From: Thiomargarita sp.
GTDB lineage: Bacteria > Pseudomonadota > Gammaproteobacteria > Beggiatoales > Beggiatoaceae
Reading direction: 5' to 3'
DNA length: 42,291 nucleotides
Assembly: GCA_020721005.1 (NCBI GenBank)
Contig: DYNP01000020.1
Span: 1-42,291, forward strand
In this document: one piece after another, positions 1 to 42,291 of the stretch
Position numbering within the stretch: the stretch's first letter is position 1
Layout: each line of letters opens with the position of its first letter
Program-made: the position numbers and the translations under genes
Notes under the pieces: generated by a model
Told to the model about the DNA's origin: nothing
Databases searched by the model: none
The model's input: the letters and a program-made list of their open reading frames with translations, nothing else

Positions 1-628
1 AAAGCTGTTGCATGAGCCCTTTTTTATGTTTTTTCAGCGCGTTGAGTTTCTGGCTATGCGCGGTGATTAATTCATCTAATGAAGAAAGGCAGGCGGCGAT
101 TTTTTGTTGTTCTGGAAGGGTTGGAAACTGTAATGTTAATTTTTCAATGGACGAAGCATATAAGTGATAAACAGTTGTACCTGTTACAAGCTGTAAAACT
201 TTTCTCTCAAGATGACGTATATAACGCGCAAGAAATTCACCACTGATATTTTTTGCATTTGTTCTAATTATTAAAATATCCCCTCCTAAAACAATACCAC
301 TTAAATTAATACAACATGCTTTAGCTAAACCATTCGGTGTAACATCTGAAGTTGGCATTAATACATCATTTTCTTTTGATAGGACAACACTACTTTCCAA
401 ATTTGTCCGATTTTTAATAATATTAATTACTTCTGCATAGTCTGTAAAAAGTTCACCATAGTGTATGCACTGATTAATTCCATTAGGATTTAATTCATTT
501 TTAGGCAATCCTTTACCCTTTGCAAATTCAGCAATCTCTCCCAACATTTTCTCCACCCACTCCCCCGCCTCCCGAAACTCAGGAAAGCGCAGCGTGGACA
601 CAAGGGACGAGGATTTTTTATTGCTCAT
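1..628 (-). CDS. hsdS: Type I restriction specificity subunit HsdS, first half (runs off left edge)
   Basis: HsdS selects the DNA target of a type I restriction-modification complex. Reading the minus strand from ATG 628-626 gives an open frame of 209 residues without a stop to base 1. It starts MSNKKSSS, continues with LRFPEFREAGEW (the conserved HsdS entry motif), has a variable target-recognition stretch of roughly residues 35-160, and then shows LPEQQKIAACLSSLDELI and the coiled-coil spacer ending KHKKGLMQQL. That last block is the usual end of the first HsdS half, so the second recognition domain should lie beyond base 1. The start ATG overlaps the stop of the PIN toxin gene (ATGA, 625-628), so the two are probably translationally coupled. 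hsdM is not in the window and may follow hsdS. Confidence 0.88.
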   Translation of the reverse strand, partial: MSNKKSSSLVSTLRFPEFREAGEWVEKMLGEIAEFAKGKGLPKNELNPNGINQCIHYGELFTDYAEVINIIKNRTNLESSVVLSKENDVLMPTSDVTPNGLAKACCINLSGIVLGGDILIIRTNAKNISGEFLARYIRHLERKVLQLVTGTTVYHLYASSIEKLTLQFPTLPEQQKIAACLSSLDELITAHSQKLNALKKHKKGLMQQL

Positions 629-999
629 GGGATTTCTTCCAGTGGGTTATGAAGGGTCAAACCGTCTATCCATACAAAATCTTTTTTATTCGCAGTTGCC
701 AATGGTAATTGATGCTCAAGACAGGTTGCTGCAATCAAGACATCTCCCAGCGACATCTTTCGTTGTTGACGAAGAGCAATAGCAATTTCCAGTGTAGGCT
801 TGTTAAGCATTAGCATATTCAAATTATCCAAAATCCCGCTTATCGCCTGCTTTTCAACATTATCTAAACGATGATAACCCAATGTTTCCAAACGGCTAAT
901 AACTGAATAGTGGGTGATATGTGCCATCAACCAAGTGCGTAATAAATGATACTGTGGTTGCGTAGCATAGATGATCAAATTGCTATCAATCAGCATCAT
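625..999 (-). CDS. PIN-domain (VapC-like) toxin ribonuclease
   Basis: This is a 124-residue PIN-domain protein, the size of VapC toxins, which are Mg-dependent RNases. The start MMLIDSNLIIYA carries the first conserved Asp. A Glu follows in SRLETLGYH, and the later block GDVLIAATCLEHQLPLATANKKDF contains the remaining acidic positions and the A-T-x-N-x-x-D-F signature. I chose ATG 999-997 (or the adjacent ATG 996-994) because a GGGGAGAG ribosome site precedes it and the start overlaps the antitoxin stop by 14 bases, as in classical toxin-antitoxin pairs. A longer reading to 1089 would overlap the antitoxin by more than 100 bases and adds nothing PIN-like. Its last residues, LEEIP, match the last residues of HsdR, which is part of a duplicated junction with hsdS. 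Confidence 0.85.
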   Translation of the reverse strand: MMLIDSNLIIYATQPQYHLLRTWLMAHITHYSVISRLETLGYHRLDNVEKQAISGILDNLNMLMLNKPTLEIAIALRQQRKMSLGDVLIAATCLEHQLPLATANKKDFVWIDGLTLHNPLEEIP

Positions 1000-1255
1000 C
1001 TCTCCCCAACAAAGTGCGGTCTTGACGCTGTTCACGCTGCCATGCCACAGGGTCTGCAATATCGCCAAATGGATTAAGTGTTGCTGCATATTCTAAGGCT
1101 TCGGCAAAACGTTTGCGCCGCTGTTCTTCCGTTGCAGCGGGGGCAATGTGACGCGCTTTTTGCTCCAAATAAATCGCATAATTGAGTAATTCAGCCTGCA
1201 AAGCCAAAGGCAATGATGCGGCATGTTGTTGAACTTGTTGTAAAATAGTATTCAT
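986..1255 (-). CDS. Putative antitoxin, DUF2281-like
   Basis: This 89-residue protein lies directly upstream of the PIN toxin gene and overlaps it. It begins MNTILQQVQQHAASLP and continues ALQAELLNYAIYLEQKA, resembling the short DUF2281 antitoxins (a hydrophobic helix with an L-P-x-x-x-Q-x-E-x-L-x-Y pattern). The C-terminal half is charged, with R/K/E-rich and Trp-containing segments, as expected of the toxin-binding tail. The open frame extends to 1324, but the family begins at the internal Met, so I chose ATG 1255-1253. The extra N-terminal residues look like leader sequence read through in frame. Family assignment is by pattern only; the antitoxin role is inferred from its position. Confidence 0.7.
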   Translation of the reverse strand: MNTILQQVQQHAASLPLALQAELLNYAIYLEQKARHIAPAATEEQRRKRFAEALEYAATLNPFGDIADPVAWQREQRQDRTLLGRDDAD

Positions 1256-1373
1256 GTGATTATTTTCAGTTGCGAACTGGATGGTATAAAAATTAAAAAA
1301 CTCTGTCAATTCTGATTTAGACAAAAAACAGTTTACACCTCACATCCTCTAGGAAAATTACCATTGAAAAAGG

Positions 1374-1472
1374 AGCAATCTCCTCTAACTTTCTCTCCAC
1401 TCACTCCCCCGCCTCCCAAAATTCAGGAAAGCGCAAACTAGGCACAAAGGACGAGGATTTTTTATGGCTCAT
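1374..1472 (-). pseudogene. hsdS 5' remnant directly downstream of hsdR
   Basis: From ATG 1472-1470, which overlaps the hsdR stop as ATGA, the minus strand encodes MSHKKSSS, then SLRFPEFWEAGE, then an in-frame TGA (1403-1401), then VERKLEEIA. It aligns residue for residue with the start of the hsdS gene at 628; the Trp after GE in that copy is replaced by TGA here. Similarity fades after about base 1374. This is therefore the original or a duplicated hsdS start, disabled by a nonsense codon and cut off where the toxin-antitoxin module begins. Confidence 0.8.
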
Positions 1473-4420
1473 GGGATTTCCTCCAATCCCGAAATCTTTC
1501 GTCCTTGAGTGATTTTGTGGAATAAGGGAATTAAATCTTGCATTAAGGCTTGCTCTGCTTTGCTTTTTTGTTTCCAACCTAAGTTCAATGGAGTAAATAA
1601 GTCACTGAATAACTCAGTGTCTAAAATTAGGCGTGTTTTGGTATTGTCCACAAAGGCTTGTAGTGCGCTGGGCTCTAGTCCATGTTGCTCAGCTATTTTG
1701 ACCAATTCACGGGCATCATAATCCTCTTTAAATCGGGCAAACCCGGCAACAATTTCTTGCTGAGTTAAACCCTCACCCACTTTTAAACTGTTAATATAAT
1801 CAATAATTTCTTCGCCGCTGTCAATAAACTTGGGTTCGGAACGAATTAAGCCAATGAGTTGTTCGCGGGTCATTTCTGCACTGCCGCTTGAATAACGACT
1901 GGTTAAAGCCATAATATAGTCATAATCCACAATGGTCGAGGCAAATAAAACCAATTCAAAATCAAGTTGCTGAACCTCTGATGAAACGTCTTGATTTGTT
2001 TGCAGTTTTCTCAAAGATTTTGCAGTTTCTAAATAAACGCCCTTAAATCCCTGTAATTGCTCTTGGGGCAAAAGTTTTTCAATTGTGGTTTTATCTACAT
2101 CGGTCAAATCGGTGTATTGATCGAGTTGGGTTTTTATGCGTTGTATCTGTTTGAATAAGCGGACAAATTGGGCGCGGGCACTGTCACCTTGTAAATTAGG
2201 CACTTCCTCGGGTGCATAGTCTAAATTTTGTAAGTGCATGAAATTGCGCAATTCAACAATTGCCGCGTCTAATTTTTCAATCATCACCGGTGCAGACTCA
2301 GTCAACCAGATTGTCCTGGCGTCTTCTATATTTTTCCCTGAAAAAAGCGCAACGGCCTCATCCACTGCTGTTTGTTGTTGCCGAAAATCGATAATATTGC
2401 CGTCGGGTTTGGTGTCATTTAACACGCGATTGGTGCGAGAAAAGGCTTGAATTAAGCCGTGATATTTCAAATTTTTATCAACATAAAGTGTATTTAAATA
2501 TTTGGAATCAAAGCCTGTCAATAACATATCCACGACGATCACCAGGTCAATTTTTTCGGCATGGGGAACCTCGGCATTGGAATATTGTTGATCTTTGATG
2601 CGTTTTTGCACATCTTGATAGTATAAATCAAATTCGTTTATGCTGTAATTTGTGTGATAAAACTCATTGTAATTATTGATAATAGTTTCTAAAGCCGCTC
2701 GTTTTTGTTCGGGGTCTTTTTGGTTGTCGGCTTTTTCTTGGGGCAAATCCTCTTGAATTTGCTTTACATCCTTACTACCGTCATAACTACTGTCAGCGGG
2801 CGGGGAAAAAATGCACGCAATATTTAAAGGGCGAAAGTGGGAATTTTCTCTGCGTTTTTCCTCTTGTTTTATTTTGAATAATTGATAATATTCAATGGCA
2901 TCGTTAATGGATGCGGTGGCAAAAATGGCGTTAAATTTACGTTGATTGGTTGCGGCATCGTGTTTGGTCAAAATCGCTTCAATCACGGCCTGTTTGAGTA
3001 TTTTATCTGGTGTTACGCCGTCTTTTGTTTCCAAACGATAATAGTCAATGTGAAAGGGCAGCACATTTTTGTCTTCAATCGCATGGGTAATAGTGTAGCT
3101 ATGCAGTTGTTTTTGAAAAATAGTTTCTGTGGTGAGATAAGCCGCTTGTTGACCTTCAATATGTTGAGAAGTGGCATTGTCTTCAAAAATAGGCGTTCCC
3201 GTAAAGCCAAATAGTTGCGCATTGGGAAAGAATGTTTTAATGGCTTCGTGATTTTCACCAAATTGGGAACGATGACATTCGTCAAATATAAAAACGATGT
3301 TTCTGTTGCGTAAAGGTTTTAAACGTTGTTTGTGTTTGTTTTTTTCACTGAGTGCCAAGCCTAATTTTTGGATGGTGGTGACAATAATTTTGTTCGCATA
3401 ATCCTCTGATAATAAACGTGTGACTAAAGTTTCGGTATTGGTATTTTCTTCAACACATTTTTCTTGAAATTTGTTAAATTCGTGGCGAGTTTGTTGATCG
3501 AGATCTTTGCGATCCACTACAAATAAACATTTGTAAATATTGGGATTGTCTTTAAGCAGGGTGGCGGCTTTAAATGAGGTGAGTGTTTTGCCGCTGCCGG
3601 TGGTGTGCCAAATATAACCATTCCCACGATGTTCTTTGATACACTCAACAATCGCTTCGACGGCATAAATTTGGTAAGGACGCATAATGAGCAGTTTTCG
3701 TTCCCCTGCCAATAACACCATGTAACGCGCGATCATTTTGCTGAGTGTGCATTTATTTAAAAACGCATCGGCAAAAGCATGGAGTGCGGTAATTTTTTTG
3801 TTATTTCGGTCGGCAAATTGATAAATGGGTAAGAAACGCTCTTCGGCATTAAAGCTAAAATGTTCCGGGTTGTTATTGGTAAAATAATAGGTGTCGTTAT
3901 GATTGCTGACCATAAATAATTGTATAAAACACAGCAGTGTTTTTGTATAGCCATTGTCAGGATCATTTTTGTAATCAATAATTTGTTGCATGGCGCGGCG
4001 CGGACTGATGGGTAAACTTTTGAGTTCAATTTGTACCACGGGCAGACCATTAATTAATAAAATGACATCATAACGATGATGGCTGTCACGGGTATTCATG
4101 CGCAATTGGTTGACGACTTCAAAGGTGTTTTTACACCAGTCTTTAAGATTAATTAAGGTGTAAAATAAGGGCGTGCCGTCGTCGCGTTCGATGCTTTGGT
4201 CTTCGCGCATCCGGCGAGCATTGGTAAATACATCTGGGTGAATGATTTGATTGAATAAGCGTGTAAATTCGCCATCGGTCAATTGTACTTGGTTTAAGGT
4301 TTGGAAATGCTGGCGAAAATTGTGTTCTAATGTGGCACGATCGCGGATATCTGTACGGTAGATATATTTAAGATCGCATAATTTCTCGATAAAAATGTGT
4401 TCAATTTGTTGTTCATCCAT
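1469..4420 (-). CDS. hsdR: Type I restriction enzyme, motor/nuclease subunit HsdR
   Basis: HsdR translocates and cuts DNA in an ATP-dependent manner within the HsdRMS complex. The 983-residue product is of full family length. An N-terminal nuclease domain shows VILLINGLP then VVQIELKS near residue 130 (the E-x-K core). The helicase core has TTGSGKT (Walker A, near residue 273), IFDECHRSQFG (motif II, near 380), FGFTGTPIF (motif III), and TGFDSKYLNTLYVDK with IQAFSRTNRV (motifs V-VI). A helical C-terminal part ends ISGLEEIP. The gene is intact. It is divergent from rplU across a 215-base gap, and its stop overlaps a broken hsdS start. The usual hsdM is not upstream, so the operon order here is R, then toxin-antitoxin, then S. 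Confidence 0.97.
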   Translation of the reverse strand: MDEQQIEHIFIEKLCDLKYIYRTDIRDRATLEHNFRQHFQTLNQVQLTDGEFTRLFNQIIHPDVFTNARRMREDQSIERDDGTPLFYTLINLKDWCKNTFEVVNQLRMNTRDSHHRYDVILLINGLPVVQIELKSLPISPRRAMQQIIDYKNDPDNGYTKTLLCFIQLFMVSNHNDTYYFTNNNPEHFSFNAEERFLPIYQFADRNNKKITALHAFADAFLNKCTLSKMIARYMVLLAGERKLLIMRPYQIYAVEAIVECIKEHRGNGYIWHTTGSGKTLTSFKAATLLKDNPNIYKCLFVVDRKDLDQQTRHEFNKFQEKCVEENTNTETLVTRLLSEDYANKIIVTTIQKLGLALSEKNKHKQRLKPLRNRNIVFIFDECHRSQFGENHEAIKTFFPNAQLFGFTGTPIFEDNATSQHIEGQQAAYLTTETIFQKQLHSYTITHAIEDKNVLPFHIDYYRLETKDGVTPDKILKQAVIEAILTKHDAATNQRKFNAIFATASINDAIEYYQLFKIKQEEKRRENSHFRPLNIACIFSPPADSSYDGSKDVKQIQEDLPQEKADNQKDPEQKRAALETIINNYNEFYHTNYSINEFDLYYQDVQKRIKDQQYSNAEVPHAEKIDLVIVVDMLLTGFDSKYLNTLYVDKNLKYHGLIQAFSRTNRVLNDTKPDGNIIDFRQQQTAVDEAVALFSGKNIEDARTIWLTESAPVMIEKLDAAIVELRNFMHLQNLDYAPEEVPNLQGDSARAQFVRLFKQIQRIKTQLDQYTDLTDVDKTTIEKLLPQEQLQGFKGVYLETAKSLRKLQTNQDVSSEVQQLDFELVLFASTIVDYDYIMALTSRYSSGSAEMTREQLIGLIRSEPKFIDSGEEIIDYINSLKVGEGLTQQEIVAGFARFKEDYDARELVKIAEQHGLEPSALQAFVDNTKTRLILDTELFSDLFTPLNLGWKQKSKAEQALMQDLIPLFHKITQGRKISGLEEIP

Positions 4421-4550
4421 TACAGTATTCTACTCAGAGAAAAATTACAGTTATTATAGCTTGTGTAAGTTGGAGTGTGGCACATTTTTTTGTTCCAATA
4501 CTAACACATTAGGCAAATGTCTTGTCAAGTCAAGTGGCTAATTCGAGTAT

Positions 4551-4579
4551 TTGCTTTTTTGGGCGCTCTGGCCTAGAAT
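4551..4579 (+). promoter_or_regulatory. Candidate sigma-70 promoter for rplU-rpmA
   Basis: TTGCTT (4551-4556) and TAGAAT (4574-4579) are separated by 17 bases and lie about 55 bases upstream of the rplU start. The -10 box matches the consensus at five of six positions; the -35 matches poorly. The assignment is by eye. Confidence 0.4.
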
Positions 4580-4635
4580 AGTGAGTTTAGTCATTTATCC
4601 CTAATAGGGGATTATCAGTCAATGGAGATGTTAAG

Positions 4636-4980
4636 ATGGTGTATGCTGTCATTAAAACGGGTGGTAAGCAGTATAAAGTACGAGAAGGTGATACGCTGAA
4701 GATTGAAAAAATAGCCGCCAATGCTGGAGAGGTGGTTGAGTTTAATGAGGTATTGTTATTGGTACAGGGGGAATCCATCCAGGTGGGTAAACCTCGAGTA
4801 GAGAGCAGTAAGGTGGTGGCCACGGTCCAAGATCAGGGACGTGGGGATAAGGTGAAGGTGATTAAATTTAAACGCCGTAAACATTATCGTAAGCAGATGG
4901 GACATCGGCAGTACTATACTGAAGTGAAAATTACGGGACTTTTCTTAAATAATGAGCAACTTCAACAAGTTGCAGTATGA
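4636..4980 (+). CDS. rplU: 50S ribosomal protein L21
   Basis: L21 binds 23S rRNA domain VI in the large ribosomal subunit. The protein starts [19 protein letters not shown], the L21 hallmark, and contains [19 protein letters not shown] followed by TEVKITGL, the conserved C-terminal RNA-binding segment. At 114 residues it is about ten longer than usual, owing to a C-terminal tail [16 protein letters not shown] motif lies 8 bases before the ATG. rpmA follows after 11 bases, the normal bacterial pairing. Confidence 0.98.
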
Positions 4981-4991
4981 GGTAGAGGAAG

Positions 4992-5264
4992 ATGGCACAT
5001 AAAAAGGCAGGTGGCAGTAGTCGTAATGGTCGTGATTCAGAGTCAAAGCGACTGGGTATTAAGCGATATGCCGGAGAGATAGTGTTGGCGGGTCATATTT
5101 TAGTTCGTCAAAGAGGAACAAAATTTCATCCTGGACTGAATGTGGGTAAGGGTTCTGATGACACTTTGTACGCTAGAGCCAATGGAGTGGTGAAGTTTGA
5201 GGTGAAAGGTCCCAAACAGCGTAGATATGTAAATGTCATTCTGTCGGCTTCGCCTACTACTTAA
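4992..5264 (+). CDS. rpmA: 50S ribosomal protein L27
   Basis: L27 reaches the peptidyl-transferase centre and helps to position the tRNA ends. The sequence [20 protein letters not shown] is the typical N-terminus, with the short basic tail close to the start Met, so no processed leader of the Firmicutes type is present. [20 protein letters not shown] is the conserved core. It is 90 residues, slightly longer than the usual 85 because of the end LSASPTT. In most proteobacteria the GTPase gene obg comes next; here a hairpin and then mlaD follow instead. Confidence 0.98.
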
Positions 5265-5274
5265 TTAAGTGTTT

Positions 5275-5315
5275 CAAGTGTCAATTATACTATTTATGAG
5301 TATAATTGACGCTTG
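5275..5315 (+). terminator. Hairpin after rpmA
   Basis: A 17-base stem (5275-5291 with 5299-5315, one G-T pair) around the 7-base loop ATTTATG lies 10 bases after the rpmA stop. No strong T-run follows at once, only TTTT and TTTTT a little further on. It may terminate or attenuate transcription or protect the rplU-rpmA 3' end ahead of mlaD. Confidence 0.6.
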
Positions 5316-5350
5316 GGATGATTTTCCCTTTTTCAACAAGGTGATGATAT

Positions 5351-5830
5351 ATGCAATCAACCCGAAGACTTGAACTTGGAGTGGGATTATTCGCAGTACT
5401 GGGATTGGGCGCATTGTTAATGTTGTCCATGAAAGTCAGTAACTTAAGTCATATATTTGCAGAAACAGGTTATTTGGTCACGGCCCGATTTCAAAATATT
5501 GGGGGATTGAAAGTTAAATCTCCGGTTAAAATGGCGGGAGTGAGAATTGGTCGAGTGGTGGCTATTCAGTTGGATGAGCAGGCTTATCAAGCTTTAGTAA
5601 CTTTGGAAATTGAGGCAAACTATACAAAAATTCCAATCGATACCAAAGCCAGTATTTTCACTGCAGGTTTATTGGGGGAACAGTATATCGGTTTGAAGGA
5701 AGGGTATGAAGAGAGTTATCTGACTGAAAATGGTGAAATTTTCATTACTCAACCGGCTTTGGTGTTGGAACAGTTGATCGGACAATTTTTATTGAGTTTT
5801 GCTTCGCCTGGGCAGGAAGCCAAACCCTAG
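5351..5830 (+). CDS. mlaD: MlaD, periplasmic MCE-domain lipid-transport protein
   Basis: MlaD forms the inner-membrane-anchored hexameric ring of the Mla pathway that moves phospholipids between the outer and inner membranes. Residues 1-30 contain one membrane helix (LGVGLFAVLGLGALLML). The MCE domain follows: VTARFQNIGGLKVKSPVKMAGVRIGRV is the MCE signature, and TKASIFTAGLLGEQYIGLKEG is its second conserved block. At 159 residues it is of normal MlaD length. It heads mlaD-mlaC-mlaB. The partner genes mlaF (ATPase) and mlaE (permease), which normally precede it, are absent; ribosomal protein genes stand in their place. Confidence 0.95.
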   Translation: MQSTRRLELGVGLFAVLGLGALLMLSMKVSNLSHIFAETGYLVTARFQNIGGLKVKSPVKMAGVRIGRVVAIQLDEQAYQALVTLEIEANYTKIPIDTKASIFTAGLLGEQYIGLKEGYEESYLTENGEIFITQPALVLEQLIGQFLLSFASPGQEAKP

Positions 5831-5885
5831 TTCTGTGCTATAATCTTCATTATCATTTGTAATATCAACCAAGAGGAACGTCAAA

Positions 5886-6473
5886 ATGATGAAATCCATG
5901 ATCGTGAAGTTATTCGCCGGTTCGATTCTATTGTGCACCCTTATGCCGTTGAGTTGGGCAATCAGTCCCGCTGAAACGGTGATTCATGACACAATTGATC
6001 AGGTATTAAGTAATCCCAGCCAACTCAGTAACCGCAATTGGGTTGACCAATTGGTCAACAATGTGTTTGATTTTGATCGCATGTCGCGCTATGTGTTGGC
6101 TCAAAATTGGCGTGTAGCCTCTGAGGAAGAGAGAACAGCATTTGTCAGTGCCTTTCGGACTTTGTTGGTAAGCACTTATGCCACTTCCCTGCGTAAAGCA
6201 ATTGCTGACGGTGTTAAGTTCGATGTCACTTACTTATCCAGCGCAGGCAGTGCTCAATATCCCAAAGTGAGAACCTTGGTCAAACAAACTGGAAAACCAC
6301 CAATTGCAGTAGATTATGATCTCTTTTCCAATCAGGGAACATGGCGAGTTTTCAATGTCACTGTTGAGGGAGTGAGTTTGGTGACCAATTATCAAAATGA
6401 ATTTGAGAACCAAATTAAAACCCAAGGTATGAAAGGGTTAATCCGTTATGTTCAACAACAGGCTGGCGGTTAA
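5886..6473 (+). CDS. mlaC: MlaC, periplasmic phospholipid-shuttling protein
   Basis: MlaC carries phospholipid through the periplasm between the outer-membrane MlaA complex and the MlaD ring. The 195-residue product has a signal peptide (about residues 1-25, ending LSWA before ISPAE). The Tol-toluene-tolerance/MlaC fold follows, with VFDFDRMSRYVLAQNWR near the start of the mature protein and the F-R-x-L-L-x-x-T-Y block (FRTLLVSTYATSL). VEGVSLVTNYQNEFENQI near the C-terminus is typical of the family. AGAGGAA lies 7-13 bases before the ATG. It follows mlaD by 55 bases and overlaps mlaB. Confidence 0.95.
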   Translation: MMKSMIVKLFAGSILLCTLMPLSWAISPAETVIHDTIDQVLSNPSQLSNRNWVDQLVNNVFDFDRMSRYVLAQNWRVASEEERTAFVSAFRTLLVSTYATSLRKAIADGVKFDVTYLSSAGSAQYPKVRTLVKQTGKPPIAVDYDLFSNQGTWRVFNVTVEGVSLVTNYQNEFENQIKTQGMKGLIRYVQQQAGG

Positions 6474-6819
6474 AGTGCCTCAAAAAGTGCTTCAATCCAT
6501 CCGCATTGAACCGCCAGTGGCTTACCTGGTGGGGGAATTGACTTTTTCCACCGTGCAGGCAGTGTTGTCAGAATGGACTCAAGAAGTTGCTCATTCCCCC
6601 TTATCCATTGTCGATTTGGAAAAAGTGACTCATACGGACAGTGCGGGAGTTGCCTTATTGGTGGAATTAAAAAGACAAACTCGGGATCGATCCTTGACTT
6701 TTCGTCACCTTCCCGCCCAGATGCTGAGCATTGCCACCATTTGCGGTCTGGAAGAAGCATTTTTTTCCGTGTTGCCCAGTTCCAATGAACAACGGATAAT
6801 CAGAATTTCTCCTTCTTAA
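6448..6819 (+). CDS. mlaB: MlaB, STAS-domain subunit of the Mla transporter
   Basis: MlaB is a small cytoplasmic STAS protein that binds the MlaF ATPase and regulates the complex. The 123-residue frame contains YLVGELTFSTVQAVL and VDLEKVTHTDSAGVALLVEL. The latter is the STAS loop with D-S-A-G, where MlaB proteins carry a functionally important Thr/Ser. The ATG at 6448 overlaps the mlaC end by 26 bases. A GTG at 6475 just after the mlaC stop is an alternative start that would remove nine residues outside the domain. No MlaF partner gene lies nearby. Confidence 0.85.
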   Translation: MFNNRLAVKVPQKVLQSIRIEPPVAYLVGELTFSTVQAVLSEWTQEVAHSPLSIVDLEKVTHTDSAGVALLVELKRQTRDRSLTFRHLPAQMLSIATICGLEEAFFSVLPSSNEQRIIRISPS

Positions 6820-7242
6820 AAATTCTGAGGGATAACGTCCCTTCAAAGGATGTTATCCCCAATATTTGCGTAATCGCCAATCATTATAATTCGTCTATCA
6901 AGTTATAACATTTTAACCATTGTGGCTTTTGAGACCCATTTTGTGAGATTGATAACAAATTGTCCTCCTCACACCTTATTAAGCAAGTCATTTCACAACC
7001 CAATCACAGCACCGAAAAACCAATCTATTTGTTTATCATTGCAAAATTAAGATTGGAACAATTCATGCGCAAGTGGCATGAGGCCTCAGCGCTCTCTTCC
7101 GAGACCAAGGAGAGTTTTCTGTTTGTGGTAGGTCAACCTTAACCCCCCCAAATTCCTATCCAAGTTGTTGAAAATTTCGACAAAAGGCTATTTTTGGGCA
7201 TTCAAGCAATCATTTTTAATTTCTAAAGGAGTAGTCCACGAT
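6820..7242. other. Intergenic region mlaB-glnA
   Basis: This stretch holds the mlaB hairpin and then about 380 bases of AT-rich sequence without a convincing gene. A 60-codon frame at 6960-7142 starts with TTG, has no ribosome site and resembles nothing I know. I looked for a sigma-54 promoter (TGGCAC, five bases, TTGC) and NtrC-type palindromes upstream of glnA and saw none that fit well. Confidence 0.6.
6829..6859 (+). terminator. Hairpin after mlaB
   Basis: GGGATAACGTCC (6829-6840) pairs with GGATGTTATCCC (6848-6859) with one G-T pair around the loop CTTCAAA, 9 bases after the mlaB stop. No T-run follows, so the terminator role is inferred from position and stem strength. Confidence 0.55.
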
Positions 7243-8652
7243 ATGGCTGGCGAAAACATATTGAATATGCTTAAAGAGCATAATGTGAAATTTGTGGATT
7301 TTCGGTTTACTGATACCCGAGGCAAGGAACAGCATGTTACCGTACCTGCAAGTACCATTGACGAAGACCTGTTTGTTGACGGTAAAATGTTTGATGGTTC
7401 CTCAATTGCAGGATGGAAAGGCATCAATGAATCTGACATGATCCTAATGCCGGACTCAAACACCGCTGTTATCGATCCTTTTTTCGAGGAAGTCACCCTC
7501 AATTTACGTTGTGATGTCATTGAACCTTCTACCATGCAAGGTTATGAACGTGATCCTCGCTCATTGGCAAAACGGGCAGAAAACTACTTAAAATCGACGG
7601 GTATCGCCGACACCGCTTATTTTGGGCCAGAAAATGAATTTTTCATATTCGACGACGTGCGCTGGGGTGCTGACATCAGTGGCTCCTTTTGCAAGATCGA
7701 TTCTCATGAAGCCGGTTGGAATTCGGAACGAGTGTATACCGATGGTAACTTGGGACACCGCCCTTCTATAAAAGGCGGTTACTTCCCTGTCCCTCCAGTC
7801 GATTCTCTACACGATTTACGGGCTGCCATGTGTTTAACTTTAGAAGACATGGGACTCAAAGTTGAAGTGCATCATCATGAAGTTGCCACTGCCGGGCAAT
7901 GCGAAATTGGCGTCGGTTTTGACACCCTGGTTAAAAAAGCAGATGAGGTGCAAATTTTAAAATACACCATCATGCAAGTGGCTTACAGTTACGGTAAAAC
8001 TGCCACCTTTATGCCCAAACCCTTGGTTGGCGACAATGGCAGTGGTATGCACGTTCACCAATCCTTATCTAAGGATGGACAAAACCTATTCAGCGGTGAC
8101 AAATACGGCGGATTGTCACAAACTGCCCTTTATTATATCGGCGGTATCATTAAACACGCTCGAGCCTTGAACGCCTTCACCAATGCCACCACCAACAGCT
8201 ACAAACGCCTTGTACCTGGTTTTGAAGCGCCCACCTTACTGGCTTACTCTGCCCGTAATCGCTCTGCCTCAATTCGGATTCCCTATGTGGCCAGTCCCAA
8301 AGCACGTCGTATAGAAGTGCGTTTCCCAGATTCAGCTTGCAACCCCTATTTTGCCTTTGCCGCCATGATGATGGCTGGTTTAGACGGCATTCAAAACAAA
8401 ATTGATCCTGGCGAAGCCATGGACAAAGACCTATACGATCTGCCCCCTGAAGAGGAGAAGAATATTCCCACCGTCTGCTCCTCCTTGGATATGGCTTTGA
8501 GCGCTCTGGAAAATGACAAGGACTTTTTATTGGTAGGTGGAGTTTTCACCAACGACCTGATCAATGCTTATATTCGACTCAAAATGCAAGAAGTAACTCG
8601 TTTCCGTATGACAACCCATCCTGTTGAATTTGACATGTATTACAGTTTGTAA
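7243..8652 (+). CDS. glnA: Glutamine synthetase, type I
   Basis: GlnA makes glutamine from glutamate, ammonia and ATP as a cytoplasmic dodecamer. The frame is open from 7165, but ATG 7243 gives [20 protein letters not shown], the family N-terminus, with AAGGAG 11 bases upstream, and a product of 469 residues, the same as E. coli GlnA. Visible motifs are [15 protein letters not shown] (catalytic loop Asp/Ser), [10 protein letters not shown] (metal site), [13 protein letters not shown] (ATP/metal), and [11 protein letters not shown] with [27 protein letters not shown] contains the Tyr that GlnE adenylylates (codon 398, Tyr397 without Met), so covalent regulation is expected. It is a single gene closed by a strong terminator. 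Confidence 0.98.
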
Positions 8653-8676
8653 GTAATTAATTCCTCTCTTTTTGCT

Positions 8677-8699
8677 GGGCAACAATAAACCTGTTGCCC
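8677..8699 (+). terminator. Short hairpin after glnA
   Basis: GGGCAACA (8677-8684) pairs perfectly with TGTTGCCC (8692-8699) around a 7-base loop, 24 bases after the glnA stop. No T-run follows. It lies ahead of the stronger terminator at 8758. Confidence 0.5.
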
Positions 8700-8757
8700 A
8701 CTCTACACAGACTCAACCCACAATAACAATTACACCATTTTCGCCTCACCATAATTG

Positions 8758-8791
8758 ACCAAGTTTTGCTAAAAACTTGGTTTCTTTTTTT
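8758..8791 (+). terminator. Rho-independent terminator of glnA
   Basis: ACCAAGTTTT (8758-8767) pairs with AAAACTTGGT (8772-8781) around a GCTA loop and is followed at once by a T-rich tract to 8791. This is a classical intrinsic terminator that separates glnA from the phosphorylase gene. Confidence 0.88.
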
Positions 8792-8841
8792 ATGCTGAGA
8801 TCCCGAAAAAAAGATAAGCTACCACCGATGGAACAAGGAAA

Positions 8842-11448
8842 ATGTCCGCACAAATATTTAACCTTGAGGTAACTCCTCTCCTACCTCCAACCCTCAATCG
8901 TCTTGAAGAAATTGCCAACAATTTATGGTACAGTTGGAACCCCAGTGCTCGTTCCCTATTTGAACACCTAGATCGAGACCTCTGGATCCAAGTGGGACAC
9001 AATCCCAAATTGTTCCTACGTAATATTGATCAATACATCCTTCAGAAAGCAGAGAAGGATCCCCAATTTTTGAAAAACTACCAAAATGTATTGGCTCAGT
9101 ATGATCATTATCACCAAGATCAGAAACCTAAAAATGGAGGAGGAGACTTGGCCACAAATGACCTCATTGCTTACTTTTGTGCAGAATATGGCTTCCACGA
9201 AAGCCTACCTGTCTACTCAGGTGGATTAGGAATTTTAGCCGGAGACCATTGTAAAACAGCCAGTGACCTTCGCCTTCCTTTCATTGCAGTGGGACTTTTT
9301 TATCACCAAGGCTATTTTACCCAACAAATCGATCCCGAAGGGCATCAACACGCAGCCTATAATCTCAATGAACCTCAACACCTGCCCATGTTCCCAGTCC
9401 TGGACAAAAATGGAGTAGATGCTCAAGTCAGCGTGGATATTGTTGACAAAACAGTCTACATCAAAGCCTGGAAACTGCAAGTTGGGCACATCACCCTTTA
9501 TCTTTTAGACACCGATGTGCCCCCCAATTCCCCAGAAACACGTGCCATTACCCATCAACTGTATGGTGGGGACCAACACATGCGCATCAAACAAGAAATT
9601 GTATTGGGTATTGGGGGAGTTAGACTGCTTAGAAAACTCGGCATCTCTCCCACAGTTTGGCATATCAACGAGGGACATGCCGCCTTCCTGATCCTAGAAA
9701 GATTGCGAGAATATCTTGACAAGGGACATTCCCTAGAAAAATCCATGGAAGTCGTGGCTTCCAATACCGTTTTCACCACCCACACCCCGGTCCCTGCCGG
9801 CCATGATCACTTTCCCCAAGACCTGATCATGCACTACCTGGGTGCTTACTGTCATCATCAACTGCATCTTCCTCGGGAACATTTTTTGGGACTGGGTTGC
9901 CTTCCCAACGATTCCCCCGATTTCAACATGACCACTTTGGCAGTCAAAGGCGCCCGCCATGTCAATGGAGTCAGCCGCATTCATGGAGAAGTTTCCTCTG
10001 AAATTTGCAAAAAATTCTGGCCCGAAATCAATCCTATAGAAAATCCAGTTACTTACGTAACCAATGGTGCCCACGTTCCCTCCCTATTGGCTAGAGACTG
10101 GGTTGAATTATTCGATCAATTTTTGGGCAAAGAATGGATCAACCGTTTATGCGATGAAGAATTTTGGCAAGGCATTCACACCAAAATTCCCGACGAACTC
10201 TTTTGGAAAGTCAAACAACAAGTCAAATCCCGCATGTTGGTTGTTGTACGAGCCGCTTTGAAAACGCAACATTTGCGCAACCAAGTCAGCGAGTCCCATT
10301 TGGAACGCATTCTCCGGTTTCTTGACCCTCAAAATCCAGACGTTCTCACTATCGGCTTTGCACGCCGTTTTGCTACCTACAAACGAGCCACCTTAATACT
10401 TAATAATTTTCAACGGCTTAAGTCCATACTGGCTGATTCTGAAAAACCAGTCGTCTTCATCTTTGCAGGCAAAGCCCACCCTGCCGATGAACCGGGTAAA
10501 AGCCTGCTCAAAACCCTTTACCAGTTGAGCATGCAACCCGAATTTGTCGGCAAATTACTTGTGGTACAAGGCTATGACTTGGGTCTTTCCCGGCGCTTGG
10601 TTTCTGGAGTCGATGTGTGGCTGAATAACCCGGTTTACCCTTTAGAAGCCAGTGGCACCTCGGGCATGAAAGTGGCTTTTAACGGCGGCATCAATCTCAG
10701 CGTGTTGGACGGTTGGTGGGGGGAAAGTTATGATGGGCGTAATGGCTGGGCAATTAAACCTTCCCCCCATGAGAGTAACCCAGAACTGCGAGATCATGAA
10801 GATGCTCGTACTTTATACGAGTTATTGCAAGATGAAGTGATTCCCCTGTATTATAGCCGGGGCAAATATAGCTATTCAGAAGGTTGGGTCAAAAAATCCA
10901 AACAATCTATGGCCACCATCTTGCCCCATTTTAATACCGTGCGCATGTTAAATGACTACCTGCGTCGCATTTACCTGCCAGCCAGTCATCATGGACAACG
11001 TCTACATGCCAATCAACTTGAAAAAGCTCAGGAACTTGCCAATTGGAAACAACATGTTCGTTCCCATTGGGGAGGTGTGCATATTCGACAAATTGAATTG
11101 CCCCAAAAACAAATTGATTATGGCGAAAATATCACGGTCAAAGTGGCAGTGCGGCTCAACAATTTGCAACCTCAAGATATTGCTGTGGAATTGTTGCTGT
11201 TCCGAAAAGTTTATCATCCAGAAGTATTGGTGACACGTTCCACAAACACAGGGGAATCGCTCTCCAATGCCTTAACAGTGGCTTATAAATTTGAGCCTGA
11301 AAAACCTCTGCCAGACACTGGAGAATATCTCTATAATCTCACATTTAAACCCGATCTGTGTGGGGGTCTCAGTTATCAAGTTCGAGTATTCCCATTCCAT
11401 GAACTGTTGACTGATCCTCATGAAATGGGTATGATGCGCTGGGTATAA
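8842..11448 (+). CDS. glgP: Alpha-glucan (glycogen/maltodextrin) phosphorylase
   Basis: This enzyme phosphorolyses alpha-1,4-glucans to glucose-1-phosphate using pyridoxal phosphate. The 868-residue product begins with a DUF3417-type helical region (LNRLEEIANNLWYSWNPSAR), then YSGGLGILAGDH, WHINEGHAAFLILERLRE and HTPVPAGHDHF. The C-terminal half has GFARRFATYKRA, KPVVFIFAGKAHPAD and EASGTSGMKVAFNGG, with the PLP-binding Lys at codon 610. This is the shorter 'TIGR02094-type' phosphorylase rather than the E. coli GlgP/MalP type. The final 120 residues (KQIDYGENITVKVAVRL onward) look like an added beta domain. AAGGAAA immediately precedes the ATG. It suggests that the cell stores glycogen or a similar glucan. 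Confidence 0.94.
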   Translation: MSAQIFNLEVTPLLPPTLNRLEEIANNLWYSWNPSARSLFEHLDRDLWIQVGHNPKLFLRNIDQYILQKAEKDPQFLKNYQNVLAQYDHYHQDQKPKNGGGDLATNDLIAYFCAEYGFHESLPVYSGGLGILAGDHCKTASDLRLPFIAVGLFYHQGYFTQQIDPEGHQHAAYNLNEPQHLPMFPVLDKNGVDAQVSVDIVDKTVYIKAWKLQVGHITLYLLDTDVPPNSPETRAITHQLYGGDQHMRIKQEIVLGIGGVRLLRKLGISPTVWHINEGHAAFLILERLREYLDKGHSLEKSMEVVASNTVFTTHTPVPAGHDHFPQDLIMHYLGAYCHHQLHLPREHFLGLGCLPNDSPDFNMTTLAVKGARHVNGVSRIHGEVSSEICKKFWPEINPIENPVTYVTNGAHVPSLLARDWVELFDQFLGKEWINRLCDEEFWQGIHTKIPDELFWKVKQQVKSRMLVVVRAALKTQHLRNQVSESHLERILRFLDPQNPDVLTIGFARRFATYKRATLILNNFQRLKSILADSEKPVVFIFAGKAHPADEPGKSLLKTLYQLSMQPEFVGKLLVVQGYDLGLSRRLVSGVDVWLNNPVYPLEASGTSGMKVAFNGGINLSVLDGWWGESYDGRNGWAIKPSPHESNPELRDHEDARTLYELLQDEVIPLYYSRGKYSYSEGWVKKSKQSMATILPHFNTVRMLNDYLRRIYLPASHHGQRLHANQLEKAQELANWKQHVRSHWGGVHIRQIELPQKQIDYGENITVKVAVRLNNLQPQDIAVELLLFRKVYHPEVLVTRSTNTGESLSNALTVAYKFEPEKPLPDTGEYLYNLTFKPDLCGGLSYQVRVFPFHELLTDPHEMGMMRWV

Positions 11449-11455
11449 AATTTGT

Positions 11456-11480
11456 GGGGAGCGAACCTCTCTTGCTCCCC
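11456..11480 (+). terminator. Hairpin after glgP
   Basis: GGGGAGC (11456-11462) pairs with GCTCCCC (11474-11480), and flanking T/A bases extend the stem by one pair. It begins 7 bases after the glgP stop. The stem is GC-rich but no T-run follows. Confidence 0.55.
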
Positions 11481-11565
11481 ATAACTTGGTTCATTTCCCC
11501 AGCGAAATTCAAAAAATTCTTGCTGTTTAAAGTAGTTACCTTATTTTCATCACAGGAGAATTGTT

Positions 11566-12321
11566 ATGATGAAAACGTTCATTCCCTTACTACTGTGTCT
11601 ATATTTACCCATTACCTATGCTCAGGATTTTAATCTGTTTGATCCGGAACGCGGGCGTCCACCTCCAGCCCCTCCCAAGTCTCAAACTCCTCCTTCCAAC
11701 CCCTTTGCCCCCAAAATACCTCCCAAACCAGTAACTCCTCCACCTCCTCCCCAAAAACAGTTGCAACCTCAAAAAGATTTTGTTTTACGGGGTACCAGTA
11801 TTATTGGGGAGAAACGCATCGCCATTTTGCAAGCTCCCGATGGTAAACAAATCATACAATATTTTGAGGGTAATAAAAAAACTCCCATTGTAGACCATAC
11901 CAATTATTTTCTGATTGGGTTAGAGGCCAGGGAAGTGGTGATTGAATATCCGGAAGATGCACCTTGTCGTCAGTCTCGAGCAGAGCAATTGCAATGCAGT
12001 CCAGATCAGAAAAGTGCAGTGCTTAAACTGGTGGCTTTGGATGCCATTGCTCCACCCACTCCACCGATTGCTCCCATTCCGGCCCCGATACCCCCTCCTC
12101 AAGTGGGAAATCCACCTGATGGACAACCTGTTACATTATCTCCTTTCGGGCAGCCGCGGGAATTGACTCCTGAAGAGCAGCAAAAGCGGGAAGAAGAGCG
12201 TCAAAAACGGGCAGAGTTATACAAGAATTTTCAGAAACGGGTGATTAATCCAGAAGATGTGCCTCCAGGAATGCGTTTGGTCAGAACTCCATTTGGAGAT
12301 CGCTTAGTGCCTGAAAAATAA
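11566..12321 (+). CDS. Exported proline-rich protein with a GspC/PilP-like core, function unknown
   Basis: I do not recognise this as a named protein. A signal peptide covers about residues 1-20 (LLLCLYLPITYA before QDFN). Residues 30-70 are Pro-rich (PPPAPPKS, PPPPPQKQ). Residues 70-155 form a compact stretch with VLRGTSIIGEKRIAILQAPDGK, NYFLIGLEAREVVIEY and AVLKLVAL, which resembles the HR domain of GspC/PilP secretion and pilus assembly proteins. A second Pro-rich stretch and a charged helix (EEQQKREEERQKRAELYKNF) precede the end VPPGMRLVRTPFGDRLVP. Two Cys lie in the middle (APCRQS, LQCSPD). It stands alone between glgP and a convergent accC, with GGAGAA 8-13 bases before the ATG. The GspC/PilP likeness is by pattern only. 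Confidence 0.7.
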   Translation: MMKTFIPLLLCLYLPITYAQDFNLFDPERGRPPPAPPKSQTPPSNPFAPKIPPKPVTPPPPPQKQLQPQKDFVLRGTSIIGEKRIAILQAPDGKQIIQYFEGNKKTPIVDHTNYFLIGLEAREVVIEYPEDAPCRQSRAEQLQCSPDQKSAVLKLVALDAIAPPTPPIAPIPAPIPPPQVGNPPDGQPVTLSPFGQPRELTPEEQQKREEERQKRAELYKNFQKRVINPEDVPPGMRLVRTPFGDRLVPEK

Positions 12322-12383
12322 GGTTTTTTAGGAGAGTTGATTGAAAAAGTAGCTGGGGTAAGCACGCCTTAATTCATGCCCAG

Positions 12384-12543
12384 ACCGTGTAGGATGTGCT
12401 GAGCGTTGTTTGTGAAGCGCATCAATTGAGGAAGGCAATATTGAGTTTCGATAATTTTGTCACTGTGTTTATTCGGTAGATCGGGGAAATACTTAACGCG
12501 ACAGATGCGCTTCGCAAAAAACGCTCAGCACATCTTACACGGT
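12384..12543. repeat. Palindromic element, copy 1 (MITE-like) at a convergent gene junction
   Basis: Two 40-base arms (12384-12423 and 12504-12543) are near-perfect inverted repeats, with GTAGGATGTGCTGAGCG on one side and CGCTCAGCACATCTTACAC on the other. They flank an 80-base non-coding centre. T8 follows at 12543-12550. A second copy with the same arms and a related centre lies at 34989-35198. It sits between the convergent ends of the 11566 gene and accC and could terminate transcription from both. Confidence 0.8.
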
Positions 12544-12590
12544 TTTTTTTATGGTTCGTTAGCGATATGTTAATGCCGTGATAACAGGAC

Positions 12591-13934
12591 CTAATTCATG
12601 CCTAATTTTTTTTCTAGATAGTGAATATTGAGACCGCCGGCTTGAAAACTGGCGTCCATAAGCAGGGATTGGTGCAAAGGGATATTGGTTTTAATGCCAT
12701 CAATGATCATTTCCTCCAGAGCCATTCTCATACGAGCCATGGCAGATTCCCGAGTATCACTGAAGGTGATGAGTTTGCCAATGAGGGAATCATAGTAAGG
12801 GGGCACTTGGTAACCACTGTACAAGTGGGTATCCACTCTCACTCCAGGCCCCCCTGGAGCATGGTAGCGGGTAACGGTGCCAGGTGAGGGAAGAAAGGTG
12901 TCGGGATCTTCGGCATTGATACGGCATTCCATGGCATGCCCACGTATTTTGATATCTTCTTGTCGGTATTGTAACAGTTCTCCCGCTGCAATTCTCAACT
13001 GTTCTCGCACAATGTCTATGCCCGTGATAAATTCGGTGACTGGATGTTCCACCTGCAATCGAGTGTTCATTTCGATGAAATAAAATTGTCCTTCTTCATA
13101 TAGGAATTCAAAGGTCCCAGCGCCTCGATAGCCAATGTCTCGGCAGGCTTGGGCACATCGTTCGCCAATGGTGCGTCGTTGTTCTTCTGTCAAGTGAGGG
13201 GCTGGGGCTTCTTCGATAATTTTTTGATGACGACGTTGTAGAGAACAATCACGTTCTCCAAGATAAATGGCGTTTCCATGGGCATCGGCTAATACTTGTA
13301 TTTCTATATGTCGCGGATTTTCTAGGTATTTTTCCATATACACTTGGTCATTCCCAAAGGCAGCTGCCGCTTCACTTCGGGTCAGAGAAATGGCATTATG
13401 GAGGGCGGCTTCACTTCTGACTACTCTCATACCTCGTCCGCCTCCTCCTCCAGCAGCTTTAATAATGACCGGGTAACCAATATCCCTAGCCAGTCGAGTG
13501 TTCTTTTTGATATCCTCCCCTAAAGCACTATTAGAGCCAGGAACGCAGGGTACTCCGGCTTTTTTCATGGTGGCAATGGCAGAGACTTTGTCTCCCATCA
13601 AACGAATGGTTTCCGGGCGGGGACCAATGAAGATGAAGCCGCTTTTTTCAACTTGTTCTGCAAAATCAGCATTTTCTGAGAGAAAACCATAACCTGGGTG
13701 AATGGCGACTGCATCTGTGACTTCTGCTGCACTGATGACGGCAGGAATGTTGAGATAGCTGCTGATGGAAGGGGGGGGACCAATGCAAACTGATTCATCG
13801 GCCAGTCGCACATGTTTAAGATCTCGATCTGCCGAGGAGTGAATGGCGACGACTCGGATTCCCAATTCCCGGCAGGCTCGCAAGATCCGCAGGGCAATTT
13901 CTCCTCGATTGGCAATTACTACTTTGGACAACAT
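12591..13934 (-). CDS. accC: Biotin carboxylase subunit of acetyl-CoA carboxylase
   Basis: AccC carboxylates biotin on AccB using ATP and bicarbonate, the first half-reaction of malonyl-CoA synthesis. The open frame reaches 14015, but ATG 13934-13932 gives [20 protein letters not shown], the family start, and a 447-residue product (E. coli 449). Motifs are [14 protein letters not shown], the ATP-grasp glycine loop [48 protein letters not shown] (catalytic Glu/Arg) and the C-terminal [16 protein letters not shown]. It is the last gene of aroQ-accB-accC, 126 bases after accB. Confidence 0.98.
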
Positions 13935-14060
13935 GTTGTTTTTCCTATAATTGGTGGGCAATAATGCAGTTGAGTTGAGATTTTTGGAGGTGAAGCTTTT
14001 GGGAAAGGTGAGCAAAACGGGGTTTTACTCACCTAGGGAGATGCCGGTTATATTTCCGGA

Positions 14061-14516
14061 TTATTCAATGACAAAGAGAGGTTCTCCATACTCAACCGGG
14101 GCGCCATTTTCAACCAGGATTTTGCTAACCGTTCCGGTTTTATCAGAGGTGATTTGGTTGAGAATCTTCATGGCTTCGATGACACATAAGGTGTCTCCCT
14201 CATTCACGGTATTACCCACTTCGACAAAGGGTTTATTGGCGGGAGAGGAAGCACGATAGAAGGTGCCAACTATAGGAGAAGTGATCACATGCCCTTTAGG
14301 GGCAGCAGCTGGCACGGTTTCCGAAGATGCCATTTGATTGGTAATTGACATAGGAGGAGGGGGCATAGCAATCGCCATTTGGGAGAATGGAGTCATTTGG
14401 GCAGTCGTTGGGTAACGGCTGATCCGTACAGATTCCTCTCCTTCATGAATTTCGATTTCAGCCACTCCTGAAGTTTCGATGAGTTCAATGAGTTTTTTTA
14501 CTTTTCGAATGTCCAT
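14061..14516 (-). CDS. accB: Biotin carboxyl carrier protein of acetyl-CoA carboxylase
   Basis: AccB carries the biotin that shuttles carboxyl groups between AccC and the carboxyltransferase. The 151-residue protein starts [23 protein letters not shown], as in other BCCPs. It has a Pro/Ala/Met linker (residues 45-75) and a biotinyl domain with [13 protein letters not shown] (the thumb) and [11 protein letters not shown], in which Lys117 should be biotinylated. The usual EAMKMMN is EAMKILN here, a mild variation. It starts four bases after the aroQ stop, so translation is probably coupled. Confidence 0.98.
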
Positions 14517-14520
14517 ATCA

Positions 14521-14961
14521 CTATCTCGAATTGGATAAGATACTTAATACAGCTTGTAGTGCCAAGGAATAGACTCGTGGCCCAAGCCCGCTGATTACGC
14601 CAGATGCAATATCTGAGAAGTAGGAGTGTTGACGAAAAGGTTCTCGAGCACTCACATTGGTCAGGTGAACTTCGATAAAACGAATATTGACCGCCAATAT
14701 TGCATCTCGCAGGGCTATGCTAGTGTGGCTAAAAGCGGCAGGATTGATGATCATAAAATCAATAGATTCCTTTCGAGCTGCGTGTATTCTCTCAATTAAT
14801 TCCGATTCAGAATTGCTTTGAAAGTGAAGAATTTGATGGTCCCCGGCAATAGAATTTAATTGCTGGTTGATGGCTTCTAAAGTCATTTTGCCGTAATGTT
14901 CTGGTTCTCGTTCACCCAATAAATTTAAATTCGGTCCATTTAACACAAGTATTTTAAACAT
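14521..14961 (-). CDS. aroQ: Type II 3-dehydroquinate dehydratase
   Basis: AroQ converts 3-dehydroquinate to 3-dehydroshikimate in aromatic amino-acid synthesis. The 146-residue product shows [20 protein letters not shown] (active-site Arg and Tyr loop), [31 protein letters not shown] and [18 protein letters not shown] (the His, Arg and Ser/Asn of the active site). Length and motifs are standard. It is the first gene of aroQ-accB-accC, the usual gammaproteobacterial arrangement. prmA, often found after accC, is absent. The 148-base gap to the divergent kinase gene should hold both promoters. Confidence 0.97.
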
Positions 14962-15109
14962 GTCAGTGTTTACTCAGGAGTTGGTGTCATTTGAATTTCT
15001 ACAATTGAGTCTTCATGTTAAAATAAATCATGTTGACCCAGTTTGGTTGTCAGTGGTTATTATCAAACCCGTCTATTAACCTTAATTAGGATTGCCCCGC
15101 TATTTTTCC

Positions 15110-17611
15110 ATGTCCTCTGATCTAGTAATATCTGACCTTTGTATTCGCTGCTTCCAGAATAAAGGCCACGCTGGACCTATTTGTCCGTCCTGTCATTTCA
15201 ATGAACAGCACTACAAAGGGCATCCGTTATTTTTGAAACCCCGCTCTGCTTTAAAAGGATACTATTGGATTGGTAACCCCCTAGGACAAGGGGGGTTTGG
15301 TATTACCTATCTTGGGTTGGATCGTTGGTTACAGAAAAAAGTGGCTATCAAGGAATACCTACCTTCTGCTCTGGCCACCCGAGATTTTTTAACCGCAATG
15401 GTCATCCCGATGAAGCCTCAAGAAACCGCGTTTTATCAGGGTCTACAATTGTTTATTGACGAAGCTAGAAATCTAGCCAAATTTGATCATCTGCATATTG
15501 TACGGGTTACCCACTTCTTTGAGGAAAATCAAACGGCTTACATGGTCATGGATTATTTAGAAGGCAATAATGCAGAAGCTATTGTAAACCAAGCCGACCA
15601 ACTTATGGCAGTAGAATCGGCGTTAGCAATTGTCCTACCAATTTTAGAAGCATTGCACACTATTCATCAGCAGCATTTGTACCACCGAGACATTTCACTG
15701 CAAAATATTCGTATTTTAACGGATGGTACTCCTGTACTCATTGATTTTGGAGCAGCTCGCCACATTGTGGGCACGCAAAGCCACAGTTTAGACCTGGTAT
15801 TGAAACAAGGATATTCTCCGCTAGAGCAATATTCCGGCAAAGGAAAAATTGGCCCTTGGACCGATATCTACGCTTGTTCTGCCGTACTTTATACCTTACT
15901 TACCGGACAACTTCCCCCCCCTTCTCCGGATCGATTTTGTGGAGACAGTTTAATTCCTTTAAGTACACTTCGTCCTGAAATACCCGAAAATATTCAAAAA
16001 GCAGTTATGCAAGCACTCTCTATTCAACCGGAAGAACGCTTTCAAACGGTAACTGCCTTTATAGACGCATTAACTTCCGATTCCTCATCCCCTATCACTG
16101 ACCTAACCCTGACTTCAATTCCCAACCCTAAAACCATTCCCCTCCCCTCAAATCTGTACTTTATCCCCCTCCTATTGGGTCTCCTGACCACTGCCCTCTA
16201 CAGCCCTCCCTTATCCTTGTTCCCCCTCACTCAACTGTTAGCCCAAGCCCACAATGCCCGAAACAATGCCCATTATGAACAAGCTTATCAAACCTATCAC
16301 TACATTCTCCAACATTGGCCCTTGGAACCCACTGCCCAACGAGAATTAAATCAACTGCTTGACGACATTTACCAACGAGCTCAACAAACCTATCAAACTC
16401 AACAATGGACCTCCAGTTTAGAATGGACACAATTGGGACTAAAAATCAAACCGGAAGACGCTCGTCTAAACGCACTGCAAACCCATAACAATGCCCAATT
16501 GGCCCAACAGGCCCACACTCAACAACTCCAAAAAGCGGCTCACCACAGCCAAATTGGACAACTTGAAGAAGCCTACAACCTCTATCAACAAGTACTTCAA
16601 GATAATCCTCAACATTCCACTGCTCAACAAGGTTTAGCACAACTGGCCCAACAATATCAACAACGGGCAGAAACCGATCCCACTTGGCTTTCCACCGCTC
16701 TCCACAGATTCCCAACTCATGCAGGGTTGCGCAACTTACATAAACAACAACAAACTCAACACTGGATAACCCAGCAATTTAAGAAAGCCCAACAACAACT
16801 CCTGGCCCTGCGACTCACAGAGCCTTCGGGGGACAATGCTTATCAAACCTACCAAACTATTTTAAACACACTGCCCAACCACCCAGAAGCCCAACAGGGC
16901 CTCTTCAAAATTGCCGAAGAATACTTAAAATTAGCCCAAATTAAACGAGATGACATCCAAAAAAACCTGGAACTAATTGACAAAGGTTTGCGTATTGTTC
17001 CCACTCATTCTGGATTGCACGCATTACGCAACCAACTGTTGGCTGAGTCTCAACTTATTCCCAAATCATCTCCCCCCATCACCACAATTCAACCCCTACT
17101 TTCTCCCCCAATCCCAACTAAAGTACCGGTCCCAAATCAAACCAGCGCGGACCCTAAAATCACAATCCCCCCCAATCCACCCACGACTCCTGCTATTTCT
17201 ACTACCCCTTCGCCAAAACCAACAGCGACCCTCAAGGATGATCCCATTTCCAAACTATTGGCTACCGCCGATTACTTTCTACAAACTGGGCAATTTGACA
17301 AGGCCACTCAAGCTTACCATAATATTCTCCTCATTGTCCCAGCTCATTCCCCAGCCCAACAACAATTACAATACATTGCCAATTACTATCGACAATTGGC
17401 CCAACAATACTATCAACAACAACAGTTTACTGACGGTTTATCTACCATTCAAAAAGGCCTGCTAGCCAATCCCAACAATCAGGACCTATTGACATTGCGA
17501 GAACAATTGCAACAAGCTCAACATCAAGCCACACTTCAAAATAACCCTCCACCCAAAAAAGAGGAATCCGAAAAAAATCCCAACAACCCTCTTTTTACCC
17601 CTTCCTTCTAA
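15110..17611 (+). CDS. Membrane Ser/Thr protein kinase with N-terminal zinc ribbon and TPR repeats
   Basis: This is a predicted Hanks-type kinase. Residues 11-28 form a CxxC-x10-CxxC zinc ribbon. The kinase domain (about 50-325) has LGQGGFGITYLG (glycine loop), VAIKEYLP (Lys81), YHRDISLQNI (Asp194), LIDFGAAR (Asp212) and WTDIYACSAVLYTLLTG. The usual Lys two residues after HRD is Ser here, as in many bacterial HRDIS-type kinases. One membrane helix follows at about 348-367, and then a Gln/His/Ala-rich TPR region (about 370-670 and again 710-800) separated by a Pro/Thr linker. The kinase is therefore cytoplasmic and the TPRs are probably periplasmic. I chose ATG 15110; an in-frame TTG at 15092 would add six residues. 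It is divergent from aroQ, with M48 protease next. Confidence 0.9.
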   Translation: MSSDLVISDLCIRCFQNKGHAGPICPSCHFNEQHYKGHPLFLKPRSALKGYYWIGNPLGQGGFGITYLGLDRWLQKKVAIKEYLPSALATRDFLTAMVIPMKPQETAFYQGLQLFIDEARNLAKFDHLHIVRVTHFFEENQTAYMVMDYLEGNNAEAIVNQADQLMAVESALAIVLPILEALHTIHQQHLYHRDISLQNIRILTDGTPVLIDFGAARHIVGTQSHSLDLVLKQGYSPLEQYSGKGKIGPWTDIYACSAVLYTLLTGQLPPPSPDRFCGDSLIPLSTLRPEIPENIQKAVMQALSIQPEERFQTVTAFIDALTSDSSSPITDLTLTSIPNPKTIPLPSNLYFIPLLLGLLTTALYSPPLSLFPLTQLLAQAHNARNNAHYEQAYQTYHYILQHWPLEPTAQRELNQLLDDIYQRAQQTYQTQQWTSSLEWTQLGLKIKPEDARLNALQTHNNAQLAQQAHTQQLQKAAHHSQIGQLEEAYNLYQQVLQDNPQHSTAQQGLAQLAQQYQQRAETDPTWLSTALHRFPTHAGLRNLHKQQQTQHWITQQFKKAQQQLLALRLTEPSGDNAYQTYQTILNTLPNHPEAQQGLFKIAEEYLKLAQIKRDDIQKNLELIDKGLRIVPTHSGLHALRNQLLAESQLIPKSSPPITTIQPLLSPPIPTKVPVPNQTSADPKITIPPNPPTTPAISTTPSPKPTATLKDDPISKLLATADYFLQTGQFDKATQAYHNILLIVPAHSPAQQQLQYIANYYRQLAQQYYQQQQFTDGLSTIQKGLLANPNNQDLLTLREQLQQAQHQATLQNNPPPKKEESEKNPNNPLFTPSF

Positions 17612-17680
17612 CTCCAGTTTTCAAAATGATTAGTGGACACCCGGTTCGGTCCTCTTCCAACTCAAACTAAGGTATTGATA

Positions 17681-18949
17681 ATGAACACTTTGACTGTTAT
17701 CTTTCTACTGTTTTTAATCACCAGTATCGGTGTACAATTTTGGCTGCTCACTCGGCAAAAAAAATTTGTACAAACTCACCAACAAACCGTACCAATAGCC
17801 TTTGTCGAAAAAATAACTTTACATGACCATCAAACTGCAGCTGCTTATACCTTATCCAAGACCAATTTTGCCCAAAAAACGTTGATTATTGAAGCACTTA
17901 TCTTACTCATCTGGACTTTAGGGGGATTGTTAGATACCCTGAATCAATTTTGGCAAGCCCAACCCTGGCCACCCTTGTGGATTGAAGTTGCCACTTTACT
18001 CAGCGTCATCCTACTTTCTTCCCTATTTGACCTTCCGGCTAACCTATACAGCACCTTCCGCATTGAAGCCCAATTTGGTTTTAATCGCACCACCTTCCCC
18101 CTTTTTCTCACCGATTTATTTAAATCATTCGCCCTGTTACTGTTAATTGGGACTCCCTTAATTACTCTAATCCTATGGCTCATTGGTCCCCTCACCGAAC
18201 TGCCCCCATTTTGGTGGTTACAGGTATGGGGAATATGGATAGGATTTAGCCTACTTATGATGTGGATCTATCCCAATTTCATCGCCCCCTTATTCAACCA
18301 ATTCAAACCTTTAGAAAACGAAAATTTGAAAAATCGCATTGATAATTTATTACAACGCAATGGCTTCTCAAATCAAGGCATTTTTGTCATGGACGGCTCC
18401 AAACGTTCTGGACATGGCAATGCTTATTTCACCGGCTTAGGCAATCACAAACGCATTGTATTTTTTGACACCTTATTAGACACTTTAACCCCCGAGGAAA
18501 TTGAAGCAGTGTTGGCCCATGAAGTGGGGCATTTCAAACACCAACACATCAAAAAACGTCTTGTATTGGCAGGACTTATCACATTACTGGGACTGGCTTT
18601 GCTGGGATGGCTGATCGAACAATCTTGGTTTTATACCGGATTGGGAATTACCCAACCTTCCACTGCCACAGCTCTGATTCTATTCATGCTCATCGCTCCC
18701 ACTTTTACTTTTTTTCTTTCTCCTGTCATGGCTTGGCTATCTCGAACTCATGAATTTGAGGCTGATACATTTGCCGCCCAACAAACCGATGGCAAGGCTC
18801 TGATTCAGGCACTGGTCAAATTGTATAAGGAAAATGCCAATACTTTAACTCCTGACCCGTTGTATTCTGCCTTTTATGATTCTCATCCTCCAGCCCCCGT
18901 CAGAATTGCTCATCTGTCCAATATAAGCGGACTTAGTGAAACAACGTAA
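17681..18949 (+). CDS. M48 family (Ste24/CAAX-type) membrane zinc protease
   Basis: Ste24-like proteases are polytopic zinc metallopeptidases of the membrane. The 422-residue product has several hydrophobic helices in its N-terminal half (for example LTVIFLLFLITSIGVQFWLL, LIIEALILLIWTLGGLL, LLLLIGTPLITLILWL). It then shows KRSGHGNAYFTGLG and the zinc site LAHEVGHFKHQH (His280, Glu281, His284), two further helices, and HEFEADTFAAQ, which supplies the third ligand (Glu360). The C-terminal YSAFYDSHPPAPVRIAHL is typical of the family. I chose ATG 17681, with AAGG 9-12 bases upstream, over an in-frame GTG at 17633. It is 69 bases behind the kinase gene on the same strand and may share its transcript. 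Confidence 0.93.
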   Translation: MNTLTVIFLLFLITSIGVQFWLLTRQKKFVQTHQQTVPIAFVEKITLHDHQTAAAYTLSKTNFAQKTLIIEALILLIWTLGGLLDTLNQFWQAQPWPPLWIEVATLLSVILLSSLFDLPANLYSTFRIEAQFGFNRTTFPLFLTDLFKSFALLLLIGTPLITLILWLIGPLTELPPFWWLQVWGIWIGFSLLMMWIYPNFIAPLFNQFKPLENENLKNRIDNLLQRNGFSNQGIFVMDGSKRSGHGNAYFTGLGNHKRIVFFDTLLDTLTPEEIEAVLAHEVGHFKHQHIKKRLVLAGLITLLGLALLGWLIEQSWFYTGLGITQPSTATALILFMLIAPTFTFFLSPVMAWLSRTHEFEADTFAAQQTDGKALIQALVKLYKENANTLTPDPLYSAFYDSHPPAPVRIAHLSNISGLSETT

Positions 18950-19002
18950 CCTTTGAGGTTTAATCCCAATAGGATGATTCCTGTCGCCAACTTTCTTAAA
19001 GT

Positions 19003-19043
19003 AATATGGGGCGCAATACGCTCACGCTATTGCGCCCTATATT
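19003..19043 (+). terminator. Long hairpin after the M48 protease gene
   Basis: A 16-base stem (19003-19018 with 19028-19043, one G-T pair) surrounds the loop CGCTCACGC and lies 53 bases after the protease stop. The core GGCGCAATA/TATTGCGCC is GC-rich. No T-run follows, so it could also be a REP-like element. Confidence 0.6.
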
Positions 19044-19097
19044 AACTATATTAACTACAATATGCTTACCTTCTACAACAGCGTCATTTTATTTAAG

Positions 19098-19145
19098 ACG
19101 GACTGTTGAAACTCAACACCCCCCTGTTGAAATTCAACAGTCCGT
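19098..19145. repeat. Nested palindrome cluster
   Basis: ACGGACTGTTGAA (19098-19110) is inverted at 19133-19145. Within it, the two 15-base units at 19104-19118 and 19125-19139 are each themselves near-palindromic (TGTTGAA, one base, CTCAACA or TTCAACA) and flank a C6 run. The result is one large hairpin or two small ones. Confidence 0.7.
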
Positions 19146-19257
19146 TAGATTTCGACATTCTGAGCCATGATTAAGGAAAATCCTGATTATTTCTTTTTTC
19201 ATATTGTTATTTAGAATAACATATTTTTTACCTGGAATTGCCTATTTTACTAGACAA

Positions 19258-19285
19258 TTGCTCAATTAGTTAATATTGGTATAAT
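19258..19285 (+). promoter_or_regulatory. Candidate extended -10 promoter of the fibro-slime gene
   Basis: TATAAT (19280-19285) is a perfect -10 box preceded by TGG, which makes an extended -10. A weak -35, TTGCTC (19258-19263), lies 16 bases upstream. It would leave a leader of about 205 bases before ATG 19498. Confidence 0.5.
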
Positions 19286-19340
19286 TCTGGCGTCAAACAG
19301 CCATAGCCCCTTTTAATGATTTGAGGAAATTGAAGAGATA

Positions 19341-19436
19341 ATGTCCTTTGAAAAATTCATCCCCAAACTTTGGATGGGTAAAGGCCATTCAATTTTCTTC
19401 CCCTCACCCAAACAGTGGCAAAGAATTTGGCCTTGA
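19341..19436 (+). CDS. Small upstream ORF (31 codons) in the leader of the fibro-slime gene
   Basis: ATG 19341 opens a 31-residue frame ending TGA 19434-19436. It contains three Trp and five Phe and no known motif. A purine-rich GAAGAGATA lies directly upstream. It sits wholly between the candidate promoter and the AGGAGG of the main gene, so it could be a leader peptide or simply a chance frame. Confidence 0.3.
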   Translation: MSFEKFIPKLWMGKGHSIFFPSPKQWQRIWP

Positions 19437-19497
19437 AAATTTATTATTATTTCAAGCAATCAGTTTGCTCTCAATTAACAACTACAGGAGGTTGTTT

Positions 19498-22400
19498 ATG
19501 AAACATGCTCCCCAAAAACAGGTATTGCGTATAGCCATGTTAACAGTCTTGGGCGGGGCTTCTTTACTGGCTGATGCTGCTCCGGCTCCCAATGATACTT
19601 TGATTTTAGAAGGTATTATTCGCGATTTTTCAGGTTATACCACCGCCACCAAACATATTGATTTTGAAGCCTCGGTCAAATCTGGAAAAGGCTGTGTAGC
19701 CAACACCTTGGGACCCGATGGTAAACCCGTAGCCACCGATAAAGCATTGTCAGTGTGTGCCATTAATCGCCTACAAGATTGGCATGTCGGCAGTGATTCC
19801 GATCGGACTTTAGTCCATGCCATTGAATTGAAAAAAGGCAGTGATGGTCTATACACCTTTGACAGTGGCAGCAAAGGTTTTTTTCCCATTGATGGGAAAT
19901 TATTGGGCAATCAAGGCAAAACTCATAATTATCACTTCACTTATGAAATTCATACCCGGTTCATACACAAGAAAGACCTCACTTTCACCTTTACCGGTGA
20001 TGATGATGTGTGGGTATTTGTCGATGGCAAATTAGCCATTGATCTTGGCGGCATTCATACCAAGCAATCGGGCACTATTAAGTTGGACGATTGGAAACTG
20101 ACTGTAGGTCAAGAATATACTTTAGATATCTTCTTTGCGGAAAGACACACCACTGAGTCCAATTTCAAAATGCAAACTAATTTGCCTTTGACAGTGGTTG
20201 AGGAAACTGTGGGACCCGATGTTTGGGCAAAAGATCCAGCACCTGATCAAGGTGCAGAGCCCAACAGTGTCAGCAAAACATTGTGGGTCAGTCCTGATGT
20301 TTGGGTACGCAATCAATCCGATGCCCTTGAAAAACATCAGAATGTGCAAGCAGGTCAAGACAATTATGTCTATGTCAATGTTAGAAATCGCGGTGCCTTA
20401 CCTGCCAAAAATACTACGGTTGAAGTTTACCGAATGAATAAGGGAGCCGGACTGGGTAACGCTTGGCCCAAGGGTTGGGACTTGGTTGGCAGCACGGAAA
20501 TTTCTGAATTGCCTGCCGGAGCCACTCAAAAAACTGTGGTAAAATGGCCTAAAGAAAGCATTCCCAAACCAGGTCACTATTGCTTCTATGTGCGTTTGAT
20601 CAATGCCGAAGATCCTATTCCAGCCAACGCCAATACCAGCAATGCCTTGCAAAATACTCGTAACAGCAATAACATTGTGTGGCGCAACTTTGACGTGGTC
20701 AATTTGTTGACTCAAGCCAGCACCAAATTTGAAGTGGGAGTCCAAAATCCCAAACCCACGCCTGCCAATGTCAATATTATTCTCACTGAGCCTGAGCAAA
20801 TGTTGCCCAATGATGGCGCCAGAGTGATTGTTGATTTAGGACCCTTGTATACAGTTTGGTTGGCCAATGGCGGTCAAGGTCAAAATATTAAGCCGTTGAC
20901 TGGCACGGAAGTGGAAATTTTAACTTCAGATGCCAAGATCATTGGTATTCCCATGGGACCAGAGGAAGAGGTGCAAGTCAGCGTTCGTGTAGAAGCCACA
21001 GAGCCCATGCCTGTTGCGGGCACTTCTAAAGAATATCATTTCAGTATGCAGGAAGAAGTGGATGGGGAATTGATTGGCGGTGTGGATTTCCTGGTACAAG
21101 CTCGGGCTTTGGATACGGATACTGATGGCGATGGAATTCCGGATGTTGAGGATGAGGATGATGATGGAGATGATATTCCCGATGCTTGGGAAGTTGAGAA
21201 CGGTCTCAATCCTTTAGATTCTCAAGATGCTGAGTTGGATCCCGATAAAGATGGGACCAGTAACCTGGATGAGCATCGCAATCAAACCAATCCTCAAGAT
21301 GCCCAAAGTGTGCCCAAGGTCGATGTGTGGGTGTCCGATCCTGCTCCAGATAAGGGGGTTGAGCCCAATACTGTCAGCAGTAATATTTGGACCAGTCCCG
21401 ATGTGTGGATTCGCAATCAAGATGACAAAGCTTTGCAACATCAAAATGTTAAGCAGGGACAAGATAATTTTGTCAATGTGCGGGTTCGTAACCGGGGTAA
21501 TTTGATCGCCAAAGATACCAAAGTTGAAATTTATTATATCAAGGCCAGTTTGGGTCGCGCTTGGCCTAAGGATTGGACTCCAGTGGGCAGTGTCATGCTG
21601 GACAGTTTGGAGCCAGGTAAGCAGAGTATTGTTACGATCCCATGGAATAAGGGTAAGGTCCCAGGACCAGGTCATTATTGCTTTTATGTGAAATTGGTTA
21701 ATGCCCAAGATCCTTTGTTTGCTACAGAGACTGCCAATGCTCAAACTAACACGTTTAAGAATAACAATATTGCCTGGCGGAATTTTGATATTGTCGGTCT
21801 CACTACTAAAGTGGTTGATAAATTCGAAGTAACCGCACAAAATCCCAATCCCACTCCAAGCAAGATCGATCTGGTGTTTGAAGAGCCGGAACACATGTTG
21901 GACAATGCGGGTACCAAGGCTATTGTGGATTTGGGAGAGTTGTTTGAAGGTTGGCAGGCCAATGGGGCTCAAGGGGAAAATATCCAACCCATTGCTGGCA
22001 CTACACAGGTTGAATTGTTGTCCACTCCCGCCAAAATCATTGGCATTCCCATGGAGGGAGATCAGGAGGCGCCTTTGGAATTGATTTTACAGGCAACTCA
22101 ACCGATGCCGGTCCCTGGGACTGTTCAAGAATATCATTTTAGTATTCAAGAATATGTGGATGGGGAATTGGTGGGAGGTGTAGATTCTATCATCGAGACT
22201 CGGGCTTTGGACACTGACAGCGATGGGGATGGCGTCAAAGATGTTGACGATGATGATAATGACAACGATGAGATTCCTGACGTTTGGGAAATTGAGAATG
22301 GTATTAATCCATTGGATGCCAATGATGCCAATGAGGATGCGGGCAATGGCAGTACCTATTTGGAGAATTACGAGACTACCTTGAATTCTGGAACCACGGA

Positions 22401-23220
22401 TGGGACCGTAGTGGATCAGGAGAATGGAGAGGATGAAGATGGGTCTGATTTAGGTGATGGTACTACAGGTGGAGATGTTGTAACAGCTCTCAGTTTTACT
22501 GCAGTGCCCAACAAGAATGCTGCTGAATCTATTTGTACCATTGAATATCTGCAAGGCATGCCGATCAATTGGGGCACTCACCCACAATGGATCAACTTGA
22601 CTAAATCACTGACTTTCTATCAAGACATGGTTGGGAACTTGCCTGCCGCCAATCAAACTGTCCAGGTAAACATTACTTCCTTTGTGGCTCATCCTAAATT
22701 GCCCGATGAGGCTGCCTTACTGGGTGAAGAATCCGTATCATGCCCAGACAGTCGTCCCAATTGTGCAGAAGGTCAAGAGGCTGCTACTACTGATTTGAAA
22801 GAGTATACCACTGATGAAAATGGTGCTATTCAACTGGAATTCCAAGTGTGGTGGCCAGGTATTACCGCTGGCTATAAAGATGCCGCAGATTTGAAGGTCA
22901 ATGAGAATGGTCATTTAATTCCAGATTTTGCCGGTCGGGGCCAATATGTCGTGCAATCGACATATATTCTCAGCGCTTCCAATGCTCAAGGTCAGCCTTT
23001 ACGAGAAGTGACCAGTGGCCAAACCAGCTTGACTGGAGATCTTTATTGGACAGCTGTGATGGGTCATTGTGGAGGTCCCACTTTGGTACGTACCCCCTTG
23101 TTAGGAACTGGGGAAACATTATGGCAGTGCATTGAGGGCTGCCCAGTGGGTACTTATGCCATTGTACCATCCCCTGAAGTTTTAGATCTGGGTCAATCAG
23201 GAATTAAATTGCTCCCATAG
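19498..23220 (+). CDS. Secreted fibro-slime domain protein with two internal repeats and TSP3 calcium-binding repeats
   Basis: This 1240-residue protein is predicted to be extracellular or on the surface. ATG 19498 has AGGAGG 7 bases upstream and opens a signal peptide (about 1-27, ending LLADA before APAP). Residues 33-230 are a fibro-slime (PA14-like) domain with FTFTGDDDVWVFVDGKLAID near residue 165. Two long repeats follow, from about 241 and 608. Each starts DVW-x-x-DPAPD, has SPDVW(V/I)RNQ, GQDN(Y/F)V, VRNRG and PGHYCFYV, and ends in an Asp-rich thrombospondin type-3-like Ca-binding block (DTDTDGDGIPD near 540; DTDSDGDGVKD near 905). The last 240 residues form a distinct Cys-containing region (SICTIEYLQG, SCPDSRPNC, GHCGGP). 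A role in slime sheath or adhesion is inferred. Confidence 0.85.
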   Translation: MKHAPQKQVLRIAMLTVLGGASLLADAAPAPNDTLILEGIIRDFSGYTTATKHIDFEASVKSGKGCVANTLGPDGKPVATDKALSVCAINRLQDWHVGSDSDRTLVHAIELKKGSDGLYTFDSGSKGFFPIDGKLLGNQGKTHNYHFTYEIHTRFIHKKDLTFTFTGDDDVWVFVDGKLAIDLGGIHTKQSGTIKLDDWKLTVGQEYTLDIFFAERHTTESNFKMQTNLPLTVVEETVGPDVWAKDPAPDQGAEPNSVSKTLWVSPDVWVRNQSDALEKHQNVQAGQDNYVYVNVRNRGALPAKNTTVEVYRMNKGAGLGNAWPKGWDLVGSTEISELPAGATQKTVVKWPKESIPKPGHYCFYVRLINAEDPIPANANTSNALQNTRNSNNIVWRNFDVVNLLTQASTKFEVGVQNPKPTPANVNIILTEPEQMLPNDGARVIVDLGPLYTVWLANGGQGQNIKPLTGTEVEILTSDAKIIGIPMGPEEEVQVSVRVEATEPMPVAGTSKEYHFSMQEEVDGELIGGVDFLVQARALDTDTDGDGIPDVEDEDDDGDDIPDAWEVENGLNPLDSQDAELDPDKDGTSNLDEHRNQTNPQDAQSVPKVDVWVSDPAPDKGVEPNTVSSNIWTSPDVWIRNQDDKALQHQNVKQGQDNFVNVRVRNRGNLIAKDTKVEIYYIKASLGRAWPKDWTPVGSVMLDSLEPGKQSIVTIPWNKGKVPGPGHYCFYVKLVNAQDPLFATETANAQTNTFKNNNIAWRNFDIVGLTTKVVDKFEVTAQNPNPTPSKIDLVFEEPEHMLDNAGTKAIVDLGELFEGWQANGAQGENIQPIAGTTQVELLSTPAKIIGIPMEGDQEAPLELILQATQPMPVPGTVQEYHFSIQEYVDGELVGGVDSIIETRALDTDSDGDGVKDVDDDDNDNDEIPDVWEIENGINPLDANDANEDAGNGSTYLENYETTLNSGTTDGTVVDQENGEDEDGSDLGDGTTGGDVVTALSFTAVPNKNAAESICTIEYLQGMPINWGTHPQWINLTKSLTFYQDMVGNLPAANQTVQVNITSFVAHPKLPDEAALLGEESVSCPDSRPNCAEGQEAATTDLKEYTTDENGAIQLEFQVWWPGITAGYKDAADLKVNENGHLIPDFAGRGQYVVQSTYILSASNAQGQPLREVTSGQTSLTGDLYWTAVMGHCGGPTLVRTPLLGTGETLWQCIEGCPVGTYAIVPSPEVLDLGQSGIKLLP

Positions 23221-23340
23221 GCACTTGGATCCAATAGATATTTGGGGTGAACTGATGATTATGAGACTGACCCCATTTTGAGCTAACCTCACCTTGTTTC
23301 ATGATTACAATTTTAACACTGGAATTAATGGAACAAGTTT

Positions 23341-23374
23341 AAGCCATCCTGTTTAAGCGGGATGGCTTTTTTTT
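23341..23374 (+). terminator. Rho-independent terminator of the fibro-slime gene
   Basis: AAGCCATCCTG (23341-23351) pairs with CGGGATGGCTT (23358-23368, one G-T pair) around TTTAAG and runs into T8. It is a strong intrinsic terminator 120 bases after the stop. The rest of the 313-base gap carries only the erpA promoter. Confidence 0.88.
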
Positions 23375-23465
23375 GGGTTCTCCATATTGTCTGCCAATCA
23401 CACATTGAAATGAACGTCCCTCCTGATTTTGGCAATCCACAACCAACTAAATTGGGTACTCACTC

Positions 23466-23493
23466 TTGAAATTTAAACGGAAGATTATATAAT
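23466..23493 (+). promoter_or_regulatory. Candidate sigma-70 promoter of erpA
   Basis: TTGAAA (23466-23471) and TATAAT (23488-23493) are separated by 16 bases and lie 40 bases before the erpA start. I see no clear IscR-type palindrome over it. Confidence 0.55.
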
Positions 23494-23533
23494 TGCCACT
23501 GACAACTATTTTATCACCCAAGGAGATACCCTC

Positions 23534-23893
23534 ATGAGCTTTGCCATCGCAGAAACTGTCCCTTCCCCACTGGTTTTCACCAACAGTGCGGCTCAAAAGG
23601 TTCAACAACTGATTCAAGAGGAAGACAACGCTGCTCTGATGTTAAGAGTGTTTGTGCAGGGCGGAGGATGCTCCGGCTTTCAATATGGCTTCACCTTTGA
23701 TGACAACATTCAAGACGGAGATACTGTTGTCGAGAACCAAGGCGTTAAATTGCTGATTGATCCCATGAGCTTTCAATACCTTGCTGGGGCAGAAATTGAT
23801 TATACTGAAGGTTTGGAAGGTGCTCATTTTGTCATCCGCAATCCCAACGCAGTGACCACATGCGGTTGCGGTTCTTCATTCTCTCCTGCCTGA
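23534..23893 (+). CDS. erpA: Iron-sulfur cluster insertion protein ErpA (A-type carrier)
   Basis: A-type carriers hand Fe-S clusters to apoproteins; in gammaproteobacteria ErpA is essential for isoprenoid-synthesis enzymes and respiratory complexes. The 119-residue protein has [36 protein letters not shown] (Cys46) and the C-terminal TTCGCGSSF (Cys110 and Cys112), the three conserved cluster ligands. The E-G-L-E-G-A-x-F-V-I-x-N-P-N block is closer to ErpA than to IscA. AAGGAGA is 7-13 bases before the ATG. It is monocistronic. Confidence 0.95.
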
Positions 23894-24023
23894 TCTCAAT
23901 TTCCCACCCAATTTTCACGAGTAGTGAGCAGTCAACATAAAATAGGGGATTAACCCCCCCTGCCTCACAAGTCATTCACGATTGATGGGCTTCCTGTCGT
24001 CAGCCCATCCTACATGTGCTCTT

Positions 24024-24106
24024 CCCTCTTTACCAAGGAGAATAATCCTTTTCCCCTCCTTGCTAAGGAGAATAATCCTTCTCCCCTCTTTGGCAAGGAG
24101 GGGTAG
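24024..24106. repeat. Short tandem repeats, 30-base period
   Basis: Two full units and one partial unit share the core CAAGGAG or TAAGGAG followed by AATAATCCTT; AAGGAG ends at 24040, 24070 and 24100. Each unit is partly palindromic (CTCCTT and AAGGAG). The 252 bases between erpA and the convergent nuclease gene contain no other feature I can support. Confidence 0.7.
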
Positions 24107-24145
24107 GGGGAGGTCAGTCAATGTCAATCGACTGAAAATTCCCAA

Positions 24146-24679
24146 TCACTTCAAAGATATCTCCTTTGCATCAAAGAAAAAATCAGCCATCTTATTTTTC
24201 CTCACAAATTGCTCCAAATACTCCTTCTTAACCTGCTCTGCCCTCAAAATGCTCAGGGGAACAATGAACACTTCTTGAGGATCATCTGGATTTCCTCCCA
24301 ACCCAATCACAATAAAGACCGGCACTTGCTTTTCTTGAGCAAATTCTGAATAACGTTGCAATTGCCCTTGTTTAGCCCATTCCAAATTGCCATTGTGATA
24401 ATTTTGGCGCCATTTACACTCCACCGCAAAGGTTTTAGTCACCTTTTTCAGTTTGAATTCAAACAGCAAATCAGGGTATTTATTGCTCTCCGGATAGACA
24501 CCGTCCACCTGTTTATCACTCCGCCATTCTTGCAGAGTAAAGTAACGTCGGTCGAATCTTTTTACCACCCATTGCTCAAACAAATCCCCTTTCTCCTTGT
24601 TTGACAAAACAGAATCCGTTGCCTCAGGTAGTGGAGACTTTCCAAACAACGCGGATATTATCTTTTGCAGTAATCCCAT
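24146..24679 (-). CDS. PD-(D/E)XK nuclease-like protein, function unknown
   Basis: The 177-residue protein has a short hydrophobic N-terminus (MGLLQKIISALFGK), KGDLFEQWVVKRFD, and a nuclease-like core in which YPDLLFEFKL is followed by TFAVECKWRQN, which fits the PD...(E)xK pattern of restriction-like nucleases (distantly NERD or Mrr-like). A hydrophobic strand, VPVFIVIGLGGNPDDPQEVFIV, follows. AAGGAG lies 8 bases before the ATG. It follows mraY on the minus strand where murD is usually found, so it may sit at the end of the same transcript. The substrate is unknown; the nuclease assignment rests on motif pattern alone. Confidence 0.7.
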   Translation of the reverse strand: MGLLQKIISALFGKSPLPEATDSVLSNKEKGDLFEQWVVKRFDRRYFTLQEWRSDKQVDGVYPESNKYPDLLFEFKLKKVTKTFAVECKWRQNYHNGNLEWAKQGQLQRYSEFAQEKQVPVFIVIGLGGNPDDPQEVFIVPLSILRAEQVKKEYLEQFVRKNKMADFFFDAKEISLK

Positions 24680-24717
24680 TCCATTTTCTCCTTAAATATC
24701 AAATAATTACCAATTGA

Positions 24718-25803
24718 TCAACGAATTTTAAGCGTGGCCAATCCGATCAGCACCAATACCACAGTGATGATCCAAAATCGCACGATGACCCGGGGCTCTG
24801 GCCAACCATTCAACTCAAAATGATGATGTAATGGGGCCATACGAAAAATTCGTCTACCGGTTAGTTTAAAAGAAGAGACCTGTAAAATAACTGAAATTGC
24901 TTCCATAACAAATACTCCACCCATGATCAATAACACCAACTCTTGTCTAACCATCACGGCAACAATTCCCAACGCAGCTCCCAAAGCCAAAGCGCCCACA
25001 TCGCCCATGAAAACTTGGGCTGGATAAGTGTTGAACCATAAAAATCCTAACCCAGCTCCCACAATAGCCCCAGAAAAAATGGTCAGTTCCCCGACTCCAG
25101 CGATATAGGGAATAGCCAAGTAATTGGCAAAATTAATGTGCCCAGTCAAGTAAGCAAAAAATCCCAACGCCCCAGCCACAAGCACGGTGGGCATAATGGC
25201 CAAACCATCCAGACCATCTGTGAGGTTGACCGCATTACTGGTCCCCACGATTACAAAATAAGTCAAGATAACAAATAGCCAAGCCGGCAAAATCCACATA
25301 ACATTTTTAAAAAACGGCACCACCAATTGAGTTTCCGTGGGAGATTGGGCCAACATAACCAACGTGATGGCTGCCCCCAATCCCACCAAAGATTGCCAAA
25401 AATATTTTTCTTTTGCCGGCATGCCCTTAGGATTGCGTAGCGCTACTTTTCGGTAATCGTCAATCCACCCAATGAGACCAAATAACAGGGTAACTATGAG
25501 GGCTATCCAAACAAAACGATTGGATAAATTACCCCATAGTAAAGTACTCACAGTGATGGCAATGAGAATCATAGAGCCGCCCATGGTTGGGGTCCCAGCC
25601 TTGGTTAAATGAGTTTTGGGACCATCTTCTCGAATACTTTGGCCAATTTGGTTAATGCTTAAACTTTTGATCATATAGGGACCTACGATAAGAGAAAGCA
25701 GCAGGGCGGTTAAAGTGCCGAGAATGGCTCTCAAAGTAAGATATTGAAACACATTAAAACCGGTATAAAATTGAGTCAGATACTCGCTGAGCCATAGTAA
25801 CAT
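24718..25803 (-). CDS. mraY: MraY, phospho-N-acetylmuramoyl-pentapeptide transferase
   Basis: MraY attaches the UDP-MurNAc-pentapeptide to undecaprenyl phosphate, making lipid I at the inner membrane. The 361-residue polytopic protein has [22 protein letters not shown] (the Asp-Asp pair), [30 protein letters not shown] and [14 protein letters not shown], the full set of family motifs. About ten hydrophobic helices are visible. It starts 20 bases after the murF stop and is clearly co-transcribed with it. Confidence 0.98.
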
Positions 25804-25823
25804 AATAAATTCATTGTTCCTTT

Positions 25824-27200
25824 TTATAAATGGTTGTCGACCCGTAATGCAGCCACTATTTTTTCCATCCGCATACCTCTTGAACCCTTGACTAAAATCG
25901 TGGTCCCAGCGACCAAGGCGGCTTGCAAGTGGGAAAGTAACTCTTCATGATTTTCAAAGTGATAAGCCCCTTCCCCAAAACTCTCCACTGCAGGATAAGT
26001 TTTAGTTCCCATAGCCCAAAGTTGAGTAATGCCTTGTGCCCGAGCCTGTTGTCCCGCCAGTTTGTGAAAATGATCGCTGTGGGGACCTAGCTCATTCATA
26101 TCACCAAGGACCAGATAACGAGGAGTGGGTATACTTCCCAATACTTTCAATGCTGCTTGCAAAGATCCGGGATTGGCATTGTAAGTATCATCGATCAAGT
26201 AAGTTTGATGGAGACCAGGATAAGGTTGTAAACGGCCCTTGACTGGCCGCATGTCCTGCAGTCCCTGTTGAATTGTAGGGAGTGGAATCTGACAGGCTAA
26301 GGCACAAGCTGCAGCGGCCAAGGCATTCATGACATTGTGGCGACCCAATAAGGGCAAAGTGACAGGGAGAGTGCCCACCGGAGTGTTCAATTCAAATTGG
26401 CTGTGCTCAGCAGTCAATTGGACAGCTTGGGCCCAAACATCCAAAGGTGATTGACAGTCAATTCCAAAATTGCAGAGATTCAACGCCAAAGTTTGAGATA
26501 AATTTGACAATTCCTGGTCCCAAACTGCAGCAAATTCATCGTCCCGATTAATGACAGCGGTGCCTTTGGCCAACAATCCCGTAAAAATTTCACCCTTGGC
26601 TTTAGCCACCCCCATCACGTCTTTAAAACCTTCTAAATGGGCAGGGGCACACTGAGTAATCACGGCCACTGTGGGCTGAGTAAGGTGAGACAAGGAAGCA
26701 ATTTCCCCCGAATGATTGGCACCCATTTCAATCACAGCAAACTGATGTTGGGCATTCAATTCAAATAGGGTTAAAGGTACTCCAATTTCGTTGTTGAAAT
26801 TGCCATGATTGGCTAATACTGGTCCTTGTAGAGCAAAAATAGTGCGCAGCATTTCTTTGGTAGAGGTTTTACCATTACTGCCAGTAACGGCCACAATGGG
26901 CAGTTTAAACCGTTGGCGCCAGAAATGTGCCAACATGCTCAAAGCATGCCGAGTGTCAGCCACTTGGAGCATGGGAAAATCGGTGGCCACCGGTCGTTCA
27001 ACCACCGCAGCCACTGCCCCTCGTTGTCGAGCTATCTCGACAAATTCATGCCCATCAAACCGCTGACCTTGCAGGGCAATAAACAAGTTACCGGGGGCTG
27101 TAGTTCGACTGTCAATGCTGCACCCGGTAAAGGTCAAGTCTCTACCAATCAGGCTGGCATTCAATACTTCGGTAAGATCTTTTAAGGATAATTCTATCAT
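25824..27200 (-). CDS. murF: MurF, UDP-MurNAc-tripeptide--D-Ala-D-Ala ligase
   Basis: MurF adds D-Ala-D-Ala to UDP-MurNAc-tripeptide. ATG 27200-27198 gives [15 protein letters not shown], the usual start, and a 458-residue protein. The frame is open to 27281 but the upstream residues are hydrophobic and not family-like. Motifs are [16 protein letters not shown], the ATP loop [58 protein letters not shown] and [12 protein letters not shown]. It is downstream of murE but separated from it by about 1 kb of duplicated and palindromic DNA, which could affect how much transcript reaches murF and mraY. Confidence 0.97.
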
Positions 27201-27281
27201 AAGAATTGAGTAAAATGTGAGGGTCAATAAGAAACCAACGGTCCTGGGTAAAAAAAGTGGCATCCTGCCAAAATTATTCAC

Positions 27282-27422
27282 TCAATAGGGTGAATTTGAA
27301 GCGACAAATTGAGACAGCAAATCTTTAACAAATTGACTGTCGCTGAAAGGAATTTTTTGATCTCCTATCTGTTGGTAATTCTCATGGCCCTTGCCAGCAA
27401 TGAGAATCAGGTCATTTGGATT
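27282..27422 (-). pseudogene. murE 3'-end fragment, copy nearest murF
   Basis: The minus strand encodes the last 40-odd residues of MurE (PNDLILIAGKGHENYQQ through SDSQFVKDLLSQFVASN). It then continues SPY before TGA (27284-27282), whereas intact murE stops right after VASN. This copy runs into the undisturbed intergenic sequence before murF and so probably preserves the ancestral murE terminus. It has no start of its own. Confidence 0.8.
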
Positions 27423-27435
27423 TTCTTGTTTCTCG

Positions 27436-27706
27436 TTTTCTTGTTCCCAAGTGCTACTTGGGAATGCAGTCTTGACCGCGTCGCGGTCAATTATTCATCA
27501 GTGCACTCTCTACACAAACAGGAATTAACCCCTGTTATTGTATAAACAAAGGCGGCCAATTAATGACGGCATAGGTTGAAAAATGGGAGGCTTGGTTTTC
27601 ATGGATTTGGTAATGACTGTGTCCCATTGTTCCTATTCCTATTATTTGTACGAACCGCGACGCGGTCAAGACTGCATTCCCAAGTTACACTTGGGAACGA
27701 GAAAAA
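27436..27706. mobile_element. Palindromic MITE-like element, copy A
   Basis: The terminal inverted repeats are about 54 bases each (27436-27490 and 27652-27706), contain the nested palindromes TTCCCAAGT...ACTTGGGAA and GACCGCG-T-CGCGGTC, and match with only a few differences. The 160-base centre is non-coding and includes a small AACAGG/CCTGTT stem. No transposase is encoded, so any movement would need one supplied in trans. Copy B lies 474 bases to the right. Confidence 0.75.
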
Positions 27707-27763
27707 ACCAACGGTCGTGGAAAAAGTAGCATCCTGCCAAAATTATTCACTCAATAGAATCAT

Positions 27764-27895
27764 TCAGTTTGAGGCGACAAATTGAGATAGCAAATCTTTA
27801 ACAAATTGACTGTCGCTGAAAGGAATTTTTTGATCTCCTATCTGTTGGTAGTTCTCATGCCCCTTGCCAGCAATAAGAATCAGGTCATTTGGATT
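27764..27895 (-). pseudogene. murE 3'-end fragment, middle copy
   Basis: This 132-base segment matches the end of murE (28238-28369) with only a few base changes and keeps its reading frame from NPNDLILIAG to VASN-stop. It is preceded by repeated CGAGAAA-like units at the edge of the palindromic element. A 66-codon frame fuses part of that element to the MurE tail but has no ribosome site. Confidence 0.8.
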
Positions 27896-27909
27896 TTCTC
27901 GTTTCTCGT

Positions 27910-28179
27910 TTTTCTCGTTCCCAAGTGCCACTTGGGAATGCAGTCTTGACCGCGTCGCGGTCAATTATTCATCAGTGCACTCTCTACACAAACAGGAATT
28001 AACCCCTGTTATTGTATAAACAAAGGCGGCCAATTAATGACGGCATAGGTTGAAAAATGGGAGGCTTGGTTTTCATGGATTTGGTAATGACTGTGTCCCA
28101 TTGTTCCTATTCCTATTATTTGTACGAACCGCGACGCGGTCAAGACTGCATTCCCAAGTTACACTTGGGAACGAGAAAA
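27910..28179. mobile_element. Palindromic MITE-like element, copy B
   Basis: This has the same organisation and almost the same sequence as copy A, including both nested palindromes and the centre. Its left edge carries extra CTCGTTT units next to the middle murE fragment. It was probably copied together with the murE tail rather than inserted independently. Confidence 0.75.
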
Positions 28180-28237
28180 AACCAACGGTCGTGGAAAAAG
28201 TAGCATCCTGCCAAAATTATTCACTCAATAGAATCAT

Positions 28238-29710
28238 TCAGTTTGAGGCGACAAATTGAGATAGCAAATCTTTAACAAATTGACTGTCGCTGAAAGGAAT
28301 TTTTTGATCTCCTATCTGTTGGTAATTCTCATGGCCCTTGCCAGCAATGAGAATCAGGTCATTTGGATTGGCCTGTTGAATGGCATAACGAATGGCTTGA
28401 GCCCGTTCCGGAATGATGGCGGTGGGATGGAGACAACCCTTGCGAATTTCATCAATAATAGTTTGGGAATGCTCATGACGCGGATTGTCATCGGTCAAAA
28501 TCACCTTATCAGCCTGTTGCTGAGCAATTTGCCCCATCAGCGGGCGCTTACCTCGGTCTCGTTCTCCACCACAACCAAAGATGCACCACAATTGGCCCGT
28601 ACAATGTTGACGCAAGGCAGACAAAGTTTTTTGCAAGGCATCTGGAGTGTGAGCATAATCCACTACTATAGTTGGGTAAGGTGGATAAATAATACGTTCC
28701 ATCCGACCTTGAACAGCTTGTAATTGGCTTAGATGAGCCAGCACTTGTTTAAAAGGATAGCCCAACTTTAACAGAGTAGTTAAACTGCCTAACACATTGC
28801 TGACATTGAATTTTCCCAACAAGGGCAAATGACATTCTCCTTCTCCCCATAAACTGTGAATTTTGAGATGATAACCCTCTTGGTCCCGTTTTAAGACACG
28901 AGCATATACACTGCTTTGGGAATGTTCCTGGCTGTAAGTCAAGGGTACAACATGGGTAGGCAAATTTCCCAATAAATGCTGTCCGAAGGGATCATCTTGA
29001 TTGATAATAGCTGTTTTTAGAGTAGGTTGCATAAACAACCGTTGCTTAGCTTTCCCATATTCCAGCATATTGCCATGGTAATCTAAATGATCCCGGCTCA
29101 AGTTGGTAAATATCGCTGTGCTAAATGTTACCCCATTTGTTCGCCCTTGGTCAAGTGCATGCGAGGAAACCTCCATAGCGACGTGAGAAATAGAACGAGA
29201 ATGAAAGTGAGCCAACTGCTGTTGCAATTGAATTGGGTTGGGTGTAGTATGAGTGGCAGTTTGCAGTTGCCCATACAATCCATAGCCCAATGTACCGATC
29301 AAACCACAAACAACCTCTTGTTTTTGCAATAATTGACTGATGAAATGGGTCGTAGAAGTTTTACCATTAGTGCCTGTAACCCCCATGATGGTCAAATGTT
29401 GAGCTGGGAACTTGTAAAAACGAGCTGCAATTTCCCCCACTCTCTGATTTAAATTGGGAATCTTAACACAAGGCGTTTCCTGAGCCAACCATTCCGTGGT
29501 GGGGTTAGGATCAGAATCCGGTGACACTTCTTGCACTATAGCGACTGCGCCTTTTTGCAGGGCGATTTCAATATAAGCAGCGCCATGAGTGTGCTGCCCG
29601 GCCAATGCAAAAAATAAATCCCCACAATTAACACTGCGACTGTCCAAACTCAGGCCAGTGATGGGTCGGTGATACGGGATGGGTAACGAAATCAATTCAC
29701 TCAGTTGCAT
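28238..29710 (-). CDS. murE: MurE, UDP-MurNAc-L-Ala-D-Glu--meso-diaminopimelate ligase
   Basis: MurE adds the third residue of the peptidoglycan stem peptide. The 490-residue product shows LSLDSRSVNCGDLFFAL, the ATP loop IMGVTGTNGKTSTTHFI, THTTPNPIQLQQ, MEVSSHALDQGR, the Lys-carbamylation region GKAKQRLF, VDYAHTPDALQKTL, FGCGGERDRGKRPLMG and TDDNPRHEHSQ. The DNPR motif marks meso-diaminopimelate specificity. The C-terminal NPNDLILIAGKGHENYQQ is the part duplicated downstream. Its stop directly after VASN differs from the SPY-extended end in the copy near murF. ftsI, the usual upstream neighbour, is absent; a TpsA-like gene lies there instead. Confidence 0.97.
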   Translation of the reverse strand: MQLSELISLPIPYHRPITGLSLDSRSVNCGDLFFALAGQHTHGAAYIEIALQKGAVAIVQEVSPDSDPNPTTEWLAQETPCVKIPNLNQRVGEIAARFYKFPAQHLTIMGVTGTNGKTSTTHFISQLLQKQEVVCGLIGTLGYGLYGQLQTATHTTPNPIQLQQQLAHFHSRSISHVAMEVSSHALDQGRTNGVTFSTAIFTNLSRDHLDYHGNMLEYGKAKQRLFMQPTLKTAIINQDDPFGQHLLGNLPTHVVPLTYSQEHSQSSVYARVLKRDQEGYHLKIHSLWGEGECHLPLLGKFNVSNVLGSLTTLLKLGYPFKQVLAHLSQLQAVQGRMERIIYPPYPTIVVDYAHTPDALQKTLSALRQHCTGQLWCIFGCGGERDRGKRPLMGQIAQQQADKVILTDDNPRHEHSQTIIDEIRKGCLHPTAIIPERAQAIRYAIQQANPNDLILIAGKGHENYQQIGDQKIPFSDSQFVKDLLSQFVASN

Positions 29711-29747
29711 GATCGGTTCTCAATTGAAAGAGCAAGTTCTCATCAGG

Positions 29748-32528
29748 TTAATTGGAAGTTGAAGCATTATGGGGTTGTTGAATATGAACTAGGGAATCTA
29801 ATAACTGTCCAGATTTCCAGTCAAATGGGGAACGAGGCACCCCGGCCAATGGTATATAGATGAAACTGCTATTGTCTTCAAGATTAGCCTGTCGAGTAGC
29901 CTCGCAGGATTTCTTAAGTAATTCATCGATATCCATCAAGTTACCCGGTAAAATAATCAAACTGCCACTGACAGTCTCATCAGGTGATTCAATGATGACT
30001 TCGCCATCAATTCCCAATTTTGAAGAAGCATCCACCAAGCTGCCTTCGGACTTCAAATAATTGTTGGAACTGATACGAATTTGTCCCCCTTGTCCTTCAT
30101 AAGCTTGGGCGATCAGGCGACTGTCATTTAAAACCACAAATACAGGATTCGAGACCGTAACATTTCCACCGCCTCCTTCTCCCCCTTTCACACTGGTGGT
30201 TACTTCTCCCTGGAGCAGGTAAAATAGAGAAGGGACCTGGATATGAATATTGCCACCTGCAGCCTCTTTAGCCTCAGTGGAAATCTTGGCATTCTCCACT
30301 TGTAAACGATCAGTCAGGGCAATTTGAATATTGCCTGCATTGCCCATGCCGGTGCTTTCAGAAGTGACAGTTGCTTGTTGATTCAAGGTGAATTGACCCA
30401 AAGTCAGCTCAATGTTCCCAGCCTCAGCGTCAATGGCTGAAGTGCTGATTTCACTGCCCTCAGTTAAGCGTAAAATAGGTGCTCGAATCAGAATTTGACC
30501 AGCATTCCCAGTACTGCCTTCTAAACTGGCGGAAGAAATGGTGGAATGTTTTTGATGCGGTTCCCCATTGATTTGGACCGAGACTGTGTCTGCCACGGTT
30601 ACCGATTCGCTGGCTTGAATGGAAATGCGGCCGCCTTGACCACTGCCGAAAGCAGTCGTACTGCCAATTGTGCTGCCCGCTCGCAATGACAAGTGTTTGG
30701 CCATAATATCGATGGTCCCTGCATCTCCAGTCCCATAGTAGGTGTCAGCCGTGATGCCCCCAGGATAATAGTCTTCCCCCTCGCCTGCATCGGCGATGAA
30801 ATGGCCTTGGATGGCAAATTTGTCAGCCACTTGGATATGCACTCTTCCCCCTCGTCCACTGCCAAAAGTGGCAGTATTGATTGTAGAATCAGTCAGTTGC
30901 AATTGTTGAGCCCGAATGACAATTTCTCCTGCATTGCCTTGTCCATATCCGCTTAAAGTATTGATAGCAGCCGTATTCAACACCGCCAATACTCCCATCA
31001 CTTCCAATTGGATGGTGCCCCCTTCTCCATCCCCTAAAGTAGTACTATTTAATTGGGCCCCGTCTTGGAGAGTTAAATTTTGGGACCGGATGAACAGATG
31101 GCCAGCCGCTCCCTGATCAGCCGTTTCGGAACTGGACAGGAGACCAGTGCCAATTCCAGAAACTGTAACAGAGTCCCGAGCGTTGATTTGAATTTCTCCC
31201 CCCCGGGCTGGACCAAAGGTGCTGCTGCCAATTTGGGCACCGTTATCCAATTGCAGTCGTCCAGTGGTAATGACAATCGTTCCCGCCTGTCCTGCATTTT
31301 CCAAATCACTTTCGGCATTGGCAAATATCCCGCTGCTTCGTCCATCTTGAGCAATACCAGTGATATGCAAAGTTTCATCGATTTGAATATCCAAAGTGCC
31401 CCCCATGCCTGGTCCAAATGAACTGTTGACAATTTGCATACCGTCTGACAAAGTTAGATTTTTGGCTTGAATGTGAATGGTCCCGGCTTGTCCCGCTTGT
31501 GAATGTTGACTTAAGGTATTGGAAAAAATGCCGGCTAGCACCAAACCATTGTCATTAGGGGGACCTCCTTCTGTTAAAATGGCAGTTTCTTGAACAGTTA
31601 GGTTGATATCTCCTGCTTGGCCTATGCCTTGTGTGGAACTGGAAATTCTTGAGCCTTCAGTAAAAGTGAAATTATGGGCTGAAAGGTCAATTTTTCCACC
31701 AGTCTGTTGTTGAGTTTGGGCCAGAATTTGAGTATTTTGAATAGTCAGATCATGTCCTTGCAAATAAATGCTGCCCGCCTGTTGGCCACTGACCTGCAAT
31801 TGACTGTCAGTGATGTGCAAACGTCCTTGTTGACTCAGAGCCGTTGTCAATGGGTTGGCGATGGAGACCGTTTGGGGAGGGGCAGAAACACTGATCAAAT
31901 GCAATTGACCTTCCACGGCTTGCAATTGGGACTGTTGACTGAGTTGCAAATCCCCGGCAATAAGCGCCAAAGTTTGTCCTGATTTTACCGACAGTTGACT
32001 GCCCTCTAATTCAATAGCGGCAGGGGTGGTGGTTAAAAATCCAAAAGTTTGAGGAGCCGCAACGGTCAGCAAATCAGCTTGGGTGAGGTGGGCAGAGAAT
32101 GACCCCGTTTCTCCCAATTGCAATTGATCGGCGGTGCTGAAATAAAAAGCGCCACTAATATCCAAATGGGCATGGGGACCCAACCAAATACCAGTCGGGT
32201 TGAGCAGGTAAAAATTGGCTTGAGGCAAATTTGAGCGGATTGTACCATCAATAACAGAAAGAGTGCCTCCAGTGATACGACTGATCACGTGATGCACTTG
32301 CTCAGGTCCCGAAAAGAATGCAGTTTCGGCACTGTTTAGGTTAAATGTTTGAAAACTATGGAATAAATTTTCTCCCCGTTGTTCTCCCAGTGTTGCAGGA
32401 ATTTCAAATAGGGGACCATTGAGTACGGTGATTTGGTCCTGTTGGCCCAAACTGCCGTCGATAATTACTTCAGCAGATGAATGATAGGACAGTAAGCATC
32501 CTAAGATGATAAGGTGGACATGGCGCAT
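29748..32528 (-). CDS. TpsA-like two-partner secretion exoprotein (filamentous haemagglutinin N-terminal domain)
   Basis: Such proteins cross the outer membrane through a TpsB partner and form a beta-helix outside the cell. ATG 32528-32526 (AAGGA 7 bases upstream) gives a 926-residue protein with a signal peptide (about 1-19, HLIILGCLLSYHSSAE). The haemagglutination-activity domain follows: LFHSFQTFNLNSAETAFFSG, ISRITGGTLSVIDGTIRS and ANFYLLNPTGIWLGPHA. The rest, to about residue 840, is regular beta-helical repeat with the recurring pattern G-x-(A/G)-G-x-I-x-I-x-A-x-x-L-x-L-x-x-G-x-x-I. It ends in a short Cys-containing tail (KKSCEATRQ...FIYIPLAGVPRSPFDW). No TpsB gene lies in the window. 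A start at 32654 would put a non-signal stretch first. Confidence 0.88.
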   Translation of the reverse strand: MRHVHLIILGCLLSYHSSAEVIIDGSLGQQDQITVLNGPLFEIPATLGEQRGENLFHSFQTFNLNSAETAFFSGPEQVHHVISRITGGTLSVIDGTIRSNLPQANFYLLNPTGIWLGPHAHLDISGAFYFSTADQLQLGETGSFSAHLTQADLLTVAAPQTFGFLTTTPAAIELEGSQLSVKSGQTLALIAGDLQLSQQSQLQAVEGQLHLISVSAPPQTVSIANPLTTALSQQGRLHITDSQLQVSGQQAGSIYLQGHDLTIQNTQILAQTQQQTGGKIDLSAHNFTFTEGSRISSSTQGIGQAGDINLTVQETAILTEGGPPNDNGLVLAGIFSNTLSQHSQAGQAGTIHIQAKNLTLSDGMQIVNSSFGPGMGGTLDIQIDETLHITGIAQDGRSSGIFANAESDLENAGQAGTIVITTGRLQLDNGAQIGSSTFGPARGGEIQINARDSVTVSGIGTGLLSSSETADQGAAGHLFIRSQNLTLQDGAQLNSTTLGDGEGGTIQLEVMGVLAVLNTAAINTLSGYGQGNAGEIVIRAQQLQLTDSTINTATFGSGRGGRVHIQVADKFAIQGHFIADAGEGEDYYPGGITADTYYGTGDAGTIDIMAKHLSLRAGSTIGSTTAFGSGQGGRISIQASESVTVADTVSVQINGEPHQKHSTISSASLEGSTGNAGQILIRAPILRLTEGSEISTSAIDAEAGNIELTLGQFTLNQQATVTSESTGMGNAGNIQIALTDRLQVENAKISTEAKEAAGGNIHIQVPSLFYLLQGEVTTSVKGGEGGGGNVTVSNPVFVVLNDSRLIAQAYEGQGGQIRISSNNYLKSEGSLVDASSKLGIDGEVIIESPDETVSGSLIILPGNLMDIDELLKKSCEATRQANLEDNSSFIYIPLAGVPRSPFDWKSGQLLDSLVHIQQPHNASTSN

Positions 32529-33075
32529 GATCAATTCCTTGAGGCAAATTGGCAATACAAGTGTGATTGCTTGTTTGCCTTGATGACAAGTTTGCCCGTT
32601 GCAATGGCAGGGGCTCAAGGGTTTTATAAAAATTATAATTGAGAGGTAATTCAAGGAAACGGGTCAGTTAGTTACGATAAACGCGGTTTAATTTAGATCG
32701 TTTGCAGTTGAAAGATGCTAAAATTGTCACAAAATGGCTCAATTGTCAAGTTGTCTGCTAGAATAGGTTAGAATTACTACGTTAACGTTGGATTTTCTTT
32801 GATCGGATTCAATAAACCCAAATTTGAATTCTCTATTACACTTATTTAAGGATTAATAATTGTCCTGAGAGGTAATGATGGACAAGGGAATCTATTTTGC
32901 GTAAACTGGGAAAATTGTTTAAGAAATGAAACTCGCTTAGCCGTAGTTTGTTCTAAGCTGGGGGAGTTTTCAACCCCATAACAATTCATCTACCCAAGCA
33001 TTGGGAAAGGACCCGGGCCGAAATTGGGCTGATGTACAATGGTTGAACTTAACCTACTTTGAAAAGGAGTAAATG
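32529..33075. other. Intergenic region between the divergent TpsA-like gene and glmS
   Basis: About 545 AT-rich bases must carry both promoters. I see no convincing -35/-10 pair with proper spacing. An imperfect hairpin pairs GCTTAG with CTAAGC around 32935-32958. There is no sign of a glmS ribozyme or of a coding frame. Confidence 0.5.
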
Positions 33076-34908
33076 ATGTGTGGTATTATTGGTGCAGTGG
33101 CTGAGCGAGATGTGGTTCCCATTTTATTGGAAGGTCTCAAGCGATTGGAATATCGAGGATATGATTCGGCTGGATTGGCGGTGATCGATTATCAGGTGCA
33201 CAGTTTAGAGCGTCAAAGGGTGGTCGGTAAAGTGCAACTGTTGGAAGAAAGTATTCGCAATTTATCCTTGTGTTCCCCCACGGGAATTGCTCATACCCGT
33301 TGGGCTACCCACGGTAAACCCAGTTTGGACAATGCTCATCCCCATGTTTCTAGGGACACTGTAGGGGTGGTGCACAATGGTATTATTGAGAATTATCTGC
33401 AGCTGCGTTTGGATTTGGAGAGACGAGGGTATGAATTCCTATCTGAGACCGATACGGAAGTTATTGCTCATCAGATTCATTATTTTTTTCAACAGGTTAA
33501 AGATATTGGAGTGGCGGTGCAAAAGACCCTGCAGTGTTTGAGAGGCAGTTATGCGATTGCGGTGATCACCACTTCTGATCCGGGACGTTTATTGGCAGCT
33601 AAAAAGGGTAGTCCTTTAGTGATTGGTTTGGGCATTGGGGAAAATTTTGTTGCCTCGGATGTGGCTGCCTTGGTCCCAGTAACTCAAAGAATTATTTTTT
33701 TGGAAGAGGGCGATATGGTTGATTTACAAAGGGATAAGTTGCAGGTCACCGATGCTTTAGGACGAATTGTGCAGCGGGCTGAGCACACCAGTCAATTGCA
33801 ATTGGATGCTGTGGAACGGGGTGAGCATCGGCATTACATGCACAAGGAAATTTTTGAACAGCCCAGAGTGATCAGGCGCACTTTGGAGAATCGAATTTAT
33901 GAAGAGCAGGTGTTAGAGGCTTCTTTAGGTCCCAATGCCATGGAGTTGTTGGAAAAAGTGCAGTCTGTGCAGATTATTGCTTGCGGCACCAGTTATCATG
34001 CCGGTTTGGTGGCTCGTTATTGGTTGGAAGGTTTGGCGAAAATTCCCTGTAATGTTGAGGTGGCCAGTGAATTTCGTTATCGTCAACCTTTGGCTGATCC
34101 CAATACTTTGGTGGTGGCTTTATCTCAATCTGGAGAGACTGCTGATACTTTGGCGGCTTTACAGGAGGCTAAGCGTTTGGGATTCGGGACCAGTTTGGGC
34201 ATTTGTAATGTTCCAGAAAGTTCGTTGGTCCGGGCGGCCGATCTGGTATTGATGACTCATGCGGGACCTGAGATTGGAGTGGCATCTACTAAGGCATTTT
34301 CTACTCAGCTTGTGGTATTGTTATTGTTGACTGTTATTTTGGGACGCAAAAATTGGCCGCCAGAAACAGAGAAGAGAATTGTTGCCAGTTTGTTGTCCCT
34401 TGCAGAGAATATGGACAGGGTATTGGCATTGAATGCGTCTATTCAACATTGGGCAGAGCAGTTTGCCAATAAACAACATGCTTTGTTTTTGGGACGAGGG
34501 ATTCATTACCCCATTGCTATGGAGGGGGCTTTGAAATTAAAGGAGATTTCCTATATTCATGCCGAGGCTTATCCCGCTGGGGAATTAAAACACGGTCCCT
34601 TGGCCTTGGTGGATGCAGATATGCCCGTGATTGCTGTGGCACCCAATGATGCTTTGCAGGAAAAATTAAAGTCCAATTTGCAAGAGGTGTATGCTCGGGG
34701 GGGTCAATTGTTTGTTGTTGCCAATCATCGGGCTATTTTGCATTCATCGGATCATATTCAGGTGATAGAATTGGGAGAAATTGATGAGTTTATTTCGCCG
34801 ATTGTGTATGCGATTCCCTTGCAATTGTTGGCTTATCATGTGGCGGTGATTAAAGGGACCGATGTGGATCAGCCTCGCAATTTGGCTAAGTCTGTTACTG
34901 TAGAATAG
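33076..34908 (+). CDS. glmS: Glutamine--fructose-6-phosphate aminotransferase (isomerizing)
   Basis: GlmS makes glucosamine-6-phosphate, the entry to UDP-GlcNAc for peptidoglycan and lipopolysaccharide. ATG occurs twice (33073 and 33076). The second is the likely start because the catalytic Cys must directly follow the removed Met (MCGIIGAVAERD), giving 610 residues (E. coli 609). The glutaminase half has CPTGIAHTRWATHGKPS-like motifs and VVHNGIIENYLQLR. The isomerase half has IACGTSYHAGLVARYW, ALSQSGETADTLAALQEAK, GPEIGVASTKAFSTQ, GRGIHYPIAMEGALKLKEIS, EAYPAGELKHGPLALV and the C-terminal KSVTVE. AAGGAG is about 6-8 bases upstream. Confidence 0.98.
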   Translation: MCGIIGAVAERDVVPILLEGLKRLEYRGYDSAGLAVIDYQVHSLERQRVVGKVQLLEESIRNLSLCSPTGIAHTRWATHGKPSLDNAHPHVSRDTVGVVHNGIIENYLQLRLDLERRGYEFLSETDTEVIAHQIHYFFQQVKDIGVAVQKTLQCLRGSYAIAVITTSDPGRLLAAKKGSPLVIGLGIGENFVASDVAALVPVTQRIIFLEEGDMVDLQRDKLQVTDALGRIVQRAEHTSQLQLDAVERGEHRHYMHKEIFEQPRVIRRTLENRIYEEQVLEASLGPNAMELLEKVQSVQIIACGTSYHAGLVARYWLEGLAKIPCNVEVASEFRYRQPLADPNTLVVALSQSGETADTLAALQEAKRLGFGTSLGICNVPESSLVRAADLVLMTHAGPEIGVASTKAFSTQLVVLLLLTVILGRKNWPPETEKRIVASLLSLAENMDRVLALNASIQHWAEQFANKQHALFLGRGIHYPIAMEGALKLKEISYIHAEAYPAGELKHGPLALVDADMPVIAVAPNDALQEKLKSNLQEVYARGGQLFVVANHRAILHSSDHIQVIELGEIDEFISPIVYAIPLQLLAYHVAVIKGTDVDQPRNLAKSVTVE

Positions 34909-34988
34909 AGGTTGTATAGTCTGAATTGGATTGTCTGAATGAGAGTTTTCAGCATGGGATTGGGGATGTTTTTTATCCCGCGTATCCT

Positions 34989-35198
34989 GTGTAGGATGTG
35001 CTGAGCGTTTTTTGCGAAGCGCATCAATTTTTAATTGTGAATTACAAATTATGAATGGTTAGTGTGTAGGATGTACTTAGTGTCAATGGAGGAAGGCAAT
35101 ATTCGAGTCTCCATAATTTTGTGGCGCGGGGTGTTTATTCGGCAGATTAACGCGACAGATGCGCTTCGCAAAAAAATGCTCAGCGCATCCTACGCGGT
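34989..35198. repeat. Palindromic element, copy 2 (same family as 12384-12543)
   Basis: Arms at 34989-35025 and 35158-35195 carry GTAGGATGTGCTGAGCG and its complement, with GCGAAGCGCATC/GATGCGCTTCGC at the inner ends, as in copy 1. The centre shares GAGGAAGGCAATATT and TGTTTATTCGG with copy 1 but has an insertion with an extra partial arm (GTAGGATGTACTTAG near 35068). It fills much of the 563 bases between glmS and the next gene. The remaining AT-rich 270 bases should hold that gene's promoter, which I could not define. Confidence 0.8.
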
Positions 35199-35471
35199 CT
35201 ATGAGCTCTTTTTATGGTGCGTTAGCTATATCAAGTAATTTAATGGGTTGCAAATGATTATAGTGAAATTTTAATGATGACTTTCCAAGTTGGCTCAAAT
35301 AGTGCGTTCACTATTTTCAAGTCAAAATAGACAGAATTCCAAGGTTTAAGTTGATGGTTATGCACCGAGGATTTTTCCCATCTATAACGGGCATTTTTCT
35401 CATCGCAAAATTGGAATAACTGGTCTATGCTTAAACACAATAGCGATGAACAAATTTTTGAGGAGATCAGT

Positions 35472-37136
35472 ATGAACAAGAAGTTATTAGCCATTGCCAT
35501 CAGTGTAACTTTGATGGGTATGAGCGGTTATGCTTATGCGCAAGAAGAAACTGTACCTGTTGAAGGAGATGTACTTGAGGAAACTGTAATTGGGGAAAAT
35601 GCTCCAGTTGGAGAGGAAGCGGTGGCCGAAGAAGTCACTCCAGTTGAAGAAGTGGTGGCCGAAGAAGTCACTCCAGTTGAAGAAGTGGTGACCGAAGAAG
35701 TTTCTCCAGTTGAAGAAGTGGTGACCGAAGAAGTTTCTCCAGTTGAGGAAGTGGTGACCGAAGAAGTTGCTCCAGTTGAAGAAGTGGTAGCCGAAGAGGC
35801 TGCTCCAGTTGAAGAAGTGGTGGTTGTGGAAGTCACTGTGGCGGTTGAGGAGACTAAAGGGGAAGTTGAAGTCGGAGGCAATCCTCATGAATATCCAGCT
35901 CAATGTGTAAATCCTGCAACAGGCGAATTGAAGCCCAATGCTGCCCAACATAAAGAATGCGCAGAAGCCGTTCAAGATTTGGGAGGTGATGCTGGCGAAG
36001 TTGTCATTATTGAAGGTGAAGAAGTTGTTGCCGAAGGTGAAGAGGCTGTTGCTGAAGGTGAAGCAGTCGTTGCTGAAGGTGAAGCAATCGTTGCTGAAGG
36101 TGAAGAGGTCGTTGCTGAAGGTGAAGAGGTCGTTGCTGAAGAAGCAGTGGTTGAGCCCAGCCTTGGTGAAGCAAGTGCCGAGGACATTGCGGCATTGGGA
36201 GCAGCAGAATTGGCAGCTTTACTCCCCGAAGAGCTTGCTCAATTGAGCGCAGTCCAAATTACGGCATTAAGTTTAGAAGCCATGGCAGGTTTGATGAGTG
36301 AACAAGTTCCCCATTTAACTGTGGAGGCTGTGGCAGGTTTCAGCGTAGCTCAACTGGATATGTTGTCAGATGCAGTGAAGTCTGCATTTACTGATGAACA
36401 ACGTCTTAACATGGTCGAATACATATTCCCACCTGTTTACCCAGCAGTTGAAGAAGTTGCTGAGGTCCCAGTGGAGAATGTGGAAGTGCCAGCAGTTGAA
36501 GAAGAAATTGCTCCTGTGGTTGTGGAGGAAGGGGCAGAAACCATTGTAGAAGAGCCCGCTGCAGTGGAAGAAGTTGAGGAGATAGAAGTCGTTGAAGAAA
36601 CAGAGCCAGTGGCAGAGGAATTGCCAGCATTAGGCGCAGTGGCTATCGGTCCCGAAGGTGAAGAATTAGCTACCTCCTCTGAAATAGAAGGTGGACTCAT
36701 TGTAGAGGGAGAATTGGCTGATACGGTGGCCTTGAGTGAAGAAGTGGAAGTCAGTGGCAGTATTGCAGTGGACCCAGAGCATGTTGAGAATTTAAGTGAT
36801 GTGGTGGTTTACGCAGCTTACATGCCTTTGGATGGCAGCTTGCCAGAGCCCATTTACTATATGTTGGATGAAAGTGGGGGCATTTCTTTATGGGACGGTG
36901 CTCCTGCCAGTTTAGTACCTTATATCCGCTTAGATGAGCCCAATGCCCAACTGAACGTGCTTATGTACAAGGGACACTTTGTTTTACCTGGCATTTTGAA
37001 TATTTCCTTCGGTTATCGTTTGATGGATGGCAGCTTAGTTATCAATGGCCAAACCATTGATGTCACGATTGAGGAAGACAGCGTGACTGAAGAACCCACT
37101 CCAGAAGAGCCTGCTCCAATTGATGAGGCTGCTTAA
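35472..37136 (+). CDS. Secreted Glu/Val/Ala-rich acidic repeat protein, paralogue A (unknown family)
   Basis: I do not recognise this 554-residue family. ATG 35472 follows GAGGAGATCAGT and opens a signal peptide (about 1-22, ending YAYA before QEE). The mature protein is extremely acidic. Residues 40-125 repeat an 11-residue unit (VEEVVTEEVSP and variants). Residues 136-167 are a conserved island, GNPHEYPAQC...GELKPNAAQHKEC, with two Cys. About 185-222 repeat EGEEVVA. Residues 235-314 are ten exact octads of the form [ST]xEQhxxL. A further Glu/Val stretch precedes a globular C-terminal region (about 387-536) with VVVYAAYMP, YYMLDESGGISLW, MYKGHFVLPG and FGYRLMDGSLVINGQ. The N-terminus predicts export; a surface, cation-binding or structural role is a guess. 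Confidence 0.75.
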   Translation: MNKKLLAIAISVTLMGMSGYAYAQEETVPVEGDVLEETVIGENAPVGEEAVAEEVTPVEEVVAEEVTPVEEVVTEEVSPVEEVVTEEVSPVEEVVTEEVAPVEEVVAEEAAPVEEVVVVEVTVAVEETKGEVEVGGNPHEYPAQCVNPATGELKPNAAQHKECAEAVQDLGGDAGEVVIIEGEEVVAEGEEAVAEGEAVVAEGEAIVAEGEEVVAEGEEVVAEEAVVEPSLGEASAEDIAALGAAELAALLPEELAQLSAVQITALSLEAMAGLMSEQVPHLTVEAVAGFSVAQLDMLSDAVKSAFTDEQRLNMVEYIFPPVYPAVEEVAEVPVENVEVPAVEEEIAPVVVEEGAETIVEEPAAVEEVEEIEVVEETEPVAEELPALGAVAIGPEGEELATSSEIEGGLIVEGELADTVALSEEVEVSGSIAVDPEHVENLSDVVVYAAYMPLDGSLPEPIYYMLDESGGISLWDGAPASLVPYIRLDEPNAQLNVLMYKGHFVLPGILNISFGYRLMDGSLVINGQTIDVTIEEDSVTEEPTPEEPAPIDEAA

Positions 37137-37194
37137 ATGCCTCAGGTGAATGAAAATGTTGTTTAACTAATCCACCTTTAAGTAAATCCCCATG

Positions 37195-37229
37195 AACCTG
37201 ACAGTTTTTAAAATGCTGTCAGGTTTTTT
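37195..37229 (+). terminator. Rho-independent terminator after acidic protein A
   Basis: AACCTGACAG (37195-37204) pairs perfectly with CTGTCAGGTT (37216-37225) and is followed by T6. It lies 58 bases after the stop, so the two acidic genes are probably transcribed separately. Confidence 0.9.
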
Positions 37230-37273
37230 AATGCTTACTTTGCGTACAATACCTATTTTGGTATGGTTAGAAG

Positions 37274-37369
37274 TTGGAGTAGAGGCTTTAGCCGGACAGC
37301 GGTAAGTTCTCCGTAATTTGAGTGTGTGGAGTAATACCTACCGCCGGCCGGCTAAAGCCTCCACTCCAA
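37274..37369. repeat. Palindromic element with 22-base arms
   Basis: The arm at 37274-37295 (TTGGAGTAGAGGCTTTAGCC and two more bases) is inverted at 37348-37369 with one mismatch. GCGGTA/TACCGC pairs extend the stem inward, giving a long cruciform-capable element between the two acidic protein genes. The remaining 300 bases up to 37672 contain other short GC-rich partial repeats and the promoter of gene B. Confidence 0.75.
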
Positions 37370-37593
37370 TGTACCTTAAGTCAATGGCGGTGCGGCCATC
37401 GCCTCCATTCCAACGCCGATGCCAATAGGATGGACTGATTAATCCGCCCATCCTACCGTACTATTCTGAAAATTCTTTACTTTATGAAATTTTAATGCGG
37501 AACAAAGAGTTATTTGAGATTTATGCGACAGAGTTGGCCATTATGCAACAGTCGATTGAGGATTTTCCTGAATAGCAATTAGGATTTTCCCAC

Positions 37594-37622
37594 TGGATAA
37601 TCCACAAGGGTTTAGCTATAAT
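37594..37622 (+). promoter_or_regulatory. Candidate sigma-70 promoter of acidic protein B
   Basis: TATAAT (37617-37622) is a perfect -10 box. TGGATA (37594-37599) is a four-of-six -35 at 17-base spacing. The start codon is 51 bases further on. Confidence 0.55.
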
Positions 37623-37672
37623 AAAAGGCATGAGTACAAAAACCGTACAAAAACTTTTTTGAGGAGATCAGT

Positions 37673-39715
37673 ATGAACAAGAATTTATTATCCGTAGCCA
37701 TCGGCGCTGCATTGGCCGGTTATATCGGTACTTCCAGCTTAGTATTCGCTCAAGAAGCAGAATCATCCTTGCCTGCAGATACTTCTATTGAAGGAACAGT
37801 GACCGGAGAGGCTGGGGACGTGGGTGAATCCGTAAGCACTGAAGAAGTTGCCGTCGAAGAGATTGCCGTTACTACTTCTGAAGAACCTGCTGTGGAAGTT
37901 GAAGTTGAAACTGAGGAAGCCACCACTGGCAATCCTCCTAAAGGCAATCCCCATGAGTATCCACCTCAATGCGTGCATCCAGTGAGCGGAGAGTTACAAC
38001 CTAATGCCGCACAACATGCCGTTTGCGCAGATGCTATTGCCGAACTCGGCGCAGAAGAGCCTGCAGCTGAAGGCGAAGTAATTCCTGTAGAAGGCGAAGT
38101 TGTGGCTGAAGGCGAAGCCGTCGTAGAAGAAGTGGTTGCCGAAGGCGAAGCCGTCGTAGAAGAAGTGATTGCCGAAGGCGAAGCCGTTGTAGAAGAAGTG
38201 GTTGCTGAAGGCGAAGCCGTTGTAGAAGAAGTGGTTGCCGAAGGCGAAGCCGTTGTAGAAGAGATCGCTATCGAAGGTGAAGCTGTCGCAGAAGAAGTAG
38301 TTGCTGAAGGGGAAGCCGTTGTAGAAGAAGTGGTTGCTGAAGATGAACCCGTTGCAGAAGAAGTGACTGCTGAAGTTGTTGTAGAAGAAGTGACTGTTGA
38401 AGAAGTGGTGGCAGAAGAACCAGTAGTTGAGGAACCTGCCCCTGAGCCTGTTCCCGTCAGTGAGCTCAGCTTGGAAACCATCGCTGCCATGACCCTTGCT
38501 GAAGTTTCTGCATTGACGCCTGAAGAATTGTCTCAATTGACTGCCGCACAGATGGGAGCATTAGCCGCCGAAGCTTTGGCTGGATTGTCTCCTGAACAGG
38601 TATCCAATTTAAGTGTGGAAGCAGTGGCCGGATTGACTGCTTCTCAATTGAGCGCTTTGCCAGAGGAATTGAAGGCTGCGTTCACTGATGAACAACGTCT
38701 GAGTATGGTGGAATTTATTTTTGCCCCAGTTTATCCAGCAGAAGCTGTGGTTGAAGAAGTTGCAGTCACTGAAGAAGCCGTTGCCGAAGAAGCAGCTCCT
38801 GAAGAAGAGACCGTAGCCGAAGAAGCAGCTCCTGAAGAAGAGACCGTAGCCGAAGAAGCAGCTCCTGAAGAAGAAGCCGTAGCCGAAGAAGAAGTAGCTC
38901 CTGAAGAAGAAACCGTAGCCGAAGAAGAAGCAGCTCCTGAAGAAGAAACCGTAGCCGAAGAAGCAGCTCCTGAAGAGGAAGCCGTAGCCGAAGAAATTTC
39001 TGATATTGCAGTTGAAATTGAAGTAGAATTGGCCAGCTTGGGATCCACTGCAGTCACCCCGGAAGGTGAAGAAGTGTCCACCGAAGCCGAAGTCGAAGCC
39101 GGCATGGTTGTGGGAGATGAAGTAGATGCTGCTGCCAACCTCGAAGAAGAAGTCGAAGTATTGGCGGGAGTAACCGTAGACCCAGCCCATGAAGAACAAG
39201 TGGTCGATGTGGTAGTGTATGCAGCTTACCTACCCCCCGGTTTGAGCGGCGCCATGATCTCCTACATGTTGAATGAGGATGGCGGCATTGAGTTGTGGAA
39301 TGATCAACCAGATAGCCTGGTTTCGTTCAAGAATTTAAAGGGCAAAGGTAAGGGCAAAAACAAACGTTTGCAAATGTCCTTATACAAAGGTAAGTTCATA
39401 TTGCCTGGCTTCTTACGAATCTTTGTCGGCTATCGTTTGGAAAATGGCATGATCGTCACCAACAGCCAACCTTTGGAAATCACAGTTGAAGAACCAGCAG
39501 TTGAAGAAGTTGTAGCTGACGAAGCTCCCGCTGAAGAAACTGCAGCCGAAGAAATCGTAGCTGACGAAGCTCCCGCTGAAGAAACTGCAACCGAAGAAGT
39601 GGTTGCTGACGAAGCTCCCGCTGAAGAAACTGCAGCCGAAGAAATCGTAGCTGACGAAGCCCCCGCTGAAGAAACTGCAACTGAAGAAGATGCCGCTTTA
39701 GCAGAAGCTGCTTAA
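37673..39715 (+). CDS. Secreted Glu/Val/Ala-rich acidic repeat protein, paralogue B (unknown family)
   Basis: This 680-residue paralogue of the gene at 35472 has the same plan. Its signal peptide (about 1-26, ending LVFA before QEAE) follows the same GAGGAGATCAGT-ATGAACAAG start context. The Cys island is at 91-122 (GNPHEYPPQC...GELQPNAAQHAVC). Eleven-residue repeats follow (VVEEVVAEGEA, residues about 135-225), then ten octads at 266-345 ending in the shared FTDEQRLSM, then a second 11-residue array (AEEAAPEEETV, about 365-445), the C-terminal domain at about 456-606, and a tail of 15-residue repeats (VADEAPAEETAAEEI). It differs from A mainly in repeat number and in a basic KGKGKGKNKR insert in the C-terminal domain. 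Coding repeats make long antisense frames that are not genes. Confidence 0.75.
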   Translation: MNKNLLSVAIGAALAGYIGTSSLVFAQEAESSLPADTSIEGTVTGEAGDVGESVSTEEVAVEEIAVTTSEEPAVEVEVETEEATTGNPPKGNPHEYPPQCVHPVSGELQPNAAQHAVCADAIAELGAEEPAAEGEVIPVEGEVVAEGEAVVEEVVAEGEAVVEEVIAEGEAVVEEVVAEGEAVVEEVVAEGEAVVEEIAIEGEAVAEEVVAEGEAVVEEVVAEDEPVAEEVTAEVVVEEVTVEEVVAEEPVVEEPAPEPVPVSELSLETIAAMTLAEVSALTPEELSQLTAAQMGALAAEALAGLSPEQVSNLSVEAVAGLTASQLSALPEELKAAFTDEQRLSMVEFIFAPVYPAEAVVEEVAVTEEAVAEEAAPEEETVAEEAAPEEETVAEEAAPEEEAVAEEEVAPEEETVAEEEAAPEEETVAEEAAPEEEAVAEEISDIAVEIEVELASLGSTAVTPEGEEVSTEAEVEAGMVVGDEVDAAANLEEEVEVLAGVTVDPAHEEQVVDVVVYAAYLPPGLSGAMISYMLNEDGGIELWNDQPDSLVSFKNLKGKGKGKNKRLQMSLYKGKFILPGFLRIFVGYRLENGMIVTNSQPLEITVEEPAVEEVVADEAPAEETAAEEIVADEAPAEETATEEVVADEAPAEETAAEEIVADEAPAEETATEEDAALAEAA

Positions 39716-39733
39716 AGACACTGTGCACTGACT

Positions 39734-39757
39734 CTGACAACCTAAAAAAGTTGTCAG
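39734..39757 (+). terminator. Hairpin after acidic protein B
   Basis: CTGACAAC (39734-39741) pairs with GTTGTCAG (39750-39757) around CTAAAAAA, 18 bases after the stop. No T-run follows. Confidence 0.6.
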
Positions 39758-39779
39758 ATGCACATCATTAAATGAATCA

Positions 39780-39811
39780 GGGACTGGGTCTATTGACCTG
39801 GTCCCTTTCTT
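39780..39811 (+). terminator. Rho-independent terminator after acidic protein B
   Basis: GGGACTGGGTC (39780-39790) pairs along its whole length with GACCTGGTCCC (39795-39805), including two wobble pairs, around a TATT loop, and TTTCTT follows. Confidence 0.8.
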
Positions 39812-39835
39812 ATGGTCCTCAATTTAAAGAAAAAC

Positions 39836-39957
39836 GTAGGGTGTGTTAGGCGCGTCTTTTGCGCCGTAACGCACCTGTACCAATTTTGACCATTTGATCG
39901 AGTATTTTTATTGAGTTGGGGCGCAAAAAAACACGCCCCACCCCAACCTACGCGGGC
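39836..39957. repeat. GTAGGGTG-type palindromic repeat
   Basis: GTAGGGTGTGTTAGGCGC near 39838 folds with GCGCCGTAACGCAC just downstream (core GGCGC 39849-39853 with GCGCC 39861-39865). A second hairpin pairs GGGGCG with CGCCCC near 39918-39937, and CCTACG near 39950 mirrors the opening CGTAGG. It is non-coding and fills most of the gap to the Rpn cluster. Confidence 0.65.
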
Positions 39958-39998
39958 TCCCATATTACGCCTTATGCGTTGAAAATTTTGAGCCAAAC

Positions 39999-40868
39999 TT
40001 ACAACCGTTTGATTTCCTCAACACTCAATCCCGTCTTCAACGCTATCGTTTCCACCTCCAAAACATCTAACAGACTGCGGGCAATTGCTTCTTTTGCCGA
40101 TTTTTCACCCTCATGACGACCTTTTTCTAAGCCAATTTGCTCGCCTTTGACAAATCCATCGTCGTGAGCAGTGTCGACTACACCTTTGATTTCCCAATAC
40201 GTTAATAAACTTTTTCGGTATTGTTCCAATTGTTCCCTGCTTAAATTCGCTTCTTCCAAAGTTGAAAATGCCTTCTCAAAAATCGGCTCTTTTAAAATCG
40301 TGGGGATATGATCAAAATTCTCCAAATTCTTTAGAAAATAGAGCCATTTATCGGAGCGGGTTTCTAATTCATCGGCCTGTTTGTTGAATAACGGCATTTG
40401 GAGGAAACTAAAATGCAGTTTCTCATAAAACAAGTCACCATCTTGGTCTTTAAGCGTGACCTCTCTCAACAATTTTTGTCTTTCTTCATTTTCGTCGTAT
40501 TTGAAATCCAAAATTGCAACGTAGTAAATTGCATTGAGTTTAAAATCCCATTCTCCTTTTTTGGCTTGATCGCGAATTGGAAAGGTTGAATAAAACAGGG
40601 CGCGATCTTTGAAGAAATGCAGTTTGGCCTTTTGCATTTCCACAATAAAATCTTCGCCCGTCACACTTTTGCAGTAAATATCAAAGATCGCTTTTCTTTC
40701 TACAGGCAAATCCGGTAAATTTTCGGGATTTTTGAATTGCAAATCCGCAATTTGGTGTTTGGGCGGCAGCAGTTGGTTGAGGAAATCGGTTAATAAATCT
40801 TTATTCCCTTCTTCACCAAATAATTTTTTGAAACCAAAATCTGTGTAGGGATTCAAATAACGTGACAT
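39999..40868 (-). CDS. Rpn family / PD-(D/E)XK nuclease family putative transposase, copy 1
   Basis: Rpn-type proteins are DNA endonucleases that promote RecA-independent recombination and are often annotated as transposases. The 289-residue protein starts MSRYLNPYTDFGFKKLFGEE, the family hallmark. The nuclease core is FDIYCK (Asp63) and FIVEMQKA (Glu77, Gln79). The C-terminal part is charged and helical, with one copy of EQIGLEKG before RHEGEKSAKEAIARSLLDVL and the end TGLSVEEIKRL. It is the most downstream of three tandem copies on the minus strand, separated from copy 2 by a 55-base spacer that is nearly the same as the next one. Confidence 0.9.
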   Translation of the reverse strand: MSRYLNPYTDFGFKKLFGEEGNKDLLTDFLNQLLPPKHQIADLQFKNPENLPDLPVERKAIFDIYCKSVTGEDFIVEMQKAKLHFFKDRALFYSTFPIRDQAKKGEWDFKLNAIYYVAILDFKYDENEERQKLLREVTLKDQDGDLFYEKLHFSFLQMPLFNKQADELETRSDKWLYFLKNLENFDHIPTILKEPIFEKAFSTLEEANLSREQLEQYRKSLLTYWEIKGVVDTAHDDGFVKGEQIGLEKGRHEGEKSAKEAIARSLLDVLEVETIALKTGLSVEEIKRL

Positions 40869-40923
40869 ACTTTTGTCCTATAAATGAGGGTTAAAAATAC
40901 GCGTTGAAAATTTTGAGCCAAAC

Positions 40924-41829
40924 TTACAATCGTTTGATTTCCTCAACACTCAATCCCGTCTTCAACGCTATCGTTTCCACTTCCAAAACGTCTAATAGAC
41001 TGCGGGCAATTACTTCTTTTGCTGATTTTTCACCCTCATGACGACCTTTTTCTAAGCCAATTTGCTCGCCTTCATGACAACCTTTTTCTAAGCCAATTTG
41101 CTCGCCTTTGACAAATCCATCGTCGTGGGCAGTGTCGACTACGCCTTTGATTTCCCAGTATGTTAATAAACTTTTTCGGTATTGTTCCAATTGTTCCCTG
41201 CTTAAATTTGCTTCTTCCAAAGTTGAAAATGCCTTCTCAAAAATCGGCTCTTTTAAAATCGCGGGGATATGATCAAAATTCTCCAAATTCTTTAGAAAAT
41301 AGAGCCACTTATCAGAGCGGGTTTCTAATTCATTGGCCTGTTTGTTGAATAACGGCATTTGGAGGAAACTAAAATGCAGTTTTTCATAAAACAAATCACC
41401 ATCTTGATCTTTAAGCGTGACCTCTCTTAGCAGTTTCTGTCTTTCTTCATTTTCGTCGTATTTAAAATCCAAAATTGCAACGTAGTAAATTGCATTGAGT
41501 TTAAAATCCCATTCTCCTTTTTTGGCTTGATCGCGAATTGGAAAGGTTGAATAAAACAGGGCGCGATCTTTGAAGAAATGCAGTTTGGCCTTTTGCATTT
41601 CCACAATAAAATCTTCGCCCGTCACACTTTTGCAGTAAATATCAAAGATCGCTTTTCTTTCTACAGGCAAATCCGGTAAATTTTCGGGATTTTTGAATTG
41701 CAAATCCGCAATTTGGTGTTTGGGCGGCAGCAGTTGGTTGAGGAAATCGGTTAATAAATCTTTATTCCCTTCTTCACCAAATAATTTTTTGAAACCAAAA
41801 TCTGTGTAGGGATTCAAATAACGTGACAT
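40924..41829 (-). CDS. Rpn family / PD-(D/E)XK nuclease family putative transposase, copy 2
   Basis: The 301-residue protein is almost identical to copy 1; visible changes include Asp to Asn in QA(D/N)ELETR and Thr to Ala in HIP(T/A)ILKEP. The catalytic residues Asp63, Glu77 and Gln79 are kept. The length difference comes from the C-terminal repeat: EQIGLEKGCHEG followed by EQIGLEKGRHEG, that is, two units. It is preceded and followed by matching spacers, so the array arose by tandem duplication. It looks intact. Confidence 0.9.
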   Translation of the reverse strand: MSRYLNPYTDFGFKKLFGEEGNKDLLTDFLNQLLPPKHQIADLQFKNPENLPDLPVERKAIFDIYCKSVTGEDFIVEMQKAKLHFFKDRALFYSTFPIRDQAKKGEWDFKLNAIYYVAILDFKYDENEERQKLLREVTLKDQDGDLFYEKLHFSFLQMPLFNKQANELETRSDKWLYFLKNLENFDHIPAILKEPIFEKAFSTLEEANLSREQLEQYRKSLLTYWEIKGVVDTAHDDGFVKGEQIGLEKGCHEGEQIGLEKGRHEGEKSAKEVIARSLLDVLEVETIALKTGLSVEEIKRL

Positions 41830-41884
41830 ACTTTTGTCCTATAAATGTGAGTTAAAAATACGCGTTGAAAATTTTGAGCCAAAC

Positions 41885-42291
41885 TTACAACCGTTTGATT
41901 TCCTCAACACTCAATCCCGTCTTCAACGCGATCGTTTCCACTTCCAAAACGTCTAATAGACTGCGGGCAATCGCTTCTTTTGCTGATTTTTCACCCTCAT
42001 GACGACCTTTTTCTAAGCCAATTTGCTCGCCTTTTTCTAAACCAATTTGTTCGCCTTTTTCTAAGCCAATTTGCTCGCCTTTGACAAATCCATCGTCGTG
42101 AGCAGTGTCGACTACACCTTTGATTTCCCAATACGTTAATAAACTTTTTCGGTATTGTTCCAATTGTTCCCTGCTTAAATTCGCTTCTTCCAAAGTTGAA
42201 AATGCCTTTTCAAAAATCGGCTCTTTTAAAATCGCGGGGATGTGGTCAAAATTCTCTAAATTTTTTAGAAAATAGAGCCATTTGTCGGAGC
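41885..42291 (-). CDS. Rpn family / PD-(D/E)XK nuclease family putative transposase, copy 3 (start beyond right edge)
   Basis: This is the C-terminal 134 residues of a third copy, open in frame to the end of the window (SDKWLYFLKNLENFDHIPAIL at the edge). The repeat has expanded to three consecutive EQIGLEKG units before RHEGEKSAKEAIAR. The end, GLSVEEIKRL, is the same as in the other copies. The N-terminal nuclease core lies outside the window, so it is not possible to say whether it is intact. Confidence 0.9.
   Translation of the reverse strand, partial: SDKWLYFLKNLENFDHIPAILKEPIFEKAFSTLEEANLSREQLEQYRKSLLTYWEIKGVVDTAHDDGFVKGEQIGLEKGEQIGLEKGEQIGLEKGRHEGEKSAKEAIARSLLDVLEVETIALKTGLSVEEIKRL

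Follow-up and report, generated by a model that had tools for sequence, protein, structure and literature searches.

Two adjacent genes, A and B, in a 42,291-nucleotide stretch of Thiomargarita sp. DNA (contig DYNP01000020.1; hereafter the window) encode secreted, strongly acidic repeat proteins, and raise the question of what such proteins are for and whether their conserved C-terminal domain (CTD) belongs to them alone. A sequence-only reading of the locus had described a common plan of signal peptide, acidic repeats, two-Cys island, ten octads, further acidic repeats and a CTD of ~150 residues. The analysis confirmed this plan in both genes, with the signal peptides read by eye, and made two corrections: an acidic tail follows the CTD in both proteins, and the acidic chemistry is not fully conserved (below). 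The features, all on the forward strand, are as follows.

35472..37136, +, gene A, secreted acidic repeat protein of 554 aa (ORF; start from the leader common with B)
35472..35540, +, A signal peptide, ~residues 1-23, AYA/Q (read by eye)
35602..35823, +, A first Glu/Val repeat, period 33 bp, 6.6 copies (repeat scan)
35877..35987, +, A two-Cys island, Cys145 and Cys163 (alignment and composition; found in the source genome G000 and in G007 only, among 42 genomes)
36011..36141, +, A second acidic repeat, period 21 bp, 6.2 copies (repeat scan)
36180..36419, +, A ten octads, predicted alpha-solenoid of short helices (alignment, AlphaFold2, sub-threshold ALTTAQ_rpt)
36618..37070, +, A CTD, Ig-like beta-sandwich (alignment, profile, predicted structure)
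37071..37133, +, A acidic tail, 21 residues, after the CTD (CTD end-distance count)
37673..39715, +, gene B, 680 aa, paralogue of A (ORF, comparison)
37673..37750, +, B signal peptide, ~residues 1-26, VFA/Q (read by eye)
37943..38053, +, B two-Cys island, Cys100 and Cys118 (alignment and composition)
38096..38375, +, B acidic repeat, period 33 bp, 8.5 copies (repeat scan)
38474..38713, +, B ten octads (alignment)
38771..38995, +, B acidic repeat, period 33/69 bp (repeat scan)
39026..39487, +, B CTD (alignment, profile)
39488..39712, +, B acidic tail, 75 residues, period 45 bp (repeat scan, CTD end-distance count)

Both ORFs run without interruption from end to end, every repeat period (33, 21, 33, 33/69 and 45 bp) is in frame, and the CTD spans residues 383-533 in A and 452-605 in B. 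The 26 bases across the ribosome-binding site and start are identical in A and B (TTTTTGAGGAGATCAGT-ATGAACAAG), and for this reason the start of A is placed at 35472 and not at the upstream ATG at 35427. Exact copies of the 13-mer TGAGGAGATCAGT occur solely upstream of A and B among 17 stretches (323,590 bases) comprising the window, 15 other loci of the source genome and one locus of G007, a second genome that carries an orthologue. A cis-motif check found no recurrence of the A/B leader before 14 other CTD genes of the source genome or before the G007 orthologue. A check of conserved gene order over the 16 kb surrounding that orthologue found the A/B match alone. Counts from promoter and terminator scans did not exceed chance; by eye, a 10-bp stem with T after it can be made out in the gap 3′ of A, though the scan did not call it.

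Conservation between A and B is concentrated in the island (69% identity), the octads (60%) and the CTD (47%), while the spacers vary. In an AlphaFold2 model of full-length A, built from an alignment of three sequences, order is confined to the island (pLDDT ~65-69), the octad region, which forms short helices in alternation (76-86), and, weakly, the CTD; spacers fall below 50. These results bear out the earlier proposal of conserved modules joined by flexible acidic spacers. Ten octads were counted in the alignment in each of A, B and the G007 orthologue. The octads resemble the ALTTAQ repeat (PF20080; E 0.0025 and 17.9 bits in A, E 0.00068 and 19.7 bits in B), but both scores lie below the curated gathering score of 26.4, and membership of that family was rejected. 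No known family matched A or B above library cut-offs, in keeping with the description of an unrecognised family.

Each protein has a pI of 4.05 and exactly two Cys residues, all within the island; net charge per residue is -0.22 in A and -0.24 in B, reaching -0.26 to -0.43 in the spacers. In the G007 orthologue, by contrast, Thr, Ser, Ala and Asp predominate in the first spacer, and its net charge is just -0.135 per residue. The acidic chemistry attributed to the family thus holds for A and B but is not fully conserved. Spacers this negative would suit the earlier proposal that A and B bind calcium or coat mineral or sulfur inclusions, roles for which nothing was found beyond charge and which now appear very doubtful: the G007 spacer is weakly acidic and Thr/Ser-rich, family library scans matched no calcium-binding family on A or B, and the CTD is common to CAP, lectin and NHL types with no hint of mineral. 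The signal peptide also argues against a coat of cytoplasmic inclusions. A and B may still be sheath components.

The Cys island was found in two of 42 Beggiatoaceae genomes, the source genome and G007. Judged by the criterion proposed earlier, a lineage-limited family with a constant module order, the head of A/B reaches just these two genomes. The CTD behaves differently. Profile searches detected it in 40 of the 42 genomes, including all 30 of high quality and all 25 genera, and the two genomes with no match are 59% and 52% complete. Matches number 1-48 per CTD-bearing genome (just 1-4 in 12 of the 40) and several hundred in total. Outside the family, a match was found in two genomes of a class sample (369 genomes), while in a phylum sample (398 genomes) the source genome alone gave a match. 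The 11 named matches come from Thiomargarita, Thioploca and Thiotrichaceae MAGs, which fits the lineage previously guessed. Because the CTD is spread through Beggiatoaceae on unrelated secreted proteins, it is not the private module of an A/B family that it had been taken for: only the A/B head is private.

No existing family accounts for this domain. Pfam, NCBIfam and PDB sequence searches returned scattered single-member matches alone (best Pfam E 0.0013, NCBIfam E 0.0038, PDB 0.42 and 0.6), and no description of the CTD was present among the matches listed in the open PMC literature, a scope that leaves out subscription papers and preprints. The CTD is thus a domain family known to no Pfam or NCBIfam model here. 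AlphaFold2 predicts a confident Ig-like beta-sandwich (151 residues, pLDDT 97.3) whose last element is a beta-strand. Foldseek with this model gave no match at E ≤0.001. Among the 50 matches listed, VIA gave tied Ig-like sandwiches alone, nanobodies and the Wzt carbohydrate-binding domain among them, with a best Z of ~8; by the tool's own note, Z 7-8 may reflect merely a common arrangement. The Wzt C-terminal domain and other Ig-like sandwiches share the overall fold of the CTD (VIA Z 7.3-7.7 over 103-113 residues), but at 4-6% identity and a Foldseek E of 0.0024 at best this gives no evidence of kinship.

The Wzt domain among the non-antibody Foldseek and VIA matches, together with the mucous sheath of Beggiatoaceae described in the available part of PMC8612568, suggests that the CTD could be a carbohydrate-binding module by which secreted proteins attach to the sheath or exopolysaccharide of the cell that makes them. 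Such a module would be a special case of the explanation favoured below, without a secretion role. We consider it rather unlikely, given the absence of any Foldseek match at E 0.001, a Z range that may be generic, and the fact that no binding-site residues were identified.

Of the 99 ORFs that could be judged, 82 have the end of the CTD ≤10 residues from the stop (median 2); 14 of 113 ORFs were excluded where the stop was out of view or the domain end unreached. Among complete ORFs the count is 69 of 84, against a mean of 3.5 and a maximum of 11 under random placement (10,000 draws). The relatives were sampled as high-scoring matches, which may favour canonical copies. In the source genome, the sole genome for which all profile matches were fetched (22 ORFs, 18 judged), the end lies ≤10 residues from the stop in 11 of 18 and ≤25 in 14 of 18. 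A, B and their two closest relatives carry 21-96 residues after the CTD, the 96 including a run of N. Most ORFs (102 of 113) contain one CTD of at least 100 columns, seven contain two and four none; by contrast, an InlB-type repeat occurs tenfold in one CTD protein. Eight loci have the CTD internal or N-terminal to other sequence. The CTD alignment omits three of 44 copies that are partial or degenerate, one of them the first copy in its ORF.

The proteins that precede the CTD are diverse. A Pfam scan of 15 proteins of the source genome, which omitted diverged matches on C11, C44, C104 and C112, found CAP, LamG, beta-helix, Lcl_C, NHL and lectin plus VWA cargo, as well as InlB repeats, cadherin/Calx-beta, PKD and ASH; four of the 15 had no family at all. 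Among relatives, 79 Pfam families (of which the first 25 were listed) were found over 77 N-terminal parts, four of 81 having been omitted. Two cargoes are of kinds that bear different tails elsewhere. One combines propeptide_C25 with a gingipain-type peptidase C25 and is 2201 residues long, the CTD occupying 2046-2199. In the other, the CTD lies directly behind a choice-of-anchor I domain; choice-of-anchor domains carry varied anchors. By a crude rule, signal peptides were called in 76 of 95 CTD ORFs and in 40 of 93 control ORFs, a high control rate. Neither a cleavage motif nor a transmembrane tail was identified, nor a dedicated translocase or sortase. A type II secretin scored above cut-off in 40 of the 42 Beggiatoaceae genomes, and many of the 42 encode additional type II-like secretins.

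A plainer reading makes the CTD a common Ig-like module, structural or adhesive, that has proliferated in Beggiatoaceae and often stands last since a stable sandwich caps multidomain surface proteins, with no role in sorting. Its generic fold (tied VIA matches at Z ~8), the existence of internal, N-terminal and tandem copies, and the other Ig-like modules of many cargoes all agree with such a domain. Its mostly single and terminal placement does not, nor does its presence behind small CAP and DUF2202 proteins, or its near-universality in Beggiatoaceae and rarity in the samples outside. We regard this reading as a serious possibility, though not a probable one.

Known C-terminal sorting systems offer a closer comparison. 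The type IX secretion (T9SS) CTD (Por_Secre_tail, PF18962; RgpB) is an Ig-like sandwich, the fold predicted here too, usually at the extreme C-terminus of unrelated exported proteins, and like the Beggiatoaceae CTD it is lineage-limited, occurs many times per genome and is found on gingipain-type proteases. The RgpB domain has this fold class and 65 ordered residues, according to the portion of PMC4804311 available. The CTD described here differs in length (~150 residues, against those 65 and the 75 positions of PF18962), in lacking any profile match, and in being at times internal or tandem.

A true type IX system, with the CTD as a diverged T9SS sorting domain, would explain the predicted common fold class, usual position and gingipain-type cargo, yet it is highly improbable. 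No Por_Secre_tail or other T9SS model in Pfam or NCBIfam matched any of 41 CTDs at E 0.1, and in length the CTD is roughly double the ordered part of the RgpB CTD. Por_Secre_tail was found in one of the 42 genomes, not the source genome, in a search whose controls rang weakly and in one genome only. SprA (TIGR04189) was silent in the source genome and equally in all 14 controls, and the absence of the RgpB CTD among the 50 VIA matches listed has no bearing either way on kinship.

The PEP-CTERM/exosortase, GlyGly-CTERM/rhombosortase and MYXO-CTERM/myxosortase systems follow the same distribution logic as the CTD, with several to dozens of proteins per genome that are similar solely in their C-terminal part and have the tail near the stop (available parts of PMC1569441, PMC3237569 and PMC11980579). 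For PEP-CTERM, the available text gives fewer than ten further residues in 87% of proteins, with a median of three (PMC1569441). Beggiatoa sp. PS is reported to have one GlyGly-CTERM protein, without rhombosortase (PMC3237569). Those tails consist of a short motif, a helix and a basic stretch, whereas the CTD is folded and has no transmembrane helix. Exosortase (PF09721) occurs in 16 of the 42 genomes, but a profile search did not find it in the source genome. The CTD was rejected as PEP-CTERM/exosortase cargo, being a ~150-residue sandwich with no PEP-CTERM model among its Pfam and NCBIfam matches at E 0.1, in a genome without a detected exosortase.

The explanation that we favour, at roughly even odds, is that the CTD serves this lineage specifically as a sorting or retention domain, comparable in action to a T9SS CTD but not itself one, and that a lineage-specific surface-display route has A and B as two of its cargoes. 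A and B would be exported by Sec to the periplasm and would then cross the outer membrane, for which the type II secretion machinery is a candidate route in view of its near-universal secretin. The CTD would sort the protein to the cell surface or sheath, or hold it there, either as a translocation signal in the manner of a T9SS CTD or as a non-covalent anchor that binds, for example, surface polysaccharide. The spacers of A and B may serve as extended polyanionic stalks that distance the Cys island and octad solenoid from the CTD.

A bolder proposal, which we put forward only tentatively, is that giant sulfur bacteria have an undescribed export and surface-anchoring system, with a folded C-terminal sorting domain as the Beggiatoales counterpart of the T9SS CTD. 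The translocase or anchor receptor could then be one of the additional type II-like secretins, with A and B as stalked members of the surface proteome.

If the sorting explanation is true, one profile labels much of the proteome that Beggiatoaceae, hardly culturable giant bacteria among them, have at the surface and outside the cell, and provides a handle on how they build sheaths, attach and digest extracellularly. Convergence on a T9SS-like tag within an order of Gammaproteobacteria would further imply that folded C-terminal sandwiches have been chosen repeatedly as sorting signals. Even if the CTD is merely an anchor or adhesion module, it constitutes a domain family with several hundred profile matches in 42 genomes that fitted no Pfam or NCBIfam model in these searches.

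Genes A and B, which lie in tandem between glmS and a row of PD-(D/E)XK transposase-family genes in the window, are each a continuous reading frame:

35472-37136, gene A, secreted acidic repeat protein
37673-39715, gene B, its tandem partner

Each product has a pI of 4.05, two cysteines and one tryptophan. Both follow the order putative signal peptide, acidic repeats, two-Cys island, acidic repeats, ten octads (8-residue repeats), acidic repeats, C-terminal domain (CTD) of ~150 residues and acidic tail, with repeat units of 33, 21, 33, 33/69 and 45 bp that all keep the frame. A and B are 69% identical in the island, 60% in the octads and 47% in the CTD (E 4e-34 for the CTD of B against that of A), a likeness far beyond chance; their acidic spacers are alike in neither unit nor length. 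The frames, repeats and identities of island, octads and CTD thus confirm the module anatomy described in the sequence-only reading, whose lineage placement was also correct. Across the ribosome-binding site and start, A and B have 26 bases in common; this match sets the start of A at 35472 and shows that the duplication took in the leader. This leader was found neither upstream of 14 other CTD genes of the same genome nor upstream of the A/B-type orthologue in genome G007 of the family.

Three near-identical tandem genes at 39999-42289, of which the third runs off the end of the window, differ mainly by the copy number of an in-frame GEQIGLEKG-type repeat, and both whole genes match PDDEXK_2. 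A 474 bp tandem repeat (27252-28369; 2.4 copies, 96%) lies between and overlaps two adjacent Mur-ligase genes, and a gene for a TPS-secretion-domain (TpsA-like) protein (29748-32654) directly adjoins Mur-ligase and glycosyltransferase-4 genes.

A and B share their CTD with many other proteins. With B as query, 21 matches were obtained in its own genome; outside the window these comprised 13 with the CTD only, one with octads and CTD (locus L022) and two with octads only. A CTD profile gave 30 matches in this genome and detected the domain in 40 of the 42 genomes of the family (1 to 48 matches each), including 30/30 high-quality genomes and 25/25 genera. The 11 matches that bear a name come from Thiomargarita, Thioploca and Thiotrichaceae MAGs, which makes GTDB Beggiatoaceae the most probable identity of the family; a 2024 paper lists 25 genera for it (PMC11172852). 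The two genomes lacking a match are 59% and 52% complete. The CTD had been taken for a conserved C-terminus of the A/B family alone, a view that this breadth overturns, and the metal, mineral and sulfur roles once suggested for the pair found no support in this analysis.

The order-level search covered the same 42 genomes. A phylum sample of 398 genomes matched in the own genome only, and a class sample in 6/369: four of the family plus G251 and G273, both outside it. In G273 the match is weak and falls on a sulfatase-like protein, and G251 carries two copies, of which one belongs to a DUF2202-like protein (both labels assigned by eye). At the G251 loci L098 and L103, the domain terminates a DUF2202-like protein, and a CTD-like domain lies close to the N-terminus of a second protein.

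All loci together gave 113 distinct CTD ORFs, and the distance from domain end to stop codon could be read in 99 of them. At most 5 residues separate the two in 76 ORFs and at most 10 in 82; in 13 the CTD is followed by >25 residues. Among complete ORFs, 69/84 ended within 10 residues; random placement in the same 84 gave 3.5 expected and a maximum of 11 in 10,000 draws. The own genome, the only one with all CTD matches fetched, gave 11/18 within 10 residues and 14/18 within 25, and the other genomes, sampled through high-scoring matches, 69/79 within 10. PEP-CTERM tails are similarly placed, 87% having fewer than ten further residues (PMC1569441); their median distance is three, as against two here. 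One CTD per protein was present in 102/113 ORFs, two in seven and none of at least 100 columns in four, although tandem copies may be undercounted, some loci being truncated where a contig or stretch stops.

The proteins carrying the CTD are diverse. A Pfam scan of 15 from the own genome revealed CAP, LamG, right-handed beta-helix, Lcl_C, NHL propeller, lectin+VWA, InlB-repeat, cadherin/Calx-beta, PKD and ASH proteins, and four without a Pfam family. DUF2202 occurs in 5/77 family N-parts, and a DUF2202-like protein is a cargo in G251 too. G002 and G026, two genomes from the same genus, encode a protein in which the CTD comes last, behind LRRs, fn3, propeptide_C25 and peptidase_C25:

L166, 1139-7804, gingipain-type peptidase fused to LRRs, CTD at the end
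L175, 1131-7733, the same arrangement

RgpB, the Porphyromonas counterpart, ends in a T9SS CTD (PMC4804311), and if the family CTD takes the place of a sorting domain, the end of a gingipain-type protein is where it would be expected. The CTD need not be last, since in G010 and G028 it directly follows a choice-of-anchor I domain and precedes a metallophosphatase domain. Gly/Asn-rich, beta-roll-like repeats (GG.L.G.I.N.S.VGG...DV.LA) stand ahead of the CTD in many proteins (L026, L027, L028, L029, L031, L033); among the matches listed for the first five of these loci, no Pfam family had its best stretch there.

None of 41 CTDs matched any C-terminal sorting model, whether T9SS, PEP-CTERM or another (Pfam, NCBIfam, E 0.1). 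Por_Secre_tail was found in 1/42 family genomes and not in the own genome, its control responding weakly and in one genome. Exosortase, present in 16/42 family genomes, went undetected in the own genome, as did SprA, in a search whose controls were all silent too. A type II secretin scored above cut-off in 40/42 genomes, so a general outer-membrane route exists. Among the matches listed, many family genomes hold more than one near-full-length type II-like secretin, with two or three distinct ones each; the extra copies could possibly belong to a second, specialised system.

Modelled alone by AlphaFold2 from a 41-row alignment, the CTD is predicted to be a beta-sandwich with one short helix (pLDDT 97.3, pTM 0.90). 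The VIA-align matches to this model were Ig-like sandwiches, all tied, with a best Z of about 8, and Foldseek returned no match at E 0.001 or better. The CTD is likeliest a lineage-specific domain that would sort proteins to the surface or retain them there; the main rival reading is that of a plain adhesion or capping domain.

Full-length A, modelled with two relatives, reached a mean pLDDT of 48, and its CTD was weak with so few sequences in the input. The spacers fell below 50, the island reached about 65-69, and the octads (76-86) are modelled as short alternating helices, a predicted alpha-solenoid. The first spacer carries a charge per residue of -0.33 in A, -0.26 in B and -0.135 in the G007 protein, the one full-length orthologue outside the own genome, where it is rich in Thr/Ser/Ala/Asp. 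Charge in the spacers is less well kept than flexibility.

The CTDs of A, B, L022 (a third own-genome paralogue with octads, Asp-rich repeats and CTD) and the G007 orthologue fall into a single clade (support 100/98); these CTDs therefore stay with octad-bearing proteins. Further octad proteins of the family occur at L061, where the array is very long, L033 and L034. Across the 42 genomes, the Cys-island head was confined to the own genome (A and B) and G007 (one copy), all other hits being weak and covering it only in part (E no better than 0.004). Given this narrow head and the broad CTD, A and B represent a narrow, tandem-duplicated cargo type, and the CTD is their most interesting part.
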